A stretch of 64,000 nt of DNA, taken from assembly GCA_016794345.1 (NCBI GenBank), contig JAEUKE010000124.1, positions 62,001 to 126,000 on the forward strand, in the 5' to 3' direction. Positions within the stretch are counted from its first letter, which is position 1. Each line of letters begins with the position of its first letter. The stretch is from Myxococcales bacterium (lineage in GTDB: Bacteria; Myxococcota_A; Polyangia; Polyangiales; Polyangiaceae). A program made the position numbers and the translations under genes. Below the pieces are notes generated by a model. The model was not told the DNA's origin. It saw only the letters and a list, made by a program, of their open reading frames with translations, and did not search any database. Shown here piece by piece: positions 1 to 64,000 of this stretch.

Positions 1-44
1 TGTCTAATATGGCGGACGTCGCCCAGCGGCGAACGGAGGACGTC

Positions 45-344
45 ATGCGCGTAGCGGTGATCGGCGGCGTCGAACGAACCCAGACAACCCTCGTCCGCCT
101 CGCGGCGGATCTCGGGCACGAGCTCGAGTTCCACCCGGGCCACATCAACGGCAGAGGCGTCGAGGAGATCCGGCGGGCGGTGGGCCGCGCCGATCTCGTC
201 GTCGTCCTGACGGACGTGAACAGCCACGGCGCGGTGAAGGTCGCGCGTATCGCCTGCCAGAAGCTCGGGCGTGAGCTCGTGCTCACCAAGCGAATGGGGA
301 CGCGGGATCTCATCCGCCGCTTGAGCCCCGCGGTGGCCGCATGA
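45..344 (+). CDS. DUF2325 family protein
   Basis: A 99-residue protein that fits DUF2325, a family of short Rossmann-like proteins of unknown function and about this length. It opens with the strand/loop MRVAVIGG, carries a second hydrophobic strand DLVVVLTDVNSH mid-protein and ends with an amphipathic RMGTRDLIRRL helix. I place the start at the ATG at 45 because GGAGG lies at 35–39, five bases upstream. An in-frame ATG at 9 would add 12 residues that do not resemble the family. The TGA stop lies next to a reversed dioxygenase fragment, so its downstream neighbourhood looks rearranged. No partner gene is visible on the left because the window begins here. Function is unknown. Confidence 0.75.
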   Translation: MRVAVIGGVERTQTTLVRLAADLGHELEFHPGHINGRGVEEIRRAVGRADLVVVLTDVNSHGAVKVARIACQKLGRELVLTKRMGTRDLIRRLSPAVAA

Positions 345-549
345 AGCGCGGAGCGGCCGGCCCATGTCGGATGCGGGCCTCGTCGATCGTCAGGTCGTCC
401 GGCAGCTCCGACGAGTCCACGGTCCGCTCGCGCGTGAGCGGATGCCTGTCGACGTCGCAGTTGTGGCGGAGCCACTGGAGGTGGAAGTCCGCCTTGTGAG
501 CGCGGAGAGGAACGCGAATCCAGCCGGAAAACCGCTCAATTTTCTCTGA
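345..549 (-). pseudogene. N-terminal remnant of a gamma-butyrobetaine hydroxylase-like (TauD-type) dioxygenase
   Basis: Read on the minus strand, about 65 codons give a coherent sequence containing ADFHLQWLRHNCD, DRHPLTRERTVDSSELPDD and TIDEARI. This resembles the small N-terminal domain (DUF971/GBBH-like) that precedes the catalytic domain of gamma-butyrobetaine hydroxylase-like oxygenases, where FHxxWLRxNC and a (L)DSSELP-like stretch are typical. Third codon positions are GC-rich, as in real genes here. The frame has no start codon after the upstream in-frame TGA, and it loses similarity after DEARI and runs into a stop near 310. The catalytic domain is absent. I infer a decayed fragment; a short unknown gene is the alternative. 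Confidence 0.42.
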
Positions 550-810
550 GTCCTGTATTGCGACTCAAGTGTCCACTATAACGGATGTTTGGCGTAGCGT
601 CTCTCCTTGGCGGCCGGTTCGACGATCATTCTCCCAGGCGGCTTGCTGCAGCGGCCACGCCGCCGAGCACACCGAAGTGCTGCGACAGCACTGGGGCAGC
701 GAGCGCTCGCTGCCGTCCGCGGCTCGTCGCACCGCACCCGGCCTTCGGCTGCCGAGCGCGGCTCGTGCGCGCGCCTGTGGCGTGGAACGACGCGTGCTAG
801 AAGGTCGCCG
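550..810. other. Non-coding stretch upstream of the BNR lipoprotein
   Basis: No supported gene. The left end has an inverted repeat, TGAGTC at 547–552 and GACTCA at 562–567 with a 9-base spacer, followed by a short AT-richer run (CTATAA). Reading frames on both strands across the rest are biased in composition but have no recognisable domain, and they overlap the well-supported gene that starts at 811. Confidence 0.4.
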
Positions 811-1893
811 ATGCGCGCTCTCGCCTCCAGCTTGGTCTTCGGTGTCTGGCTCGTCGCCGCGTGTGGTGACGATGACGCTTCTTCCTCCAGCGGGACGGGG
901 GCGGGCGCGACGACCGGCGCGGGCGCGGGGGCGACCACGGGCTCGGGCGCGACCACCGGGACGGGCAACACCAGCACGGGGAGCGGAAACACCGGGGGTG
1001 GGGGCAGCGGGGTCGGCGGTGGCCCTCCGCAAGGCACTCCGATGCTCGTCGCGGTCGGCTACGGCGGTCGGCGGCTCTCTTCGCTCGACGGGCTCGTCTG
1101 GGAAAATGACATCATCGTCGACCCGAACGGTGGAGACGACAACAACCTCTTCCGTGGGGTGGGCTTCGGCGACGGCGTCTTCGTCGCCGTGGGCGGAGGC
1201 AGCGAAGGACAGGTGGCCACCTCGACCGACGGCGTGAGCTGGACGTTCCAGTCACCGGCCACGAGCTGGATCGGCGACGTCGCGTTCCTCGGCGGCGTCT
1301 TCGTCGCCGCGGGCGGAAACGGGCTGCGCATCCGCTCGACCGACGGCGGCGTCACCTGGACCGACGACCAAGGTTATTACGCCGGGCATTACCGCGGAAT
1401 CGCTGCGGGCAATGGGGTCTTCGTCGCCGCGGGGCACACCTACGGCGGCGGCGATCAAGGCCTCATCAGCACCACGACCGACGGCGTGACGTGGACGGCG
1501 GAGCAGACCGGCGGCGCCACCTTCCACTCGATCACCTACGGCGCGGGCGCCTTCGTGGCGGTCGGCAACGACCGCTGCTCGGTCTCGTCGGACGGCGCGA
1601 CCTGGAGCGACTGCGCGATCAGCGCGACCGATCTCGGCCACGTGGTCTTCGGCGACGGACTCTTCGCGCTCCGCGCAGCGGAGGGCATCTTTACGTCGGC
1701 CGACGGGATGACGTGGCAGAGTGTGGCCGCGCAGCAGCCGCCGCAGGGCATCCTCGGCTTCGGGGCCGGCACCTGGGTCGGCGCCTCCTGGCCCGGTCAT
1801 CTCTTCGGCTCGGCCGACCTCTTGGGCTGGCAGACCGCGACGGTGGACGACGGTCCGGCGATCGTCGACGTCCAGCTCGGCTTCATCGAGTAG
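811..1893 (+). CDS. Lipoprotein with BNR/sialidase-like repeats
   Basis: A 360-residue secreted lipoprotein. The ATG at 811 gives a short signal peptide ending in the lipobox LVAAC (Cys about residue 18), followed by an Asp/Ser stretch and a Gly/Thr/Ser linker of about 60 residues. The remainder has at least six copies of a DG(x)TW motif (DGLVW, DGVSW, DGGVTW, DGVTW, DGATW, DGMTW) alternating with GxGVFVA strands. This is the Asp-box (BNR) signature of six- or seven-bladed beta-propellers. No glycosidase active site is evident, so I call it a surface propeller, not a sialidase. It converges on the metzincin gene, with a hairpin between them. It resembles in plan the two propeller lipoproteins at 38–42 kb. 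Confidence 0.8.
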   Translation: MRALASSLVFGVWLVAACGDDDASSSSGTGAGATTGAGAGATTGSGATTGTGNTSTGSGNTGGGGSGVGGGPPQGTPMLVAVGYGGRRLSSLDGLVWENDIIVDPNGGDDNNLFRGVGFGDGVFVAVGGGSEGQVATSTDGVSWTFQSPATSWIGDVAFLGGVFVAAGGNGLRIRSTDGGVTWTDDQGYYAGHYRGIAAGNGVFVAAGHTYGGGDQGLISTTTDGVTWTAEQTGGATFHSITYGAGAFVAVGNDRCSVSSDGATWSDCAISATDLGHVVFGDGLFALRAAEGIFTSADGMTWQSVAAQQPPQGILGFGAGTWVGASWPGHLFGSADLLGWQTATVDDGPAIVDVQLGFIE

Positions 1894-1930
1894 CGAGCAG
1901 TCGACGCCGTCACCCAGGCCCAAAGCCGAA

Positions 1931-1955
1931 AGGGGCTGCGGAATCCGCAGCCCCT
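1931..1955. terminator. Bidirectional hairpin between convergent genes
   Basis: A perfect 11-bp stem (AGGGGCTGCGG, loop AAT, CCGCAGCCCCT) lies between the stop of the propeller lipoprotein (1893) and the stop of the metzincin gene (1978). There is no long T-run on either side, but the position and stability fit a shared terminator. Confidence 0.7.
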
Positions 1956-1977
1956 TCCGGCGATGCGCCCGCCTCTC

Positions 1978-4900
1978 TCAGTTCTCGGCGGGAACGTCCG
2001 TGCCGTCGAGAGGGCCGTTGTACATCAGGCCGATCTGCCGAGTCGCGTCGATCAAGCCGACGTACTTGACGAGCGCATCGTCAGTTCCGATGGCTGCGAG
2101 CGCGTTCGCATGCTGGAGCATGCGCGACGCGATGCCCTTGTCGACCTGACGGCCGTTGATCGTCTCCTCTCCGTAGAGGCGCGCGACGTAGGTCAGGCCG
2201 CTGTTCGGGTCGAGGAACTCGACGAGCTCCGTGTCCGGGATCGCGCCGATGAAGTCGACGCCCTTGATGTAGATCCGCATCTTGTTCACCAGCGTCATGT
2301 CGGTGTTCATGCGCCCGAACAGGTGGGCGTAGATCACGATCCCCAGCTGGTTCTGGTAGCCGATGTTGGGGAACACGGGTGTGCTGTTCGCCGGGCGCGA
2401 GGGCGCCGCACCGGTGAGGTCGAGCGCCTGGACCGAGCGGAACGGCAGACCGCCGTGTGGGTCGGGGATGGTATCGGGACCGACCCACATGGCCACGGTC
2501 TCCCAGTCCTCTGCCAGGATGCCGCCCATGAGACGGTCGACCGCCTGGGGCTCGTCGTCACGGAAGTTCTTCATCACGTTGCGGCCGTCGAGGTACGTCT
2601 CGCGCGAGATGGTGAACAGCGTCGGGCGACCGTCGAGGAGCGCGCGGAGGGCCATGCCGCGCTCGGCGTTGTAGCCCGCGTGGTCGATCCAGGAGAGGTA
2701 GTCCCAGTTGCCACCGTCCACGTTGCTGAACTCATCGGCCACGTAGCGGCCGTCGACCTTGGCGACCTGGAAGACACCGCCACCATTGGGATCGGCGTCG
2801 AAGACGCTCTGCCCGCCCATATTGAACTTGGAGGCTCCTCCGGGCTCGGGGGACAGCGCGGCGCGAACGAGGAAGTGGAAGGTCTCGCGGCGCGCGGCCT
2901 CGTACTCCGGGCCGAAGCTTCGGTCTTCGAGGACCCAGTGGAACGAGCGGGCCCGCTCGAGGAAGCGATCCGCGGTCGACCAGGGCAGCGACTTGTAGCC
3001 GTACTCCTTGTTCTGCCGCCTGAAGTAGGTCGTGAGGTAGCTGAGGTCGAACATCCTGGAGTTGCCGATCGTGACCTCGTAGACGTCCGCGCCCCCGTCG
3101 CTCGGGTTGGTGTGGAGGTAGCCGTGGCCATAGGTCTCGCCGTAGCGGTAGCTCCAGCGGTTGCGGGGCCTGCCGTCCGGCGTCGCCGACTTGAGCGTCT
3201 TCCACGCCGTGAGGTTGAGGAAGTCGAGCGGTCGCTTCGCGCCGTCCTCGTCGTCGTCGATGAAGTCCTTCCAGCGGTAGTGATCGCGCGGACTCTGGGC
3301 GCAGACCTTGCCGTGGACGACGCGCCACTCGCCCTGCTCGATCTCCGCCGGCGTGGCGTCGCGGCAGTAGCTCGGCTGGAACACCTTCATCTCGCGGGCG
3401 AGCGTGGTGTAGTGGGCGATCCGGTCGCCGAGGACGTTTACCTCGCTGAGCTGAAGGCCCATGTTGGAGGCGAACTGGTCCTGCTCCTCCGACGCGATTC
3501 CGCCTTCGGCGACACGATCGATGTCGTAGGTCTCGAGGACGCCCGCATACACGGCCTTCATGTACGCCAGGTCGTAGGTCCCGAGGCCGGGCGACAAATA
3601 ATCCTGCTCGTACTCCATGACCGAGGTGTTGCCGAAGTAGGCGACGCCGGGCCGTCCCTGGCTGCGTCCTTGGCCGTCGCGGGGGGCGAGCCCGAGCTCG
3701 TCCTCCGTCTCCGGATCGTCGAAGCGCGGGCCGATGCAATCGTCCACCGAGTTGGGATCACGCGGGCCGGTGCACGTCTCCGTTGCCTGACCTTCGTTGG
3801 TCCGGAGCTGCCAGTACTGCGGCATGTAGTTGGTCGCGTCATAGCTCGACGCGAAGTTGTGGCGCATGCCGAGGGTGTGCCCCATCTCGTGGATGGCGAT
3901 GCCGCGTGCCATGGCCTTGAACAGGTCCTCGTAGATGTACTCGGCGCGCGCCTTCACCATCGCCGGATCCCGGGCCGCCCCGGGTACCATATCGCCTGCC
4001 ATGCCCAGGTCCTCGAACTTGTCCAGGTACCAGCGGCTGATGCCGGCCCAGTTGATGCTCCCGATGCGCGGCACGTCCTCGACGTAGCAGATGCCGCGCG
4101 CCGCGAGCTTGGCGTCGATCTGGGCGCGCCACAGCGCCAAGCGCCCGGGGTCCAGGTTGCGCAATGGTGACGCCTGCTCGAGCAAGCTGTCGGTCATCGG
4201 CTCGCTCGGATCGGCGCCGGTGAGCTGGACCCACGACGCGCCCACCATGTCGGCCTCGTATTCGGTGCCCCGGACCTTCGCCGCGAGAGCCTCGAACTTC
4301 GGCTGCGTCGCCGATTGAAGGAGCGGATCGTAGGCCGACTTGGTCTGCGCCTCGAGCACCTGGAGGAGCGTCGGGTCGTCGCGGCGTAGCGCGCGCGCCT
4401 GGGGGGCCTCGTAGACCTGACCGGCGGCGTCGGCCGCCATCCGGCTGTCGGGCGAGTAGCCGTTCGCCGCGATCTTGTTGAAGACGAACTGCGGCGTCCC
4501 CTGGATGAAGTCGTCCTCTTCGAAGTCGCCGAGCGCGTAGAGGATGTAATCGCGGTAGATCGCCGCTGCGCGCGTGGCCGAGCGCCCCATCACCGTGGCG
4601 GTGACGCCGTGGCTCTCCCCGGTCTCCGGGTCCTGGCCGAGGCCGGCGACCCCGCCATAACGTGCGTCGGAGTCGTGGGGCCAGTAGTAGATGAAGTTCT
4701 TTCGCTGATCGCCAGCGCGCGCGACCTCGTCGGTCTCGCCGCAGACCTCGTGCAAGTCGTACGCGCGCACCGGGGCGTGGCAGGAGGTGAGCGCGTAGGG
4801 GCCATCCTGCGGCTGTGCCTTGGGTGTCGCGATGCCCCAGCCGCCGAACGAGATCATCTGGGTGATGTCGTTGCCCAGCTCGTCGACCTCGAAGAACTCG

Positions 4901-6264
4901 GCGTGGCATGCCGCGCGCTCGCCACCGGTGCGCCGGCATTCGACCTCGCGCCCGTAGGCGAGCGCGACCATCGTCGCCTGGTCCCACGTCTTGACGACAT
5001 CCTCCATCGGGCCGCGGATGAGCGGTTGCCCCTGGGCGTCGACCTCACCGACCGGGCGGCCCTTGTCGTCCACGGCGTCGAGCAGGAGCTCGGGCGTCTC
5101 CTTGTTGAGCCAGAAGCCCACCGGCTTGATCGAGCGCTCCCGCAGCGGAAGGGTGCACTTGTGGTGGTAGAGGTCGCACTGGGATCCAGGCAGACCCTCG
5201 TAAGCCTCACACGCGTCCGCGGTGCCATTGCCGTCGGAATCGTCGTCACTCTCGCATTCGATGTCGGAGTGGCTCTTCTTCCAGAAGTTCGTCTTGACCA
5301 GGTACTGGCGGAAGCAAGCGTCGGTGTACCCGTATTGTGGGTCCCAGCACTGGGTGGTCCCGCCGGCAAAACCCGGCTGGAAGCTGTCGCCGGAGCCGCC
5401 GAAGTTGGCGACCACGTCGAGCTTGCGCTTCGTGTTCTCCGTCGGCTCGAAGTCGGTGTCCTGGACCTTCCAGAAGCTGTGGCGGACCGTAGCCTCCTGG
5501 TTGTTGCAGTCGCTGGTGGTCGAGCTCGTGAAGATGCCGACCAGCGCGCACGTCGGCAGCGTCTCCTTCCAGGGCGCGAAGTACTGCTCCTTCGGGGAGG
5601 TGTAGTACTTGTTGGTGATGTCGAAATAGCCGTCCTCGACATCGAAGAACGGCGCGTCCTCGTCCTGTGGGTCGGTGACGGTGTAGGTCAAGGGCTCGAC
5701 CTTCATGTCGCCGAAAACCTTGGCGAAGAACATTTCGCCCCACATGGGGTCGACCACCTGGTTGCTGGACCAATCGACGCGCATGTACTCGCGCTCGTAC
5801 CAAGGGCGATCCGAGGTGTTCTCCTCGATCACGTTCATCTCTTCGCCGGTGGACGGGTTGTAGCTGCGGCGGATGTCGAAATGCGACGTGATCGCGAACT
5901 GAGCGACGACGGTGCCGTCAGGCTCACCGTCTGGCTTGCCGTGGTCGTCCTGCCCCTCGGCGATCTGGTAGGCCTTGTGCGCGATCAGGGCACGCTCGGT
6001 GATCTCCCATTTGATCCGATCGGTCCCTGAATAGAGTCCGACGCTGAGGCCGTCTTGCCCGGCGGACTGGTCGACCACGAAGGCGCGGGAGAAGAAGGTC
6101 GGGTTGTCGACCGGGTCCTCGAGCTCGCCGACGAAAAACGCCTTGGAGAGCGCGTTGGGCTGCACGCGGTTGATCGGAGGCCGTTCTTCTGCGCATCCCG
6201 CGAGGGCGGCTGCTCCCCCCGCGAGAGACCAAGCGGCCAACACTTGTCGTGTCCACCTTTTCAT
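1978..6264 (-). CDS. Large zinc metzincin-type metalloprotease lipoprotein
   Basis: A 1428-residue exported protein. The ATG at 6264 is preceded by an AAGGAGA ribosome site at about 6271–6277. The signal peptide ends in the lipobox AALAGC (Cys24). Near residue 792 is HEMGHTLGMRH, the HExxHxxGxxH zinc site of metzincins, and about 90 residues later comes SVMEY (Met about 883), which fits the Met-turn. The long N-terminal half has many Asp-rich, Cys-paired segments, including an Asp-rich DDDSDGNGTADAC stretch of thrombospondin-type-3 style near residue 345. Similar very large zinc-dependent metalloproteases occur in myxobacteria; substrate is unknown, and prey or matrix protein digestion is only a guess. 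It is transcribed alone, convergent with the upstream propeller lipoprotein gene. Confidence 0.85.
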   Translation of the reverse strand: MKRWTRQVLAAWSLAGGAAALAGCAEERPPINRVQPNALSKAFFVGELEDPVDNPTFFSRAFVVDQSAGQDGLSVGLYSGTDRIKWEITERALIAHKAYQIAEGQDDHGKPDGEPDGTVVAQFAITSHFDIRRSYNPSTGEEMNVIEENTSDRPWYEREYMRVDWSSNQVVDPMWGEMFFAKVFGDMKVEPLTYTVTDPQDEDAPFFDVEDGYFDITNKYYTSPKEQYFAPWKETLPTCALVGIFTSSTTSDCNNQEATVRHSFWKVQDTDFEPTENTKRKLDVVANFGGSGDSFQPGFAGGTTQCWDPQYGYTDACFRQYLVKTNFWKKSHSDIECESDDDSDGNGTADACEAYEGLPGSQCDLYHHKCTLPLRERSIKPVGFWLNKETPELLLDAVDDKGRPVGEVDAQGQPLIRGPMEDVVKTWDQATMVALAYGREVECRRTGGERAACHAEFFEVDELGNDITQMISFGGWGIATPKAQPQDGPYALTSCHAPVRAYDLHEVCGETDEVARAGDQRKNFIYYWPHDSDARYGGVAGLGQDPETGESHGVTATVMGRSATRAAAIYRDYILYALGDFEEDDFIQGTPQFVFNKIAANGYSPDSRMAADAAGQVYEAPQARALRRDDPTLLQVLEAQTKSAYDPLLQSATQPKFEALAAKVRGTEYEADMVGASWVQLTGADPSEPMTDSLLEQASPLRNLDPGRLALWRAQIDAKLAARGICYVEDVPRIGSINWAGISRWYLDKFEDLGMAGDMVPGAARDPAMVKARAEYIYEDLFKAMARGIAIHEMGHTLGMRHNFASSYDATNYMPQYWQLRTNEGQATETCTGPRDPNSVDDCIGPRFDDPETEDELGLAPRDGQGRSQGRPGVAYFGNTSVMEYEQDYLSPGLGTYDLAYMKAVYAGVLETYDIDRVAEGGIASEEQDQFASNMGLQLSEVNVLGDRIAHYTTLAREMKVFQPSYCRDATPAEIEQGEWRVVHGKVCAQSPRDHYRWKDFIDDDEDGAKRPLDFLNLTAWKTLKSATPDGRPRNRWSYRYGETYGHGYLHTNPSDGGADVYEVTIGNSRMFDLSYLTTYFRRQNKEYGYKSLPWSTADRFLERARSFHWVLEDRSFGPEYEAARRETFHFLVRAALSPEPGGASKFNMGGQSVFDADPNGGGVFQVAKVDGRYVADEFSNVDGGNWDYLSWIDHAGYNAERGMALRALLDGRPTLFTISRETYLDGRNVMKNFRDDEPQAVDRLMGGILAEDWETVAMWVGPDTIPDPHGGLPFRSVQALDLTGAAPSRPANSTPVFPNIGYQNQLGIVIYAHLFGRMNTDMTLVNKMRIYIKGVDFIGAIPDTELVEFLDPNSGLTYVARLYGEETINGRQVDKGIASRMLQHANALAAIGTDDALVKYVGLIDATRQIGLMYNGPLDGTDVPAEN

Positions 6265-6278
6265 TCCGCATCTCCTTC

Positions 6279-6746
6279 ACAAGCCAGGTCGAACATGAGA
6301 GCCAGGCACACGGTTACGGTGCTTCCCCCTCGTCGCCGTCACCGGTCTCGAGCAGCCGCCCTATCGAGCAAGGCGCGTACCAGTCGGCGGAGCTCGCTTT
6401 GCGGGCGGAAACCACCGACGCTCGTCGTGCTCGTCAACTCACTGACTCGCGTCGACCGTGCGGATGTTCACGGGCTACTGCCTGAGCGGACGGCCCGCCG
6501 TTCGACCTCAAAGGGGATCAAGGCTCCGACCTCAAGCACGATCAAAGTTTGGCCGCCTTGGTCAGGCGAAGTGGAGAACGACACGGTTCTCGAACTCGGC
6601 GAGTGAGAGGTGAACGCGCGGAGGATGCGCTCGAGCGTCTGGCCGCGACACGGCGGTCGACGATCCTCTTCGGTCGTGCACGACTGGCGGCTCGATCCAG
6701 AACACTCACAGAAGCTGCTCGCGTTTCGCCGATCGGGTATTGAACC
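6279..6746. other. 468-bp stretch without a supported gene
   Basis: Between the metzincin start region and the small lipoprotein I find no recognisable product on either strand. GC content and codon-position bias are lower than in neighbouring genes. A minus-strand frame ending near 6468 keeps moderate GC at third positions over its last 60 codons but runs antisense through the lipoprotein gene and matches nothing I know. The stretch may hold decayed sequence. Confidence 0.4.
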
Positions 6747-7178
6747 TTGGTGTCTCGCGGATCTTCGTTCTTTGCCGCGCTGATCTCCGTCGTCGCTTGC
6801 GGTTCGCAGGTCGCCAGGCAGGCACCCGTGGACGAGAAGCCGGCGCATCAGTACCCGGCGCCGAGCGCCGCTTCCTCCTCGGTAGTCGCAAGCACCTTGC
6901 GGGCGGACGGGTCTTGCGCGCCCGACGGCCGGGCCCCTTGGCTCGCAGCGCGCGACCGCGCTTGCCACAAGAGCGAGGACTGCGAAGTGCTCGCCGCGTC
7001 CAGCTGCGAGCTGGTCCCGATGAATCGCAGCGCGCAGGAGCGCTACGATTCGCGGCGTTGTCGCTTCGATGGTGCCGATGCCTGCGTATGCTCCCTCCCA
7101 CTCACCACGTCGCGATGCCACGACGGGTGCTGTCAGATGACGATCGGAGTAGGTCCCGACTCGATCTGGCGACCTTGA
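6747..7178 (+). CDS. Small Cys-rich lipoprotein, unknown function
   Basis: A 143-residue protein starting at TTG 6747 (or GTG 6750, the next codon). The hydrophobic signal SSFFAALISVVAC ends in a lipobox-like VVAC. An Ala/Ser/Pro-rich linker follows. The C-terminal 80 residues contain nine or more cysteines in pairs (CHKSEDC, CVC, CHDGCC), suggesting a disulfide-stabilised extracellular domain. I do not recognise the family. The final CHDGCCQ segment resembles short Cys-rich tails common in myxobacterial lipoproteins. It is flanked on both sides by poorly coding DNA and has no operon partner. Composition is less GC-biased than in other lipoproteins here. Confidence 0.6.
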   Translation: MVSRGSSFFAALISVVACGSQVARQAPVDEKPAHQYPAPSAASSSVVASTLRADGSCAPDGRAPWLAARDRACHKSEDCEVLAASSCELVPMNRSAQERYDSRRCRFDGADACVCSLPLTTSRCHDGCCQMTIGVGPDSIWRP

Positions 7179-7704
7179 GTGGCCCAACACCGAGCTTGAG
7201 GCGCGGCAGCTCGCTAGGCTGAGTGCGCAGTCGGGGGACTCCCGGATGGGGAAGGTCGGTCGCGGAGCGTCCTGGCCGATGCTCGCGAGCCGCTCCGGCA
7301 GGGTGCGCGTGCCCATCGACTCGAAGCCATACCGAGTCGAGCGTCACGACGCCGGCGAGCCGCTGGCACGCGGCTTGATAGGCCGCCAGCGATGAGGCCT
7401 TCCATGCGCCATCATCTCGCTGTGATGATGGGCCTCGCCGGGTGCAGCGCGGAAAGTCGTTCACGGGCGTGGAGCGGGGATGTCCCGATGTCTGCCGGAG
7501 ACGACGCCCAAGGCGGCGATCGTCAAGGTGCCGAGCCCCCCCACGAGGGCCGCGCGGCCTGTGACGCCCAGCTCGCGTGCTTGGCGAGCGAGAAGGCCTG
7601 GTTCGCGCCATGGCGCACCAGCGCGCGCCGTTCGAGCAGGCTGCCTCGTGGCCCGGGTCTTCCGTGATTGACGTCCTCCGCTCGGGCGGAGACATTGCCA
7701 AGCG
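7179..7704. other. 526-bp stretch of degraded or non-coding sequence upstream of kinase 1
   Basis: No convincing gene. A plus-strand frame from ATG 7404 begins MRHHLAVMMGLAGC, which looks like a very short lipoprotein signal, but the rest is low-quality sequence ending at 7667. On the minus strand, about 36 codons ending near 7461 have high GC at third positions and encode a hydrophobic segment (AALVGGLGTLTIAALGVVSG) that could be the tail of a lost membrane-anchored protein. I see this as a decayed region. Confidence 0.35.
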
Positions 7705-9672
7705 GTGTCCGTCGACAGCGGGAGCGAGGACGACAAGCGCGGCACGGGCGCCGACCCGGCGGCCGAGGCGCGCGCGAGCGCGCTCGTCGGCACCATCCTC
7801 GCGGACCGCTACCGCATCCACAACGTGCTCGCGAGCGGCGGTTTCGGCGTCGTCTACACGGGCGAGCACGTGCACATGCGGAAGCGCGTGGCCATCAAGG
7901 TGCTGCACCCGGACACCGAGGGACTCCCGGGGCTGGTGGCACGGTTCGAGCGCGAGGCGATCGTCGGCGCGCACGTCGAGCACAAGAACATCGCGTCGGC
8001 GCGGGACTTCGGAAAGACGCAGGACGGCTCGTGTTATCTCGTCCTCGAGTTCGTGCGCGGCGCGACGCTCCGGCAAGTCCTCCGCCAGGGGCGCATGCCG
8101 CTCGCGCGCGTCCTCCGGATCACGAAGCAGATCGCGACCGCGCTCTCGAAGCTCCACGCGAAGGGCATCGTGCACCGGGACCTCAATCCGCGGAACGTCA
8201 TGATCGTCCCAGGCCCGAAAGATCTCGTGAAGGTGATCGACTTCGGCTTCGCGAAGGTGCCCGTCGAGCAGTTCAACGCGATGAGCTTCCAGAAGGGAGC
8301 GCCCACCGCCCCGAGCCAGATCACCGGTGACGGCATCGTCTTCGGGACGATCGGGTACCTTGCGCCGGAAGCGGCGCTCGGTATGAAGCTGGTGGACGCC
8401 CGCAGCGATCTCTACGCGCTCGGCGCGATGCTCTACGAGATGCTCGCCGGCGTGCCGCCCTTCGAGGCCGAAACGCAGGCGACCCTCTTCCTGCGACACA
8501 GGATGGATCCGGTCCCGCGGATCGCCGAGCGGTCCGGCGCGAGCGTGCCGAAGGAGCTCGAGGCGATCGCGCTGCGCCTCCTCGCGAAGTCCCCGGCGGA
8601 TCGCTTCCAGCGCGCAGAGGAGGTCTCCCGCGCGCTCGAGGCGGCCACCGCCGCGCTCGAGGCCGAAGCGCGCGCTCCCGAGCCCATCGAGCCGGAGCCG
8701 ATCTCGCTGAGCGTGGCGGGCGCCGCGCCGCCGCGCAGCCTGCCGCGCTTCGAGGACGTCGCGGACGGGACGCCGGAGCCGACGGTCACGACCCGTGACC
8801 GCGGAGACCCGGAGCCGGAAAGCACACCTTCGCCGGGGCCGAAGACCGTCCCCTCACCGAAGCACGCGCCTGCCCCGTCCCGCGGTCGGTCGGCGTGGCT
8901 TCTCCTCGCGGGCGCCGCGCTGCTGGCAACGGCCGGCTTCGTGGTGCTCCGCTCGAAGCACGATCCCGCAGCGGCGAGCGGCTCGACGAGCGTCGCACCA
9001 GCGACGCCAGCGAGCGCTTCCGGGCCGCCGCGGGTCGATCCTCCTGGGCCGAAGCCGACCGCCGAACGCACGGCGTCGCCCGTGGCGTCCGCGGCCGCGC
9101 CGACGGCGACCGCGATCGCGGGCCTCGACGCGGAGGCTTGGCGGCGGATCGTCCGGCAAGCGCCGACGTCGCGCGACTTCACGAGGGCGACCGAAGTCCT
9201 TCTCGCGCTCGCCGAGCTCGATCCCACCGCCCTCTCCACCGTGGAGATGCGCGCCGCGGCGGTGGAGACGACAGTCACCGCGGCGTCCGATCGCGCGAAG
9301 GGGGCGCTCGTCGTGAAGTCGCTCGCCGAGCGCTTCGGCTCGGATGGCGTGGACGTGCTCTACGAGATCGTCACGACACGCGGCGGCTCGCAGGCAGCGA
9401 CCCTGGCGACGCCCCTCCTCGCGGACGCCGCGGTGCGCGCGCGGGGCACGCCGGCGCTGCGTGTCGCGTTCGATCTTCGAGAGGCCGCGTGTGGCGAGAA
9501 AGTGTCGCTCCTCGGTCGGGTGCGAACGGAAGGCGACGCTCGTTCGCTCGCGATCCTCAGCGGCATGCGCTCGCCGGACTGCGACGCCGGGAGCGGCGCC
9601 TGCTGCCACCGCGACAACCCCGCGGTGGAGACAGCGGCCCGCGAGCTCGGCGAGCGGCTCGCGAGGCCGTAG
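7705..9672 (+). CDS. Membrane-anchored Ser/Thr protein kinase (kinase 1)
   Basis: A 655-residue Hanks-type kinase with a GTG start. The kinase domain spans about residues 36–310: glycine loop ASGGFGVVY, VAIK lysine (K65), catalytic loop HRDLNPRN (D159) and a DFG-type metal site IDFG (D179). The catalytic-loop lysine of the usual HRDLKPxN is Asn161. A Pro/Ala/Glu linker leads to a single transmembrane helix at about 396–415, so the kinase is cytoplasmic and the last ~240 residues lie outside the inner membrane. That sensor region is helical, Ala-rich, and ends in a Cys cluster (GACCHRDN); I do not recognise it. No obvious substrate or PEGA-type partner lies next to it, unlike kinase 2. Confidence 0.9.
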   Translation: MSVDSGSEDDKRGTGADPAAEARASALVGTILADRYRIHNVLASGGFGVVYTGEHVHMRKRVAIKVLHPDTEGLPGLVARFEREAIVGAHVEHKNIASARDFGKTQDGSCYLVLEFVRGATLRQVLRQGRMPLARVLRITKQIATALSKLHAKGIVHRDLNPRNVMIVPGPKDLVKVIDFGFAKVPVEQFNAMSFQKGAPTAPSQITGDGIVFGTIGYLAPEAALGMKLVDARSDLYALGAMLYEMLAGVPPFEAETQATLFLRHRMDPVPRIAERSGASVPKELEAIALRLLAKSPADRFQRAEEVSRALEAATAALEAEARAPEPIEPEPISLSVAGAAPPRSLPRFEDVADGTPEPTVTTRDRGDPEPESTPSPGPKTVPSPKHAPAPSRGRSAWLLLAGAALLATAGFVVLRSKHDPAAASGSTSVAPATPASASGPPRVDPPGPKPTAERTASPVASAAAPTATAIAGLDAEAWRRIVRQAPTSRDFTRATEVLLALAELDPTALSTVEMRAAAVETTVTAASDRAKGALVVKSLAERFGSDGVDVLYEIVTTRGGSQAATLATPLLADAAVRARGTPALRVAFDLREAACGEKVSLLGRVRTEGDARSLAILSGMRSPDCDAGSGACCHRDNPAVETAARELGERLARP

Positions 9673-9697
9673 CCTCCTTCGCGCCCCCCCCTCGTCC

Positions 9698-9865
9698 TCA
9701 GCCCTCTCGCTTGCAGCAGCCGCACCCGTTGCATCGGCAGGGGGCGTCACATCCGCAGCGGGGCGTGCAGCGACAGTCCGCTCCGGCTGCCTCCGCGCTC
9801 GCCGCGCAACGGCAGCTCGAGTGGTCACACGTCTTGCAGTTGCAGCGCTTCTCTTCGGTCTTCAT
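9698..9865 (-). CDS. Metallothionein-like Cys-rich mini-protein
   Basis: A 55-residue protein starting at ATG 9865, preceded by a good ribosome site (AAAGGTGA) and ending at TGA 9698. It has 14 cysteines, a quarter of all residues, in the order CNCKTC, CRC, CRCTPRCGC, CRCNGCGCC. There are no aromatic residues apart from one His and no signal peptide, so it is cytoplasmic. This composition, with CxC and CxxC spacing, is that of metallothioneins, which bind Zn, Cd or Cu(I) through thiolate clusters. I cannot assign it to a numbered metallothionein family. It lies downstream of gcdH on the same strand, with an 8-bp palindrome between 9881 and 9901 just before its ribosome site that may terminate gcdH or regulate this gene. 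Confidence 0.75.
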   Translation of the reverse strand: MKTEEKRCNCKTCDHSSCRCAASAEAAGADCRCTPRCGCDAPCRCNGCGCCKREG

Positions 9866-9880
9866 GGCATCACCTTTGGC

Positions 9881-9901
9881 TCGAGAGCGTCGTGCTCTCG
9901 A
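9881..9901 (-). promoter_or_regulatory. Palindrome between gcdH and the metallothionein-like gene
   Basis: TCGAGAGC, a five-base loop, then GCTCTCGA: a perfect 8-bp inverted repeat ending 15 bases before the metallothionein-like ATG. It could be an operator, a 5' leader hairpin or the gcdH terminator (no U-run). Confidence 0.4.
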
Positions 9902-9973
9902 ACCTGCTGACGCCGGGATCGCCTCCGCATTACACCCGCGCCGAGGGCGAGTTGCTCGGCTCGGGCGCCGCCC

Positions 9974-11152
9974 TCAGAACGCGCTGACGCCCGTCAGGCT
10001 CTGCCCGAGGATGAGGGTGTGGACCTCGTCCGTCCCCTCGTAGGTGTAGACGCTCTCGAGGTTCAGCATGTGGCGGATGACGGGGTACTCGAGGAGGATG
10101 CCGTTGCCCGCGAGGATGCTGCGCGCGGTCCGCGCGATCTCGAGCGCGATGCCCACGTTGTTCTTCTTGCAGAGCGAGACCTGCGCCGGCAAGAGATCGC
10201 GCTGCTCCTTCAGGCGCGCGAAGTGCACGCCCATGATCTTGCCCTTGGCGATCTCGATGGCCATGTCCGAGAGCTTCTTCTGGATGAGCTGCTTCGAGGC
10301 GATGGGCTTGCCGAAGACGATTCGCTCCTTCGAGTAGGCGAGCACCGAGTCGAAGCAGGCGCGCGCGGCGCCGAGCGCGCCGAACGAGATCCCGAAGCGG
10401 GCCTGGGTGAGGCAGGAGAGGGGACCACGCAAGCCCTCCACGTTGGGGAGCATGTTCTCCTCCGGCACGCGCACGTCGGACAGCACGATCTCGCCGGTGG
10501 GGCTCGCGCGCAGGCTCATCTTGCCGTGGACAGTCGGCGTCTCGAAGCCCTTCATGCCGCGCTCCACGAGGAAGCCGCGGATGCTCTTCGGGTCGTCCTC
10601 GCGGGTCTTCGCCCAGACGACCGCGACCTTCGCGACCGGCGAGCTCGTGATCCACATCTTCGTGCCGTTCAGGACCCAGTCCTTGCCGTCCTTCTTGGCG
10701 CGGGTCTTCATCGAGCCCGGGTCGCTGCCGGCGTCGGGCTCGGTCAGGCCGAAGCAGCCGATGATCTCACCCTTGGCCATCCCCGGCAGCCACCGCTCCT
10801 TCTGCGCCTCCGAGCCGAACTTGTGGATGGGGAACATGGCGAGGCTGCCCTGCACGCTCGCGAAGCTGCGCAGGCCGCTGTCGCCGTATTCGAGCTCCTC
10901 GAGCGCGAGCCCGTACGCCGTGGGGCTCATGCCCGCACATCCGTAACCTTTTAGCGAAGCGCCGAGCAGGCCCATCTCGGCCATCTCGGGGATGAGGTCG
11001 GTCGGGAACTGCTCCTTGGCGAAGAGCTCCGCGGCGCGCGGGAGGTATCGCTCCCGGACGAAACGACGGACGGTCTCGGCGACGAGCTTCTCCTCCTCGG
11101 TGAGCAGGTGGTCGACGGCGATGAGCTCCGCGAGGCTGACGGCTTCCGACAT
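9974..11152 (-). CDS. gcdH: Glutaryl-CoA dehydrogenase
   Basis: A 392-residue flavoprotein that oxidises and decarboxylates glutaryl-CoA to crotonyl-CoA, a step of lysine, tryptophan and benzoyl-CoA-derived dicarboxylate breakdown. The ATG at 11152 starts MSEAVSLAEL, right for the family length of about 390. Seen motifs: the FAD/substrate stretch GLTEPDAGSDPGSMKTRA, GTKMWITSSP, GKMSLRASPTGEI, ARFGISFGALGAA, and near the C-terminus VIRHMLNLESVYTYEGTDEVH, where the Glu of YEGT (E372) is the catalytic base. These match the human GCDH pattern closely, including the S-L-R-A-S segment and the NLE-V-TYEGT end, which separates it from other acyl-CoA dehydrogenases. It is followed on the same strand by the metallothionein-like gene and has no electron-transfer flavoprotein genes next to it. 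Confidence 0.93.
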   Translation of the reverse strand: MSEAVSLAELIAVDHLLTEEEKLVAETVRRFVRERYLPRAAELFAKEQFPTDLIPEMAEMGLLGASLKGYGCAGMSPTAYGLALEELEYGDSGLRSFASVQGSLAMFPIHKFGSEAQKERWLPGMAKGEIIGCFGLTEPDAGSDPGSMKTRAKKDGKDWVLNGTKMWITSSPVAKVAVVWAKTREDDPKSIRGFLVERGMKGFETPTVHGKMSLRASPTGEIVLSDVRVPEENMLPNVEGLRGPLSCLTQARFGISFGALGAARACFDSVLAYSKERIVFGKPIASKQLIQKKLSDMAIEIAKGKIMGVHFARLKEQRDLLPAQVSLCKKNNVGIALEIARTARSILAGNGILLEYPVIRHMLNLESVYTYEGTDEVHTLILGQSLTGVSAF

Positions 11153-11268
11153 GGCCCGGGTCTTACCCCGGGCCGTTTCGCCCGACAATCGGCTCACCTT
11201 CCGGCGTCGCCCGGCGGGGACGGCCCGGAAGTTTGGCCCGAGCTCGCGTGGCTTGCTACCGGCGGATC

Positions 11269-12927
11269 GTGCGCGCTCTCGGGCAGGCCCTCGTCGTTCT
11301 TCTGGCCAGCGTGACGGCGAGCTGCGTCGACGCGCCAGGCGCCGCGATGACCGCTGGTCGTCGGCTGGGCCTGCCCACGCTCGAACGGCCCAAGCCGCTC
11401 GCTCCGCTGGCGCACGCGGTCTTCGAGCTCCCGCCCGAGCCACCCCCTCCCGCGCCCGTCGCCGCGCCGCCGCCGCCACCCGAGCCCGTCGCCTCGGCCG
11501 AGCCCGACTGGGACATGGCGAAGGAGATCGCGGGAGAAGAAGCCTCCGAAGAGGAGGGCGACGACGACGAGGTGGGCAACGACGGCCCGTCGGAGGTCGC
11601 GGAGGACACGGCGCCCGTCATCGCGAGCACCGCGCGCGAGACCTGGATCTTCGCCGAGCCGCGCCGGAAGAGCCGGCGCATCGGCTACCTGCGCGCCGGC
11701 GCGGTGGTCCCGCGCGCGGCGAAGACCGCCGGGACGGCCGGGTGCCGCGGCGGGTGGTACCGCATCGAGCCCGAGGGCTACGTCTGCCGGGGCAAGACCG
11801 CGACGCTCGACCGCTTCAACCCCATCGTCGAGGCGTCGAAGGTCCGCCCGAAGCTGGACGGGCTTCCTTACGATTATGTCATGTCGCGCATGCCGACCCC
11901 GCCGCTCTACTCGCGGCTCCCGACCGAGTCGGAGCAGGCGCGGTACGAGCCCGACAGGCGCTACCACCAGAAGAAGCTCGAGGGCCTGAAGAAGGACCCC
12001 GCATTCGTTCCGCTCCCCGAGCCGGGGCCGGTCCCGCCCGTCTTGCTCTACGGGCAGGCAGCGCCCGGCCTCACCGACGGCAAGCCTCGCGGCGAGGGCG
12101 ACGTCCACCTCGGTCAGGCGCGCGTCCGCTCGGGGTTCGCGCTGCTCGGGCAGTTCGACCACGACGACAGGCGCTTCGGGCTCACCACCGACCTCACGGT
12201 CGTGCCGCTCGACCGGATGCGCTGGGTGAAGCCGTCCAGCTTCCAGGGGCTCGCCCTGACCGACGAGATCACGCTCCCCGTCGCCTTCGTCATGAAGAAA
12301 CACGCGACGCGGTACTCGCAGGAGGACGGCGGCCGCATGCGATCGGGCGACGCGCTCGGCTATCGCGACGCCGTCCCGCTGACGGGCCGATCGGTCAAGG
12401 GCGGGGCCTACCTCGAGGCGAAAGACGGGAGCTTCGTCCGCGCGGAGGACGTTCGCCGCGTGGAGCCGATGTCACGCGTCCCGACCTGGGCGAAAGACAG
12501 CCGCCGCTGGGTGGACGTCTCCATCCTCGAGCAGTCGCTCGTCGCCTACGAGGGGACAAAGCCCGTCTACGTGACGCTCGTCTCGACCGGCGCCGACGGG
12601 CTCGGCGATCCGAAGGAGACGCACTCGACCATTCAAGGCGTCTTTCTCATCCACACGAAACACGTCACCGTCACGATGGACGGCGAGGACGCGGGCGACG
12701 AGTTCGATCTGCGCGACGTGCCGTTCGTCCAATACTTCACCGACGGCTACGCCCTGCACGCGGCGTATTGGCACGACGACTTCGGCACGCCGCGGAGCCA
12801 CGGCTGCGTGAACCTCGCCCCGCTCGACGCCGCCTGGCTCTTCTCCTTCACGACCCCCGACGTCCCGGCGACCTGGCACGCGGCGCTGTCGCTCAAGAAG
12901 GGCACGATCGTCTACACGCACCCGTGA
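11269..12927 (+). CDS. L,D-transpeptidase (YkuD) with SH3-like domain, probable lipoprotein
   Basis: A 552-residue envelope enzyme. The GTG at 11269 gives MRALGQALVVLLASVTASC, a signal peptide with a lipobox-like end; a TTG at 11233 would add 12 polar residues. After a Pro/Ala/Glu linker, residues about 120–185 form a bacterial SH3-like segment (AEPRRKSRRIGYL to YVCRGK). The C-terminal ~130 residues are a YkuD catalytic domain with HAAYWHDDFGTPRSHGCVNL, in which Cys513 is the nucleophile and the preceding His residues complete the site. Such enzymes make 3→3 peptidoglycan crosslinks or attach proteins to the wall. The central region (residues 190–400) is less clear. It converges on the DUF1552 gene, separated by a palindromic repeat. 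Confidence 0.88.
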   Translation: MRALGQALVVLLASVTASCVDAPGAAMTAGRRLGLPTLERPKPLAPLAHAVFELPPEPPPPAPVAAPPPPPEPVASAEPDWDMAKEIAGEEASEEEGDDDEVGNDGPSEVAEDTAPVIASTARETWIFAEPRRKSRRIGYLRAGAVVPRAAKTAGTAGCRGGWYRIEPEGYVCRGKTATLDRFNPIVEASKVRPKLDGLPYDYVMSRMPTPPLYSRLPTESEQARYEPDRRYHQKKLEGLKKDPAFVPLPEPGPVPPVLLYGQAAPGLTDGKPRGEGDVHLGQARVRSGFALLGQFDHDDRRFGLTTDLTVVPLDRMRWVKPSSFQGLALTDEITLPVAFVMKKHATRYSQEDGGRMRSGDALGYRDAVPLTGRSVKGGAYLEAKDGSFVRAEDVRRVEPMSRVPTWAKDSRRWVDVSILEQSLVAYEGTKPVYVTLVSTGADGLGDPKETHSTIQGVFLIHTKHVTVTMDGEDAGDEFDLRDVPFVQYFTDGYALHAAYWHDDFGTPRSHGCVNLAPLDAAWLFSFTTPDVPATWHAALSLKKGTIVYTHP

Positions 12928-13000
12928 CCGGGTGGAGGAATCCAGCCGTGTGCTGAAGAGGGCGACGTCGGGGTGAACGATGAGGTCGACGCCGCAGCAT

Positions 13001-13035
13001 CACCCCCCGGCCCCCCTCACGGTGTGAGGGGGGAG
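13001..13035. repeat. Dispersed palindromic element, copy 1
   Basis: CACCCCCC, two bases, then a 10-bp stem CCCCCCTCAC / GTGAGGGGGG (13011–13020 and 13024–13033) with loop GGT. The same arrangement occurs in reverse orientation at 59823–59861. Copy 1 lies between two convergent genes, so it may also act as a terminator. Confidence 0.7.
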
Positions 13036-13040
13036 GCGCG

Positions 13041-14402
13041 TCAGGTGAGGAGGCCGGGGAGGGCGCCGTTGCTCGCATCGCCGAACGAATCGATCGAGTG
13101 GCCCATGGCCTGGGCCAACGCGATCCACAGATCGGCGTGGCGGCGGCCGCCGGTGTCGATCAGGCGGCCGGTGGCGATGCGACCGCCGGCGCGGCCCGCG
13201 ACGACGAAGGGCATGTCGTCGTGGTAGTGGGTGTTGCCGTCGCAGACCTCCGTCACGCACACGACGATCGAGTGGTCGAGCATGGTGCCGTCCTCCTCCG
13301 GTAGCTCGTCGAGCTTGCCGATGAGGTAGGCGAGCTGGCTCATCCACCACTTGTTCTGCTTGGCGAAGGCGTCGAACTCCTTCTTCTGGAAGTCGTGCGC
13401 GGGGCCGTAATGGGAGGCCTGGTGGCTCCGCATGTCGAAGCCGGGGTCGTACATCTCCGTGTTGGGGAAGCGGCTCATGATGAGCTCGCTCGTGTGCTGC
13501 GACGCCTGGATGACGCCGACCTTCGTCAGCCCACACGCCATCGCGAGCACGGTGAGATCCATCTGGGCGCGCAGCACGTCCGGAAAGTGACCCGGGTCGG
13601 TCATCGTCGCGTCCTCGACGCCGGTCGTGTCGAGCGTGGGCTCCTCACACGTGGCCCCGCCGGGGCCGCCGGGGGTGCCCTCCTTGATGCGTTTCTCCAC
13701 CTCGCGGAGCGACTCCAGGTGGATGTCGAGCTTGGCCTTCTCCACGTTGCCGAGCCTCGCGCGCGTCGCGTCCATCTCGGCGAGGACCCCGTCGATGACG
13801 CTGACCTTCACCGGATCGGGGCCCGTGGGCTCGCCGGGCGTGGGCTCGGCGGGGGCCGCGCCGAAGAGCAGATCGAACGCTTTGCGCGGGTCGTCTTCCG
13901 GCGCGACGCTCTGCCCAGGGGCCACGTACGAGATGTGTTTGTCGCCGGAAGCGGCGTTCACGGTCGCGTGTGCGCCCAGGTAGAGGTGCCGGAACGGCGC
14001 GCCCGAGCCCACCGTGTTCGCGAGGACCTGATCGATGGACACGGCGTTTCCGTAGTCCGTCGCCGTGAGGAGCTTCTTCGCGCCGCCCGGATGGCTCCCC
14101 GAGTCGGTCCCGCCCATCGAGAGGCCGCGGAAGAAGACGCAGTCGTCTTTGTACGGAGCGAGCGGCGCCTGGAGGCTGCCGAGGCTGAAGCTCGAGCCGC
14201 TGCCCGTCGCGTGCCACAGGCTCGGCTCGCCGTTCTGGCTGGGGCCTGCCACGCCGTCGGGGTGGTAGAAGAAGATGACTCGCTTGGCGACCCCGCCCTC
14301 CGCGCGCACCCGTCGCTCGGCGAGGGATCCGAGGGGAAGGGCGAGCCCGGCCGCCCCGAAGAGGCGGAGGAGGGAGCGACGGTTCTGTCTCCTGATGCTC
14401 AT
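13041..14402 (-). CDS. DUF1552 secreted protein
   Basis: A 453-residue protein of the DUF1552 family, which is found paired with DUF1587/1592/1588-type proteins in myxobacteria and planctomycetes. The N-terminus NRRSLLRLFGAAGLALPLG has a twin-Arg and hydrophobic stretch, suggesting Tat export of a folded, probably cofactor-bearing protein. Family-type blocks are RVIFFYHPDGVA, DDCVFFRGLSMGG, SHPGGAKKLLT, SIDQVLANTVG and, near the end, LDHSIVVCVTEVCDGNTHYHDDMPFVVAGRAGG, reminiscent of the metal site of alkaline-phosphatase-fold DUF1501 relatives. Biochemical function is unknown. Its ATG overlaps the stop of the upstream DUF1592 gene by four bases (ATGA), so the two are translationally coupled and likely act together at the envelope. 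Confidence 0.88.
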   Translation of the reverse strand: MSIRRQNRRSLLRLFGAAGLALPLGSLAERRVRAEGGVAKRVIFFYHPDGVAGPSQNGEPSLWHATGSGSSFSLGSLQAPLAPYKDDCVFFRGLSMGGTDSGSHPGGAKKLLTATDYGNAVSIDQVLANTVGSGAPFRHLYLGAHATVNAASGDKHISYVAPGQSVAPEDDPRKAFDLLFGAAPAEPTPGEPTGPDPVKVSVIDGVLAEMDATRARLGNVEKAKLDIHLESLREVEKRIKEGTPGGPGGATCEEPTLDTTGVEDATMTDPGHFPDVLRAQMDLTVLAMACGLTKVGVIQASQHTSELIMSRFPNTEMYDPGFDMRSHQASHYGPAHDFQKKEFDAFAKQNKWWMSQLAYLIGKLDELPEEDGTMLDHSIVVCVTEVCDGNTHYHDDMPFVVAGRAGGRIATGRLIDTGGRRHADLWIALAQAMGHSIDSFGDASNGALPGLLT

Positions 14403-16417
14403 TGCGCCCTCCGGTACGAAAACGCCTTCACCTGGGTCAGGGCGACGACCAGCTCACCCACGTCGTGGCCCGAGTCGGCGAAGCGAGCCGCGAGCGAGCC
14501 GACGGTGCCTTCGTCGTCCGGGGTCTCGAGCCCGCCCGAGGCGCGCCGGTAGAGCTGCTTCACGAGGCAGGTCTTCGCGCTCTGGCTCTCGGCGAGAATC
14601 CGGCCGAGCTCCGGGAGCCCGACGAACGCGCGGTCGGTGTCGGTGCCGAAGCCCTCCACGCTGGTGACCGCGCCGGAGACGTCGACGGGCTTGCCCGCGT
14701 CGGTCTCCCGCGCGCGACCGATCGCGTCGAAGCCTTCGAAGCCGAACCCGATGGGGTCGATGTTCTTGTGGCAGCCGTTGCAGGTCGGATCGCTCGAGTG
14801 CTGGCTGAAGCGCTCGCGGGTCGACGCGTTCGGGTCGACCTCGGGGACACCGCCCGCGTTGGGCGGGGGCGGCGCGAGCTCCTGACACAGCAGGCGCGTC
14901 CGCACGAAGACGCCGCGCCTCACCGGCGACGTCTGGTCCGAGTGGGACTGCGCCGCGAGCACGCTCGCCTGGGCGAGGAGCCCGGCGCGGCGCGCCGGGG
15001 GCAAGGCGCCGTCGGCGCCCGCCCCGTAGAGCTGCGCGAGGCGGCCGCTCGCGCCCGTCCGCTCGGCGAGGAACAGATCCTGGAAGGGTGCTGCGCCGAG
15101 CGCCACGTCGACGAAGAGCGAGCGTGTCTCGCTCTTCATGTCCGCCGCCAGCGCCGCGTCGAACTCGGGGTAGAGCTCAGGCTTCTTGGCAGCCTGCTCG
15201 ATGGTCTCGATCGCCAGCCACTGCTCCGCGAAGAGCCCCATCATCTCGGCCGCCCGCGGATCTTCGAGGAGCCCCCGCGCCTCGGCCTCGATCCCTTCGG
15301 GGGTGTCGAGCGCTCCGGCCTCCGCGGCGTCGAGCAGCGCGTCGCTCGGCGTCGAGCCGATGAGCGTGTAGCTCAGCGCGGTCGCGGTCTCGTAGGGGGT
15401 GAGCCTGACGGTTCCGTCGCCGGCGTCCTCGCCGATCTCCGAGCGGTACAGGAACGCGGGCGACGAGAGCGCGACCTGGAGGAAGACGCGTACGCCCGTC
15501 GCCAGTTCCGGCTGCGCCGCCACGAGCGCGTGCAGGCGGTCGCCTTCGTCCTTCGAGAGCGGCCTGCGGAAGGCGCGGCGCCCGAACGCCTCGACGGCGT
15601 CGCGGACACACGGGTCGGCGGCGGTCTGCGCCGCGCACCCGTATCGCGGCAAGAGGTCGGCGGCGCGCTCCTCCGCGATGCGCTCGCCAGCGCGCAGGTA
15701 CTGCTCCACATGGGTGCTCGTCACCAGCGCGCTCGACGCGTTGTCGAACGGGTAACCCTCGGGCCGGCTCTCGACGGGGAAGTCCTTCGCGTAGTCGGCG
15801 CTCTTCGGCTGCGGGTCCGGCGCGTCCGCCGGGTCGGGCTCGCCGGCGCAAGCCTGGGCGAGGAGCGAGTTCACGCCGCCGAAGCCGTCGGGCTCCGAGC
15901 TCGGGTTCGAAGGGTCGGCCAGCCAGGTCACGCCGTCGATGACGAATTTGTAAGCGTAGGAGCCGTCGGCGATCGCGCGCTTCGTGACCCACGCGCCGAG
16001 CGACGGCTCGAAGGTCATGCCGTAGCCGCCGGCCTGTTCGGTCGCGCCCCAGCCGTTGAAGGAGCCGGCGACGAGCACCGTGGCCGACGACGGATAGCCC
16101 TCGAGGACGAAGGTGACGAGCTCACACCCGTCCTTCTGGCAGGCGCCACCCACACACGACTCCTCGTGGATGTCACACGCCGCGTCCGCGGTGCAGGTCG
16201 GCGTGGCCGGGGCCGGCGCGCCGGCGAACAGGTCCGCGACGGTGGCGTTGTACTCACGCCGGGTGAGTAGGCGGAGCTGCCGCGGGCCGAGCCCCTCCGC
16301 GGCGGCAGGGTCGGTCACGGGAGGGAGCGGCGGCGCATCACCACGGCTGTCGTCGTCCCCGCACCCGAACGTCAAGAACGAGAGGACCGCATACGCGAAG
16401 CGTCGCCGCATAGTCAC
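14399..16417 (-). CDS. DUF1587/1592/1588/1585 cytochrome-like protein with inserted CBM48 domain
   Basis: A 672-residue exported protein. It has a hydrophobic N-terminus ending in a non-canonical lipobox (TFGC, Cys19). Residues 46–66 (RQLRLLTRREYNATVADLF) are the first half of a DUF1587 module; the second half (DFPVESRPEGYPFDNASS, THVEQY) comes only at 212–240. In between sit a six-Cys stretch (75–98) and a CBM48/E-set carbohydrate-binding domain at about 98–190 (VLVAGSFNGW, GAWVTKRAIADGSYAYKFVIDG). Then follow DUF1595/1592, and a DUF1588-like block with SDQTSPVRRGVFVRTRLLC and a c-type heme-like CNGCH before NIDPIGFGFEGFD, then DUF1585. An AGGAG site precedes the ATG at 16417. Coupled to the DUF1552 gene by ATGA. 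Role unknown; the insertion suggests glycan binding. Confidence 0.88.
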   Translation of the reverse strand: MTMRRRFAYAVLSFLTFGCGDDDSRGDAPPLPPVTDPAAAEGLGPRQLRLLTRREYNATVADLFAGAPAPATPTCTADAACDIHEESCVGGACQKDGCELVTFVLEGYPSSATVLVAGSFNGWGATEQAGGYGMTFEPSLGAWVTKRAIADGSYAYKFVIDGVTWLADPSNPSSEPDGFGGVNSLLAQACAGEPDPADAPDPQPKSADYAKDFPVESRPEGYPFDNASSALVTSTHVEQYLRAGERIAEERAADLLPRYGCAAQTAADPCVRDAVEAFGRRAFRRPLSKDEGDRLHALVAAQPELATGVRVFLQVALSSPAFLYRSEIGEDAGDGTVRLTPYETATALSYTLIGSTPSDALLDAAEAGALDTPEGIEAEARGLLEDPRAAEMMGLFAEQWLAIETIEQAAKKPELYPEFDAALAADMKSETRSLFVDVALGAAPFQDLFLAERTGASGRLAQLYGAGADGALPPARRAGLLAQASVLAAQSHSDQTSPVRRGVFVRTRLLCQELAPPPPNAGGVPEVDPNASTRERFSQHSSDPTCNGCHKNIDPIGFGFEGFDAIGRARETDAGKPVDVSGAVTSVEGFGTDTDRAFVGLPELGRILAESQSAKTCLVKQLYRRASGGLETPDDEGTVGSLAARFADSGHDVGELVVALTQVKAFSYRRAQ

Positions 16418-16490
16418 TCACTCCTGAGTTACTTGTTTCACAGTTCGTGTGCCGCTGCGACGGTGATCTTTGTTACAATCGGTCAGACCA

Positions 16491-17327
16491 ATGGGCGCCG
16501 CGCAACTTCGAGGGACTCTAGGCGTTTGTTTTCTCCTCCTCGTGCCCGTGGCCGGCTGCGAGTGCTCGAGCGACGAAGAAGGCTCGGGAGCGAGCGGGGC
16601 GGGCGCGAGCTCGGGGACCGAGAGCGGCTCGCCGCAGGGCTCGACCGGGGCGTTCACCACCAGCAACGGCACGGGCCAGGGCACCGGCACGGGCGGCGGA
16701 ACGTGTGGGTCCAACCTCACCGGCACCATCCGCGATTTTCAGGCGAGCCACCCCGACTTCGAGGACTTCCTCGGCATCGACCCCGGCATCGTCCTTCCCG
16801 ATCTCGGTCCGGACAACAAGCCGGTCTACGCCGGGCAGGCGGGCAACGACACGACCACGGGCCAAGCCAACTTCGATCAGTGGTTCCGCGACGTGTCCGG
16901 CGTGAACCAGAGCGCGCCGTTCACGCTCACGCTCACGCCTTCGGGCGGCGGCGTCTTCACGTTCGACGACTCCGACTTCTTCCCCGTCGACGATCAGCTC
17001 TTCGGCAACGAAGGCAACCCGCACAACTACCACTTCACCTACGAGCTTCACACGACGTTCCTCTACTCGGGCGGCGAGACGTTCAGCTTCACCGGGGACG
17101 ACGACCTCTTCACGTTCGTGAACCGGAAGCTCGCGATCGATCTCGGCGGCGTGCACGGCGCCATGAGCGACACGATCGATCTCGACGCGCGCGCGGCCGA
17201 GCTCGGGATCTCGCCGGGCAACGTCTACCAGCTCGACTTCTTCTTCGCCGAGCGACACACGACCGAGTCGAACTTCCGTGTCGACACGACGCTCGTGTTC
17301 ATCGACTGCGGCGAGCCTCCGCAGTGA
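16491..17327 (+). CDS. Fibro-slime domain lipoprotein
   Basis: A 278-residue lipoprotein starting at ATG 16491 with signal peptide GVCFLLLVPVAGC (lipobox VAGC). A 60-residue Ser/Gly/Thr linker is followed by a fibro-slime-type domain (first described in slime-mould and fibrobacter surface proteins, related to PA14). It shows IRDFQASHPDFEDF, QWFRDVSGVNQS, FSFTGDDDLFTFVNRKLAIDLGGVHG and VYQLDFFFAERHTTESNFRVDTTLVF, closely following the family order. These domains bind calcium or sugars in extracellular adhesion proteins; the acidic DDSD and GDDDLF turns fit calcium sites. It is divergent from the DUF1592 gene, whose start is only 73 bases away, so both share a promoter region. A TACAAT hexamer at 16474–16479 might be a −10 but lies very close to the ATG. 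Confidence 0.87.
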   Translation: MGAAQLRGTLGVCFLLLVPVAGCECSSDEEGSGASGAGASSGTESGSPQGSTGAFTTSNGTGQGTGTGGGTCGSNLTGTIRDFQASHPDFEDFLGIDPGIVLPDLGPDNKPVYAGQAGNDTTTGQANFDQWFRDVSGVNQSAPFTLTLTPSGGGVFTFDDSDFFPVDDQLFGNEGNPHNYHFTYELHTTFLYSGGETFSFTGDDDLFTFVNRKLAIDLGGVHGAMSDTIDLDARAAELGISPGNVYQLDFFFAERHTTESNFRVDTTLVFIDCGEPPQ

Positions 17328-17449
17328 CCGCGGCGCCAGCGCGCAGCGCGCGCCTCGACTGGGGCGCGCCGCCACGCAGGCCATTCGCGGCTCGACGCAA
17401 ATAGGCTGGCTTTTCAGCCGAGAGACCCCCGTAAGCCCGCAAACGAGGC

Positions 17450-17464
17450 TGGTACGTCGCTTGC
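17450..17464 (+). promoter_or_regulatory. Sigma54-type −24/−12 promoter candidate
   Basis: TGGTACGTCGCTTGC matches the RpoN consensus (TGG at −24, TTGC at −12, correct 4-base gap after ACG). Its predicted start would fall a few bases before the ATG at 17479, leaving almost no leader, which weakens the call. Confidence 0.35.
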
Positions 17465-17478
17465 CCGTCGTGGCGAAC

Positions 17479-17724
17479 ATGAGCGACACGAGCGACCAGC
17501 TGAAGCGGGATATCAAGGGTGGCCTCGACGACCTCGCCACGCTGCGGGACGAGATTCGACTCAAGGTCCACCTCGCCGGGATGGAGATCAAAGACGAGTG
17601 GCGCAAGCTCGAGCCGCAGCTGCTCGAGGTCGAGCAGGCCGCCGCGAAGGTGACCGAGGCGACGCGCGAGGCGCTGCACGACGCCGTCGCGAAGCTCAAG
17701 AAGCTCCGCGACAAGATGAACTGA
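17479..17724 (+). CDS. Small all-helical protein, unknown function
   Basis: An 81-residue, highly charged protein with no Cys, no signal peptide and heptad-like hydrophobic spacing from residue 8 to the end (LKRDIKGGLDDLATLRDEI, LEPQLLEVEQAAAKVTEAT), predicting one long or two antiparallel coiled-coil helices. ATG 17479 is preferred; a GTG at 17470 would add three residues. I do not recognise a family, though similar short apolipophorin- or phasin-like helical proteins are common. It stands alone between the fibro-slime lipoprotein and a minus-strand operon, and a sigma54-like promoter lies directly before it. Confidence 0.65.
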   Translation: MSDTSDQLKRDIKGGLDDLATLRDEIRLKVHLAGMEIKDEWRKLEPQLLEVEQAAAKVTEATREALHDAVAKLKKLRDKMN

Positions 17725-17730
17725 AGCGGC

Positions 17731-17994
17731 TCACCACTCGCCGACGAGGCCGATGAAGCGGCCGCGCGCCCGGAAGGTGATCCCTCTCCCGAGCGCGCGG
17801 TCTTTGCCGCCTCGCCCCACCTCCGCGAAGGCGGTCGTCGTGGTGAGGTCGGCGATGGGGAGCGCTTGCGGGGTCTGCGCGGTGGCGTGGGCGAGAAGGA
17901 GAGGGACGGAGAACGGCACGCGCTCGAACGGGCCGGTGATGAGGCTGACAAGGTCAGCATCACGCGCCGGCCGCGCAAGTCGGATGCAGCGCAC
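17731..17994 (-). CDS. Hypothetical protein in frame behind the methyltransferase stop
   Basis: A reading frame of up to 87 residues (GTG 17994) whose last ~75 codons have strong GC bias at third positions, as in true genes here: LVSLITGPFERVPFSVPLLLAHAT, then IADLTTTTAFAEVGRGGKDRA and ITFRARGRFIGLVGEW. I do not recognise it. It is in the same frame as the methyltransferase that ends at 18034 and no other stop intervenes, so three readings are possible: an independent short gene with a GTG start, a stop-codon readthrough extension, or the surviving C-terminal end of a larger lost gene. No ribosome site is obvious before the GTG. It converges on the small helical protein gene. Confidence 0.45.
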   Translation of the reverse strand: MRCIRLARPARDADLVSLITGPFERVPFSVPLLLAHATAQTPQALPIADLTTTTAFAEVGRGGKDRALGRGITFRARGRFIGLVGEW

Positions 17995-18033
17995 GCGCGC
18001 TTCGTCGCGCGCGCGCCACGCGGGCGACGAGCC

Positions 18034-18735
18034 TCACCGTCGCGTCGCGACCACGCGCACGAGCTCCTGGTACGGCGCCGGGAACACCCCTCGTTCCAAG
18101 GCGACGTCGAAGCCGTGGAAGCGGAGGAGCCGCTCGGCTCGAGGTAACAGAAACGTCAGGTAATACATGATGAACGGCGGATCGAAGAGCGCGTTGCGGG
18201 CACGCATCGCCGCGTTGAACGCCTTGCCGAGGAGGAAGCGCCGCGAATAAAACGGCGGCTCGTACGCCGTGACGAAGACGAAGCGCCCGCCGGGCCGAAG
18301 GAGCCTGCGAACGATCTCGAGGAAACGCGGCTCGGACTCCTCGAGGATGTGTCCGAACGCTCCGAAACACGTGACGAGATCGAACGCCGCCTTCTCCTGG
18401 AGGTCGAAGACGTCGGCCTTCCGGAGCGAGAGCCGCGCGCGCGTCGCGCCGAGCCGCTCCTTCGCGACGTCGAGCATGCCCTGGCTGAAATCCACGCCGA
18501 CGAGGGTGTTTCGCGTGATCTGCTTGAGCGCGACGAGCCCGGCGCCGGTGCCGCAACAGAGATCGATCGCATCGTCGACCTCTCCGAGATCGCGGAGGGC
18601 GACCGCCACCACGTCGTCCGGCGTGCGGAAGGGCGTTGCGTCGAACTTGGTCGCGAGCATGTCGTAGCCCTTCTCGGTGGACGAGAGAGCCTGATCGAGG
18701 AGCTCGCGGAAGGTGGGGCCCTCCTTGGAGAACAT
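18034..18735 (-). CDS. Class I SAM-dependent methyltransferase
   Basis: A 233-residue methyltransferase of the UbiE/Methyltransf_11/25 type. Motif I is AIDLCCGTGAG, followed by VGVDFSQGMLDVAKERL (motif II acid), ADVFDL, and DLVTCFGAFGHILEE with LLRPGGRFVF (motifs IV/V). The C-terminal third (PFYSRRFLLGKAF, PPFIMYYLTFLLPRAERLLRFHGF) is hydrophobic and probably forms the substrate cap, suggesting a lipophilic substrate. Its ATG shares one base with the stop of the creatininase-family gene (TGATG), so it is the third gene of a translationally coupled operon with an aryl-CoA ligase and an amidohydrolase. The natural substrate cannot be told from sequence. Confidence 0.88.
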   Translation of the reverse strand: MFSKEGPTFRELLDQALSSTEKGYDMLATKFDATPFRTPDDVVAVALRDLGEVDDAIDLCCGTGAGLVALKQITRNTLVGVDFSQGMLDVAKERLGATRARLSLRKADVFDLQEKAAFDLVTCFGAFGHILEESEPRFLEIVRRLLRPGGRFVFVTAYEPPFYSRRFLLGKAFNAAMRARNALFDPPFIMYYLTFLLPRAERLLRFHGFDVALERGVFPAPYQELVRVVATRR

Positions 18736-19496
18736 CAGCCGACCTCTCGTCCGCCTAGCGCTTCGGTCACCTCGGCGACGATCATCGCCGCGAGCAGGTC
18801 GAGCTGCTCACTCCCTTCGGTCGCGGTCGCCTCGGCGGGCGCGCCGGCGTAGGCCCGCGTCATCCCCATCTCGAGGAAGCCGTGTTTGTTCTGGCGGATC
18901 CCGTCGGACAGCGAGATGGGCACGGCCTCGAGCGTAGCGCGGGCCTCTTCGTCCACCAGCTCGGGGCGGGCGGCGAGCACGATGGAGCTCTCGTATCGGC
19001 CCGCGTGGCAGGCGCCGCTCTTGAACTCGGCGGAGAGCGTTCGGGCCCAGCGGCGCGTGAGCGGGCACGCGACGGAAGCGCGCCTCGGCAAGAAGCCTGC
19101 GATGGCGGCGCGGACGGCGGCGTCGTGTGCGGGCTCCAGGTGGTTGTTGACGAGGCAGACGTGCGCCGCGCCCATTCGGAGCTCCGCCTCGACCACCGCG
19201 CGCAGGAAGACGACGAGCGCATCCGCCGGGACGCTCACCGCGCCCGCGAAGCCGGCGGCGAAGTCGGTCACGCCGAACGGCACCGTCGGCGCGATGCGCG
19301 CTTCGATGCCGGCCTCGTCGAGCCGCGTGGCGGCGCGCTCGCTCGCCGCCACGCTGATGATGGAGTCCGTTCCGAGAGGGAGGTGGGGCCCGTGTGGCTC
19401 CACCGAGCCGACGGGCTGAAGGACCACGAAGGGCCGAGGGCCCTTCAGCAGGGCGTCGGCGCCGGACGACGTGAGATCGGCGAGGTGGACGGACAT
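18735..19496 (-). CDS. Creatininase-family amidohydrolase
   Basis: A 253-residue protein of the creatininase/MftE/ArfB superfamily, metal-dependent amidohydrolases that act on cyclic or terminal amides. It has the first metal block VGSVEPHGPHLPLGTD and the later block CHAGRYESS, corresponding to HAGxxETS. The second block, usually NGHGGN, here reads NNHLEPAHD: the His is kept but the Gly-Gly-Asn is replaced. That may change the active-site loop and substrate. Start at ATG 19496 shares one base with the stop of the upstream CoA ligase, and its own stop shares one base with the methyltransferase start. No mycofactocin or creatine genes are nearby, so the name reflects family only. Confidence 0.85.
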   Translation of the reverse strand: MSVHLADLTSSGADALLKGPRPFVVLQPVGSVEPHGPHLPLGTDSIISVAASERAATRLDEAGIEARIAPTVPFGVTDFAAGFAGAVSVPADALVVFLRAVVEAELRMGAAHVCLVNNHLEPAHDAAVRAAIAGFLPRRASVACPLTRRWARTLSAEFKSGACHAGRYESSIVLAARPELVDEEARATLEAVPISLSDGIRQNKHGFLEMGMTRAYAGAPAEATATEGSEQLDLLAAMIVAEVTEALGGREVG

Positions 19497-21169
19497 CAGA
19501 GGCCCTTCGGGTTCTCTCCGCGCGCTTCGCGCTCCTTGAGGACCTTCTTGTCGACCTTGCCGCGGTCGTTTTTCGGCACGTCGTCCACGAAGACGACGGC
19601 GCGCGGGTACTTGTGCTTCGAGAGCGAGCTCTTCACGTGCTCCTTGAGCTCCTCCGCGAGCTTGGCCGGATCCGCCGCGCGCTCCTCGGGGCGGAGCACG
19701 ACGAACGCCTTCACCTTGGTGAGGCCCTCCTCCTCGAACCCGATGACGGCGGCGAGCGAGACGGCTCGGTGTTGGAGGAGACACTCCTCCACCTCGAGCG
19801 GGGCGACCCAGACGCCGCTCACCTTCAGGAGGTCGTCGGCCCGGCCGCTGAAATAGAGGTAGCCGTCGGCGTCGAGGCGGAAGAGGTCCCCGGTGCGACA
19901 CCAGGGCCCGAGGAACGTGGCGAAGCTCTTCTCTCGATCCTGGAAGTAACCCATCGACGTCGACTGGCCACGCACCCACATCACGCCGGTCTCGCCGACA
20001 GGCAGGGCCGGGCCGCCGGGCTCGGCCGCCTCGGACGGGAGGATCTTGATCTCGTAGCCCTCGACGACCCGGCCCAGCGAGCCCGGGCGCACGTCTCCGG
20101 GGCGGTTCGAGCAATAGATGTGGAACATCTCCGCGGAGCCGATCCCGTCGAAGACCTCGGCCGAGCCGAAGCGGTCCATGAAGCGGCGCAGCAGGGCCTC
20201 CGGCAACGCCTCGCCCGCCGAGAGGTGGAAGCGGACGGTGGAGAAGTCGAGCGGGCGCTCTCCGGCCGCGCGGCGCGCGTCGTCGTGATCGAGCAGCTTG
20301 CCCATCATGGTGGGGACGTTCGTCACCACGGTGGCGCGGTAGCGCTCGATGGCCCGCGACAAGCTCTCCGGAGTCGGCCGCTCGGCGAAGAGCCCGGTGG
20401 TCGCGCCCACCGCAAACGGGAACAGGAGGTTGGTCCCCGTGGCGTAGCCGAAGAACAGGCGAGGGACGCTGACGGTGATGTCGTCTTTGCGGTACCCCAC
20501 GGTCTCCTTCGCGTACACCTCGGTGTTGAACGCGAAGTCGCGGTGGGCGTGGAGGTTCGCCTTGCTCTTGCCCGTCGAGCCCGACGTGAAGAGCCAGATC
20601 GCGACGTCGTCGCGCTTGGTGGGGCGCGGGGCGTGGCGAGGATCGCCGGTCGCCCGCGTGCCCTGCGCGAGCGCCTCGTCGAGCGGCACGACCGGCAAGC
20701 CCTTCGGATCGAGCTCGAACGGATCGAAGGGGTCCTCGCCGGTGGCGATCTCCTTGCAGACGACGAGGGCGCGCAGGTCCGCGGCCTCCAGTGTGTGCCG
20801 GATCGCCTCCGCCACCCGGGGGATGGTCACGACGACCGAGGCGCGCGTGTACTCCACGAGGTAGGCGAGATCGGCCGCCGGCGCCTCGGGGTTGCCCATG
20901 GTCACCACCGCACCCTGATGGAGCGTCGCGAAGAACGACCACACGAACGCCGGCGTGTCGTGCAAGATGGTCAGGATGCGCTCCTCCCGCCTCACGCCGA
21001 CCGTCGAGAAGAAGCGCTGCAGCTCCTCCACGCGCCGAGCGACCTCCGCGTAGCTGTGCTCCTGCTCCCCGAAGAGCACGGCCGTCTTGGGGCCCAGGCC
21101 CTCGGCGAGGCGATCGAAGAGGTAATAACGCGCGAGGTTGAAATCGTCGGGGAACGAGGGCGGGCTCAT
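19496..21169 (-). CDS. Benzoate-CoA ligase-like AMP-forming enzyme
   Basis: A 557-residue acyl-adenylate/thioester-forming enzyme. The ATP-binding loop is WLFTSGSTGKSKANLHAH, then FFGYATGTNLLFPFAVGA, DGIGSAEMFHIYCSN, CRTGDLFRLDADGYLYFSGRADDLLKVSGVWVAP and the C-terminal catalytic lysine region PKNDRGKVDKK. The overall order and the IGSAEMFHI and FGYATGTN blocks are those of benzoate-CoA ligases (BCL/BadA-type and aminobenzoate ligases), so an aromatic acid is the likeliest substrate. ATG 21169 (MSPPSFPDDFNLARYYLFDR) gives a family-like N-terminus. It is the first gene of a three-gene coupled operon with a creatininase-family enzyme and a methyltransferase. The divergent neighbour is a lipoprotein gene at 21219. 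Confidence 0.88.
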   Translation of the reverse strand: MSPPSFPDDFNLARYYLFDRLAEGLGPKTAVLFGEQEHSYAEVARRVEELQRFFSTVGVRREERILTILHDTPAFVWSFFATLHQGAVVTMGNPEAPAADLAYLVEYTRASVVVTIPRVAEAIRHTLEAADLRALVVCKEIATGEDPFDPFELDPKGLPVVPLDEALAQGTRATGDPRHAPRPTKRDDVAIWLFTSGSTGKSKANLHAHRDFAFNTEVYAKETVGYRKDDITVSVPRLFFGYATGTNLLFPFAVGATTGLFAERPTPESLSRAIERYRATVVTNVPTMMGKLLDHDDARRAAGERPLDFSTVRFHLSAGEALPEALLRRFMDRFGSAEVFDGIGSAEMFHIYCSNRPGDVRPGSLGRVVEGYEIKILPSEAAEPGGPALPVGETGVMWVRGQSTSMGYFQDREKSFATFLGPWCRTGDLFRLDADGYLYFSGRADDLLKVSGVWVAPLEVEECLLQHRAVSLAAVIGFEEEGLTKVKAFVVLRPEERAADPAKLAEELKEHVKSSLSKHKYPRAVVFVDDVPKNDRGKVDKKVLKEREARGENPKGL

Positions 21170-21218
21170 GGCGCGCCCGAGGATAGCGGAGTTGCCGCTG
21201 GGCGCGCGGCCTGAGACC

Positions 21219-21845
21219 ATGCCGGCCGTGACCTCTCCTCGCTTCGTCTCGCTGCCGGCATTGACCCTCGTGTTTCTGGCGGGCTGCAACGTCATCGGTC
21301 GCGCCCAGGGAGGCCCCGCGGTGGTCGCGGCGAACGACACGCCTTACGGCGGCGCCGAGGGCAACGCGGATGTCCTCGTCGATCTGATGGCCAGCTCGGA
21401 TCCGGACGCGCCCGAGCCACGGGACGAGACGGCGACCCGGGTGGGCATCGCGAGCGGGGCCTACGTGCGTGGAACCGGGCTCGGGTTCGGTGTGGGCGGG
21501 CGCGCCGGCGCCTTCGCCGGGGCGACCAACGCGGACACGTTGCTCCTCGGCAGCCTGCAGGCCGAGGGCGGCATGCAGACCTACGAAGGCGCCGCGTATG
21601 GCGCGGTCGGCGGGGTCGGCGGGGTGACGTTCGGCGTCCGTGTGGATCGCAGCTACGACGACAAGGCGGAGGTGCTCTGCCGCTCGCTCACCTACCTCAC
21701 GTTCACCGCACAGGGCATCGTCGACTACCTCCCCAGCGTGGACGTCCCGGTGCCGGGCGCCGCGCTCCTCATCGGCGTCGCCGGGCTCGAGGACGCGGGC
21801 GCGCCGTCCGACAAGGCGCGCCCCGCCGCGCGCTGTCCGCGCTGA
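21219..21845 (+). CDS. Glycine-rich outer-membrane lipoprotein, unknown function
   Basis: A 208-residue lipoprotein. From ATG 21219 the signal peptide LPALTLVFLAGC ends in a canonical lipobox. The mature part has alternating Gly-rich hydrophobic strands (GIASGAYVRGTGLGFGVGGRAGAF, AYGAVGGVGGVTFGVRVD), the pattern of a small beta-barrel or outer-membrane-like sheet. I do not recognise a named family. It is read divergently from the CoA-ligase operon, with only 49 bases between start codons, and is convergent with the next minus-strand gene: only nine bases separate the two stops, and a 14-bp palindrome (CGCTGAGCTCAGCG) covers them. Confidence 0.7.
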   Translation: MPAVTSPRFVSLPALTLVFLAGCNVIGRAQGGPAVVAANDTPYGGAEGNADVLVDLMASSDPDAPEPRDETATRVGIASGAYVRGTGLGFGVGGRAGAFAGATNADTLLLGSLQAEGGMQTYEGAAYGAVGGVGGVTFGVRVDRSYDDKAEVLCRSLTYLTFTAQGIVDYLPSVDVPVPGAALLIGVAGLEDAGAPSDKARPAARCPR

Positions 21846-21854
21846 GCTCAGCGC

Positions 21855-22904
21855 TCAAGGCGCTCGTTCGGCCGCGGGCCTGAACTCCACGACGTCGACC
21901 GTGAAGCTCGCGGCGAGCAGCGGGTCGAGCGCCTCGACCACCAGCGTGAAGGTGCCGGCGGCAGGGAAGGGGATCTCCACCGTGGGCCCCGTGTCGTAGC
22001 AGCCGAGCTCGGATCGCCAGTCGGTGCACGTCGAGCGGACGCTGACGCCGTGGTTCTCGGGGAGCTCGAGGACGAGCGTGCCCGGCTCGGGCACGTGCAG
22101 GAGGAGGAAGTCGTCCGGCGCGTCGGCTCCCAAGCAGTTGCTCTCCGTCAAGCTCGGCTGGCCGAGCGTGCTGCCTTCCATCGATCGGTCGAAGGAGAGG
22201 TCGACGAAGGGCCCGCTCACGGTCTCCTCACACGCCTCGAGGAGCGCGTCACAGGCGGCCGAGCAGTCCGTGTCGGCGCAATCGACGGCGCCGTCCGAGT
22301 CCTCGTCCCAGCCGTTGTCACATCCGTCTTCGGTCAGCGGCGCCTCGCAGGGATACGGCGCGCCCGGCTCGCTGCAGTCGGGGCTCTCGGGGGCGTCCTC
22401 GGGGCCGACGTGTTGGGTGCTCGTCGACGCCGCGCAGGCCAGGAGGCCGACGGCGGTGAGGCCGCGCGCCCAGACACCTCGCGGCGGCGGCGCTACGTGC
22501 GACGCGACGCGCCTCGCGAACACGTACGCGAGCGGCAACACGAGCAGCGTCAAGAGGTCGGTCGGGTCGCTCCACTGCTGGAACGGAAGACCCAGCGCGC
22601 CATAGAGCGCCTCGCCGGCCGCGTTGATCTCGGTCGAGAGCTCCAGCGCGGTGAAGCCGAGCCCGACCGCAACGTGGGCGGCAGCGAGCCCGAGCGGGGT
22701 GCGCGCGCGCACGAGGATGGCGAGGAGGGCGGGCGCGACGAAGAGCCCCGCTACGTCGCTCAGCTTGCCCGTGAGCCAGCTCGGGACCAGGCCCGCGCCC
22801 TTGAGCACGTGATCGTTGACCAGCAGGAGGAGGAGGCTCGTGAGCCACGCGGGCTGCGCGAGGACGCGGCCGAGGTCGAGATCACGGCTGCTTCGCGGGC
22901 TCAT
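21855..22904 (-). CDS. Membrane protein with Cys/Asp-rich extracellular half
   Basis: A 349-residue protein in two parts. Residues 15–165 hold four or five hydrophobic helices (AWLTSLLLLLVNDHVLKG, VAGLFVAPALLAILV, LLTLLVLPLAYVF and a final helix). The second half carries paired cysteines and the Asp-rich motif DEDSDGAVDCADTDC, as in calcium-binding MopE/thrombospondin-type repeats, then a beta-sandwich-like end (IPFPAAGTFTLVVEALD) resembling bacterial pre-peptidase C-terminal domains. I do not know the family. The ATG overlaps the stop of the DUF2330 gene by four bases (ATGA), so both are coupled and probably form one envelope unit. Confidence 0.68.
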   Translation of the reverse strand: MSPRSSRDLDLGRVLAQPAWLTSLLLLLVNDHVLKGAGLVPSWLTGKLSDVAGLFVAPALLAILVRARTPLGLAAAHVAVGLGFTALELSTEINAAGEALYGALGLPFQQWSDPTDLLTLLVLPLAYVFARRVASHVAPPPRGVWARGLTAVGLLACAASTSTQHVGPEDAPESPDCSEPGAPYPCEAPLTEDGCDNGWDEDSDGAVDCADTDCSAACDALLEACEETVSGPFVDLSFDRSMEGSTLGQPSLTESNCLGADAPDDFLLLHVPEPGTLVLELPENHGVSVRSTCTDWRSELGCYDTGPTVEIPFPAAGTFTLVVEALDPLLAASFTVDVVEFRPAAERAP

Positions 22905-24466
22905 GATCGCACCTCACCGGGCGCGCCTGCTCGGCGACGGTGGACGGCTCGCCGCACGAACGCGAGCGTGAAGAGGGCGGCGAGCGCGAGCCCGACGCCG
23001 AACCGCCCGCTCCTCGGGCCACGTTTGTCCGCGCGCACGGGCGTCACCGCGAGGTCACACGTGGGCGGCAGGTTCACGCCGAGCGGCGTCTGCAGCGTGC
23101 TGGATTGCTGGAGCTGCCGCCCCGAGGGGACGAGGACGAGGTCGGCGTCCAGCGCTTCGCGAGGCAGCTTGGCCTCGAGGCGCGTGAGCCACACGTCGGC
23201 GGGGTGCAGCCCGACGAGCGACTGGGCGAGGTCGTCGAGTGGGAGATCGCTGCCGACCGGCGGGTCGCACATGAGCCTCCGCGCGTCGATCTCGGTCGCG
23301 TCGTCGACCGGGCACCCGGCCGGCTCGGCGCACGGACGGAGCACGACGCGGCGCTTGTCGTCGGCGAGCGCGTCGAAGCCGTCTGCGCACGTGGTGCTGC
23401 TGCTCTCGCCGTTCAGGAAGGCCTGCTCGACGTAGGTCTCGGCGATCGTGCCGAACGTCCAGCCGTTTGTCGTCGCGAACCGGAGCGGCCGCTCCGCCGC
23501 CTCGTTTTCGATCTCACGGAAGAGGGCGCCTTTCGCCGAGAACGGAACGTGGAAGCTCCGCCCGCCGTTCTGGGCGAGCGCCTGCTCGCGCATGACGGCG
23601 TAGGTCGACGTGTTCGTGCCGAAGTCCCACGAGAGCTGCCCAGGGAAGACGGCGACCTCCGCGAAGCCCTGGGCGGTCATGCGCCCTTCGGAGAGCACGA
23701 ACAGCGTGATGTCGGTGAAGGGGCCCGTGCCGGCGGCGACCATGCGGAGGGGCAGGGTGGTCACCGCGCCGGATTGTACGACGCGCACCGGTCGCATCTG
23801 CTGCACGCCGGCGGCGGGCAAGAGCCGGAGGGCCACGAAGTCGAAGCCCTCCGCCACGTAGGAGTCGATGAGCGGGTGGATGTCGGCGGGGATCGCGTAG
23901 CCGTGATCCTCGAGCCAGGTGGGCAGCGCGCCCGGCTCGTCCGCGCTCAAGATGACGGTTTCGTAAGGACCAGCCGAGCCGTGGCTGACCACCGTGACTG
24001 GCGGGTCCGACGCGCCCACCCCGTCCTCGAGGCCGACGCCGCCGTCGCCGCACCCGGCCGCGGCGGGCGCCGCGATCGAGACGTTGCAGAAGAACGCGCC
24101 GGTGTCGCACTCGAGATCCGGCGCGTAGACCTGCGCCCGCGTCGCGGCGTCGAGGACGTCGAACCAGGCGTCGGAGGCGACCTCGATCCGGGCGCCGGGC
24201 TTGATCGGGAGCACCCACGCGAACTCCTCGGGCGTGCCCGCGTAGGCGATCTGGTCCCACAGGATTGTCTGCTCGGAGGAGATCGAGAGGGCCATCCGGT
24301 GGCCGGTCACCACGGTCCCTTTGTCGGGGCTCGGCGGCGGAGGAATGAAACATCCACCACACGCGGTCGCGGGTCGCGGGGAGACTGTCAGCGCGGCGCC
24401 GAGCGTGCACATCGCGACGAGCGCGCGCCGCAGCAGGCGGCGCACGGCCGGGGAAGGAGGGGTCAT
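22901..24466 (-). CDS. DUF2330 secreted, membrane-anchored protein
   Basis: A 521-residue protein of the DUF2330 family. It has an N-terminal signal peptide ending near TACGGCF, where the Cys-Gly-Gly-Cys and the following ILWDQIAYAGTPEEFAWVLPI are the family hallmark. Further blocks include PLIDSYVAEGFDFVALRL and FTDITLFVLSEGRMTA. The C-terminus has one transmembrane helix (GRFGVGLALAALFTLAFV) followed by Arg-rich residues, which would anchor it in the membrane in a MYXO-CTERM-like arrangement. The family has no known activity. It is translated in coupling with the downstream membrane protein (ATGA) and read divergently from the lipoprotein gene at 24617 across a 150-bp promoter region. Confidence 0.85.
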   Translation of the reverse strand: MTPPSPAVRRLLRRALVAMCTLGAALTVSPRPATACGGCFIPPPPSPDKGTVVTGHRMALSISSEQTILWDQIAYAGTPEEFAWVLPIKPGARIEVASDAWFDVLDAATRAQVYAPDLECDTGAFFCNVSIAAPAAAGCGDGGVGLEDGVGASDPPVTVVSHGSAGPYETVILSADEPGALPTWLEDHGYAIPADIHPLIDSYVAEGFDFVALRLLPAAGVQQMRPVRVVQSGAVTTLPLRMVAAGTGPFTDITLFVLSEGRMTAQGFAEVAVFPGQLSWDFGTNTSTYAVMREQALAQNGGRSFHVPFSAKGALFREIENEAAERPLRFATTNGWTFGTIAETYVEQAFLNGESSSTTCADGFDALADDKRRVVLRPCAEPAGCPVDDATEIDARRLMCDPPVGSDLPLDDLAQSLVGLHPADVWLTRLEAKLPREALDADLVLVPSGRQLQQSSTLQTPLGVNLPPTCDLAVTPVRADKRGPRSGRFGVGLALAALFTLAFVRRAVHRRRAGAPGEVRS

Positions 24467-24616
24467 GTTCTACCTCGGGGGGCGCGACCGAGCTGTCATA
24501 GCGGGCCGCGCAAGGAAGCTAAAAGCGAGCGAGTTTCACGAAGCTCTCGGGGGCCCGAGCAACGAGGATGCCAGAAGCTTGGCTCCGCTCCCGGGCGGGC
24601 GGTGTAGGCTGCGCCC

Positions 24617-25042
24617 GTGTCCGCGCCGAGAACCATCATCGCCTCCGTGGCCGCCGGCTTGCTGCTGGGCTGCGCCTTCCTCGCGTGCTCTTCGCGCGTC
24701 GCCGGGCCCGAGAGCCGCTGCGACTCCGGCGACGCAACCCAGACGCTCGCCATGACCCCGGCGATGTGCGCGGGGGCCGCCGGCACCTCGTCGCCGAGCG
24801 CCTCGAGCGCGTCCGCCGACAAAGCTCCGCCGGCTTCGCCCGCGGCCTCGGCCTCGGCGGCCGCGCCCGTCTCCGAGGGCCCTCCGGCCGCACCCGCGCC
24901 GAGCTCACCCCTGCTCGACCCGGCGACCTGCGATCTCGACTGCGCTCGAGCGTGTGGCGGCGTCCCCGACTCGGTCTGCAAGCGACTCAGCGAGAAGGAG
25001 ATCGAGTGCCGGATCAACCGGCCGCACTACCCCGGCTGCTGA
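24617..25042 (+). CDS. Small lipoprotein with Ala/Ser/Pro linker and Cys-rich tail
   Basis: A 141-residue lipoprotein starting at GTG 24617. The signal IIASVAAGLLLGCAFLACSS contains two possible lipoboxes (LLLGC and LAC). Residues 55–100 are a low-complexity Ala/Ser/Pro linker. The last 40 residues carry six cysteines (CDLDCARACGGVPDSVCKRL, ending YPGC), a compact disulfide-type domain seen at the end of other myxobacterial lipoproteins. Family unknown. Its 3' end overlaps the next gene by 37 bases in another frame, so the two are co-transcribed. Confidence 0.7.
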   Translation: MSAPRTIIASVAAGLLLGCAFLACSSRVAGPESRCDSGDATQTLAMTPAMCAGAAGTSSPSASSASADKAPPASPAASASAAAPVSEGPPAAPAPSSPLLDPATCDLDCARACGGVPDSVCKRLSEKEIECRINRPHYPGC

Positions 25043-25788
25043 TCTCGACGGCCGGCCTCGCGGTGCTCCTCGTGACGGGCGCATCCGGGTGCGACCGCGA
25101 GCTGTCCGGATCTCTGTCACGCGGGCCGCGCGCGCTGCCCTCGACGCTGGCCTCGAGCGCGCAGCGCGGGGACCCGGCGCTCGGGGCCGACGCGTGCTCC
25201 TTCGATTGGGTGTCGCTCGATGAGGCCTTCCGCTCCTGCGCGACGTTCCCGACGGAAGAGAAGTCCACGCAGCCGCCGCGCAAGCTCCGCGTTCCCCGCG
25301 AGCCCCTCTCGGTCCCCTCGGGGGAGTCGCTCTCGTTTTCGGTCGGCGTCGGGCAACGAGAAGGGACGAAGGGACCGTGGACGCTCGACCTCGACGATCG
25401 CTGTGGGACTGCGATGCGGCCGATGCTCGTCGACGCCGAGGGGCGTCTCCTCGACGACCTCGCGCTCCTTCCTCCGCCGGCCTGTCCGGGGTCGCGTGCT
25501 CGCGTCACGCTGTCGGGGCGAGGGCAGGTCTCGGCGCGCCTCACAATCAAGGCGGTCAAGCGGACCGTCGAGCGCGTCGTCGTCGGTCACCGCACGCTGC
25601 CGGGAGGACGCGTGGAGAACGTCTTCGAGAACCGCGAGAAGGAGGCGCCTCTCCCGCCCGGCAAGTACGGCATCGAGATCGCGCTCCCCACGAGCGACGG
25701 CGCGACGGAGGTCGTGCCGCTCGAGGTGACGCCTGCTCCTGTCGCGCCGCGGAAGGGCCCCGGGCGGGCCGACAAGCCACGGCCCTGA
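25006..25788 (+). CDS. Lipoprotein, unknown function
   Basis: A 260-residue lipoprotein. I choose the GTG at 25006 because AAGGAG lies at 24995–25000 and the resulting signal peptide LLISTAGLAVLLVTGASGC is complete; the gene therefore begins inside its upstream neighbour, with a 37-base overlap. The mature protein is mostly beta in pattern, with two Cys pairs (CSFDWVSLDEAFRSC, CGTA to CPGS), and a segment LSVPSGESLSFSVGVGQREG to ARLTIKAV that looks like a carbohydrate-binding or pre-peptidase-like sandwich. I do not recognise it. It converges on the PEGA-like gene at 25822. Confidence 0.7.
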   Translation: MPDQPAALPRLLISTAGLAVLLVTGASGCDRELSGSLSRGPRALPSTLASSAQRGDPALGADACSFDWVSLDEAFRSCATFPTEEKSTQPPRKLRVPREPLSVPSGESLSFSVGVGQREGTKGPWTLDLDDRCGTAMRPMLVDAEGRLLDDLALLPPPACPGSRARVTLSGRGQVSARLTIKAVKRTVERVVVGHRTLPGGRVENVFENREKEAPLPPGKYGIEIALPTSDGATEVVPLEVTPAPVAPRKGPGRADKPRP

Positions 25789-25821
25789 GCTGCCACGGCC
25801 ATCAGCGCTCGTACGTGCCGC

Positions 25822-26577
25822 TCACGCCGCGCATCGCGCCCCCGCGGCGAGCGACGCGATCCCGACGCCGAGGCCGACGTCGCCGACGAGGAACTTCGTC
25901 TCGATCGAGCCGACGACGTCCTCCGAGCATCGCGGCGCGCACGTGCTCTCGGCGTCCGACGTCTCGGCGAGGCCGAGACCGGCCATCACCCCGAAGAGAC
26001 CGAGCCCGGCAACGCCCACGTCGCCGAGGATCCACGTGGCCGGATGAATGGCTGGCCCCAGCTCCGGCTCGGGCGGCGGAGGCGCGGCCTTCTCGGGTAC
26101 GAACGAGACCTCCACCCGGCGTCCCTTTTCGCCTTCGCGAACGACGATGCTCTTCCTCGTGGAGGCACCGTCTTTCAAGGTGAAGACGAGATCGTGGGGC
26201 CCCGGATCGACCGGCAAGGCCTTGCCGTCGAGGATCGTCGCCAGCGGCTTGCCATCCATCGTCACGTCGACCGCCGTCGCGTCTTGCGCGCTTTCGTCGA
26301 GCACGATGAGGAGCAGCGTCGGGATCTGGCGATCGAACTCATCGAGCCAGGTCAGGCAGTCGGCCTGGGTGACCGAGGGGCAGGTCGGGTCGGAGCAGAC
26401 GAGGAGCTGTTCGCGTGATGCTCGCAGGGCGCCGGAGGCGCGGAGCTTCTGCGCATCCTCGTAGGCCACGGCACACGCGCGCTTGTCGACGGCGACGGCG
26501 TCGCGCGAGCAAGTGACGACCCCGACGACCGTGGCCAGCGTCGAGAGCCAGACGGAGCGGAGGAGAGCGGGTCGCAT
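25822..26577 (-). CDS. PEGA-like exported protein (paralogue of the 56.1 kb gene)
   Basis: A 251-residue protein with an N-terminal signal peptide. Residues 30–95 form a conserved helical block (CAVAYEDAQKLRASGALRASR, LLVCSDPTCP, DCLTWLDEFDRQIP) and are followed by a PEGA-type beta domain with DGKPL and VDPGPHDLVF. Two hydrophobic helices near the C-terminus (WILGDVGVAGLGLFGVMAGL and a last one) anchor it. The same architecture, including YE(D/G)AQ and DPGPHDL, is found in the partner of kinase 2 at 56.1–56.9 kb. Its ATG shares one base with the TGA of a vestigial kinase C-terminus (see 26577–26630), so it was once the second gene of a kinase operon. Confidence 0.78.
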   Translation of the reverse strand: MRPALLRSVWLSTLATVVGVVTCSRDAVAVDKRACAVAYEDAQKLRASGALRASREQLLVCSDPTCPSVTQADCLTWLDEFDRQIPTLLLIVLDESAQDATAVDVTMDGKPLATILDGKALPVDPGPHDLVFTLKDGASTRKSIVVREGEKGRRVEVSFVPEKAAPPPPEPELGPAIHPATWILGDVGVAGLGLFGVMAGLGLAETSDAESTCAPRCSEDVVGSIETKFLVGDVGLGVGIASLAAGARCAA

Positions 26578-26630
26578 CAGAGGCACTCCGGCTTGAGCTT
26601 CCGGATCCCATCCACCAACACGTCCGCGCG
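26577..26630 (-). pseudogene. Vestigial C-terminal tail of a lost Ser/Thr kinase
   Basis: In frame before the TGA at 26577–26579 the sequence reads VDGIRKLKPECL-stop. Kinase 2 ends ID-TEGIRRVKRECF-stop, and in both places the stop touches or overlaps the start codon of the PEGA-like partner gene. Nothing further upstream on this strand resembles a kinase, and a plus-strand gene starts at 26702. I infer that an ancestral kinase gene was deleted, leaving only its last codons attached to the partner. Confidence 0.6.
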
Positions 26631-26701
26631 CCGTTTCGCTGGGAGATCCTGCGCCTCCCGTGAAGCGAGCGGGCGCGCGCACGATCTGATATCCGTCGAG
26701 G

Positions 26702-27928
26702 GTGCGCGCCGCGCCGCTCGTCTCCTTCTCGGTCGCCGTCGGCGTCCTCGCCGCAGGCTCGGCCGCCTCCGCGCACTCGGCCGGACAGTCGAGCTCGGGG
26801 TGCATGGGTTGTCACGGCGCGGGCAGCGACTACCCAATCTCGGCGAGCGTCGACCCGCAGACGTTTGGTCCCGGCCAGCAGGTGAGCGTGACCGTCACGA
26901 TCGCGCCCGGCTTCGGCGCGAACGCCGGCGTGTTCGTCGCCGCCAACGGCGGGACGCTCGCGACCGTCGGCGGACAGGGGCTCGGCCTCGTTCCGGCCGG
27001 GCTCACGCACACCTCGCCCAAGGGCCTCTCGAACGGGCAGGCGTCGTTCGTGTTCCTCTGGACGGCGCCGAGCGCGCCGGGCGCCGTTCGCTTCGACGTC
27101 TCGACCCTCGTGGGCAATGGCAACGGGAGCTCGAGCGGAGACTCGGCCGACCGCGCGTATTTCGATTTCGTCTACGGGTGTCAGCCCGCCACCTATTACG
27201 CGGACAACGACTCGGACGGCTTCGGAGACTCCGACCAGCCCCGGGTCCATTGCGACACGAGCCCGCCGACCGGCTACGCGACCGCGGGGGGGGACTGCGA
27301 CGACTTCCGCGATACGACCTTCCCGGGCGCCGTCGAATACTGCAATCAGCGCGACGACGACTGCGACGGCGTGGTCGACGACGACGCGATCCCGTTCCCG
27401 CTCTATCCCGACGCCGACGGAGACGGCTACTACAGCACCGCGGAGTTCACGAGCGGCGAGAGCATCATCGGCTGCGTCCCGACCGCGGGGTGGGCGGCCG
27501 AGGGGATCGACTGCGCCCCGGACGACCCGGCGATCAACCCCGGCGTCGAGGAGGTCTGCAACAACATCGACGACAACTGTGACGCGCGGATCGACGAATA
27601 CGTCCGCCCGCGGTGCGGCGAGGGTTGGTGCGAGCGGGAGGCGTACACGTGCGCGGGGGACATGTGTTTCCCGGGCACGCCCAGGGCCGAGGAGTGCAAC
27701 CTCTTCGACGACGACTGCGACGGCATCGTGGACAACGGCGAGCTGTGCCCGGCTGGGCAGGCGTGTGTCGCCGCCCAATGTGTCGCCGACCCCGCCGCCG
27801 CGCCCGCGCCCGCGGCGCCGAAGGAGAGCGACAGCGGCTGCGCCGTCGGCGGACAGGGCAGCGTGTGGCTCCTGGTCGGCGGGCTCGTCGCGCTGATGAG
27901 GCTCGTCAGCCGGCGCGCTCGCCGCTGA
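26702..27928 (+). CDS. MopE-type metal-binding repeat protein with CxxCH N-domain and MYXO-CTERM-like tail
   Basis: A 408-residue secreted protein from GTG 26702. After the signal peptide comes GCMGCHG, a c-type heme-like or metal-binding CxxCH, leading into a Reelin-type/choice-of-anchor beta domain (FGPGQQVSVTVTIAPGF to AYFDFVYGC). Residues 160–340 contain three MopE-type putative metal-binding repeats (DNDSDGFGDSD, GGDCDDFRDTTFPGAVEYCN, DDDCDGVVDDD, EVCNNIDDNCDARIDE, NLFDDDCDGIVDNGE). After a Pro/Ala linker the C-terminus reads SGCAVGG, a hydrophobic helix and SRRARR, the Cys–TM–Arg layout of MYXO-CTERM sorting tails. I therefore expect surface display via type II secretion and rhombosortase-like processing. 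Convergent with the reductase operon, only 12 bases away. Confidence 0.85.
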   Translation: MRAAPLVSFSVAVGVLAAGSAASAHSAGQSSSGCMGCHGAGSDYPISASVDPQTFGPGQQVSVTVTIAPGFGANAGVFVAANGGTLATVGGQGLGLVPAGLTHTSPKGLSNGQASFVFLWTAPSAPGAVRFDVSTLVGNGNGSSSGDSADRAYFDFVYGCQPATYYADNDSDGFGDSDQPRVHCDTSPPTGYATAGGDCDDFRDTTFPGAVEYCNQRDDDCDGVVDDDAIPFPLYPDADGDGYYSTAEFTSGESIIGCVPTAGWAAEGIDCAPDDPAINPGVEEVCNNIDDNCDARIDEYVRPRCGEGWCEREAYTCAGDMCFPGTPRAEECNLFDDDCDGIVDNGELCPAGQACVAAQCVADPAAAPAPAAPKESDSGCAVGGQGSVWLLVGGLVALMRLVSRRARR

Positions 27929-27940
27929 GCGACCGAGCCA

Positions 27941-29413
27941 TCACCGCCACCGCGGAGCGACAAGGCGCCGCCGGCCGTCGTCGGTGACCATGCCCCCGGC
28001 GTCCGCGACGTCTGCCCGGTCCCAGAGCTGACACGTCACGGCGCGGTGTTTCTGGTCGAGGCCCTCACAGTAGTTCGAGTAGAGGCAGCGGCGGATCTCG
28101 GCGCCGCGGCCGAGCCGGAGCTTCTTGAACCAGTCGGGGTCCGCGAGCGACTGCCGCGCGGCGCCGATGATGTCGCCCTCGCCGCGCCGGAGGATCGCCT
28201 CGGCCTGCGAGAACTCGCCGATGCCGCCCGCGACCACCACGGGCGTGGTGAGCCCTGCGGCGCGGACGGCCGCGCGCACTTGGGCTTGCTTGGGGACGTT
28301 GCGCGCAAACGGGCCGCGCGCGTCGGAGAGCGCCGGCGGCATGCACTCGAAGCCGCTCTCCCCGGTGTAGGGGTAGGCCGCCTCGCCCACCTTGGGCTGC
28401 TTGGCGTCTTCGAACTTTCCGCCGGTCGACAGGGACAGAAAGTCCATCCCTGCGCGCGCGAACGCGACGGCGAAGGCGCTCGCGTCCGCCGTATCGGAGC
28501 CGCGGTCGATGACCTCGTCGCAGAGGAAACGCGCGCCGAGCGTGAACCGCGCGCCCACGGCGGCGCGCGCGGCGGCGTACACCTCGAGCGGCAGGCGCAG
28601 GCGGCCCTCGAGCGTCGCGCCGTAGCCATCGGTCCGGGTGTTGAGCCGCGAGAGGAACGACGCCATCGTGTAAGCGTGGGCGTAGTGGAGCTCCACGCCG
28701 TGGAAGCCCGCGCGCTGGGCCCGCTCGGCCGCGCGCGCGAAGAGGTCGGGCAAGGTCCTCGGCAGCTCGCGGATCTCCTCGAGCTCCACGTCGGTCACGC
28801 GCTCGCGCGCGCCCCTCTCCAGGCTCTCGCGCTCCCGGGCGTCGAGGCAGGCCGCGGCGACGTCGTGCGGCGCGGCGACCAGTCGCTCGCGGATGACCGT
28901 TTCGTCAGCGTCGAGGAGCGCGGGGTCCTCCGTGAGCTCGGACAAGCGCCGGCGGTGCTCGGGCCTCAGGCGAAGGAACTGCCGGAAGAACCGCTCGCGC
29001 TCGGGGCGCCGCTTGATCCGCAGGAAATCGATGATCTGGATGAGGAGCTTGGTCCGGCCGCCGCTTGCGCGCGCGACCGTCTCGGTGAGGCGCTCGAGCC
29101 CGGGGAGGAACCGGTCGTGGCCGATGCGCAAGAGCGGCCCGCTCGGCACGTCGCGGATCCCCGTGGCCTCGACCACGATGGCCCCCGGCTCACCCTGGGC
29201 GAAGCGTTCGTACCAGGCGAGCACCCGATCGGAGACGAAGCCCTCGTCGGTCGCGCGCCAGGGGACCATCGCCGGCACCCACGTGCGCTCGGCCAGGACC
29301 AGCCCGCTCGCGAGCGAGAGGGGTGAGAAGAGGAGGGCGCCGCGCGCCTCCTCCTCCGAGGGGACCACCATCGGAGGCAGGGGGTGGCGGACGCGCTCCT
29401 TGGGCTTGTACAC
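27941..29413 (-). CDS. Old-yellow-enzyme family NADH:flavin oxidoreductase
   Basis: A 490-residue FMN enzyme of the OYE/2,4-dienoyl-CoA reductase-like class. Start: GTG 29413, 20 bases after the aldo/keto reductase stop; the ATG in PPMVVPSEEE is an alternative. Seen are RAGFHGVELHYAHAYTMASF, LNTRTDGYGATLEGRLR (the substrate/FMN signature), VVVAGGI and GAARQSLADPDW. The C-terminal cysteine region, CLYSNYC and then VTC 12 residues later, corresponds to the iron-sulfur CxxCxxxC(x11)C of dienoyl-CoA reductase-type enzymes but lacks the second cysteine, so a normal 4Fe-4S cluster is doubtful. An insertion of about 100 residues (FRQFLRLRPEHRRRLSEL onwards) is longer than in most OYEs. Substrate unknown. 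Confidence 0.85.
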   Translation of the reverse strand: MYKPKERVRHPLPPMVVPSEEEARGALLFSPLSLASGLVLAERTWVPAMVPWRATDEGFVSDRVLAWYERFAQGEPGAIVVEATGIRDVPSGPLLRIGHDRFLPGLERLTETVARASGGRTKLLIQIIDFLRIKRRPERERFFRQFLRLRPEHRRRLSELTEDPALLDADETVIRERLVAAPHDVAAACLDARERESLERGARERVTDVELEEIRELPRTLPDLFARAAERAQRAGFHGVELHYAHAYTMASFLSRLNTRTDGYGATLEGRLRLPLEVYAAARAAVGARFTLGARFLCDEVIDRGSDTADASAFAVAFARAGMDFLSLSTGGKFEDAKQPKVGEAAYPYTGESGFECMPPALSDARGPFARNVPKQAQVRAAVRAAGLTTPVVVAGGIGEFSQAEAILRRGEGDIIGAARQSLADPDWFKKLRLGRGAEIRRCLYSNYCEGLDQKHRAVTCQLWDRADVADAGGMVTDDGRRRLVAPRWR

Positions 29414-29433
29414 GGCCGGGGAGGGTGCCTCGC

Positions 29434-30426
29434 TCAGCGCTCGCTGTCGAGGTGCGCCATCTGCGCGTCCTGGTACCGGGAGCCCGCGATCGCGTCGGAG
29501 GGGACGATCTGCTCGAGCGCCTCGACCTCGGCCGCGCCGAGGGGCCGGTCGAGCGCGCCGAGCACGTCGAGGAGCTGCGCGGGCCTTCGCGCGCCCACAA
29601 CCGGGACGAAGCCGGGCTGCTTCGCCAGCGCCCACGCGACGCAGACCTGCGCGGGGGTACGGCCGCTCTCGGCGGCGAAGGCCGCGAGGCGATCGACGGC
29701 GGCCTGGTTCTTCGCGCCCTCGTCGCCCGTGAACCGCGGGAGGTACGCGCGAAAGTCCTTCGGGCCGGTGGGCTTCTTGCCCGAGAGCAGGCCGCGGCCA
29801 AGGACGCTGTAGAGCGTCGCGCTGATCCCGAGCTCCGTGAGCGTGGGGAAGATCGTCTGCTCGGGGCGACGGCTCGCGAGCGAATATTCGATCTGCAGAT
29901 CGGCGATGGGATGGACCGCGCTCGCGCGGCGCACCGTCTCGGCGCCGACCTCGCTCAGCCCGACATGGCGGACGTAGCCCTGCTTGACGAGGTCGGCGAT
30001 GGCGCCGACCGTCTCCTCGATGGGGACGTTCGGGTCGAGCCGCGCAGGCCGGTAGATGTCGATGACGTCGACGCCGAGGCGCTGGAGGCTGTAGGCCGCA
30101 AAGCTCTTCACGGCCGCCGGCCTTGCGTCGAAGCCGAGCCAGCTCCCGTCGGGGCCACGCAGCGCGCCGAACTTCACCGAGAGCTGGACCTTGTCGCGGT
30201 GCCCGGCGATGGCTCTCCGCACCAGCGCCTCGTTCTGGCCCATCCCGTAGAAGTCGCCGGTGTCGAGGAGGGTCACGCCGCGCTCGATGGCCGCGTGGAT
30301 CGTCGCGACGCCTTCGTCCTCCTCCGAGGCGCCGTACATCCCGCTCATGCTCATGCACCCCAGGGAGATCGGGAAGACCTCGGGGCCCGTCTTGCCCAGC
30401 TTCGTCTGCCTCGTTCGTTCGCTCAT
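29434..30426 (-). CDS. Aldo/keto reductase
   Basis: A 330-residue NADPH-dependent aldo/keto reductase, (beta/alpha)8 fold. The tetrad residues are present as D55, Y60 (DTGDFYGMG) and K85 (SVKFG). The usual catalytic His region reads IYRPARLDP, placing Ala128 where related enzymes (YYQHRVDP) have His; the family tolerates this in some members. NADP-binding blocks SEVGAETVRRA and PVVGARRPAQL are clear. It is the first gene of an operon with the old yellow enzyme. Its promoter region (30427–30510) is AT-rich and contains a LysR-type T-N11-A box at 30463–30475. Function is likely reduction of a reactive carbonyl or enone in concert with the OYE; this is inference. Confidence 0.88.
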   Translation of the reverse strand: MSERTRQTKLGKTGPEVFPISLGCMSMSGMYGASEEDEGVATIHAAIERGVTLLDTGDFYGMGQNEALVRRAIAGHRDKVQLSVKFGALRGPDGSWLGFDARPAAVKSFAAYSLQRLGVDVIDIYRPARLDPNVPIEETVGAIADLVKQGYVRHVGLSEVGAETVRRASAVHPIADLQIEYSLASRRPEQTIFPTLTELGISATLYSVLGRGLLSGKKPTGPKDFRAYLPRFTGDEGAKNQAAVDRLAAFAAESGRTPAQVCVAWALAKQPGFVPVVGARRPAQLLDVLGALDRPLGAAEVEALEQIVPSDAIAGSRYQDAQMAHLDSER

Positions 30427-30462
30427 GAGAGAAACCTAGGCCCCGAGAATGAATCAATCCAA

Positions 30463-30475
30463 TGCATAAGAGGCA
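30463..30475. promoter_or_regulatory. LysR-type operator candidate (T-N11-A)
   Basis: TGCATAAGAGGCA, an interrupted palindrome with ATGC/GCAT arms, sits 36 bases upstream of the aldo/keto reductase ATG in an unusually AT-rich gap. A second pair, GCATAC at 30473–30478 and GTATGC at 30501–30506, extends the dyad. The LysR gene at 32188 is the nearest candidate regulator. Confidence 0.4.
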
Positions 30476-30610
30476 TACGATAATGAAGCTGGGTTTATGG
30501 GTATGCGGTCCGGTGGGATGGATCCTGCCGACGCAGGCGAGCCGACCGCCCCACGCGCAGGTCGGATGACCGGCGGCGTACCGCGGGACTTCCCGGCGGC
30601 CTCGGCGAGG

Positions 30611-31507
30611 TCAGAGCACCATCGTGCGGCGTCCCTCGACGATCACGCGCCGCTCGAGGTGAGCGCGCACCGCGCGGGCAAGCACCACGCGCTCGACGTC
30701 GCGGCCCACCCGCACGAGCTCCTCCGGCCCGAGCTCGTGGCTCACGCGCGCCACGTCCTGTTCGATGATCGGGCCCTGATCGAGGTCCTTGGTTGCGTAG
30801 TGCGCCGTGGCGCCGATGAGCTTCACGCCGCGTGCGTGCGCCTGGTGGTAGGGCTTGGCGCCCTGGAACGCAGGCAAGAAGCCGTGGTGGATGTTGATCA
30901 CCACCGGAGACTGCTGAAGGAAGTCGTCGCTGAGGACCTGCATGTAGCGAGCCATCACCACGAGATCGACGTGGTGGCGCTTGACGTGCTCGAGCAGCTG
31001 CTTCTCCTGCTCGGGCTTGGTCGCCGCGGTGACGGGCAGGGCCACGAACGGGATGCGGAAGCTCTCGGCGACCGGCTCGAGCGTGGCGTGGTTCGACAGG
31101 ATGATGGGGATCTCGCAGCGGAGCTCGCCCATGCGCTGCCGCAGGATGAGATCGTAGAGGCAGGTCGGGTCCTTGGTCACCAGGATGGCGACGCGCGGGG
31201 GCACGTCCGAGTACCCGACGCTCCACGTGGCGCCGAGCTTCTTCGCGAGCTCGCCGAAGACTTCCTCGAGCGTCTTGCGCGCTGCCGAGCCGCCGAGGCC
31301 CCTCGCGGCCTCGGGCTTGGACAGCCCTGCGAGATCGACCACGAGCCGCATGAAGAAACGCGGCCCGCGCTCGGCGTGCACGTCGGTGTGGTTCGACGCG
31401 TCGACGATGTTCAGCCCGAGCTCGTAGAAGAAGCCGGACAGCCGGGCGACGAGCCCAGGCTGATCGCCCGCAGAGACGAGGAACGTCGCACTGATCGAGG
31501 TTTCCAC
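30611..31507 (-). CDS. purU: Formyltetrahydrofolate deformylase
   Basis: A 298-residue enzyme that hydrolyses 10-formyl-THF to THF and formate, balancing the one-carbon pool and supplying formate for purine synthesis. From GTG 31507 it has an N-terminal ACT domain (FLVSAGDQPGLVARLSGFF, GLNIVDASNHTD) and a formyltransferase-fold catalytic domain: ILSNH, INIHHGFLPAFQGAKPYHQA and ATAHYATKDLDQGPIIEQD, in which the Asn/His/Asp triad positions are kept. Length fits PurU (about 280–290). Further upstream starts exist but add non-family residues. It is monocistronic, read divergently from the small membrane protein gene at 31635. Confidence 0.92.
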   Translation of the reverse strand: METSISATFLVSAGDQPGLVARLSGFFYELGLNIVDASNHTDVHAERGPRFFMRLVVDLAGLSKPEAARGLGGSAARKTLEEVFGELAKKLGATWSVGYSDVPPRVAILVTKDPTCLYDLILRQRMGELRCEIPIILSNHATLEPVAESFRIPFVALPVTAATKPEQEKQLLEHVKRHHVDLVVMARYMQVLSDDFLQQSPVVINIHHGFLPAFQGAKPYHQAHARGVKLIGATAHYATKDLDQGPIIEQDVARVSHELGPEELVRVGRDVERVVLARAVRAHLERRVIVEGRRTMVL

Positions 31508-31634
31508 GGGGCGCGTCTTCGTCGAGCCCGGGCCACGACGCAAGGCGCCAGTTCGGGTCGGCTCTGATGTAACGTGGTCGATGGCTCGGCGATCGAGCCG
31601 AGCCCTGCTCGCGCTGGTAGAGTTCCTTCGTTCC

Positions 31635-32168
31635 ATGGCCGATCCCAAGAAGCTCCTCGAAGACGCGACGGCGAAGGCCATGCTCAGCGCGGGGAAGGAC
31701 GCCGCCCGTCGTGCAGCGGAAGATCTCCTCTCGTCCGACGAGGACCGAGCGGCCAAGCAGGCGGAGGACGAAGGCGCTTCGAAGCGGCGGCGGACGAAGC
31801 TCATCGTGGGCGGCTTGCTCGGGCTCTTCCTCCTGATCGGCGTCGTCGGCTTGGTCCTCTCGTATTGGCAGTATTTCCTGCTCGCCGGCCTGCTCGGCGT
31901 CGCCGGCGTGTACGGCTACTACCGGCTGCGCTCCCGCCGCGCGGATAAGAAGGCCGAGGAGAAGGCGCCGGCGAAGGCGGAGCCCGCGCGCGTCGAGGTC
32001 GCGCCGGAGCCGGACGCGGCGGAGACCGAGGCGGAGGCGCGCCTGGCCGCGGCGCGGGCGAGGGAGGCGCGCGAGCGTGACGCGCGCGCGCTTGCCGAGG
32101 CTCGGGCTGCGGAGGCGCAGGCCGTCGAAGACGAGCTCGCGGCGCTCAAGGCCCGTATCAAGAAGTGA
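31635..32168 (+). CDS. Two-helix membrane protein with coiled-coil tail
   Basis: A 177-residue protein from ATG 31635 (MADPKKLLEDATAKAML). A charged N-terminal 55 residues precede two transmembrane helices (LIVGGLLGLFLLIGVVGLVL and YFLLAGLLGVAGVYGYY). The last 90 residues are Ala/Glu/Arg-rich with long helical repeats (AEARLAAARAREARERDARA), a probable cytoplasmic coiled coil. Nothing catalytic is seen and I do not recognise a family. It ends 19 bases before the LysR gene and may be co-transcribed with it. Confidence 0.75.
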   Translation: MADPKKLLEDATAKAMLSAGKDAARRAAEDLLSSDEDRAAKQAEDEGASKRRRTKLIVGGLLGLFLLIGVVGLVLSYWQYFLLAGLLGVAGVYGYYRLRSRRADKKAEEKAPAKAEPARVEVAPEPDAAETEAEARLAAARAREARERDARALAEARAAEAQAVEDELAALKARIKK

Positions 32169-32187
32169 TTCGGGGCACGTCGGGATC

Positions 32188-33105
32188 GTGAAGGACGACT
32201 ACGGGCGCGACCTCGATCTGAACCTGCTCCGGGTGTTCCTCGTCGTCGCCGAGAAGCGGAGCGTGACCGCGGCGGCGTCGCACCTTTATCTCACGCAGCC
32301 CGCCGTGAGCGCCGCGCTCGGCAGGCTGCAGCGAGCCATCGGTCAGCCGCTCTTCGCGAGGCAGGGCAGGGGGCTGACGCTCACGGCTCGCGGCTCGCGG
32401 CTCTTCGCCGCCACCCGACCGCACCTCCGCGCGCTCGTCGAGGCGGCGCTCGCCCCTGCCGCGTTCGATCCCAAGACGAGCGAGCGCACCTTTCGTGTGG
32501 GGCTCTCCGACGCGAGCGAGGCGTGGCTCTTGCCCGGGCTCCTCACGGCCCTGCAGACCGAGGCGCCGCGGATCCGGGTGATCTCGCTGCAAGTGCAGTT
32601 CCGGACCGTCGCCGATGCGCTCCTGTCGCGCGCGGTCGACGCGGCCGTCACGGTGGCCGACGAGCTCCCCTCGAGCATCCGGCGCGAGCCGCTCTTCACC
32701 GGGAGCTTCGTGTGCCTCTTCGACCCGAGGCACGTCCGCGTCGGGCGGAGGATCTCCGAGGCGGAGTACTTCCGGCGGGAGCACGTCGTGGTCTCGTACA
32801 ACGGCGACCTCCGGGGGATCGTGGAGGACGAGCTGAAGAAAGCTCGGCGCGTGCGCTGCTCGGTCTCGAGCTTCGCCAACATCGGTGCCGTGGTGGACGG
32901 GTCGGCGCTGCTCGCCACGGTGCCGCAGATCGTCGCGGAAGACGTTCGGTCCGTGCGGCCTCACCTGCGGACCGCGCGTCTGCCTTTCTCCTTCGCGCTC
33001 CCGCCGGTCGAGCTGCTCTGGTCCGCGGCGGACGACGACGACGAGGCAGGCCGGTTCGTGCGGGAGAAGATCGCGGCGGTCGCGAAGCAAGCGACGAGGC
33101 GATAG
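32188..33105 (+). CDS. LysR-family transcriptional regulator
   Basis: A 305-residue regulator with a GTG start at 32188. The winged helix-turn-helix occupies residues 9–67 (LNLLRVFLVVAEKRSVTAAA, LTQPAVSAALGRLQ, GQPLFARQGRGLTLT), followed by a type-2 periplasmic-fold effector domain (FRVGLSDASEAWLLPGLL, AVDAAVTVADELP). It lies upstream of the P450–cNMP fusion, 128 bases away on the same strand, and 1.7 kb from the AKR/OYE promoter that contains a T-N11-A box. Either could be its target. The effector is unknown. Confidence 0.9.
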   Translation: MKDDYGRDLDLNLLRVFLVVAEKRSVTAAASHLYLTQPAVSAALGRLQRAIGQPLFARQGRGLTLTARGSRLFAATRPHLRALVEAALAPAAFDPKTSERTFRVGLSDASEAWLLPGLLTALQTEAPRIRVISLQVQFRTVADALLSRAVDAAVTVADELPSSIRREPLFTGSFVCLFDPRHVRVGRRISEAEYFRREHVVVSYNGDLRGIVEDELKKARRVRCSVSSFANIGAVVDGSALLATVPQIVAEDVRSVRPHLRTARLPFSFALPPVELLWSAADDDDEAGRFVREKIAAVAKQATRR

Positions 33106-33233
33106 GCGCTCGGCCGCGGCCGGGTGCGCGCGCCGGACGAACGGCGTTTGGCGGCCGCGCGGCCGGCCCGAGCGAGGGCGCGCGGCGCTTCCTGCTCGCG
33201 GTCGGTTCGCCCACCGGATGTAGACTGCTCCCG

Positions 33234-35438
33234 ATGCAGACGATCGCGTCAGGGACGAACACCTCGCCGCTCGCTCCGCGCAGCACACAGGCGCCGCTCG
33301 TCCCGGGCGCGCCGCTGATCGGATCGGGCCTCGCCCTGTTCAAGGACCCTTATCGGTGGTGGGCGAGGCAATACGAGCGGTTCGGACCCGTGTTCCGCGT
33401 CCGCCTGCCGATCGAGGGGGGCGTCTGGACGGTGCTCGCGGGAACGGAGGCGAACGCCTTGCTCGCGCGGGACGGCGCGCGGCTCTTTTCGCAGGCCATG
33501 ACCTATCCCAGGGCGAAGGACGTGCTGGAGACGCCGCTGCACCCGAGCATCACGGAGGGAGAGCTGCAGGTCCACCTGAAGCGGCAGATCGCCCCTGGCT
33601 TCTCGCGGCACGCGGCGACCCCACACCTGCCGAAGATGGCGGCGATGGCGCGCGACTACGTGCGTGGGTGGATGCCGGGCCAGCGCCTGAACGTCGTGTC
33701 CGAGATGGCGCGGCTCGGGATCAACTGCATCTCGATCTTCGCGACCGGCGAGGAGGTCGGCCACGAGACGGACGCGATCGCTCGTTATGCGACCGTGTTC
33801 ACCGGCGTCATCGCGATGAGCTGGCCGTTCTCGATGATGAAGGTGCCCGCGGTGAACGCCGCGCGACGCGGCCTCGACTCGATGATCGCGGAGCGGCTCG
33901 CGTCGCACCGCGCGAGCCCACCCGGCCATTCGCGCCCGCCCGACTACTTCGACTTCCTCCTCGAAGGAACGCTGCCGGGCGGCGAGCCCCTGCCGGAGCG
34001 CGTGCGCGTCGTCTTCGGCCAGATCCCGTTCAAGAACATGGGTGTCTATGCGGGCCGGGTGATCAACCACACGCTCTACCAGCTGGTGAAGAGGCCCGAG
34101 GTGCTGGCAGCCGTCCAGCCCGAGATCGACGCCGTGTTCTCGGGCGAGCCGACGCCACACGCGCTCCTCGGGTTGGAGGGCCTCCGCGCGACGATCAAAG
34201 AGACGCTCCGCGTGCTGCCGATCGCAGTGGCGCTGCAGCGGACCGTGTGCGAGCCGTTCGAGTTCGGTGGGTATCGATTCGACCTGGGTGACCGGCTCTT
34301 TTTCCCCATCTCGGTCCCTCATTTCCTCGCCTCCTGTTTCCCCGAGCCCGAGCGCTTCGATATCGGTCGCTTCCTGCCCGGCCGGCTGGACGACATCCCG
34401 GCGCACGCTTACAAGCCGTTTGGCCTCGGGAACCACGGCTGCGTGGCGGCCGGCCTGTTCGAGATGATCACGACCCTCGTGCTCGGGACCATCCTCCACG
34501 AGTGGCGGCTGCACGCGCCCTACGAGCTGCGCACGATCGTCGACGCGCTGCCCGGCCCTTGGCCCTGGCACGAGATGCGCGTGGTCGAGCGGCGGCGCCC
34601 GCGCGCGTGCCCGACCGTGGCGCTCGCCTCATTGGGGCACGAGCCCGGGACGATCGAGCACCTCTTCGAGGTGGTCGATCGCGCGGAGCTCCGCCGCCTT
34701 CGCCCAGGCGAGGTCTTATTTCGCCAGGGCGACCCCTCCGACCTGCTCTACCTCGTTCAAGAGGGAACGGTCCGCGTGGAGCGGCGAGACGACGACGACC
34801 GAGAGGCGCGCCCGCTCGCGTCCCTGGGGGCGGGATCGGTCGTCGGCGAGATCGGCATCCTCCATGGAGTCCCGCGCACGGCGACGGTCATCGCCGAGAC
34901 CGCCGTCACCGTGCTCGCCGTCACACGGGAGCGCTTTCAGACGCTCGCCGTCGAGACGGACGTCACCGCCGAAGAGCTGGCGTCGCTCGCGCTTCGGAGG
35001 CACGCCTCGTCGCTCCTCACCACCGTGCTCGAGTCGGGCGCGCAGGTCGACTTCGACGGGGTGGAGGGGCTCTCGGCCGTCGACGCGGCACCGGGCGAGG
35101 TGCTGGTACGCCAGGGGGAAGCCGCGCACCACTTCTACGTGCTCGCTCAGGGCGAGGTCGAGGTCCTTCATGAGACACCGGACGGGCGCCCCGTGAAGCT
35201 CGCGACGCTGCGCGCTCCGGACTGCTTCGGAGAGATCGGGCTGCTCGAGGGCCGCCCGCGCACGGCCACGGTGCGCGCGGGCCAGGGGGGCGCGAGAGTG
35301 CTCGCGCTCGATCGCCACGCGTTCCATTCGTTGATCGCAGGCGCCGACGCGCGTACGGACCTCGCGTCGCTGGCGACCCAGCGACTGGCGAGCCAGGTGT
35401 CCCCCCGGCGGGCTTCGCCGCCGAGCGCGCCTCGCTGA
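33234..35438 (+). CDS. Cytochrome P450 fused to two cyclic-nucleotide-binding domains
   Basis: A 734-residue fusion. Residues 1–460 are a P450: PGAPLIGSGLALFKDPYRWW, the K-helix ETLR (E323, R326) and heme loop FGLGNHGCVAAG with ligand Cys403. The I-helix, which normally carries (A/G)Gx(E/D)T for oxygen activation, reads NMGVYAGRVINHT at about 268–280, so the acid/Thr pair is absent. Residues ~475–570 and ~597–705 are two cNMP-binding domains with PGEVLFRQGDPSDLLYLV, GEIGILHGVPRTATV, and PGEVLVRQGEAAHHFYVL, FGEIGLLEGRPRTATV; both keep the Glu and Arg that contact cyclic nucleotides. There is no HTH, so it is not a CRP-type regulator. I infer a ligand-gated or heme-linked redox/isomerase enzyme. 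The ATG at 33234 is chosen because the P450 N-terminus starts there. Confidence 0.88.
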   Translation: MQTIASGTNTSPLAPRSTQAPLVPGAPLIGSGLALFKDPYRWWARQYERFGPVFRVRLPIEGGVWTVLAGTEANALLARDGARLFSQAMTYPRAKDVLETPLHPSITEGELQVHLKRQIAPGFSRHAATPHLPKMAAMARDYVRGWMPGQRLNVVSEMARLGINCISIFATGEEVGHETDAIARYATVFTGVIAMSWPFSMMKVPAVNAARRGLDSMIAERLASHRASPPGHSRPPDYFDFLLEGTLPGGEPLPERVRVVFGQIPFKNMGVYAGRVINHTLYQLVKRPEVLAAVQPEIDAVFSGEPTPHALLGLEGLRATIKETLRVLPIAVALQRTVCEPFEFGGYRFDLGDRLFFPISVPHFLASCFPEPERFDIGRFLPGRLDDIPAHAYKPFGLGNHGCVAAGLFEMITTLVLGTILHEWRLHAPYELRTIVDALPGPWPWHEMRVVERRRPRACPTVALASLGHEPGTIEHLFEVVDRAELRRLRPGEVLFRQGDPSDLLYLVQEGTVRVERRDDDDREARPLASLGAGSVVGEIGILHGVPRTATVIAETAVTVLAVTRERFQTLAVETDVTAEELASLALRRHASSLLTTVLESGAQVDFDGVEGLSAVDAAPGEVLVRQGEAAHHFYVLAQGEVEVLHETPDGRPVKLATLRAPDCFGEIGLLEGRPRTATVRAGQGGARVLALDRHAFHSLIAGADARTDLASLATQRLASQVSPRRASPPSAPR

Positions 35439-35555
35439 CCGCCGACACCTCGACGCTTGGCAGGGGCTGCGCGCTGCAGGGCCAAGCGCCTCCGCGCGCG
35501 AGTCCCTCTCCCTGCCGCCGCAGCGACGCTTGCGATACGCTCGTGCCGACGCGCG

Positions 35556-38285
35556 ATGACGGACAAGACCTGGGCGACGCCGGCGAGCGTGCCGCACAAC
35601 GTCGTTTCGCCCCGGACGAGGTTCGTCGGCCGAGACGCGGAGCTCTCCATCCTCGACGACGCGCTCGTCGAGTCACGCCTGGTGACCGTCGTCGGCGCGC
35701 CGGGCGTGGGCAAGACGCGGATCGCCAAGGAGCTGGCGCTGGCGCGGGCGGCCGACCGCGCGCCGCGCTTCCACGGCGGGGTGTGGTGGTGCGATCTCTC
35801 CGGCGCGAGCGACGCCGAGGACGCGCTCGCTCTGATCACCGCTGCGATCCCGGAGCCCACGCGCGCGAGCGCGGCGACCTCGGGCGGACCCACCCTGCTC
35901 CTCGTGCTCGACAACTTCGAGACCGTGGTCGGAGACGCCGAGCGCGTCGTGTCCGAATGGCTCGAGCGCGCTCCTTCGTCTCGCCTCCTCGTGACGTCGC
36001 GCGAGCGGCTGCGGGTTGCGGGCGAGCGCGTCGTCGAGCTGTCTCCGCTCGCGTTGCCGGAAGAGACGAGCGACCCGAGCGCGAGCCCCGCCTACGCGTT
36101 GTTCGTGGACCGGGCGCACCTCGTCTCGGGGAGCGCCACGTTCGACGAGAAGCAACGCCAGGCCATCGCGCTCGTCGTCCGCGCGCTCGATGGGTTGCCC
36201 CTCGCGATCGAGATCGCCGCCGCGCGCACGCGCCTCTTCGCGCCGACGCAGATCCTCCGCTCGCTCTCGCGGGAGGGCGAGCTGCTCGGCCCGGGCGCGA
36301 GCGTCGTCTCCCGGGGGACGCGCACGCTCGAGGAGACCTTCGCGTCGTCGTGGGAAGGCCTCACGCCGGAGGAGCGCGTCGCGCTCGCGCACTGCACGGT
36401 GTTCTCCGGTGGTTTCGACTGGGAGGCCGCGCGCGCGGTCATCCGTGTCGACGGCGACGGGACGCCCTCGACGCTCGACCTCCTGCAGAGCCTCCGGGAC
36501 CGCTCGCTCGTCGCGACGCTCGAGCTCCCGTCGGGCGAGCTCCGGATGTCGCTGCTCACGACGGTGCGTGCCTTCGCTGCGTCGAAGCTCGACGCGAGCG
36601 TGCGGGTCGAGCTCGAGCGCGCCCACGCGCGCCACTTCCTGGCGCTGATCGGTGTCTCCCCCGAGGCCGACGCCAAGCGAGGGCGCGCGACCATCGCGCT
36701 CGAGCGCGAGAACCTGACGGTGCTCGTGTCACGCGCGGTGGCCGACTGTCGGCCGGCCGACGCGCTGCGCGCGGCCATCGCGCTCGCCGCCCTCGGCTCG
36801 TCGCTGTCGTATTCGTGGTCGCTCCGCTTGCTCGAGGAGGCCCTCGCCGTCGCGGAGGGCCGAGCCCCGCCCCGGCTCCTCGGCTGGGCCCGGGAGGCGC
36901 GCGGCTCGCTCCTCCGGTTCCTGGGTCAGACGCGGCCCAGCCTCGAGGAGCTCGAGCGCGCGCTCGAGCTCGCGCGACGCGAGGGCGACCGCGCGCTCGA
37001 GGCGCGGGCGCTGACGGGCCTCGGCAACGGCAAGGCCGTGCTCGCTGAATGGAGAGCCGCGCGCGAGCACCTCGAGGCCGCGCGCGAGCTTCACCGAGAC
37101 GTGGGCGACCGCCTGTCGGAGGGCCGCGTGCAGACGATGATGGCCGCGGCGTCCTACAACCAGGACAACCTCGAAGAGGCCGCGTCGGAGCTCGACGCCG
37201 CGCTGGCGCTCCAGCGCGCCGAGCGCGATCGGCCGTTCGAGGCCATGAGCGTGACGAGCGCGGGGATCGTCGCGCTCGCGCGGGGCGAGCACACGCTCGC
37301 TCGCGCGCTGCTCGACGAGGCGGTCGCGCTCCATCACGATCTGGGCGACCGGCATTGGGAAGCCGTCACGAGGGGCTATCGCGGCGCGCTCGAGCTCGAT
37401 CTCGGCGAGCTCGAGGCCGCGCGCGGCGCGCTCGAGCCCGCCGTCGCCACGCTGGGGCAGCTCGGGGTTCACCGCGCCGAGGCCATCGCGCTCGGGCACC
37501 TGGGTCACACCGCCGCCCTCCAAGGCGCGCTCGACGAAGCGGCCGCCCACTATCGGGCGGCGCTCGGCTGGCATCGGCTGACGAGCCCGGACTACGAGGG
37601 GCTCATCCTCGTGGCGCAGGGCTGCGTCTTCGCGCTGCGAAGCGATATCGCCTCGGCGCTCGCGGCCTTCGAGCGCGCGGAGGAGGCGCTTCGGGCGTTT
37701 CATCGGCCGTCTTTCGTGGGGGCCATCCACCTCGGCCGTGCGCTCGCCGACGTGTCGCTCGCCGAGCAAGCGTTCGCCGCGGGCGACGCGCAGCGGACGG
37801 CCGAGCTCGAAGGCCGGGTCGCGCGGGCCGTGGCGAGCGCGGAGCGCGCGGGCGCGGCGCGCTCGGTCGACTCGCGCGCGCTCGCGCGCCTGCTCCTGCA
37901 CGCGCGGGCACGACTGGCCGAGTCCAAGGCGAGCGCGGCTCGGCGCCAGAGCCCGGCCTCGCTCGTCGTCCACCCGGACGGTCGCTGGTTCCGGGCGCCG
38001 AACGCCGGCTCGGTCGTCGACCTGACGAAGCGGCCGTCGCTGCAGCGCATGCTCCGAGCGCTGGTGGAGCGACGGAGCGCGGGCCCGGGCGAGCTCACGG
38101 TCGCCGATCTTCTCGAGTGTGGCTGGCCGGGCGAGAAGGTCTTGCCGGAGGCGGGGCAGGAGCGGGTCTACACGGCCGTGTCGACCCTGCGACGGATGGG
38201 GCTCAAGTCCGTCATCGTCCGCCGCGAGCGCGGCTACGCGCTCGACCCCGAGGTGGACGTCGTGGCCTCGCTCCTCGAGCCCTGA
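35556..38285 (+). CDS. STAND-ATPase/TPR regulator with C-terminal winged helix
   Basis: A 909-residue AfsR/MalT-like signalling ATPase. Residues 20–330 form an NB-ARC/AAA module: RFVGRDAELSILDDAL, Walker A GAPGVGKT (47–54), Walker B LLLVLDNFE, sensor LLVTSRERL, GLPLAIEIAAARTRL. A winged-helix/linker region follows (TLEETFASSWEGLTPEER), then about 400 residues of TPR-like helical repeats. The C-terminal ~75 residues (ELTVADLLECGWPGEKV, VYTAVSTLRRMGLKSVIVRR, GYALDP) look like an OmpR-type winged-helix DNA-binding domain, an unusual C-terminal position for this class. ATG 35556 is used. It stands 117 bases downstream of the P450 fusion on the same strand; no other gene follows before convergent lipoproteins. 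Confidence 0.85.
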   Translation: MTDKTWATPASVPHNVVSPRTRFVGRDAELSILDDALVESRLVTVVGAPGVGKTRIAKELALARAADRAPRFHGGVWWCDLSGASDAEDALALITAAIPEPTRASAATSGGPTLLLVLDNFETVVGDAERVVSEWLERAPSSRLLVTSRERLRVAGERVVELSPLALPEETSDPSASPAYALFVDRAHLVSGSATFDEKQRQAIALVVRALDGLPLAIEIAAARTRLFAPTQILRSLSREGELLGPGASVVSRGTRTLEETFASSWEGLTPEERVALAHCTVFSGGFDWEAARAVIRVDGDGTPSTLDLLQSLRDRSLVATLELPSGELRMSLLTTVRAFAASKLDASVRVELERAHARHFLALIGVSPEADAKRGRATIALERENLTVLVSRAVADCRPADALRAAIALAALGSSLSYSWSLRLLEEALAVAEGRAPPRLLGWAREARGSLLRFLGQTRPSLEELERALELARREGDRALEARALTGLGNGKAVLAEWRAAREHLEAARELHRDVGDRLSEGRVQTMMAAASYNQDNLEEAASELDAALALQRAERDRPFEAMSVTSAGIVALARGEHTLARALLDEAVALHHDLGDRHWEAVTRGYRGALELDLGELEAARGALEPAVATLGQLGVHRAEAIALGHLGHTAALQGALDEAAAHYRAALGWHRLTSPDYEGLILVAQGCVFALRSDIASALAAFERAEEALRAFHRPSFVGAIHLGRALADVSLAEQAFAAGDAQRTAELEGRVARAVASAERAGAARSVDSRALARLLLHARARLAESKASAARRQSPASLVVHPDGRWFRAPNAGSVVDLTKRPSLQRMLRALVERRSAGPGELTVADLLECGWPGEKVLPEAGQERVYTAVSTLRRMGLKSVIVRRERGYALDPEVDVVASLLEP

Positions 38286-38313
38286 GCCGCCCGCGCGCGG
38301 GCAGCCCTCGTGG

Positions 38314-40317
38314 TCAAGGCTCGCACTCTTCCAGCGCGGCCTGGAACAAGCCCTCGCCGAGCGTCCCGGCGAAGAGGGTGTCCCCGAGCGCGGCGAGGCT
38401 CAGCGGGCGAGCGCGCAGCCCCACGTCGCGGAACGTGGCGCCTCCGTCCTCCGACACGTAGAGGCCGGGCCCCTGCGCGGAGTCGACCCCGACGTAGAGC
38501 GCGCCGCCGTCGGACGCGAGCGTGTCGACCGTCGCGTCGTCAGGGAGGCCGGCGGCCGGCGCCGCGGCCCAGGAGTAGGCCACCTCGTCCCACGCGAAGA
38601 TCTCGCGGGGCGCCACGGAGGAGCTCGCGAAGAGGCCCGCGGGGGTCTGGTGGAGAGCGTCGACGTGGCTCATGGAGAGGCCCTCGGTCGCGGGCTGCCA
38701 GACCTCCTCGCCGTCCCTCCGGCGTAGCAGCGAGCCATCTGCCATGAGAATGACAAGCGTGTCATGGGCTGACGCCAGCGCGCGCACGCCGATGTACGCC
38801 TGCGCGCCGCCCTCTCCCAGGGACGTGGGGAGGCCGGCGCTCGCGCTCTGCCAGGTGAGGCCGCCGTCGCCCGATCGGAACACGCCGCTGCCGAGCTCGA
38901 CGTCGCCGCTCGAGCCCGCCTGCCAGTCGAAGCTCGAGCCGAGGTAGACAAACCCGTCATGTGTGGTGATCGCGTCGAAGCGGTCGGCGGGGGCCTGGGC
39001 GGGGAGGGTGACGTTCTCGAAGACCGCGCCGCCGTCGACCGAGGAGACGAGGTAGGAGCTGCCGTATCCGCGCTCCCAGGGCAGGTTCGAGCCGAGGAGC
39101 AGGTAGAGCCTGCGGCCGTCGTCGGCCGCGCCGCGGGCGACGTTGCCGCTCGTTTCCACCGGCTGCCAGAGCGCGCCGCTGGTCGCGTGCCCGCGGCGGT
39201 CCGCCGTCGAGGCGAGGAGAAACGATCCCGCGCGGACGAGCGACACGATCGAGGCGTCGTGGATCGGCAGGGGCGGCGAAAACGTCGCGCCGCCGTCGTC
39301 GCTGGTCCGCACCGTCGGTGTGCTGACGACGACGGTGTCGCCGCTCGTGGCCACGTCGGGCACGCCGTCGGCCGAGGGTGAGGGGACGACGAGCGAAAAC
39401 GAGCCGCCTCCGTCGCTCGACCGGACGATCCCGGCGGTGGTCGTCGCGACGAAGCCACTGGTCGTCGCCGCGACCCGGCTCGCCGGGCCGAAGGCGGCGA
39501 GATCGCCCATCGGGACGGAGAACGTCGCGCCCGCATCGGTGGACGTCCGGAGGTCGCCGAAGATCGTGATCGCGACGCTGGCCTCGCCCGCGATCACGAG
39601 ATCGCGGTAGCCCCACGGCTCGAGCCCGAGGACGGGGGAGAAGGCGGAGGCAGCCTGCGAGCGGAATACCGCGACGCCGGTGTCCGCGAGCATGGTCGTC
39701 CCGTCGCTCGCGGCGAGCAGGACAGGATCGAGCTCCCCCGCCGCGATTGGATCGAACGAGGCCGAGCCCTCGTTCCATCGCCTGATCTCGCCGGAGAAGT
39801 CGGTGATGACGGCGCTGCTTGCCGAGGTGCGGAGCTCCCGCACCGGGGAGGGCGTCGCGACGAGAGAGAACGTGGCTCCCTCGTCGGCGCTCGTCTCGAG
39901 GCCCTCGTCGGACAAGACGAAGAGCCGCGTGCTCGTCGCGCCGACCTTCCGGAAGGCCCCGCTTTTCGTCCTGCGCACGACCACCGGCTCCGCGGCGCTC
40001 GGGTCGCCGTCGTCGTGGGGGGCGCGCAAGAGGACCCGATCCGAGAGGACGAAGGCGGAGGCGGCGGTCGCCGCGACGCGCCGGTGCGTGAGCTCGGACA
40101 CGCCTTCCACGATCTCGAAGCCCTCGGCCGAGGGGAGCCTCACGCACGCCTCGGGCATTCGTGGATTCGGCAAGGCAGGCCGCCGTGGTGACGGCGAAGC
40201 GGGCGGCGAAGGGTCCTCGCCCGGGCGGTCCGCGCTCGAGGTGGTGCACGCCGAGAGGGCGAGAGCGAGGGCCAACCACGCCCGGGATGCACCACGACTG
40301 CGCACGGTTCCCATCAT
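38314..40317 (-). CDS. BNR-repeat beta-propeller lipoprotein (second of a tandem pair)
   Basis: A 667-residue lipoprotein. The ATG at 40317 (a second ATG follows directly) with GGAGG 8–12 bases upstream gives WLALALALSACTT, lipobox LSAC. After a Pro/Ser linker come about ten Asp-box units: SADEGATFS, STDAGATFS, SSDGGGSFS, TSDDGGATFS, SVDGGAVFE, SGDGGLTWQS and SEDGGATFRD. The protein ends LGDTLFAGTLGEGLFQAALEEC, very like the end of its upstream paralogue (GDGLFQLALGPC). It thus forms a large, perhaps double, beta-propeller at the cell surface, without a sialidase active site that I can identify. The gene pair arose by duplication and shares an 11-bp tandem promoter repeat. Confidence 0.85.
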   Translation of the reverse strand: MMGTVRSRGASRAWLALALALSACTTSSADRPGEDPSPPASPSPRRPALPNPRMPEACVRLPSAEGFEIVEGVSELTHRRVAATAASAFVLSDRVLLRAPHDDGDPSAAEPVVVRRTKSGAFRKVGATSTRLFVLSDEGLETSADEGATFSLVATPSPVRELRTSASSAVITDFSGEIRRWNEGSASFDPIAAGELDPVLLAASDGTTMLADTGVAVFRSQAASAFSPVLGLEPWGYRDLVIAGEASVAITIFGDLRTSTDAGATFSVPMGDLAAFGPASRVAATTSGFVATTTAGIVRSSDGGGSFSLVVPSPSADGVPDVATSGDTVVVSTPTVRTSDDGGATFSPPLPIHDASIVSLVRAGSFLLASTADRRGHATSGALWQPVETSGNVARGAADDGRRLYLLLGSNLPWERGYGSSYLVSSVDGGAVFENVTLPAQAPADRFDAITTHDGFVYLGSSFDWQAGSSGDVELGSGVFRSGDGGLTWQSASAGLPTSLGEGGAQAYIGVRALASAHDTLVILMADGSLLRRRDGEEVWQPATEGLSMSHVDALHQTPAGLFASSSVAPREIFAWDEVAYSWAAAPAAGLPDDATVDTLASDGGALYVGVDSAQGPGLYVSEDGGATFRDVGLRARPLSLAALGDTLFAGTLGEGLFQAALEECEP

Positions 40318-40337
40318 GACCGACCCTCCGCCGGGAT

Positions 40338-40359
40338 CGCACCTGAAACGCACCTGAAT
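40338..40359 (-). promoter_or_regulatory. 11-bp tandem operator, copy at the second propeller gene
   Basis: On the plus strand CGCACCTGAAA followed directly by CGCACCTGAAT, 21 bases upstream of the ATG. The same unit (CGGACCTGAAA twice) lies before the paralogous gene at 42438–42459. One helical turn per repeat fits an OmpR/PhoB-type response regulator binding a dimer site. Confidence 0.55.
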
Positions 40360-40382
40360 CCTCCCCGCAGCAAGCCCGGGGC

Positions 40383-42407
40383 TCACTCGCAGGGGCCCAG
40401 CGCCAGCTGGAAGAGCCCGTCCCCATCGGTTCCGGCGAGAAGGCCGTCGTGGTGGACGAGGAGCGAGACGGCGCCGTGTCCGAGCCCCGCATCGGTCCAG
40501 GTCTTGCCGGCGTCCGCGCTGAAGAAGACCCCGCCGCTCGCGTCCTCGCCTCGGGTGAGCGCCGCGAAGACGTAGCCACCATGGGAGACGAGCTTTGCGA
40601 CCGGCGCTTCCGGCAAAGAGGCAGGTGTCTCGGCCGTCCAGGACCCGGCGCCTTCGTCCCAGCGGAGGAGGGTCCGCGAAAGGAGGCGCGAGCTCGCGAG
40701 CAACGTCCCGCCCGCGTCGGTGAAGGAGTCCACCGGCGCGGCGCCGAGATCGTCGAGGCCTGCGTCGGCGCGCTCCCAGCTCTGGCCGCCGTCGCGCGAG
40801 CGGACGACCTTGCCGTCGGCGAGCCCGCCGAAGATCTCGTCGCCGAAGCTCGCGAGCTCCACGAACGCCGGGTAGGTGTTCTTGTACGTCGAAGGGTTCT
40901 TCCCCGTCGGCTCGAGGCCCTCGTTCGCGAGGCTCCAGGTAGCGCCCTTGTCCGTCGACCGGTAGACGCCGGGCCCGTCGATCACGCTGGGCGCGTTGCC
41001 GCCGAGCAACGAGGACTCGGCGCCGAGGAGGAGCACGCCGTCATGCGTGTGGATCTCGCCGAACGAGACCACGTAGGTCTGCTGCGGCGGCGTCACGGGC
41101 TCGAAGCTCGTCGCGCCGTCGTCGAGGCGCAGGAGCGAGCCGTCGGCGAAGTAGCCGATCGTGCCGGGCGGAGTCGAACGCATGAGCAGGAAGTGACTCG
41201 CGCCGTCGGTCGCGAAGTCGGTCATCGCGAAGCCCGAGCTCGGGATCTCCGTGTAGCTCGCGGCGTCCTCCGACGCGTGGAGCTTCATGTCCATCGTCGA
41301 GGCCAGCACGTAGGAGCCCGACGAGGCCAGGGCAAACGGGGTCGCGTCGATGAGCTTCGGGGCCTTGCTCCAGGAGTCGCCGAGGTCCGCGGAGCGGTAG
41401 AGGTCTGCGCCGGCCAGGTACACCCTTCCGCCACCAGCCGCGAGCCGCGCTTGCTCGAAGAACAGGCTCCCGAACGATGCGGGGATCTCGACCTCCAAGG
41501 CCGCGGTCGCGAGCGCGTCGCTCGAGCGGACCACGCCCTTCGTGGTCATGAACAGGATCTGGGACTCGTGGATCATCAGGTCGCCGATCCCGCCGAGCTG
41601 GTCCTTGTCGAACGCGACCGGCGCCCACGTGGCCCCTGCGTCGAGGGAGCGATAGACCTCGCTCTGGTCGGTGACCGCGACGGCCAGCTGTCCCTCGATG
41701 GCGAAGCGCGACACGAGGACATTGGCGAGATCCGCGATCTCCTCCCAGGTCTGCCCGTCCACCGTGCGAAACGAAGCGCCGTAGGGGGAGCCGAGCGAGG
41801 TCTCGCCGTCCGACGCGAGGACGAACACGAAGTTGTCGTTCGGGAGCGCGACGAAGGCGCCGCTCTCGGCCGTCCACAGGTAGTTGTCGGCGAGGACTGC
41901 GTCGTCCGAGGCGCGCAAGGACTGAGCGGACACGCCCTCGAGCGCCTCGACGATGGTCCAGGTCGAGCCGTCGTCTTGGCTCTGGTAGGTCCGGGGGCCG
42001 ATCTCGCTCTGGTAGCCGAGCGCGAAGAGGGCGCCGCCGCTGCCGGCGAGCGCTCGCAGGAAGAAGCCTGCCGGCAAGGTCTCGAGGCGGCTGAACGTGT
42101 CGCCCCCGTCGGTCGAGACGCGCACGCCGCGCGAGCCGTAGAGGAACGTGGCCGTGTCTGTTGCGGCCACCAGCGGGGAGCCGGCCTCGTCGAGGTCGGT
42201 GATCGACCACGAAGCGCCCTGGCCCGGCGTCGCGATCCCGCAGGCCTGGGGCGTCGGCTCGGGGTTGGTGGAGGGGTTCGAGGGCTGCGACGGGGTTTCG
42301 GGGGTCGGGTCATCGTCGCCCGGGCCGCTCGTGGTGGGGGTCGTGCAGCCGGCGAGGAGGGCGGAGAGGACCGAGACGATCGAAAACGGGCGCGTGAAGT
42401 TCTTCAT
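40383..42407 (-). CDS. BNR-repeat beta-propeller lipoprotein (first of a tandem pair)
   Basis: A 674-residue lipoprotein, ATG 42407, signal FSIVSVLSALLAGC with a perfect lipobox. A Pro/Thr/Ser linker (residues 25–55) precedes Asp-box repeats: STDGGDTFS, SQDDGSTWT, SLDAGATWA, SADLGDSWS, STDKGATWSL, SRDGGQSWE and SADAGKTWTD. Its similarity to the adjacent downstream gene runs the whole length. It begins with CGIATPGQGASWS and ends with a Cys three residues from the end of the protein, probably a disulfide closing the propeller. Photosystem-assembly (YCF48)-like and sialidase-like propellers share this pattern; a scaffold or carbohydrate-binding role is more likely than catalysis. Upstream at 42438–42459 is a perfect 11-bp tandem repeat. 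Confidence 0.86.
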   Translation of the reverse strand: MKNFTRPFSIVSVLSALLAGCTTPTTSGPGDDDPTPETPSQPSNPSTNPEPTPQACGIATPGQGASWSITDLDEAGSPLVAATDTATFLYGSRGVRVSTDGGDTFSRLETLPAGFFLRALAGSGGALFALGYQSEIGPRTYQSQDDGSTWTIVEALEGVSAQSLRASDDAVLADNYLWTAESGAFVALPNDNFVFVLASDGETSLGSPYGASFRTVDGQTWEEIADLANVLVSRFAIEGQLAVAVTDQSEVYRSLDAGATWAPVAFDKDQLGGIGDLMIHESQILFMTTKGVVRSSDALATAALEVEIPASFGSLFFEQARLAAGGGRVYLAGADLYRSADLGDSWSKAPKLIDATPFALASSGSYVLASTMDMKLHASEDAASYTEIPSSGFAMTDFATDGASHFLLMRSTPPGTIGYFADGSLLRLDDGATSFEPVTPPQQTYVVSFGEIHTHDGVLLLGAESSLLGGNAPSVIDGPGVYRSTDKGATWSLANEGLEPTGKNPSTYKNTYPAFVELASFGDEIFGGLADGKVVRSRDGGQSWERADAGLDDLGAAPVDSFTDAGGTLLASSRLLSRTLLRWDEGAGSWTAETPASLPEAPVAKLVSHGGYVFAALTRGEDASGGVFFSADAGKTWTDAGLGHGAVSLLVHHDGLLAGTDGDGLFQLALGPCE

Positions 42408-42437
42408 GCACCAGGATCTAAGCCTCGGCCCGACCTC

Positions 42438-42459
42438 CGGACCTGAAACGGACCTGAAA
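42438..42459 (-). promoter_or_regulatory. Perfect 11-bp tandem operator before the first propeller gene
   Basis: CGGACCTGAAA repeated twice without a gap, starting 31 bases upstream of the ATG at 42407. A related TGAAGC/GCTTTCA partial dyad continues to about 42468. The paralogous downstream gene carries the same repeat at a similar distance. Confidence 0.6.
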
Positions 42460-42494
42460 GCTCGCTTCAGGGGATTGTCAGGCCCTCGGGGCGT

Positions 42495-43688
42495 TCAGGC
42501 TGGGCCGTCCTTCAGGAGCGCGCGGGCGATGACGAGCCGCTGGATCTCGGTCGTGCCCTCGTAGATCCGCAGGGGGCGAATGTCCCGGTAGAGCGCCTCG
42601 ACCTCGCTCCCGAGGAGAACGCCGCTGCCCCCGTGGAGCTGGACGGCCTTGTCGATCACCCGCTGCGCGGCCTCGGTCGCGAACATCTTCGCCATGGCGG
42701 CCTCCGCCGTGACACGGCCGCCGGGGGTGGTGTCGCGGAGGTAAGCCGCCCGAGCGACGAGCAACCGCCCCGCCTCGAGGTCGGTCGCCATGTCGGCCAG
42801 GTACGCCTGCACCTGCTGCTGCTCGGCGAGCGGCGCGCCGAACTGGCGACGAGCCTTCACGTGTGCGATCGCGAGCACGAGGGCCCGCGCCGCCATCCCG
42901 TTGGCCGCCGCGCCGACCGAGATGCGGAACGCGTCGAGCGTCTCCAAGGCGATGCTGAAGCCCTTGCCGATCTCGCCGACCCGGGCATCGTCAGGTACCC
43001 GGCACCCGGAGAACCGCAGGCGGCCCAGGGGGTGCGGGCTCGAGAGCGGCATCGCTTCCGCGGTGATGCCCGGCGCGTCCGCCGGGACGAGGAACGCGGT
43101 GATGCCCTTTCGCCCTGCGGCCGGGTCTGCGTTGGCGAACACGACGTAGTGCTCGGCGATTCCTACGTTCGAGATGAGGTGCTTCTCGCCGTCGAGCACC
43201 CAGCCGTCCCCGTCGCGCCGCGCGACTGTCTTCAGGCCGCCGACGTCGCTGCCTGCCTCGGGCTCGGTGAGCGCGAACGCGCCGATGGAGCGGCCGCTCA
43301 CCACGAGGGGCAAGAGCCTCGCACGCTGGGCGTCGGTGCCGAAGGCCGAGACCGGCCAGCTGCCGAGGCCCTGCACGGCGAAGATGGAGTCGGCCATCGG
43401 GCTCACCTGCGCCAGGGCTTCGCGCACGAGCAAGAGCGAGCGCACGTCGACGTAGCGCTCGTCGTCCGGGCGACCGACCGCGGCCCCGCCGTGTCTCTCC
43501 GGGACCAGATACGCGTAGAGGCCGAGCGTCCCGTCGCCCCGCGCGCCCATCTCGCGGGCGGCGGTCAGCGCGTCGTGGCCCAGGCCGCGGGCCGCGTTTG
43601 GCAGCGCTTCGGCCAGCCGCGCGCGGAGCGCGCGGTGGCCGTCGCCGAAGAAGGGCCCCAGCTTGTCGCTCGAGAGAGAGAGCAACAT
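42495..43688 (-). CDS. Acyl-CoA dehydrogenase
   Basis: A 397-residue FAD-dependent acyl-CoA dehydrogenase. Seen: [94 protein letters not shown] and the C-terminal [18 protein letters not shown]. The Glu of YEGT is at the site of the catalytic base. The long N-terminus with [14 protein letters not shown] and the presence of an enoyl-CoA hydratase just upstream point to an aromatic or alicyclic acyl-CoA pathway more than straight-chain beta-oxidation, but the chain is not determinable. Its ATG lies three bases after the hydratase stop. The next gene downstream belongs to another transcription unit. Confidence 0.88.
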
Positions 43689-43691
43689 CGG

Positions 43692-44513
43692 TCAGCCCTC
43701 GTTCTTCGCGGGGGGCGCGCCTTCGAACACGGGCTTCTGCTTCTTCGTGTTCGCCTCGTACGCGGTGCGGAAGTCTGGGTGGGCCATGCAGATGGCCTGC
43801 GCCTGCGCCTCGGCCTCGATCGCCGCCGCCAGCGACATCGCGCTCTCGCTCTCGATCATCTGCTTCGTGATCGAGTGCGCGAACGCCGGTCCGGCCGCGA
43901 GCTCCTCCGCCCACGCCATCGACTCCGTCAGGCAGGCTTCGTTGGGGACGACCTTGTTGACGAGGCCCATGCGCTCGGCCTCCGCGGCGCCGATGATCTT
44001 TCCGAAGTAGAGCAGCTCCGCCGCACGGCCCCGGCCGACGATGCGCGGCAAGAGGTAGCTCGCGCCCATGTCGGCGCCGGAGAGCCCCACCTTCGGGAAG
44101 ATGAACCCGAAGCGCGCGCTCTCCGCGGCGACGCGCAGGTCGCACGCTGCCGCGATGACGGCGCCCGCCCCCACGCACACGCCGTTCACGGCCGCGATGA
44201 CGGGCCGCCTGAGCTCGCAGATGCTCTGGATGAGCGCGCCGGTCACCCGCGTGAACTCCAAGAGGCCGCGGGCGTCGCGGGTGAAGAGCTCCGCGATGAT
44301 GCCCTCCACGTCCCCGCCCGAGCAGAAGCCCCGCCCGCTGCCGGTGACGACCACCACGCGAGCCTCCTTCGCCGACTCGAGCGAACGGAACGTCTCGCGG
44401 AGCTCGCCGTAGATCTCGAAGGTGAGGGCGTTGAGCCGCTCCGGGCGGCGCAAGGTGACGAGCGCGATGCCTCGCTCGATCGACAAGTCGAATGACTTCG
44501 GCGACAGGGTCAT
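43692..44513 (-). CDS. Enoyl-CoA hydratase family protein
   Basis: A 273-residue crotonase-fold enzyme. The oxyanion-hole strands are TGSGRGFCSGGDVEGII and NGVCVGAGAVIAAACDLRVAA; the later catalytic block FIFPKVGLSGADMGASYLLPRIVG has GADMG where classical hydratases have the second catalytic Glu (xxPExG...), so it may catalyse a variant reaction rather than hydration. Close homologues sit with acyl-CoA dehydrogenases, SDR and RidA proteins in 2-aminobenzoyl-CoA/salicylyl-CoA catabolic clusters, which matches the genes found in this window (inference from gene-set resemblance). It is the first gene of a two-gene operon with the acyl-CoA dehydrogenase. Confidence 0.87.
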   Translation of the reverse strand: MTLSPKSFDLSIERGIALVTLRRPERLNALTFEIYGELRETFRSLESAKEARVVVVTGSGRGFCSGGDVEGIIAELFTRDARGLLEFTRVTGALIQSICELRRPVIAAVNGVCVGAGAVIAAACDLRVAAESARFGFIFPKVGLSGADMGASYLLPRIVGRGRAAELLYFGKIIGAAEAERMGLVNKVVPNEACLTESMAWAEELAAGPAFAHSITKQMIESESAMSLAAAIEAEAQAQAICMAHPDFRTAYEANTKKQKPVFEGAPPAKNEG

Positions 44514-44598
44514 GGCGGGAGCATGAACCCATCGCCGGTCGGGCGGGAAGCGTCATCTCCGCTCGCGCGAGGCCGCATCGAGCGGCTACCATCGGGGC

Positions 44599-45213
44599 GT
44601 GGGTCACTTCCTCTCGGTCCTGAGCCCGTCGGAGTCCTGCGCCGGTGTCCGGGGGATTCGCAAGCGGCTCGAGGACGAGGCGTTCGACGTGACGCTCGAC
44701 ATCACCGAGGGGGACGCCGAGAGCTGGCTTCACATCGAGGTGAGCACCGAGCCCGACAAGCGCCCGGTCGTCGACGTCTTCCGACACGTCGTCCCGAAGA
44801 ACCTGGTCGACGACCACCTCGCGAGCCACCTCACGAGCATCGCCGGGGCCAAGCCTGACAGTGCAGTCAGATGGCTCACGGAGTACCTGAAGCGGGTGCG
44901 CACGATCTACACGCTGGAGGTGCTCGACGCGCGCCCCGAGGACGACGGCGACGACTGGGAAGTCGTGTGGGCCATCCAGGCGTCCATCCTCGATGCGGCC
45001 GGCGGCATCCTCCAGGCCGACGGGGAGGGGTACTCCAACGACGCCGGTGATCACATCCTGTGGCAGTTCGACGACGCTGCGAGCGGGACGTGGCGCATGG
45101 CCGTGCTCGACGAGCTCGAGCGCTGGCAGCGCTTCGAGATGGAGCTGTCGGACCCGGAGGGGCGAGAGGCCTTCCGAAGCGGGCTGGTCCCGAGGTCCGC
45201 TCGCCGCCTCTGA
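44599..45213 (+). CDS. Conserved-looking cytosolic protein, unknown function
   Basis: A 204-residue soluble acidic protein from GTG 44599, with no signal peptide or membrane segment. The first half alternates short beta strands with Glu/Asp (FDVTLDITEGDAESWLHIEV, VVDVFRHVVPKNLVDDH), the second half has WEVVWAIQASILDAAGGILQ and ADGEGYSNDAGDHILWQFDD. I do not recognise a family; the mixed alpha/beta layout and the repeated Trp residues suggest a small domain like those of immunity or SMI1-type proteins, but no toxin gene is adjacent. It is read in the same direction as the ammonium transporter that follows 87 bases later and may share its transcript. Confidence 0.68.
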   Translation: MGHFLSVLSPSESCAGVRGIRKRLEDEAFDVTLDITEGDAESWLHIEVSTEPDKRPVVDVFRHVVPKNLVDDHLASHLTSIAGAKPDSAVRWLTEYLKRVRTIYTLEVLDARPEDDGDDWEVVWAIQASILDAAGGILQADGEGYSNDAGDHILWQFDDAASGTWRMAVLDELERWQRFEMELSDPEGREAFRSGLVPRSARRL

Positions 45214-45275
45214 GCGCGACGATACGTTCCCGAAACATTCGCGAAACCTGACCGAAAGGCCGGCGTGGTCCCCTC

Positions 45276-45297
45276 CCGTGGCTACCCACGGAGGTGA
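45276..45297 (+). promoter_or_regulatory. Leader hairpin touching the strong ribosome site of amt
   Basis: CCGTGG, loop CTAC, CCACGG (45276–45291) runs directly into GAGGTGA (45291–45297), the strong ribosome site that decides the TTG start at 45301. Folding of the stem would hide only its first base. Confidence 0.4.
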
Positions 45298-45300
45298 CCG

Positions 45301-46530
45301 TTGCGTCCGGATACTGGTGATACCGCCTGGCTGCTCTGCTCGACGGCGCTCGTCCTGCTCATGACGCCCGCGCTCGCTCTCTTCTACGGAGGGCTCGTCC
45401 GTCGCAAGAACGTCCTCTCGACGATCATGCACTCGATGGCCGCCATCCCGGTGGTCTCGGTCGTGTGGCTCGTGATCGGCTACTCGCTCGCCTTCGGTCC
45501 GAGCGTGCACGGCATCATCGGCGGCCTCGACTTCGCCTTCTTGAACGGCCTGGTGGGCGAGCAGCGGGGGACGGTACCGACGCTCGCGTTCGTGGCGTTC
45601 CAGGCGATGTTTGCGGTCATCACCCCGGCCCTCATCAGCGGTGGCTTCGCCGAGCGCATGAAGTTCGTCGCGTACCTGGCGTTCATCGTCGGCTGGTCGC
45701 TGCTCGTCTACGCGCCGGTCGCGCACTGGGTGTGGGCCGAGGGAGGTTGGCTCTTCTCGATGGGAGCGCTCGACTTTGCTGGCGGTACCGTCATCCACGT
45801 GACCGCGGGCGTGAGCGCGCTCGTCTGCGCCCTGGTCGTCGGCAAGCGCCTGAAGTACCCGGTCGAGCGGCCCCTCCCGCACAACCTGACCATGACCATG
45901 CTCGGCGCGGGCCTCTTGTGGTTCGGCTGGTTCGGCTTCAACGCGGGCAGCGCGCTCGCCTCGGGACACCTCGCCGCGGTCGCCTTCCTCAACACACACA
46001 TGGGCGCCGCCGGCGGCGCGCTCGGCTGGGTGATCGTCGAGTGGCGGCATGGCGGCAAGCCCACCGCGCTCGGCGTGGCCTCCGGGCTCGTGGCGGGGCT
46101 GGTGGCCATCACGCCGGCGGCCGGCTTCGTCGCGCCCTGGGCGGCGCTCGTGATCGGGATCGTCTCCGGCGCAGCCTGCTTCGGGGCCGTGCTCGTGAAG
46201 TACCGGCTCGGCTACGACGACACGCTCGACGCCTTCGGCGTACACGGCGTCGGCGGCGTCGTGGGCGCGCTCCTCACCGGCGTCTTCGCCGAGGCGCACA
46301 CCTACTCCGACGCGACGGCCCCGGTCGGGGCGGACGGTCTCATCAAGGGCGGCTTCAAGCAGCTCGGGGTGCAGGCCGTGACCACGGTGGTGGCCGCCGC
46401 GTACGCGGGCTTGGCGACCTGGGTCCTGCTCCGCGCGATCGACCGTTTCATCGGCGTGCGCGTCGCGGAGGGCGACGAAAGGGAAGGCCTCGACACGAGC
46501 TTGCACGGCGAGGAGGGGTACGCAGGGTAG
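45301..46530 (+). CDS. amt: Ammonium transporter (Amt/MEP/Rh family)
   Basis: A 409-residue, eleven-helix channel for ammonium uptake in the inner membrane. The TTG at 45301 is supported by GGAGGTGA just upstream and gives DTAWLLCSTALVLLMTPALAL, the correct periplasmic start. Visible family blocks: FYGGLVRRKNVLSTIMHS, PALISGGFAERMKF, GGTVIHVTAGVSALVCALVVGKR (first pore His), NAGSALASGHLAAVAFLNTHMG, and DAFGVHGVGGVVGALLTGVFAEA (second pore His). It is thus a complete channel. Unusually for bacteria, no glnK/PII gene follows; the next gene is an unrelated lipoprotein. Regulation may act through the leader hairpin at 45276–45291. Confidence 0.94.
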   Translation: MRPDTGDTAWLLCSTALVLLMTPALALFYGGLVRRKNVLSTIMHSMAAIPVVSVVWLVIGYSLAFGPSVHGIIGGLDFAFLNGLVGEQRGTVPTLAFVAFQAMFAVITPALISGGFAERMKFVAYLAFIVGWSLLVYAPVAHWVWAEGGWLFSMGALDFAGGTVIHVTAGVSALVCALVVGKRLKYPVERPLPHNLTMTMLGAGLLWFGWFGFNAGSALASGHLAAVAFLNTHMGAAGGALGWVIVEWRHGGKPTALGVASGLVAGLVAITPAAGFVAPWAALVIGIVSGAACFGAVLVKYRLGYDDTLDAFGVHGVGGVVGALLTGVFAEAHTYSDATAPVGADGLIKGGFKQLGVQAVTTVVAAAYAGLATWVLLRAIDRFIGVRVAEGDEREGLDTSLHGEEGYAG

Positions 46531-46614
46531 GAAGTCCGAGATCCAGCCCCGCGCCGCACACCCTGCGACCGATTTTTCGCGCGAGAGTTCGAGGAAGCCG
46601 AAGAGCGCGCTACG

Positions 46615-47271
46615 ATGATGAGAATGCAGTCTTGGCTTCGGGTCTCTCAGGGTGCTGCGGCGCTGGGCCTCGTCTTCTTGCTCGCCGGCGCGTGTGCGAA
46701 GGGCGACGCGCTCGACTCGTTCGAGGAAGACGGGAGCGGCGGCTCGGGCGACGGCGGCGGGCGCTCCTCCACGGGCTCCAAGGGGTCGAGCAGCACCGGG
46801 CTCTCGGGGCCCGCGCAGACCACCGGCACGACGAGCGGACCGAGCGGGACGACCGGGACCGGAACCACGACGACCACGACCGGCCCGACATCGACCACCA
46901 CGTCGACGACGAACACCAGCGCCGCGGCGACCACGTCGTCGGGAATGGTCGTCGACTGCGACCCGGAGAACCCCGGGCCCGGTTGCGGCGCGGCGCAGCA
47001 CTGCGTCCCGCAGACATCGGGCGATCCCACTTGTGAGGCCGCCGGCGCAGGGACGGCCTACGCGCTCTGCCCGAGCGGCCGGAGCGAGTGCGCGCCCGTC
47101 TTCGAGTGTGTCTTCGACGGGCTCGACTCGTGCTGCATGCAGTGGTGCCAGGTCGGCGGCGGAGGAGCCGGGTGCGGCGCGCTCGAGACGTGCACCAGCT
47201 TCAACACGCCCGTCTACATCAACGGTGTGGAGTACGGTGTGTGTTGGGACGGCTTGCCCTGCGTGATCTAG
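46615..47271 (+). CDS. Lipoprotein with Ser/Thr/Gly linker and Cys-rich domain
   Basis: A 218-residue lipoprotein. Starts at ATG 46615, 46618 or 46624 all leave the same signal peptide, GAAALGLVFLLAGAC (lipobox LAGAC). Residues 38–112 are a very Thr/Ser/Gly-rich linker (GTGTTTTTTGPTSTTTSTT). The last ~100 residues contain 14 cysteines (CDPENPGPGCGAAQHC, CPSGRSECAPVFEC, DSCCMQWCQVGG, CGALETCTSF, CWDGLPC), a disulfide-rich module often found at the end of myxobacterial lipoproteins. No enzymatic signature. Its stop is 12 bases from the convergent RidA gene. Confidence 0.8.
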   Translation: MMRMQSWLRVSQGAAALGLVFLLAGACAKGDALDSFEEDGSGGSGDGGGRSSTGSKGSSSTGLSGPAQTTGTTSGPSGTTGTGTTTTTTGPTSTTTSTTNTSAAATTSSGMVVDCDPENPGPGCGAAQHCVPQTSGDPTCEAAGAGTAYALCPSGRSECAPVFECVFDGLDSCCMQWCQVGGGGAGCGALETCTSFNTPVYINGVEYGVCWDGLPCVI

Positions 47272-47283
47272 GCGGCCGCCCGA

Positions 47284-47679
47284 TCAGCCCAGGACGGCCG
47301 TCGCCTCGATCTCGACGAGCGCCTCGCGCTCGACGAGCCCCGCGACGCCCACCAGCGCCATGGCAGGGAACACCTTGCCCATGCGCCGCCGCCAGACGTC
47401 CCCGATCTCCTTGAGCGAGCTGCGGTACGCGTCGAGATCGGTCACGTACACGGTGAGCCTGACGATCTTGTCAGCTGAGCCGCCCGCCGCCTCGACCACC
47501 GCGAGGACGTTGGCGAGCGCCTGATCGAACTGGCCCAGGAAGTCCTTGCGCTCGAAGACACCCTCCGGTGTCCAGCCGATCTGGCCGGCGACCCAGAGCG
47601 TCTCGCCGGTGGCGGCGACGCCGTTTGCGTATCCCTTGGGCCGAGGCCAACCCTCCACCGAGACCGTTCGGATCGTCAT
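47284..47679 (-). CDS. RidA family protein
   Basis: A 131-residue trimer-forming RidA/YjgF/UK114 protein. Sequence markers are NGVAATGETLWVAGQIGWTPEG, FDQALANVLAVVEAAGGSAD, IVRLTVYVTDLDAYRSSLKEIG and PAMALVGVAGLVEREALVEIEA, including the buried Glu of the C-terminal strand. The key Arg of imine-deaminating RidA (IRxQ...R105 region, PARS/xARA) is replaced by PAMAL, so this is a non-archetypal subgroup that may not hydrolyse 2-aminoacrylate. ATG overlaps the SDR stop by four bases (ATGA). Such RidA relatives accompany 2-aminobenzoate and other aromatic acid pathways. Confidence 0.85.
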   Translation of the reverse strand: MTIRTVSVEGWPRPKGYANGVAATGETLWVAGQIGWTPEGVFERKDFLGQFDQALANVLAVVEAAGGSADKIVRLTVYVTDLDAYRSSLKEIGDVWRRRMGKVFPAMALVGVAGLVEREALVEIEATAVLG

Positions 47680-48431
47680 GCCATCACCTGTCCGCCATCG
47701 AGCGGGATCGCTTGCCCGTGTATCCCGCGCGCTGCGTCACCCGCAAGCGCGACGACGAGGTGGGCGACCTCGTTCGCTTCCATGAGGCGGTTCTGGGGGG
47801 ACATCGAGGCGAGGGCCTTCTCCGCCTCTTCGGGGCTCCGCTTCGTCTTCTGCGCGATGCGCGACGCCGCCTCGGCGGCCATGTCGGTCTTCACCCAGCC
47901 GGGGCAGACCGCGTTGACCGTCACGCCGGAGCGGCCGAGCTCGGAGGCGAGGGCGCGCGTGAGGCCGACGAGCGCGTGTTTCGAGGCGCAGTACGCGCTC
48001 GTGTACGCGTAGCCCATGCGGCCCGCGTTCGAGGCGACGTTGATGACGCGACCCCAGCCGGCCTGGACCATGGCCGGGACGAGCGCCCGGCAGAGCAGGA
48101 ACGGAACCGTCACGTTCAGCTCCATCTGCCTGTCCCAGCTCTCGTCGGTCGTGCGGTCGTAGGGGGCGCTCTCCGCGATGCCCGCGTTGTTGACCAGGAC
48201 GTCGACGCGAGGCTGCTCTTCGAGCGCCGTCACGAGCGCAGCCACGCCGGCGCGCGAGGAGAGGTCCGCCACCAGGGCGACGCCGCCGAGCTTCTGCGCG
48301 ACCTCATCCAGCTCTGCCTGTCGGCGACCGGTGACGATGACCCGGGCGCCCGCGGCGGAGAGCCCTTCGGCGATTGCTCGCCCGATCCCGCGACCCCCGC
48401 CCGTGACGAGCGCCGTCTTGCCCGTGAGCAT
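47676..48431 (-). CDS. Short-chain dehydrogenase/reductase
   Basis: A 251-residue classical SDR that oxidises or reduces a hydroxyl/keto substrate with NAD(P). It shows TGGGRGIG cofactor loop, NNAGI, the catalytic Ser in VINVASNAG, YCASK (Tyr/Lys) and NAVCPGWVKTDM. After the first strand, Arg-Arg (IVTGRRQAEL) suggests NADP preference. The start at ATG 48431 gives the usual MLTGKTALVTGG. It is coupled to the downstream RidA gene by an ATGA overlap and reads divergently from the lipoprotein operon at 48592, with an intergenic region of 160 bp that holds a 15-bp direct repeat. Closest roles are 3-hydroxyacyl-CoA or FabG-like steps; the pathway is unproved. Confidence 0.9.
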   Translation of the reverse strand: MLTGKTALVTGGGRGIGRAIAEGLSAAGARVIVTGRRQAELDEVAQKLGGVALVADLSSRAGVAALVTALEEQPRVDVLVNNAGIAESAPYDRTTDESWDRQMELNVTVPFLLCRALVPAMVQAGWGRVINVASNAGRMGYAYTSAYCASKHALVGLTRALASELGRSGVTVNAVCPGWVKTDMAAEAASRIAQKTKRSPEEAEKALASMSPQNRLMEANEVAHLVVALAGDAARGIHGQAIPLDGGQVMA

Positions 48432-48466
48432 GCGCCGGGGGTTACAGCACCGAAGATGACGTGTCC

Positions 48467-48516
48467 ACCCGCGGTTGACACCGTAACCGGCGGTGATGAC
48501 AACCCGCGGTTGACAC
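48467..48516. promoter_or_regulatory. Divergent operator region with 15-bp direct repeats
   Basis: ACCCGCGGTTGACAC occurs exactly at 48467–48481 and 48502–48516, with an imperfect inverted copy (TAACCGGCGGT) between. Each direct copy holds a consensus −35 hexamer TTGACA (48474 and 48509 or so). The second is followed 17 bases later by AGAAAT as a weak −10 for the operon starting at 48592. Confidence 0.5.
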
Positions 48517-48591
48517 GCCGCGCTCGGGCGGAAGAAATGGCCAGAAAAGAAGGCGATTTGCGCTGGCGCGAGGCTTGCTCCAGGTGGCCGC

Positions 48592-50100
48592 GTGCGAGAC
48601 TTGGCGCTGCTTCGAACCCACGCGTGGCTGCTCGTCGGGTCGGCGATCGCGATCGCCGCCGCCGCCAGCTGCACCGGCGACATCGGAGGCGAGAAGGAGG
48701 AGGAGGTCCCCGGTCCTCCGGACGTCGAGCCGATGGCGGTGCCCCAGGCGCCCGAGATCGTCGCCAGCACCTCCACGTGCTCGCCGCTCCGGCCGGGCGA
48801 GAAGCTGGTCAGCGTCTCGCCCGAGGGTCACGCGTGGCTCGTGGTGCCGGGGGAGTCGAGCAGCGTGCGCGTCCTCGACGCCTTCGGCGGAGAGCTGGTG
48901 GAGACCATCGACGATGTCGCGATCGGCGACGTCGTCGAGGCGCAGGCGTGGTCGGCCCGGGACGCGGCGCTCGTCGCCGGCGAGCGACTGTGGCGGCTCC
49001 AGGACCTCGCGCGCATCGAGCTGACCCCGCCGAGCGGCTTCACCGCGCCCGTCGCGTTCTGCGGGGACCCGGCCAAGAACGGGGCGCTCGTCTCGGGCGG
49101 CCGCGTCTACGAGCGCCGCGCGTCCGAGTGGTGGGGCTGGGACCCGGGCCTCGGCGGCGACGAGGCCCCGCGCGAGGTCGTCCGGTTCGACGGTGACTGC
49201 CAGGGTCCGAGCGACGTGATGTGGCTCACGTCGGCCGACGGGACCCTCTTCCGCGTCGAGCCCGCCCAGTACTCCCGGCCCGTGCGCTTCGAGGGCCTCG
49301 TCGACGCGGCCGCGACGGACGCGCTCCTCGCCGTCCTCGACGCGGACGAGCTCTGGGTCGGCCCGGAGAGCTGGCAGAGCTGGCGCTTCTCGGGGCCCGT
49401 GCCGACGCGCATCAGCGCCTCGCAGGGCCAGCTCTGGATGGCGTCGGGCGCGCAGCTGCTTCGATTCGACGGGACGACCTGGGTGGAAATCGCACACACG
49501 ATGAGCGAGCCCATCGAGGACGTCGCGGCGTACGCGGGTGGCGCGTGGGTCGCCGGCGCGACGACGGTCTGCCATCAGGCGACGGGGCCGGCGGTTCGCG
49601 TGGAGGGGGTGCGCCCGTTCGAGCGCAGCATCGAGCTCGAGTACCCGCTGCGCGTCCGCGCGAGCGATGACAGCACCGACATCGTCGCGGAGGTCGGTGG
49701 TCTGCCCATCACCCTCGTCCAGGACGCGGAGTCCGGCTACTGGGAGGGCACCGCGCGCCTCGACACGGTCGGCTGGCACACGATCACGGTGACCGCCTCC
49801 GGCGGCCTCGCGCGCCGCACCATCCCGGTGAAGCGTGTGCCCGAGGTCTCGCGCAGCTGGGCCGTCGACATCGAGCCGATCTACCAGGCGAGCTGCTCGA
49901 GCAGCGACTGCCACGGCGCCGGCTCGACCAAGGCCCCCGAGATGGGGACCTACGACGCGTGGCAGACACACGCGTCGGCGGTTCGGACGCGCGTCGTGGA
50001 CGCGAAGAACATGCCTCCGGCCGCAAACGTCGGGCCGGAGTGGGGAAGCGACGACATCGAGGTCATCCAGGAATGGCTCGAAGGAGGAATGCTGCCGTGA
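48592..50100 (+). CDS. Lipoprotein with C-terminal c-type-cytochrome-like domain
   Basis: A 502-residue lipoprotein from GTG 48592; the signal GSAIAIAAAASC has a lipobox-like end. Residues 60–330 look like a propeller or WD-type repeat region with recurring strands (GHAWLVVPGESSSVRVLD, AALVAGERLWRL, SADGTLFRVEP, ASQGQLWMASGAQLLRFDG, DVAAYAGGAWVAG). Then an Ig-like strand set (WEGTARLDTVGWHTITVTA) and at residues 425–500 a heme-c-like module: VDIEPIYQASCSSSDCHGAG, with CSSSDCH (CX4CH rather than CxxCH), and NMPPA as a possible Met ligand. The stop overlaps the next start (GTGA), so this is the first gene of an operon with a CYGCH lipoprotein and a DUF1501 protein. Confidence 0.8.
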   Translation: MRDLALLRTHAWLLVGSAIAIAAAASCTGDIGGEKEEEVPGPPDVEPMAVPQAPEIVASTSTCSPLRPGEKLVSVSPEGHAWLVVPGESSSVRVLDAFGGELVETIDDVAIGDVVEAQAWSARDAALVAGERLWRLQDLARIELTPPSGFTAPVAFCGDPAKNGALVSGGRVYERRASEWWGWDPGLGGDEAPREVVRFDGDCQGPSDVMWLTSADGTLFRVEPAQYSRPVRFEGLVDAAATDALLAVLDADELWVGPESWQSWRFSGPVPTRISASQGQLWMASGAQLLRFDGTTWVEIAHTMSEPIEDVAAYAGGAWVAGATTVCHQATGPAVRVEGVRPFERSIELEYPLRVRASDDSTDIVAEVGGLPITLVQDAESGYWEGTARLDTVGWHTITVTASGGLARRTIPVKRVPEVSRSWAVDIEPIYQASCSSSDCHGAGSTKAPEMGTYDAWQTHASAVRTRVVDAKNMPPAANVGPEWGSDDIEVIQEWLEGGMLP

Positions 50101-52241
50101 GGAATCGACGACACTCCCTTTGGCCCTTGGCCGCGATCCTCGGCCTCGTCGCCGCCGCTCCGCTGCCGGCAGGCTGCGACGACCCGATGGACGAAGAGTC
50201 CCAAGGCGCTCCGGACGAGCCGTCCCCGACCGACGTCACCCCGACCGGCTGGAACCCCAGCGGGGAGACGGGGGAGTGCAACGTGGACGCGCTCCTCTCG
50301 CCGGCGGCTTATGGAACCAAGGCCAAGACGCTGCTCACCGGGCTGCCCCTCGAGGACGCCGAGCTGAAGGAGCTCTCGGAGGATCCGGCCGCGCTGAAGT
50401 CGATGATCGAAGGCTGGCTCGCGCAGCCGGAGGCCGCGCCCGTCCTCGAGCGCTTCTTCATGACGGCCTTCCAGCAGACGAGCGGCGACAACGCGTCGCT
50501 CTTCAACCTCCTGGGGCGGAACGCGACCGGCACCGGCTTCTTCTCCAGCCCGCGCAGCCCCAACGCCGACGAGATGCTCAACGCGAACTTCTCGGAGAGC
50601 TTCGCGCGCACCGCCGTGGCGCTCGTCGAAGAGGGGCGGCCGTTCACCGACGTGCTGACGACCGACGAGTTCTACATGACGACCGCGATGATGTCGTTTC
50701 TGGCCTTCACCGACGACGAGGTGATCGCCGACGACGAGACACACGACGTCAGGACGACCTCCGGCCACTTCGACACGATCACGCTCGTGCGCGACGAGTC
50801 GGCCGCGCCGCCGCTGTCCCAAGCGCTCGATCCTTCGAGCCCGAACTTCGCCAAGTTCTGGCACGGCGCGCTCGCGGGGCTGCCCGCGGAGTGCAACGTC
50901 GCCGCGTCGCAGACCATCGACACCACGCAGGTCGTCAACGGCAAGTGGCGCCTCGGCGGCGGCGTGACCCCGTCGTTCTTCGTCTTCTCGGCCGTCGTGC
51001 TCGGTCGGCACCAGGGCGTCACCCGGCAGGGCCAGACGGCGTGCAACAGCGGCGCGTCGAACAAGACGCCGCTCCTCGGCCGCGGCGACTTCAGCGACTG
51101 GCGCAAGGTCAAGGTCCGGCGCCCCGACGCGGGGGAGACGCCGACGCTCTTCTACGACGTCGAGCAGATGCGCTCGATGACCGAGATGGCGCTCCACACC
51201 GAGCGGCTCGGCTTCATGACGACGCCGGGCTTCTTCTCCACCTGGATGAACAACGAGGACAACGCCGCGCGCGTGACGATCAACCAGACGCTCATCGTCG
51301 CGCTCGGAAAGAGCTTCGAGGGCGTCGCCGTGTCGGACTTCAGCCCGCCGAGCGTCGACGCCGAGCACGCGGATCCGCAGTCGGAGTGTTATGGCTGCCA
51401 CCAGACGCTCGATCCGATGCGCGACTACTTCCGCGCTTCCTACACGAACTTCTACTCGCAGCAGCTCGACCCCGATCGCGCCGGCCTCCAGGCGGACTTC
51501 GTCTTCGGCGGCGTGAAGACGAGCGGCAACGGCGTGCGTGATCTCGCCGAGACCCTCGCGGCGCACCCGGCCTTCCCGTACGCGTGGGCGCACAAGCTCT
51601 GTTATTACGCGAACGCCGCGCCCTGCGTGGAAGGCGAGGAGCTCGACCGCGTCGTCGCAGCGTTCCAGGCCTCGAACCTCGACTTCCGCGTGCTCGTGGC
51701 GGAGCTCTTCTCGTCGCCCCTCGTCACCGGCGCGAGCTGCGTCGCGGGGGTCGACGCGGGCACGTCCGCCTCCATCGCGCGACGGTCGACCTTCTGCAGC
51801 CAGCTCTCGGCGCGGCTCGGTGTCGAGGATCTGTGTGGCATCCGCACGCACTTCCGCGACGGGACCACGCTCCAGAACAAGGTGCGCGACGCCGTGACGT
51901 CCATCCCCGACGACTCCTTCAGCCGCGCGGTCGTCGAGCCCGTGGTCATCTCGGAGACGAGCATGTTCACGCGCGCCAACGCGGAGGCGGCCTGCGTGCA
52001 AGCCGCCATGAACGGCTACGCGGACGCGTTCGGCGAGGCCACCGTGGACAAGGCGACGCTGACCATGGTGACCGCGCTCATGGGTCTGCCCGAGAGCGAT
52101 CCCAGGCATGCGCCCGCGCTCGCCATCTTGCGCGACCACGTCGAGGAGGCCGTCGCGGAAGGCAAGACCGAGACGCAGGCGCTGCAGTCGGCCTTCGTGC
52201 TCGCGTGTATGTCCCCCAGCGTCGCAGGCGTCGGGTTCTGA
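50097..52241 (+). CDS. Large CxxCH lipoprotein of the DUF1592/DUF1588-like group
   Basis: A 714-residue lipoprotein with GTG start inside the stop of its neighbour; AAGGAGGA at 50081–50088 supports it. Signal AAILGLVAAAPLPAGC (lipobox PAGC). Residues ~390–480 carry HTERLGFMTTPGFFSTWMNN, RVTINQTLIVALGKSFEG and SECYGCHQTLDPMRDYFRAS, the same order (release of LGR-type block, then CxxCH followed by the DP motif) seen in DUF1588 of the 14.4 kb gene, so it binds heme c or mimics such a site. The first 390 residues include a DUF1800/1595-like helical region (LEDAELKELSEDPAALKSMI, APVLERFFMTAF, ARTAVALVEEGRPFTDVLTT). It is followed 19 bases later by the DUF1501 gene. Confidence 0.8.
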   Translation: MRNRRHSLWPLAAILGLVAAAPLPAGCDDPMDEESQGAPDEPSPTDVTPTGWNPSGETGECNVDALLSPAAYGTKAKTLLTGLPLEDAELKELSEDPAALKSMIEGWLAQPEAAPVLERFFMTAFQQTSGDNASLFNLLGRNATGTGFFSSPRSPNADEMLNANFSESFARTAVALVEEGRPFTDVLTTDEFYMTTAMMSFLAFTDDEVIADDETHDVRTTSGHFDTITLVRDESAAPPLSQALDPSSPNFAKFWHGALAGLPAECNVAASQTIDTTQVVNGKWRLGGGVTPSFFVFSAVVLGRHQGVTRQGQTACNSGASNKTPLLGRGDFSDWRKVKVRRPDAGETPTLFYDVEQMRSMTEMALHTERLGFMTTPGFFSTWMNNEDNAARVTINQTLIVALGKSFEGVAVSDFSPPSVDAEHADPQSECYGCHQTLDPMRDYFRASYTNFYSQQLDPDRAGLQADFVFGGVKTSGNGVRDLAETLAAHPAFPYAWAHKLCYYANAAPCVEGEELDRVVAAFQASNLDFRVLVAELFSSPLVTGASCVAGVDAGTSASIARRSTFCSQLSARLGVEDLCGIRTHFRDGTTLQNKVRDAVTSIPDDSFSRAVVEPVVISETSMFTRANAEAACVQAAMNGYADAFGEATVDKATLTMVTALMGLPESDPRHAPALAILRDHVEEAVAEGKTETQALQSAFVLACMSPSVAGVGF

Positions 52242-52260
52242 CCCATTCGGAGAGGCGAAC

Positions 52261-53592
52261 ATGATCGGCAAGAACAAGTCCCAACACGTCGGCCGTCGCG
52301 GTGTCCTCGGAGCGTTCGCGACCTTCGGCGGCAGCTTGATCCTCCGCTCGCTGGCGACCGGTATCCCCGCCAAGGTCCTGCTCGATCCGCTCTCGGCCTC
52401 CGCCGACGAGCTGCCGGTCGGCAAGACGCTCATCCTCTCGAGCTCGAGCCTCGGTGACCCCATCAACGCCAACGTCCCGGGGACCTACGAGTACGGGCCG
52501 AGCGAGATCTTCCACTCGGCGGACCCGGCCATGGCGAAGACCGCGCTCACGCTCGGCTCGACGTCGACGTTCGCGGCCAAGCCCTGGGCCCAGCTCCCGC
52601 AGTCGATCCTCGACCGCACAGCGTTCTTCCACCACGCGACCTACACGCCGGTCCACGGCGAGCTGAACCGCGTCCAGAAGATGATGAACGTCACCGAGAA
52701 GAACGACATGCTCATCTCGCTCATCTCCCGCGAGCTCGCGCCGTCGCTCGGCTGCGTGCAGTCGGATCCGGTGAGCCTCGGCGCCTCCGGCGGCGAGCTC
52801 CTGAGCTCGGCGGGGCGCGTGCTCGGCAACGTCGCGCCGCTCTCGGTCCGCCAGGCCCTCGGCGGCGTGGACGGTCCGCTGAAGGACCTCACGGCCATGC
52901 GCGACGCGCACATCGACGAGCTCTACGCGATCTACAAGGAGCGCGGCACGCCGAGCCAGAAGACCTTGCTCGACGCGTGGGCTCGCTCGCGCGACGAGGT
53001 GCGGAGCATCAGCCAGGATCTCGTCTCGCGGCTCGACGCCATCGACGGCAACGACGCGCTCAACCAGGTGCGGACCGCGACCATCCTCGCGGCGATGAAC
53101 ATCGCGCCGGTCATCACGATCCACCTGGACTTCGGCCGGGACAACCACTCCGACTCCGGATTCGACACCGAGGCCGCGAGCCACCTGACCTCGATCCCCC
53201 TGCTCGAGACGCTCCTGAACGAGCTCGATCAGCTCAAGGCGGACGGCCACCTCAAACAGGGCGTCGTCGTGGGCAGCCTGAACGTGTTCGGCCGAACGCT
53301 GAAGAAGAAGGGCAACGGCGGCCGCGACCACAACTCGGGGCACCACGTCATGGTCCTCATGGGTGACGGCATCAAGGGCGGCATCGTCGGCGGCGTGGAG
53401 CCGAACGCCCAGGGGACGGAGTACATCGCGGCGTCCATCGACTCGACCACGGGTGCCAAGGGCGGGGACATCCCGTTCGAGGAGGGGCTCGCGGCGGCAG
53501 GCAAGACGCTCGGCTACGCCCTCGGCGTCGGCGAGGCGCGCCTCGACCAGATGATCACCGGTGGGAAGGTGGTCAAATCGATCATCGCGTGA
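52261..53592 (+). CDS. DUF1501 family secreted protein
   Basis: A 443-residue Tat-type exported protein (GRRGVLGAFATFGGSLILR). It has the DUF1501/alkaline-phosphatase-fold pattern: HHATYTPVHGELNRVQKMM, a central helical region (DLTAMRDAHIDELYAIYK), HLDFGRDNHSDSGFDTEAAS, VVVGSLNVFGRTLKKKGNGG and RDHNSGHHVMVLMGDGIKGG, in which His and Asp residues would bind metals. The EFGRT block typical of DUF1501 is here VFGRT. Function is not known; in planctomycetes and myxobacteria the family is paired with cytochrome-like proteins, as it is here with the CYGCH lipoprotein. ATG 52261 has GAGAGG upstream. Compare the DUF1552/DUF1592 pair at 13–16 kb. Confidence 0.86.
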   Translation: MIGKNKSQHVGRRGVLGAFATFGGSLILRSLATGIPAKVLLDPLSASADELPVGKTLILSSSSLGDPINANVPGTYEYGPSEIFHSADPAMAKTALTLGSTSTFAAKPWAQLPQSILDRTAFFHHATYTPVHGELNRVQKMMNVTEKNDMLISLISRELAPSLGCVQSDPVSLGASGGELLSSAGRVLGNVAPLSVRQALGGVDGPLKDLTAMRDAHIDELYAIYKERGTPSQKTLLDAWARSRDEVRSISQDLVSRLDAIDGNDALNQVRTATILAAMNIAPVITIHLDFGRDNHSDSGFDTEAASHLTSIPLLETLLNELDQLKADGHLKQGVVVGSLNVFGRTLKKKGNGGRDHNSGHHVMVLMGDGIKGGIVGGVEPNAQGTEYIAASIDSTTGAKGGDIPFEEGLAAAGKTLGYALGVGEARLDQMITGGKVVKSIIA

Positions 53593-53620
53593 TGCCGCGC
53601 TGGTAGTCTCCCCGGAGCCC

Positions 53621-55252
53621 GTGCTCCTTCGACTCACACCTCTCCTCGCCGCGCTCGCCGCGTGCTCGCTCGACGGCCTGGCCGACGGCGGCGCGGGGGC
53701 CGGCGGGACCGGGGGCCTCGGCACCACGACTTCCTCGTCGCCGAGCGCGACGACCGCCCAAGGTGGCGCCGGGGGCGAGGGAGGCGGCGGGGGGCAGGCG
53801 AGCGCGTTCACCTGGCTCCGCAGCATCGGCAACGGCTCGGTGCAGGGCACGAGCCCGTACCCTGGCGAGGCCGGCAGCGGGTCGACCCTGCGCGTGAGCG
53901 AGCCGGGACCGGCGGGGGAGGTCTGGCTGGCCTTCGCGACCCGGGGCTCGATCGATCCGGACGGACCGGGAGGGCTCGCCGCAGCGGGCAACCCCGACTC
54001 CCACAACCTCTTCGCGCTCGAGCTCGCGAACGACGGCACAATCCTGCACTTCTCCGCGTTCCCCGGGAGCCTGGAGAACATCGACGATCCGCTCTCGGTC
54101 GGCGCGGTGGTTCGGCTCGGGGGTGGGGGCGTGGCGGTGGTGGGGAGCTTCAAGGGTGGAACGCTCGACCTCGGCGCGGTCGGCACCATCACCCAGAACA
54201 GCCTCTCGCAAGATGACGGCTTCGTCCTGAAGCTGGACGCCAGCGGCCTGATAACGCACGCGCGGCAGCTCGGGAGCGGCAACGCCCAGACCGCGCGGGC
54301 CGCCGTCCTCCACCAGGGGAGCCTCCTCGTGGCGGGGAAGACCAAGCGCACGCTCGCGGTGACGAACCCGAACGGCGGCGCAGCCGACGCGCCCTGCGCG
54401 CTCTCCAAGCCGATGGAGGAGTTCGAGCGCGCGCTCGTCGTCGTGCTCGACGACAGTGACCTGGCGTGCACCGGGTTCACGAGCTTCACCGCGACGGACG
54501 CCAACGCCGCGCAGCAGGCCTGGGCGATCACCGCCGACGCGACCGGCGTCTTCGTCGCGGGGAGCTACACCCGGCAGATCATCGCCGCGCCCATCGCGGC
54601 CGTCCCCGCGTCGTCGAGCGAGGACGGCTTCGTCGTCGCGCTCGAGCCGGACATGGGGACGCCGACCGTGCGGTGGGTGGCCCGCGCGACCAGCAACCGG
54701 AACGGCGCGCCGGACGGCCTGCGCGCCGCCATGCTCGCGGGCGGCCGGCTCTGGATCGGAGGCTACCTCGAGCGCGGCACCACGCCGATCGCCGGCACGC
54801 AGCCCGAGATCGGCGTCGTCGACGCGTTGCCGGGCAACGACTGCACCTTCGCCGTCTCGCCGGAGATGCGGGACGGCGTCGTGGCGACGCTCGATCCGGC
54901 CACCGGCTCGTGCAGCGGGGCGCTGTTGCTCGGGGGGCCGCAGCGGGACGAGGTCCGGGCGCTCGTGCCACACGGCGCGGGTGCCGCCGCGACCGGCCTG
55001 ACGACCGAGGGCATCCCCGGGCTCGACCAGGCGCTCGGCGCCGGCTCGCGAGACGGCTTCCTCGCCTGGCTCAGCGCGGGCACGGACATCGCCCTGGACG
55101 GCGGCTTCTCCGTGGGCGGCGTGTCGTGGGACTACCTCGACGCGGCGCGGACGAGCAGCGGCGCCTTGATCCTCGCGGGGAGCTACGACGTCCCGTTCGA
55201 CGTGCTCGAGGGCGACGCGGACTTTTTCGTGGGCGCGATGCCCGAGCCCTGA
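53621..55252 (+). CDS. Surface lipoprotein with SBBP/propeller-like repeats
   Basis: A 543-residue lipoprotein from GTG 53621 (GGAG four bases upstream). Signal LTPLLAALAAC, then a Gly/Ala/Thr-rich linker of about 45 residues. The mature domain has repeating units like VWLAFATRGSID, NLFALELANDGTILH, VAVVGSFKGGTLDLG, DGFVLKLDASGLITHARQLG, GVFVAGSYTRQI, EDGFVVALEPDMG and SGALILAGSYDVPFD. This follows the SBBP/beta-propeller repeat style (F/Y-V-A-K/L-x-D) of large myxobacterial surface proteins. There is no catalytic motif. It continues the operon begun at 48592, starting 28 bases after the DUF1501 stop. Confidence 0.8.
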   Translation: MLLRLTPLLAALAACSLDGLADGGAGAGGTGGLGTTTSSSPSATTAQGGAGGEGGGGGQASAFTWLRSIGNGSVQGTSPYPGEAGSGSTLRVSEPGPAGEVWLAFATRGSIDPDGPGGLAAAGNPDSHNLFALELANDGTILHFSAFPGSLENIDDPLSVGAVVRLGGGGVAVVGSFKGGTLDLGAVGTITQNSLSQDDGFVLKLDASGLITHARQLGSGNAQTARAAVLHQGSLLVAGKTKRTLAVTNPNGGAADAPCALSKPMEEFERALVVVLDDSDLACTGFTSFTATDANAAQQAWAITADATGVFVAGSYTRQIIAAPIAAVPASSSEDGFVVALEPDMGTPTVRWVARATSNRNGAPDGLRAAMLAGGRLWIGGYLERGTTPIAGTQPEIGVVDALPGNDCTFAVSPEMRDGVVATLDPATGSCSGALLLGGPQRDEVRALVPHGAGAAATGLTTEGIPGLDQALGAGSRDGFLAWLSAGTDIALDGGFSVGGVSWDYLDAARTSSGALILAGSYDVPFDVLEGDADFFVGAMPEP

Positions 55253-55316
55253 CCCGACCGGGCGCGATCGTGGGTGACGTGGGAATCCTTTCCGTGTCCC
55301 ATCCGTCGGAGAGAGG

Positions 55317-56102
55317 ATGGACAGGCCTTTCGAGCTCCGCTGGCGCGCCCTGATCGCCGGACTCGCCGGGGTCCTCGGCTCTGCGCTCCTCCTCCAGGAG
55401 GTCGACGGGACGTATGCGGTGCTCATCCCCATCGCGGGGCTGGTCCTGGCCGGCGGGGCTGCCCACGCCAACCACCTCGGGGCGCAGCTCTTCGCTCGCG
55501 CGGCGTGGTGGTCGAACCTCCTGCTCGGTCTCTTCATCACGCTCGTCGGCAGCCAGTCGGAGCGCGCGGAGGGGGTGACCTTGGCCCTCGGGTGTGGGGT
55601 GGCCCTGCTCGTCGCCGACCGGAAGGCGCTCGTCGAGGCGGCCGCGCGCGGCGGGTATTCCCCCATCGCCTACCGAGGGACGCTCCAGGTCGTCATGGTG
55701 CTCGCGCTCGCCGACATGCAGACCTTGCTCCTCTTCGGCTCGCTGGCCGTGGCCGATGGAACGAAGGGGGCCGGCCTCGTCCTCCTGGGCGCTGCGGCGG
55801 CGATGACGGTGGGCTTCGTCGGCCTCTACCGGCTTCGGTTCTGGGGCGTCCTCGTGACCACGGCGACCGCGCTCGTGCTCGCCGTCGCGATCCTGGCGCG
55901 CGTGGTGCGGCTCGACGACGACATCGTCCCTGCACTCCTCGTCCTGGCCGCCCTCCAGCTCGCCGCTCCCGCCCCGATGGCGATCTCGCTGCTCCGGCGG
56001 CGGCCGCTCCGCGGGCTCTCGATCCGAGGTGCGTCCCTCGCGGCCTCCGTGGTGGTGGCGGTCGTCATGGGCGTCGCCGTGATCGCCGGGGCAACACGCT
56101 GA
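55317..56102 (+). CDS. Polytopic membrane protein, unknown function
   Basis: A 261-residue protein with seven or eight hydrophobic helices: IAGLAGVLGSALLL, AVLIPIAGLVLAGGAAH, NLLLGLFITLVG, TLALGCGVALLVA, LQVVMVLALADMQTLLLFG, AGLVLLGAAAAMTVGF, VLVTTATALVLAVAILA, ALLVLAALQLAA, SVVVAVVMGVAVIAG. ATG 55317 has GAGAGG before it. I do not recognise the family; no transport or enzyme signature stands out. It is the last plus-strand gene of this group and ends eight bases from the convergent PEGA-like gene. Confidence 0.75.
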   Translation: MDRPFELRWRALIAGLAGVLGSALLLQEVDGTYAVLIPIAGLVLAGGAAHANHLGAQLFARAAWWSNLLLGLFITLVGSQSERAEGVTLALGCGVALLVADRKALVEAAARGGYSPIAYRGTLQVVMVLALADMQTLLLFGSLAVADGTKGAGLVLLGAAAAMTVGFVGLYRLRFWGVLVTTATALVLAVAILARVVRLDDDIVPALLVLAALQLAAPAPMAISLLRRRPLRGLSIRGASLAASVVVAVVMGVAVIAGATR

Positions 56103-56110
56103 CGATACCG

Positions 56111-56896
56111 TCAGAATCGTCCGACGACGTCGAGCCCGAGAACCTGGCCGCGCGCCTGCGCGCCCGCGGGGGCCGGCGCCACGACGAGGCCGAGCCAGAC
56201 GCCCGCGCCGAGCGTCGTCGCGCCGCCGAGCCCGGCGAGGATCCCGCCGGCCGTCCACAGGTTGGCGACCGTGTCGACACGCGACACCGGGCAGTCGGGG
56301 GCGCACTCGTCTTTCATGGAGGAGACCTCGACGTGGCCGGCGATCGCGAGCGCCGCGGCGGCGGTGAGCACGGCGAGGCCGACTCCTCCGAGCGCGAGCG
56401 GTCCGACGAGGCTCGGCGCGCTCGCTTCGGCGTCGGGCTGCGCGCTCGAGCTCGGCCCGGGTGACAGGGCGATGACCTGCGTGCCTTCGGTGCCCGCGGC
56501 CACCTCGACGCGGAGGCTGCGCGGGAGGTACCCGGCCGCTTCGACCGCGAGATCGTGGGGCCCCGGATCGAGCTCGAGGGGGGGGCCCACGGGTCGCTCC
56601 ACGCCGTCGACAAGGAGCTTCGCCCGACCGATTTCGACACCGTCGGGCGTGCGCACCACGACGTTGCGCCGCGCGATCTGGGTCGAGATCTCCGTCAGCC
56701 AGCGGCGGCAGTCCGAGGCGAGCGCGGTTGGGCAAGCACCGAGGCAGAGCCTCAGCTCGGCCTTGCTCCGGACCAGCTCCCCACGTTTCTGCGCCGCCTG
56801 CGCGCCTTCGTAGCTGCTGACACACGCGTCTCCCGGATCGGCGGTGGCGGCCTCGGGCGAGACGAGCGAGGCCGCAAGCGCGATGCTCAGAAGCAC
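56111..56896 (-). CDS. PEGA-like exported protein, partner of kinase 2
   Basis: A 261-residue protein. The GTG at 56896 lies inside the last codons of kinase 2 (10-base overlap) and gives the signal peptide LLSIALAASLVSPEAATA. The helical block CVSSYEGAQAAQKRGELVRS, LRLCLGACPTALASDCRRW and the PEGA domain with VDGVERPVG, LELDPGPHDLAVEAAGYLPRSL repeat the plan of the 25.8–26.6 kb gene. After a Ser/Pro linker, two transmembrane-like helices (LALGGVGLAVLTAAAALAIAG and GGILAGLGGATTLGAGVWLG) end the protein. PEGA domains bind surface proteins; its coupling to a kinase implies a role as sensor or output of that kinase. Confidence 0.82.
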   Translation of the reverse strand: MLLSIALAASLVSPEAATADPGDACVSSYEGAQAAQKRGELVRSKAELRLCLGACPTALASDCRRWLTEISTQIARRNVVVRTPDGVEIGRAKLLVDGVERPVGPPLELDPGPHDLAVEAAGYLPRSLRVEVAAGTEGTQVIALSPGPSSSAQPDAEASAPSLVGPLALGGVGLAVLTAAAALAIAGHVEVSSMKDECAPDCPVSRVDTVANLWTAGGILAGLGGATTLGAGVWLGLVVAPAPAGAQARGQVLGLDVVGRF

Positions 56897-58392
56897 TCGC
56901 GCTTCACGCGGCGAATTCCCTCGGTGTCGATGAAGTAGGGAGGGTCGCATGGCTTGGGGGCGCTCGCCGCATCGGCGGAAGGCCGGGCCGGCCGCATCCT
57001 ATCGACGTTCGGCGCCGATGACGACGCCGTAGGCCGCGGGTCATCCGGCGGCGGCGGGGTGAGCTGCGGCCCGCTCGTCTCGGCGCCGCGATCGCTCGCG
57101 GACGCCACGGGCGCGGGCGGCGCGGCCTGCGACGGTGGTGTTGCCGCGCTCGCCGCGCCGGTCTGGTGTTCTGCTCGAAGGACGAGCCACGTCCCTGCGA
57201 TCCCGGCGCCCGCTGCGGTGAGGATGGCGACCATGAAGGCGGCCGCGGCGATGGCGGGACGGCTCCGCTTCGGCAGCGGGCCTGGGCTCGTCACGGTGTG
57301 GGTGCCGCGCGGCTCGAGCTGTGTGGGGCCGGGCGGCCTCACCGAGGCAGAAGGCGGGGCGAAAGGGGCGAGCGGCGGCGGCGCGCTCGTCTTGGGGGCG
57401 GCGAGCCCGCCGGACGGCGGCGCCGCGGCGCCGCGATCGAGCCGCGCGGCGATGGCGCGACGCTCGTGCAGCGCCTCCTGGGCGAGCTCCTCGACGAACG
57501 CTCCGACTTGCGTCGGCGTCGCGACGACGGTGGCGCGCTCGAGCGCCTCGGCCATCTCCAGCGCGGACGCGAAGCGCTCGGTCGGCTCTCGCCGCAGCGC
57601 GCGATGCACGACCTCCGCCAGCGGCGCGGGCACCCAAGGCGCGACCTCGGAGAGGCGCGGGATCGAGCCGGTCATCACGCGGGCGATGAGCGCACCTTCG
57701 TTTGCAACCTCGTAGGCGCGGCGGCCGGCGCAGAGCTCCCAGAAGACGACCGCCGCCGCGTAGATGTCCGTCGCGCGCGTGACCTCGTCGCGCGCGAGCT
57801 GCTCCGGGGCCATGTACGCGGGCTTGCCCTTCACCTGGCCGGCGCGTGTCTGGGCGAGCCGCACGTTCGCGAGCGCCACGCCGAAGTCTACGACCCTCGT
57901 CACGCCGTCGGCTCCGACGAGGATGTTCTGCGGCGACACGTCTCGGTGCACGATGCCGAGCGGCGCGCCGTCGGGGCCACGCGCCTCATGGGCGGCGTGC
58001 AGGCCGCGGCACAGACCGGAGGTGATGCTCACCGCGACCTCGAGCGGCATGCGGCGCCCGGCCCGGCCCATCGCCTTGAGCAGTCCGGACAGCGACTCGC
58101 CGTCGACGTATTGCATCACGATGAAGGTCTCGGCGCCTTCGCGGACGACGTCGAGCGTCTCGACCACGTTGGGGTGCCGGACACGCGCCGCGAGCCGCGC
58201 CTCGTCGAGGAACATGGAGACGAAGTCCGGCTCGGCCGCGAAGTGCGGGTGGAGGCGCTTGATCGCCACGATCCGCGAGAAGTCGACCGCGCCCGTCTGG
58301 TGGCCGAGATAAATGGTGGCCATCCCGCCCGAGGCGATCGCCTCGTCGAGCGCGTATCGTCCGAGGACGAGGGCTGCCTCCTTCGAGGCCAT
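56887..58392 (-). CDS. Membrane-anchored Ser/Thr protein kinase (kinase 2)
   Basis: A 501-residue Hanks-type kinase. The kinase domain spans residues 12–280: AIASGGMATIYLG, VAIK lysine (K45), HRDVSPQN (H149, D151, N156), VDFG, KGKPAYMAPEQL. The catalytic-loop Lys is Ser153, as often in myxobacterial kinases. A Pro/Ala-rich linker leads to one transmembrane helix around residues 378–404, and a short Cys-containing tail (KPCDPPYFIDTEGIRRVKRE) ends the protein. The last codons overlap the PEGA-like partner. It is divergent from the FHA–sigma54 activator, 78 bases away, with an inverted repeat between. Substrates are unknown, but the neighbouring FHA domain is a plausible phospho-Thr reader. Confidence 0.92.
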   Translation of the reverse strand: MASKEAALVLGRYALDEAIASGGMATIYLGHQTGAVDFSRIVAIKRLHPHFAAEPDFVSMFLDEARLAARVRHPNVVETLDVVREGAETFIVMQYVDGESLSGLLKAMGRAGRRMPLEVAVSITSGLCRGLHAAHEARGPDGAPLGIVHRDVSPQNILVGADGVTRVVDFGVALANVRLAQTRAGQVKGKPAYMAPEQLARDEVTRATDIYAAAVVFWELCAGRRAYEVANEGALIARVMTGSIPRLSEVAPWVPAPLAEVVHRALRREPTERFASALEMAEALERATVVATPTQVGAFVEELAQEALHERRAIAARLDRGAAAPPSGGLAAPKTSAPPPLAPFAPPSASVRPPGPTQLEPRGTHTVTSPGPLPKRSRPAIAAAAFMVAILTAAGAGIAGTWLVLRAEHQTGAASAATPPSQAAPPAPVASASDRGAETSGPQLTPPPPDDPRPTASSSAPNVDRMRPARPSADAASAPKPCDPPYFIDTEGIRRVKRECF

Positions 58393-58404
58393 GGCTCACG
58401 TTAC

Positions 58405-58438
58405 ACCAACGACCGGATGTCCTGATTCGGTCATTGGT
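58405..58438. promoter_or_regulatory. Inverted repeat between divergent kinase and FHA–sigma54 genes
   Basis: ACCAACGACC (58405–58414) and GGTCATTGGT (58429–58438) form a dyad with one mismatch and a 14-base centre, placed in the 78-bp gap between the two start codons. It could be a common operator. Confidence 0.45.
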
Positions 58439-58470
58439 CGAGTGCGGATTTGGGTAACCTGGCGCAAGAG

Positions 58471-59814
58471 ATGAGAGACGGCCACAGGCCCTTCGAAGGG
58501 ACGCTCACCGACGTTCGCCCCGACGTGGTCGAGCTCCCCAACCTGCGGCTCTCGATCAACCCCGCCAAGGGCAAGAAGTACGAGGTGCCCCTCGGCGTCA
58601 CGCCCCTCGTCATCGGGTCCGATCCTGACTGCGACGTCATCGTGGACGACCCTCGTGTCTCCCGGAAGCACTGCGAGGTGCGCCGCGACGGGCGGGCGGT
58701 CGTGATCCGCGATCTGGGGAGCAAGAACGGGACGTTCCTCGACAAGGTCGCCATCCGTGAGGCGTACCTGGAGCCCAAGGTTTCGGTGACCATCGGCGGC
58801 GCGCGCCTGTCGCTCGAGGCGTCGAGCGGGTCGGCGCGGCTCGAGCTCTCCCGCGGGCTCAGCTTCGGGCAGGCCCTGGGCGCGAGCGTGGCCATGCGCG
58901 CCCTCTTCGCGAACCTCGAACGCGCCGCCCAGACCGACGAGACGATCGTCCTCCTGGGCGAGTCTGGCACCGGGAAGGAGCTCTTGGCGCGCGGCATCCA
59001 CGACATCTCGCGCCGCCGCACTGGACCGTTCATCGTCTTCGATTGCAGCGCGGTTGCTCCCACGCTGCTGGAGGCGGAGCTCTTCGGCTACGTGAAGGGC
59101 GCCTTCACCGGCGCCGTGCAGGCCCACTCGGGCGTCTTCGAGCAGGCGCACGGCGGGACGCTCTTCATCGACGAGCTCGGGGAGCTGCCGGCCGAGCTGC
59201 AGCCGAAGCTCCTGCGCGCGCTCGAGGCGCGGCAGGTGCGGCGCATCGGCGCCACGGAGTGGCTGCACGTCGACGTGCGCATCGTCGCTGCGACGCACCG
59301 CGATCTTCGGGCACGCGTCGCGGCCAAGCAGTTCCGGGAGGACCTCTACTACCGGCTGGCGGTCGTCGAGGCGCTCGTGCCGCCGCTCCGCGACAGGCGG
59401 GAGGACATCCCCCTGCTCGTGGAGCATTTCCTCGCGGGGCAGTCCCCGCCGCGGAGCTGGGCGGACCTGCCGCCCAACGCGATGGAGCTCTTGCGCTCGC
59501 ACGAGTGGCCCGGGAACGTGAGGGAGCTGCGCAACACGGTCGCGAGGCTCATCCTCTTTCCGACCCAAGTGCCCACCGGCTCGGTCGTGCCGCCTCGCCC
59601 CACACCCTTCGACGGCGCGTCCCAGGCGAGCGCGCTCGCGGCGCTGCCGCTCCGCGAGGCGCGCGAGGTCATGGTCGAGCAGTTCGAGCGCGCTTACATC
59701 ACCGCGAAGCTCGGCGAGCACGGCGGCAACGTGTCGCGCGCAGCGGAGGCGATGGGCGTGTCGCGGCAGTTCCTGCACCGCCTCCTCGAGCGATACGGCA
59801 TCGCGCGCGGCTGA
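58471..59814 (+). CDS. FHA-domain sigma54-dependent transcriptional activator
   Basis: A 447-residue bacterial enhancer-binding protein. Residues 25–115 are an FHA domain (VIGSDPDCDVIVDDPRVSRK, HCEVRRDGRAV, DLGSKNGTFL) which reads phosphothreonine. The AAA+ centre has Walker A GESGTGKE (163–170), GAFTGA loop (210–215) for sigma54 contact, GGTLFIDEL (Walker B) and REDLYYRLAVVEALVPPLRDR. The C-terminus (HGGNVSRAAEAMGVSRQFLHRL) is a Fis-type helix-turn-helix. ATG 58471 is chosen; a TTG at 58450 would add seven residues. Its placement beside kinase 2 suggests control of sigma54 transcription by phosphorylation, a known scheme in Myxococcus; targets are unknown. Confidence 0.93.
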   Translation: MRDGHRPFEGTLTDVRPDVVELPNLRLSINPAKGKKYEVPLGVTPLVIGSDPDCDVIVDDPRVSRKHCEVRRDGRAVVIRDLGSKNGTFLDKVAIREAYLEPKVSVTIGGARLSLEASSGSARLELSRGLSFGQALGASVAMRALFANLERAAQTDETIVLLGESGTGKELLARGIHDISRRRTGPFIVFDCSAVAPTLLEAELFGYVKGAFTGAVQAHSGVFEQAHGGTLFIDELGELPAELQPKLLRALEARQVRRIGATEWLHVDVRIVAATHRDLRARVAAKQFREDLYYRLAVVEALVPPLRDRREDIPLLVEHFLAGQSPPRSWADLPPNAMELLRSHEWPGNVRELRNTVARLILFPTQVPTGSVVPPRPTPFDGASQASALAALPLREAREVMVEQFERAYITAKLGEHGGNVSRAAEAMGVSRQFLHRLLERYGIARG

Positions 59815-59822
59815 GGCCCAGG

Positions 59823-59861
59823 CTCCCCCCTCACCACAGGTGAGGGGGGTTGGGGGGGTGA
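59823..59861. repeat. Dispersed palindromic element, copy 2 (reverse orientation)
   Basis: An 11-bp perfect stem CCCCCCTCACC / GGTGAGGGGGG with loop ACA (59825–59849), followed by TTGGGGGGGTGA. Reverse-complemented it matches copy 1 at 13001–13035 in order: CACCCCCC run, two bases, CCCCCCTCAC stem. It lies just after the FHA regulator stop. Confidence 0.7.
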
Positions 59862-59924
59862 AAGGGCAGCAACAACCCACCCAGCGGCGTCGCCAAATTT
59901 CAGCAGACTGCTAACCTCCTGCCA

Positions 59925-61940
59925 ATGGGCTCGCTTCTCCTCCGGGCGCTCGGGTGCTCGGCTGTGGTCCTCTCCTTGGTCAGCTCGTCTTGTGGTGACG
60001 AGGAGGGCGGCATCGAGGCGGTCTTCGTCGTCCCGAAGTCCCTCGACGAGCTCGCGGAAGAGACCTACTTCGATCACCCGTACCCGAGCGACCTCCGCCT
60101 CGAGGGTGGGTTCGTCCGCTTCACCGGCTACCCGAACCCGCGGGAGGTCCCGCTCCTCGACGAGTACACGACGTATTTGAACGGGAGGCTCACGGGCTTC
60201 TCGCCCGTGGCCGCCGGCTTCGCGCGGTTCACCGCCGCCATCGACGAGGCGTCGTTGCCGGATCCGGGGCAGTCGCAGACCCAGTCCGCCTCCGTCCAGC
60301 TCATCGACGTCGACCCGAGCTCGCCCGACCGCGGGAAACGTCACCCGATCTACGTGACCTTCCGCGCCGAGCCGGGCGTGTATTGGCAACGAAACACGCT
60401 TGCGTTCATGCCCGTCCCGGGCTTTCCGCTCCGCTTCGACACGAAGTACGCCCTCGTCGTGACCGACGCGATCCGCGGAGCGAACGGCGAGGCCGTGGTC
60501 CAGAGCACCTCGATCGGCGAGGTGCTGGGGCTCGAGTCGCCGAGCTCACCTGCGGTCGAGAAGCTCGCCGCGTCGTGGGCCGACGCCGCGGCGGAGGTCC
60601 AAGCCGCAGGCGTCGCGCCCGAGCGTATCGTCCAGTTCTCCGTCTTCACGACCAACGACCCTACCGCGGAGTTCATGGCCGCCGCCGCCGCGCTCCCGAC
60701 CCAGATCGAGCCTCCTGCCGCCGATGCTGCGGCCTGGGTGCTCGTCTCCGAGACGACCGAACTCGACGAGTACCACGGCATGTACGGCCCGCTTCCGAAC
60801 TACCAGGCCGGCACGCTTCCGTTCCGCAGCTTCGGCGACGGCGGCTCGTTCGTACTCGACGAGAGCGGCGTCCCGCAGATCGTCGACACGTTCGACGCGC
60901 GCTTCTCGCTCACCGTCCCCAATCGGACCACGTGCCCCCAGCCGCCGAGCGGCTATCCCGTCGCGCTCTATGCCCACGGCACCGGAGGGAGCTACCGCTC
61001 GTTCGTCCTCGACGGCACGGGCGAGGCGCTGGCGAAGCGCTGCATCGCCACCATGGGCGTGGATCAGATCCTCCACGGCACGCGTCCGGGGGCGCCGGAC
61101 AACGACGCCGAGGTGAACATCCTCTTCTTCAACTTCAACAACGTCGAGGCCGCGCGGACGAACGTCCGCCAGAGCGGGCTCGACGAGATCCAGCGCGAGC
61201 GCCTCTTCACCGAGTCCGCGGTGACGATCCCGGCGGCGGTCAGCGCGACGGGCGAGGAGATCAGGTTCGACGCGTCGAAGGTCATGTTCTTCGGGCATTC
61301 ACAAGGAAGCCTGAACGGTCCGCTCTACCTCGCAGGCAGCGACTCGGCGCGAGGCGCGGTGCTCTCGGGCGCGTCGGCGGTCATCCAGATCACGCTCCTC
61401 GAGAAGACGAAGCCCGACCCGAGCGTCGCCTTCCTGGTCAAGACGATCTTCCTCCAGCTCTTCCCGGAAGAAGAAGCGGAGGCTTCGCTGCTCTACCCGC
61501 CGCTCGCGCTCGCGCAGACCATCGTCGACCCGGTCGATCCGGTGAGCTACGCCCGCTACATCGTGCGGGAGCCTGTCTTCGGCGCGCCGAAGAGCATCTA
61601 CATGACCGAGGGGATCGGTCCCACGGGGGAAGGGGACAGCTACGCCCCGCCGCGAGGGTGCGAGGCGTTGGCGATGGCCATCGGGTTGCCCATCCAGGAG
61701 CCCGTTCAACACGAGCCCCAGGACGCAGCCTGGGGCGGGCTCGATCGGGTGACGGTCCCGGCCGAGGGCCTGAGCGGCAACCTGGCGGGCGGTCTCGCGA
61801 GCGGCGTCCTCGCGCAGTGGGCGCCCGAAGGAGACGACGGCCACTTCGTGGTCTTCGACATTCCGGGCGCGACGAATCAGGCTGCGGAGTTCCTGCGGCT
61901 CCTCGCGGAAGACCCGAAGGGGCGCGTCCCCGCCCCTTGA
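59925..61940 (+). CDS. Alpha/beta-hydrolase (esterase-like) lipoprotein
   Basis: A 671-residue secreted lipoprotein. The signal GCSAVVLSLVSSSC carries a lipobox-like VSSSC. The N-terminal half resembles the domain that precedes the catalytic part of bacterial virulence-factor-type lipases (FDHPYPSDLRLEGGF, VAAGFARFTAAID, PVPGFPLRFDTKYALVVTDAI). The second half is an alpha/beta-hydrolase: YPVALYAHGTGGSYRS (oxyanion His-Gly), MFFGHSQGS with nucleophile Ser459, and DDGHFVVFD with the triad His640. The acid is not certain (a Asp near GEGDSYAP is possible). Substrate probably a lipid or ester at the surface. It converges on the membrane protein at 61945, with stops four bases apart. Confidence 0.82.
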   Translation: MGSLLLRALGCSAVVLSLVSSSCGDEEGGIEAVFVVPKSLDELAEETYFDHPYPSDLRLEGGFVRFTGYPNPREVPLLDEYTTYLNGRLTGFSPVAAGFARFTAAIDEASLPDPGQSQTQSASVQLIDVDPSSPDRGKRHPIYVTFRAEPGVYWQRNTLAFMPVPGFPLRFDTKYALVVTDAIRGANGEAVVQSTSIGEVLGLESPSSPAVEKLAASWADAAAEVQAAGVAPERIVQFSVFTTNDPTAEFMAAAAALPTQIEPPAADAAAWVLVSETTELDEYHGMYGPLPNYQAGTLPFRSFGDGGSFVLDESGVPQIVDTFDARFSLTVPNRTTCPQPPSGYPVALYAHGTGGSYRSFVLDGTGEALAKRCIATMGVDQILHGTRPGAPDNDAEVNILFFNFNNVEAARTNVRQSGLDEIQRERLFTESAVTIPAAVSATGEEIRFDASKVMFFGHSQGSLNGPLYLAGSDSARGAVLSGASAVIQITLLEKTKPDPSVAFLVKTIFLQLFPEEEAEASLLYPPLALAQTIVDPVDPVSYARYIVREPVFGAPKSIYMTEGIGPTGEGDSYAPPRGCEALAMAIGLPIQEPVQHEPQDAAWGGLDRVTVPAEGLSGNLAGGLASGVLAQWAPEGDDGHFVVFDIPGATNQAAEFLRLLAEDPKGRVPAP

Positions 61941-61944
61941 GCCG

Positions 61945-63966
61945 TCACTCGCCGAGGGCGATCGCAAACAGTCGCAGGCCCGTGGGGCCGGCGACGATCC
62001 GCACGCGGTCGCCCGGCTTCACGTCGTCGAGCGTCACCTCGAGATCGGTCCAATACGCGCTCGCGCCGAGCCGAGGTAGCTCCGATCGGCGGCCTGCGTG
62101 GTCGACGAAGCCCTGACCGGCCTCGTCGGAGCGGATGACGAGCGTCGCGCGTGCGCGCGGGCCATCGAGCACGGCGGAGAACGACAGCTCCTGGCCGGCG
62201 GCGAGCACGCGCCCCGCGTCCCATACCAGGTGATGTTTCGAGATCGGGTGCACGGCGTCGATGACGAAGCCCCCCTTCGGCTGGGTGAAGGTGACATCGT
62301 GCCGCCGCTCGTCGATCAGATCGCCGAGGTCGACACGATCGAGGACGTCGGCGGGGATCACTGGGCGGTCCTCGAGCAGGCGCCAGTCCGCGCGGTAGAC
62401 GACCTTCTCGTCCGCGCCGCAGATGACGTTGTCGTCGATCTTCACGGAGAAGAGCCGGTGCCCGAACCGATCGCCGAGGCCCGGCCACCAGCCGTCGTAG
62501 ATCGCGAGCACGTCAGGCCGATCGTCGGGCCGCATGTGCTCGATGAGCTCGATGACCGCCGGCAGGCCGTGCACGCTCGCGCGAGCGAACGGGAAATCGC
62601 GGTAGCCCCCGAGACCGAGGCCGTCGAGCGCGGCGAGGTCGGAGACATAGGGGATGGCCCCGGCGTCCCCCACGAAGACGCGGCGCGCGCCGAGCTCGCG
62701 AAGGCGGCGGCCGACCTCGACCTGTTGCTCGGCGATGTTGCGGCACGAGCGGGCGAAATGGTCGACCTGCCGTGGGAGCGCGCGCGCCGCGGACGCGATC
62801 ACGAGCGCGAGCGCGAGCGCGCCACCGATCCCGGCGGCGCGCGAGAGCCGGGACAACGCGGCGACCCCGAGGATCGCGGCGACGAGGAGGCAGGTCAGGA
62901 TCGGCGCGACGTAGCGGAGGTTCTGGAACGGCGCGGTCGTGTTGAGGCAGATGAGCCCCAGCGCGGCCGCCGCGCCCAGTCCGAGCGAAGCGCCGAGGCG
63001 ACGGGTCCTCCGATCGAACAGGCTCGCGAGCACGAGGCCACCGATCGCGAGCGCGGCGGCGCTTCCGCCGAACGCCATCTCGATTCCTTCGGTCGAGACC
63101 CGCAGCAGGTTGCGGAGCCAAACGCCCGCCTTGTCGAGCGAGGAGGTGTAGGGGTCCGTCGTGACGAGCTTGCGGACCGCGCCGGCCGCGGCGGCCTCCC
63201 CCGTCAGCCCTCGCGACACGAGCGCCCAGCCGGCTCCGCCGACCGCGAGCGGGCCGAGGGCGCGGGCGAGGGAAGGCAGCAGGGGGATCGAGCCGGCCCC
63301 GTGGCCGATCGCGACGGCGAGACCCACGCCGAGGGGCGTGAGCTCGGGGCGCACCCAGGCGAGCAACCACAGCCAGAGCCCCGCGCGGAGCTGGGCGCGT
63401 GCTCGCGCTGCCGGGGACGTGGTCCACGTGCCCTGCGCGGCGACCAGCGCGCGACCGAGCACGGCCGCGGCGAACGCGGTCTCCATGCCGCTCGCGAGGC
63501 TCCAGTCGAGCAGGGGCACGCCGACGAGGCACAAAGGACCGACAAACGAGAGGAAGCTCGGGCGGGGCGCGAGGCGCTCGACGCTCCGGAACAGGTCGAA
63601 GAGCGAGAGGACCGCGACGAGCGAGGCGAACGCGCCGAGCGCTTGCCCGCGGAAGCCCACGGCCCAGCCCAGCGAAAGGACGAGCGCATACGGCGGGCTC
63701 GTCGCGCCGGTCGAGAGGCCGCCGCCCTCGCTCCAGCAGAGGAAACAGCCGCGCGCGGTCGACCGCGCGAAATCGAAGTAGATGTAGACGTCGTCGAGCG
63801 GGATCGGGTACGCGCCGGCGACGCCTCTCGTGCCCAGGAGGCGCGCGGCCGGCACGAGGAACGCCAGCACGACGGCCAGCGCGACCGCCGCCCGGAAGAC
63901 AGAGACGAGGTGGTTTCGGCGCACGCGCGATCGTGCTCGATTCGCTCGGGTCACCGAGCGAATCAA
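61945..63966 (-). CDS. Large polytopic membrane protein, GT-C-like
   Basis: A 673-residue protein with about ten transmembrane helices in its first 400 residues, then a ~270-residue soluble C-terminal part rich in beta strands. Near the N-terminus PIPLDDVYIYFDFARSTARG has the acidic DD pair in the first periplasmic loop, typical of GT-C glycosyltransferases, and LDWSLASGMETAFAAAVLGRAL follows; similar uncharacterised proteins occur in actinobacteria and myxobacteria. Catalytic activity is inferred. The start is uncertain: TTG 63966 is the first possible codon after an in-frame stop, and GTG codons follow at 63954 and 63924. No ribosome site decides it. It is the last gene visible in the window. 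Confidence 0.75.
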   Translation of the reverse strand: MIRSVTRANRARSRVRRNHLVSVFRAAVALAVVLAFLVPAARLLGTRGVAGAYPIPLDDVYIYFDFARSTARGCFLCWSEGGGLSTGATSPPYALVLSLGWAVGFRGQALGAFASLVAVLSLFDLFRSVERLAPRPSFLSFVGPLCLVGVPLLDWSLASGMETAFAAAVLGRALVAAQGTWTTSPAARARAQLRAGLWLWLLAWVRPELTPLGVGLAVAIGHGAGSIPLLPSLARALGPLAVGGAGWALVSRGLTGEAAAAGAVRKLVTTDPYTSSLDKAGVWLRNLLRVSTEGIEMAFGGSAAALAIGGLVLASLFDRRTRRLGASLGLGAAAALGLICLNTTAPFQNLRYVAPILTCLLVAAILGVAALSRLSRAAGIGGALALALVIASAARALPRQVDHFARSCRNIAEQQVEVGRRLRELGARRVFVGDAGAIPYVSDLAALDGLGLGGYRDFPFARASVHGLPAVIELIEHMRPDDRPDVLAIYDGWWPGLGDRFGHRLFSVKIDDNVICGADEKVVYRADWRLLEDRPVIPADVLDRVDLGDLIDERRHDVTFTQPKGGFVIDAVHPISKHHLVWDAGRVLAAGQELSFSAVLDGPRARATLVIRSDEAGQGFVDHAGRRSELPRLGASAYWTDLEVTLDDVKPGDRVRIVAGPTGLRLFAIALGE

Positions 63967-64000
63967 GGAGCATCATCACCTGGCTTGCGCGACGGCTCGT

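Follow-up and report, generated by a model that had tools for sequence, protein, structure and literature searches.

A CBM48 carbohydrate-binding domain within the split PSD3 (DUF1587) domain of a myxobacterial cytochrome-like protein

A DUF1592-type PSD/PSCyt3 protein encoded in the window, a 64,000-nt stretch of a Myxococcales genome, carries a CBM48 carbohydrate-binding domain inside its PSD3 (DUF1587) domain. The lipoprotein-like product (14399..16417, minus strand, 672 aa, GTG start) contains PSD3, PSD5, PSD4, PSCyt3 and PSD2 in this order, all five above their Pfam cut-offs. On the same strand, an N-terminal signal recognized by eye (residues 1-19, 16361..16417) ends in a lipobox-like LTFGC and precedes the first part of PSD3 (residues 49-68, 16214..16273). 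The second part of PSD3 (residues 208-250, 15668..15796) is followed by PSD5/DUF1595 (residues 270-327, 15437..15610), PSD4/DUF1592 (residues 339-465, 15023..15403), PSCyt3/DUF1588 (residues 477-573, 14699..14989) and PSD2/DUF1585 (residues 596-666, 14420..14632). PSCyt3 holds the single c-type heme motif (CxxCH), CNGCH, at residues 546-550 (14768..14782), and its C546, C549 and H550 are identical in all 45 aligned insert-bearing proteins. The initial annotation had described a surface cytochrome-like protein, with which this motif and the predicted signal peptide with its lipobox-like end are consistent. Searches of the protein against NCBIfam returned only a T9SS_plug match far below threshold, and a PHROGs search gave no match.

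When the two PSD3 pieces were compared with Pfam separately, the upstream piece matched positions 1-20 of the profile (PF07626, 23.6 bits) and the downstream piece positions 21-62 (32.3 bits), with neither overlap nor duplication. Leaving out the insert and joining the two parts produced one continuous match over profile positions 1-62 (58.4 bits; cut-off 23). These matches bear out the insertion within DUF1587 proposed in the initial annotation; the separate pieces rule out a complete DUF1587 on either side of the CBM48, each side being a complementary part of the profile. The size and position of the insert, previously given as about 145 residues at 15850-16220, are now revised to 139 residues (residues 69-207, 15797..16213, minus strand), the gap between the PSD3 parts. 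The host PSD3 fold is probably retained despite the insert, with both parts presumably packing together.

The PSD3 loop is not a general hot spot for insertions: CBM-only loci of other phyla led to nine genomes, five of which have no PSD3 match, and all 13 PSD3 matches in the others are continuous. Within the genome of the window itself, 13 of 15 PSD3 matches are continuous, the window protein is split, and one on contig C153 (L031) is partial. The latter belongs to a DUF1592 paralog (G000:C153:49500-54500, ORF 1113-3347, minus strand) whose match covers profile positions 1-28 in the genome search and 1-20 in the Pfam test of the ORF; it is partial because the loop carries a short extension, as judged by eye.

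The CBM48 itself (AMPK1_CBM type, residues 97-192, 15842..16129, minus strand) was identified by profile, fold match and contact residues, all of which agree with the earlier identification. The AMPK1_CBM profile (PF16561) matches residues 112-185; its score is 28.9 bits (E 1.3e-6) for the isolated piece and 24.4 bits for the whole protein, just under the cut-off of 26.8. The same profile matches all eight family members tested (E<=0.1, best 1.9e-10), CBM_48 matching four of these eight and X25_BaPul_like five. Run against PDB sequences, the family profile retrieves a pullulanase of family GH13 (1.3e-10) as well as the glycogen-binding domains of AMPK beta (1.5e-10), the W, K, W and N positions coinciding. 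An AF2 model of the 672-aa protein built on a 45-row alignment reached pLDDT 88.5 and pTM 0.77, with the CBM mostly at about 90 or above and values below 50 only at residues 1-37, 68-71 and 193-205. A structure search with the whole model as query, in which the CBM part filled the matches listed, aligned the model to 1z0n_B with Z 12.0 and rmsd 1.8 over 80 residues.

Residues W123, K157, W165 and N183, identical in 45/45 insert-bearing proteins, align with W100, K126, W133 and N150 of AMPK. As described in the available parts of PMC9788615, AMPK contacts to beta-cyclodextrin include W100, N150, W133, K126, L146 and T148; in plant PTST, according to the available parts of PMC4339375, substituting both equivalent tryptophans abolishes starch binding. 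Of the 96 CBM positions 12 are invariant, and all four contacts belong to these 12; the chance figure of 1.5e-4 for this assumes that positions are equal, which does not hold. The equivalent of Leu146 (position 179) is not strictly kept: it is Phe in 36 members, including the window protein, Tyr in 5 and another residue in 4 of the 45. Feruloyl esterases occur among the CBM48 fold matches, one of them with xylobiose bound (8bf3), so the fold by itself leaves sugar specificity unfixed. Both points count against the explanation favoured below.

The next-best CBM matches in the class include myxobacterial proteins in which CBM48 is followed by an alpha-amylase-like domain (recognized by eye for L130, L135 and L137 and Pfam-tested for L127), and two of these, L135 and L137, are encoded in the genome of the window. 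That genome also encodes a protein in which CBM48 precedes an esterase-looking domain (L136, G000:C99:49500-53000, ORF 759-1982, minus strand). Three alpha-amylase-type proteins (L090, L093 and L106; the Alpha-amylase profile match was tested and seen for L090) combine a Cys-rich lead-in with CBM48 as in the insert. Their CBMs nest among the inserted ones in a CBM tree, with support of 97/91 for the group holding the window CBM, in a tree of only 95 columns whose bootstrap had not settled and in which the inserted CBMs are not an exclusive group. Whichever way the module moved, the unit of Cys-rich lead-in and CBM48 is, judging by its sequence context, at home in alpha-glucan enzymes. The four contacts and the sharing of this unit with alpha-amylase-type proteins favour an alpha-glucan as the ligand of the sugar-binding arm predicted earlier, and sugar binding by the inserted CBM48 is well supported by sequence.

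Relatives with the same architecture are widespread. When 59 genomes were searched at the protein level, 49 gave some match and seven homologs proved to contain the CBM as well; a contig scan gave 266 matching stretches, 203 of which encode a relative. Among the best 80 of these 203, which were kept, 44 have the CBM between PSD3 parts, with full-length scores of at least 412, and some of these loci come from the genomes that gave the seven homologs; the other 36 are CBM-only, with scores of at most 70. In-frame TAG/TGA stops occur within the match in several CBM-only frames of some class families (e.g. G071, G074, G102 and G103). With an eight-row profile, at least 37 of 317 genomes of the class have a match of 191.7 bits or more, a lower bound since about nine candidates were scored per genome; below that score there is a gap down to 109 bits or less, where matches are CBM-only except for a few partial rows. 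At E<=1e-45, 34 of 377 genomes of the phylum match (17 outside the class, one of them partial at a contig edge). A gene with the CBM48 insert was found in neither of the two same-genus genomes, so its presence is patchy; this counts against the explanation that we favour below.

We built a maximum likelihood tree of the host core, from PSD5 to PSD2, with 31 insert-free paralogs, 22 from relatives and 9 from the genome of the window. All 45 insert-bearing proteins lie on one side of a branch separating them from the paralogs (support 97/95), a split recovered in 96% of 200 bootstrap trees. The simplest reading of this tree is a single insertion event, and the insert-in-PSD3 architecture is old and stable.

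Two features flanking this architecture were overlooked in the initial annotation, or were read differently there. The first is an additional N-terminal cytochrome c, present in 40 of the 44 relatives and missing from the window protein; it is a Cytochrome_CBB3 domain by Pfam in L048 and L089. The members with one CxxCH (the window protein, L047, L050, L051 and L091) branch outside the 40 with two, and 21 of 22 insert-free relatives have one; the N-terminal cytochrome was therefore probably gained after the CBM, the window protein representing the older form. The second is the Cys-rich mini-module that leads into the CBM (residues 74-98, 16124..16198, minus strand), delimited from the family alignment. 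The six cysteines noted earlier are all present and do not form one stretch: five fall within residues 75-98, up to C98, and the sixth, C190, comes after the CBM. The Cys stretch is optional in the family, which had been missed: 14 of the 45 members have five cysteines in the lead-in, L091 has four and the remaining 30 have a single one. Because early-branching rows carry the five-Cys lead-in, it was probably present first and lost later. C98 and C190 each occur in 44 of the 45 members and are jointly missing in L091; a disulfide between them probably closes the arm at the base of the insert, which would fit their joint loss.

The CBM48-bearing gene overlaps by 4 bases a downstream partner gene on the same strand (13041..14402, minus strand, 453 aa), which had also gone unnoticed. 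Its product matches HXXSHH/DUF1552 (PF07586) with 196.4 bits, and H327, S330 and H331 of its HxxSH motif are invariant in all 38 aligned rows. A DUF1552/HXXSHH gene lies downstream in 41 of the 44 loci; the L057 locus stops at the gene, and no DUF1552 gene lies within 5.8 kb in L048 or L049. A predicted model of the partner (38 rows, pLDDT 80.7) aligns with iduronate-2-sulfatase over 258 residues (Z 16.4, rmsd 3.6, 12% identity), and the partner is accordingly predicted to have an alkaline-phosphatase/sulfatase superfamily fold; a PDB sequence search with it returned nothing relevant. Its N-terminus contains an RR pair that looks, by eye, like a Tat signal. The genome of the window has 15 PSD3 and 20 DUF1552 matches, with DUF1552 near PSD3 on the same contig in 14 of 15 cases and the fifteenth PSD3 at a contig edge.

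Across the loci, DUF1552/HXXSHH was the sole sensible recurrent neighbour in a survey whose crude gene caller also picked wrong-strand frames, and the survey found no starch or glycogen gene as a conserved neighbour, which again counts against the favoured explanation. Within the window, the gene pair is flanked on one side by a divergently transcribed gene (16470-17327, plus strand) whose lipoprotein-like product, with a PA14 domain by Pfam, we take to resemble fibro-slime proteins. Beside the pair there is also a protein with an SHGCVNL motif seen by eye (11233-12927, plus strand), presumably an L,D-transpeptidase-like motif.

These observations suggest that the CBM48-bearing PSD/PSCyt3 member works on starch- or glycogen-like sugars. 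The explanation that we favour, and consider reasonably probable as a whole, is that of an exported cytochrome-like protein docked on an alpha-glucan and working with a partner of alkaline-phosphatase fold. CBM48, with its small Cys-rich lead-in, would have been inserted once into the DUF1587 loop after the first helix, in one myxobacterial clade, and kept since. The exported protein would grip a starch- or glycogen-type polymer through the two-Trp cradle of CBM48, while the heme domain or domains and the co-encoded DUF1552 protein would act on the polymer or on some moiety that it carries. The inserted arm would then set the target of one pair among the roughly 15-20 such pairs in the genome. 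The explanation builds on the split domain, the conservation, the contact residues and the gene pair, as read from sequence, and on the modelled partner fold; we infer sugar specificity, surface export, a redox role and a complex with the partner. A tentative generalization, which we hold to be doubtful at present, is that PSD/PSCyt3 and DUF1552 pairs may be exported, heme-containing glycan-processing machines built on a catalyst of alkaline-phosphatase/sulfatase fold, in which arms at varied points of the chassis set the polymer, here CBM48 in the PSD3 loop for an alpha-glucan.

Instead of anchoring the protein, CBM48 could sense glucan: as in AMPK, sugar occupancy would shift the arm and so gate either the heme domain or the interface with DUF1552. 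The insert sits inside a domain, so motion can pass to the host fold, and it belongs to the AMPK-beta-type family, in which glycogen or beta-cyclodextrin binding modulates the kinase, as stated in the available parts of PMC9788615. The low-confidence linkers of the model (residues 68-71 and 193-205) suggest a loosely tethered arm, and we regard a sensor as unlikely.

We also consider it improbable that the insert has lost sugar binding and serves only as an E-set domain for structure or protein contacts. E-set folds frequently have structural roles, and the PF16561 score of the window protein is near the cut-off; against this, the four main glucan contacts are kept without exception and the lead-in and CBM48 are shared as a unit with alpha-amylase-type proteins. 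Electron donation to a lytic polysaccharide monooxygenase (LPMO) has been proposed for Cbp2D of Cellvibrio, which combines CBM2, cytochrome domains and DUF1587 and whose X183 reduces LPMOs, according to the available parts of PMC8981238. Such a role is weakened here because the LPMO_10 profile, the LPMO family covered, has no match in the genome of the window; the window protein also lacks the extra cytochrome domain of most relatives, and we judge this role very unlikely. An assembly chimera or a chance resemblance, conceivable in a draft of 321 contigs with 5.16% contamination, is practically excluded by the same junctions and insert site in 44 further loci.

PSD/PSCyt and DUF1552 proteins are abundant, and with a conserved CBM whose predicted glucan site is intact, one clade now has a concrete substrate that can be tested. 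The modelled alkaline-phosphatase fold of the partner suggests a kind of chemistry to assay, and the protein with the within-domain insert can naturally be compared with the roughly 14 paralogs of the same genome that lack it.

In open-licence full texts, where a negative carries little weight, we found neither a CBM48 in PSD/PSCyt proteins or a CBM inside PSD3, nor an established function for PSD/PSCyt proteins and their DUF1552 neighbours. The closest known systems include the PSCyt/PSD proteins of freshwater Verrucomicrobia, some of which have CBMs (PMC5615132, available parts). As in our case, they combine PSD and PSCyt domains, and He et al. describe PSCyt3 genes as usually adjoining a family of unknown genes (same source). 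Those parts of the paper give Laminin_G_3, Bac_rhamnosid_N, NPCBM, CBM_6 and PA14 as CBM types, with CBM48 not among them, and make no mention of an insertion within PSD3. A planctomycete-type protein (L142, PSCyt1-PSD3-CBM60-PSD5-PSD4-PSCyt3) has the same domain series plus a carbohydrate-binding module, but its CBM60 comes after an uninterrupted PSD3 (profile 2-64) and ahead of PSD5. Cbp2D of Cellvibrio japonicus likewise unites a CBM, cytochrome domains and DUF1587, but has CBM2, X158, FN3, X183 and X132, is associated with cellulose and keeps its CBM separate (PMC8981238, available parts); a Cellvibrio "DUF1592 domain-containing protein" with CBM2 appears as a table entry in the available part of PMC6004670. 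The AMPK beta glycogen-binding domain (1z0n; CBM48) shares the fold (Z 12.0) and the four glucan contacts, but is part of a eukaryotic kinase subunit, whereas the insert lies in a predicted exported bacterial protein and has a flanking Cys pair. The alpha-amylase-type proteins L090, L093 and L106 have in common with the insert the CBM48, the Cys-rich lead-in and the nesting of their CBMs, but their CBM48 is followed by an alpha-amylase domain and they have no PSD or PSCyt domain. CBM-bearing PSCyt proteins were therefore already known, whereas the position inside PSD3 and the CBM48 type appear to be new.

Follow-up and report, generated by a model that had tools for sequence, protein, structure and literature searches.

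The gene described here encodes a cytochrome P450 that continues, in the same reading frame, into two cyclic-nucleotide-binding domains (CNB1 and CNB2), apparently a new combination of known domains that is accompanied by a distinct I-helix clade. It lies in a window of 64,000 nucleotides, the whole stretch of DNA that was analysed, from a Myxococcales genome (G000; 9.66 Mb, 98.2% complete). Tentatively, we infer from the sequence that the protein is a soluble haem-thiolate P450 that is gated by a cyclic nucleotide (cNMP) and that carries out an accessory step of sterol or triterpenoid tailoring, an inference that extends to binding, gating, substrate and chemistry alike.

The layout of the protein (Table 1) bears out most of what a preliminary description of this DNA had proposed. 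That description claimed a complete P450, and the ETLR K-helix and Cys403 within FGLGNHGC were indeed found, in a region matching the Pfam P450 family PF00067 with 105.6 bits against a cut-off of 22.8. It also claimed two sensor domains in one frame and no helix-turn-helix (HTH). Pfam detected two cNMP-binding domains (PF00027, 156.9 bits together) and, besides these and the P450, no HTH family anywhere in the protein, in which only about 30 residues are left after CNB2; a CRP/FNR-type transcription factor was ruled out by the absence of an HTH after the CNBs. Third-position GC content, which stays between 0.84 and 0.96 in the P450, the linker and both CNBs, shows the frame to be coding along its whole length. 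The open frame 5' of the ATG has the pattern of a different reading frame, and this speaks for a start near 33234. The P450 hallmarks E323-R326, H401 and C403 are conserved in the relatives. Two regulator genes flank the fusion gene; no LysR gene was seen among the neighbours of its relatives, and co-transcription with the downstream AAA/NACHT-TPR gene, which by eye carries a C-terminal winged-helix-like segment, is possible.

Table 1. Features of the fusion gene and its neighbours (window coordinates).
Feature	Positions	Strand	Basis and remarks
LysR-family regulator, 5' of the fusion	32077..33105	+	Pfam HTH_1 and LysR_substrate
Whole gene, P450-CNB-CNB fusion, 734 aa	33234..35438	+	ORF (ATG at 33234, stop at 35438), translation, Pfam, continuous coding GC3
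Cytochrome P450 domain, residues 12-455	33267..34598	+	Pfam PF00067, phmmer, Foldseek
I-helix pentad N268-M269-G270-V271-Y272, replacing A-G-x-[D/E]-T	34035..34049	+	Alignment of 31 P450s, profile to 6mi0
K-helix ExxR, E323-T-L-R326	34200..34211	+	Sequence; invariant in clade A
Haem-binding loop FGLGNHGC (F396-C403), thiolate ligand Cys403	34419..34442	+	Sequence; Cys invariant in relatives
Linker between P450 and CNB1	34599..34673	+	Poorly conserved; 3/25 positions identical to Enhygromyxa
CNB1, residues 481-580, phosphate-binding cassette VVGE539IGILHGVPR548TATV	34674..34973	+	Pfam; E/R in 5/6 fused proteins
CNB2, residues 610-702, phosphate-binding cassette FGE667IGLLEGRPR676TATV	35061..35339	+	Pfam; E/R in 6/6 fused proteins
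AAA/NACHT-TPR regulator, 3' of the fusion	35457..38285	+	Pfam; true start probably ATG near 35553

A search for the same domain order was successful. Full-length fusions with 50-52% identity were found in Enhygromyxa salina SWB005 and SWB007 by a scan of GTDB contigs, and a phylum-wide search of 377 genomes yielded three deeper ones from Myxococcota (G157, G137 and G114). In two assemblies of Nannocystaceae type, the contig scan detected the P450 without CNBs (one of these loci, L042, lies at a contig end and begins within the gene), and G001, a genome from the same genus, likewise encodes the P450 alone, with 58-60% identity. Absence of the fusion from close relatives, which the preliminary description had named as a refutation, was thus not borne out: two E. 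salina genomes and deeper lineages have it, although three close relatives have only the P450. The group of nearest relatives, denoted clade A, has six members, of which three lack the CNBs, implying that the P450 can function without them. Short tails containing cysteine were seen on solo relatives, namely an N-terminal GCPFHAF at L010:1388-2944 (minus strand), N-terminal cysteines at L041:5929-7323 and a C-terminal GRCPFAAAHSI at L042:2-1237; the last of these resembles the Enhygromyxa fusion linker, as if the CNBs had been lost.

The CNB pair is the part of the protein on which the proposed switch depends. The cNMP contacts predicted are E539 and R548 in CNB1 and E667 and R676 in CNB2, in agreement with the earlier claim that both sensor domains keep their Glu and Arg, and both residues are retained by CNB2 in all six fused proteins and by CNB1 in five, the exception being G137, whose CNB1 has Ala in place of Glu. 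By comparison, 11/11 of the comparable TPR-CNB-CNB proteins of the phylum have, at the position of the CNB2 Arg, another residue or no aligned one (the mis-cut row L036 being left out). This difference favours the notion that cNMP binding is retained in the fusion, as do the better conservation of CNB2 than of the P450 towards the three deep relatives (42-46% versus 32-37% identity), the lack of conservation of the linker towards the relatives and the presence in the source genome of six genes of the class III cyclase family (PF00211). It could be argued instead that the CNBs no longer sense a cyclic nucleotide and serve dimerisation or docking, with a constitutive P450. The Ala in CNB1 of G137 and the solo relatives that do without CNBs fit such a role, and CNB-fold proteins independent of cAMP do exist (trypanosome PKA-R entries appear among the fold matches), but all six fused proteins hold on to the CNB2 Glu and Arg despite divergence in the linker and elsewhere, and it is the P450-free tandem-CNB relatives that do lose the CNB2 Arg; a purely structural role is thus regarded as unlikely, if still worth serious consideration. 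A preference for cGMP, suggested by the Thr that follows the Arg (PRTATV), was rejected because Enhygromyxa has Val and Pro there, and no selectivity between cAMP and cGMP is claimed. The TPR-CNB-CNB proteins are themselves widespread, with about 450 residues, a TPR-like N-terminus and two CNBs, the second without the phosphate-binding Arg (L013-L015, L017, L020, L022, L025, L026, L030, L034 and L038).

In the cNMP-gated model, the C-terminal CNB pair would be an on-board allosteric switch of a soluble bacterial P450. Either cAMP or cGMP would bind the pair, most surely at CNB2, and the ligand-bound CNBs, through their helices, would shift against the P450, thereby opening or closing the access of the substrate, the redox partner or the oxidant, much as PKA-R, EPAC and the mycobacterial Pat act on their catalytic parts. 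The full version of this model, a sterol-tailoring P450 switched by cAMP or cGMP, with Tyr272 on the distal side and controlled post-translationally with no change in expression, is, as a whole, somewhat unlikely.

The second peculiarity of the protein resides in its I-helix. When 31 P450s were aligned with L-INS-i, this helix showed no gaps, and the columns of the AGx[D/E]T motif are occupied by N268-M269-G270-V271-Y272. Two other approaches gave the same register, namely a count back over 19 residues from the R-P-E motif and a profile alignment against 6mi0, a solved CYP51. Consequently, the acid/Thr pair is absent, with V271 at the acid column and Y272 at the Thr column. The preliminary description was right in that the pair is lost and that the letters MGVYA are there (269-273), but its register was off by one residue: the residue aligned with the Thr is not the Ala that it implied but Tyr272, the pentad being NMGVY (268-272). 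Eight P450s that form a clade with support 100/99 all read KN[M/A]G[V/I]Y here. However, G114 is fused to CNBs and yet has an ordinary AGMDT helix, indicating that the fusion and the change in the helix were separate events. Because the catalytic Thr is replaced by Tyr272 and the acid by Val or Ile, the proton path would be unlike the textbook one, and the activation of O2, if used, would have to draw protons from the substrate or from ordered water. The NMGVY helix thus offers a natural test of O-O chemistry with a Tyr replacing the proton-relay Thr.

It had also been suggested that such a helix may point to an isomerase or an enzyme acting without O2. CYP7A1 and CYP8B1 are sterol hydroxylases that use O2 and NADPH. 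Since both also lack the pair and yet are monooxygenases, its loss alone does not denote O2-independent chemistry, and the suggestion is not supported by the helix. The corresponding explanation, in which a P450 switched by its CNBs would not activate O2 but would rearrange a lipid (endo)peroxide or use a peroxide, as prostacyclin synthase, allene oxide synthase and CYP152 do, must nevertheless be weighed, given that the pair is missing from the entire eight-member clade. By the same spacing, prostacyclin synthase reads ATQGN and CYP7A1 reads ASQAN; prostacyclin synthase has Asn287 at the axial (Thr) position (PMC13049297), and amide, nonpolar or Thr residues are tolerated there in peroxide-isomerising P450s. 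Against this, a Tyr preceded by Lys-Asn differs from the substitutions in CYP8A1, CYP74 and CYP152, the monooxygenases CYP7A1 and CYP8B1 show the same loss, and the annotated neighbouring genes were not seen to include a dioxygenase or lipoxygenase. The peroxide chemistry is judged unlikely. In sequence, the protein shows no special kinship to the peroxide-isomerising CYP8A1, CYP74 and CYP5A, the nearest solved P450s being CYP51. A kinship to prostacyclin synthase based on the string NMG was considered and rejected, as by spacing the NMG of that enzyme lies about one helical turn away.

The conserved Tyr at the distal Thr position, found throughout the clade, could also mean that the protein is a pseudoenzyme or a sensor that works through its haem. 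Tyr272 would then sit over the iron, catalysis would be absent and a signal might pass from the haem to the CNBs or in reverse, and the two regulator genes that flank the fusion gene would suit this role. The ExxR motif, the haem loop and the P450 core are intact, however, and two solo forms adjoin a biosynthetic gene, which makes a sensor highly improbable.

Further information on the P450 came from comparisons with solved structures. In a phmmer search, residues 15-427 matched CYP51 structures as the nearest solved P450s, and a Foldseek search with an AF2 model of the P450 domain, of modest quality (mean pLDDT 65, pTM 0.72), likewise placed CYP51 and BM3 nearest (E down to 5e-14). For the CNB half, also modelled with modest quality, the nearest folds were CNBs like those of the PKA and PKG regulatory parts. 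The AF2 model of the full protein, built with five sequences, was poor (pLDDT 53, pTM 0.48), and the arrangement of the domains and their interfaces was therefore not read from it. The identity with CYP51 is only about 20%, which makes it a weak guide to the substrate, and the CYP51-type I-helix AG[H]HT is replaced by NMGVY in the fusion.

The genomic context also bears on the substrate. Squalene epoxidase is present in 6/6 clade-A genomes versus 53/192 in the class, a contrast inflated by shared ancestry, and the source genome holds a squalene epoxidase-oxidosqualene cyclase gene (SE-OSC), a squalene synthase-3beta-HSD gene, a C5-desaturase-like gene and an ERG2-like gene. Within about 30 bases 3' of the solo P450s at L041 (G145) and L042 (G338), on the same strand, lies a gene of the FA_hydroxylase superfamily that by its motifs resembles a sterol C5-desaturase. 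E. salina makes cholesterol and 25-hydroxycholesterol, the responsible C-25 hydroxylase being not known (PMC10202945), and neither are the P450s that decorate nannosterols (PMC10152446). On the other hand, no sterol gene stands beside the fusion gene in the window, the P450 is present in only 4/29 Nannocystaceae genomes, most of the squalene-epoxidase-positive ones being without it, and no squalene epoxidase was seen in the genomes of the deep fused relatives G157 and G137, where the substrate may differ. These three observations disfavour a core role in sterol synthesis, and the enzyme is most likely, as far as its sequence and distribution suggest, an accessory oxidase of sterol or triterpenoid tailoring. 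The fusion gene would then be a candidate for one of the missing sterol-tailoring oxidases of myxobacteria, a matter that bears on the origin of sterol synthesis.

Several sterol loci are worth describing in their own right. On contig C217 of the source genome, a single frame of 1142 aa comprises a squalene epoxidase and a cyclase of the squalene-hopene/oxidosqualene type (L082:5456-8884, minus strand); long frames around the epoxidase match also occur in G001, G016, G345, G367 and several f5 genomes, suggesting a conserved epoxidase-cyclase fusion. Near it, on the same contig and strand, a squalene/phytoene synthase is fused to a domain of the 3beta-HSD/epimerase type (800 aa, L082:10073-12475). 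On contig C204, a C5-desaturase-like FA_hydroxylase gene is located directly 5' of a gene for an ERG2/Sigma1-receptor-like isomerase, a late-sterol pair (L081:7838-9386, plus strand). In both E. salina strains, a Ser/Thr kinase-TPR gene precedes the C5-desaturase-like gene in the same orientation (L084:4307-7219 and L083:8198-11158), an adjacency that hints at a possible signalling control of sterol genes.

Regarding the history of the protein, the CNB pairs of all six fused proteins group together (support 97/95) and are separated from the phylum's TPR-CNB-CNB proteins, although the group also takes in L036, a long-branched row that was wrongly cut out. In a left-out test, the CNB pair of G114 scored 180.8 bits, and no CNB pair from outside the P450 fusions exceeded 142.2. 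Both results favour a single ancestral fusion, followed by loss of the CNBs in the three solo relatives, over a repeated, independent joining of P450 and CNBs. The fusion itself is real and no artefact, as it recurs in distant relatives; the chance that an assembly or sequencing error joined two genes, a concern given the 321 contigs and 5.16% estimated contamination of the source genome, is negligible, since the same fusion occurs in five further genomes, including those of two E. salina strains, and the coding signal is uninterrupted. Among plasmid records, 259 were similar to the query and none covered 80% of it, the best match being a solo Planktothrix P450 with a canonical GGMET within a triterpenoid-like cluster, and a scan of viral contigs gave one weak P450 fragment. 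That cluster, on plasmid p2 of Planktothrix agardhii (L067:2272-17264), contains four P450 genes, one of which encodes the nearest plasmid relative of the fusion enzyme, as well as genes for a squalene/phytoene synthase, a cyclase-like protein, a Rieske protein and an SDR.

P450s are usually regulated by way of their expression, their substrate or their redox partner. If true, a cNMP sensor within the enzyme itself would represent a new mode of P450 regulation and a ready-made ligand-controlled biocatalyst. Known P450 fusions involve reductases, ferredoxins and peroxidase/dioxygenases (e.g., PMC4486971), and the open-licence literature yielded no description of one joined to cNMP-binding domains. 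The nearest solved P450s by sequence and fold, the CYP51 enzymes, act in bacterial sterol metabolism, as the fusion is proposed to do, but their identity with it is low and they keep AGHHT; the source genome holds a separate P450 (L003) with a CYP51-type AGHHTSS motif. The CYP51-ferredoxin fusion of Methylococcus (6mcw/6mi0) also has a C-terminal fused partner, which is, however, a ferredoxin and not a sensor. CYP7A1, CYP8B1 and CYP8A1, two sterol hydroxylases and one peroxide isomerase, equally have an I-helix without the acid/Thr pair, but in these eukaryotic enzymes the Thr column holds Asn (ASQAN, ATQGN) and not the Tyr of the clade, and they lack CNBs.

For the sensor half, the closest functional parallel is the mycobacterial Pat (Rv0998/MSMEG_5458), a bacterial enzyme with a fused cNMP-binding domain in which cAMP binding relieves autoinhibition (PMC8556138). 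Among NCBIfam models, that of Pat fits the CNB part best, with a score short of its cut-off, but Pat is an acetyltransferase with a single, N-terminal CNB. PKA-R and PKG have tandem CNBs with the Glu and Arg of the phosphate-binding cassette and match the C-terminal half best in both fold and sequence, whereas they are eukaryotic kinase regulators devoid of a haem enzyme. In family 2B encapsulins, a cNMP-binding domain is attached to a protein whose gene often accompanies terpenoid genes (PMC8346489), although this is a shell protein rather than an enzyme and has a single CNB. Finally, the TPR-CNB-CNB proteins of Myxococcota (e.g., L013-L015) contain the nearest non-P450 CNB pairs among the loci compared, but have a TPR-like N-terminus where the fusion has its P450 and have lost the Arg of CNB2.
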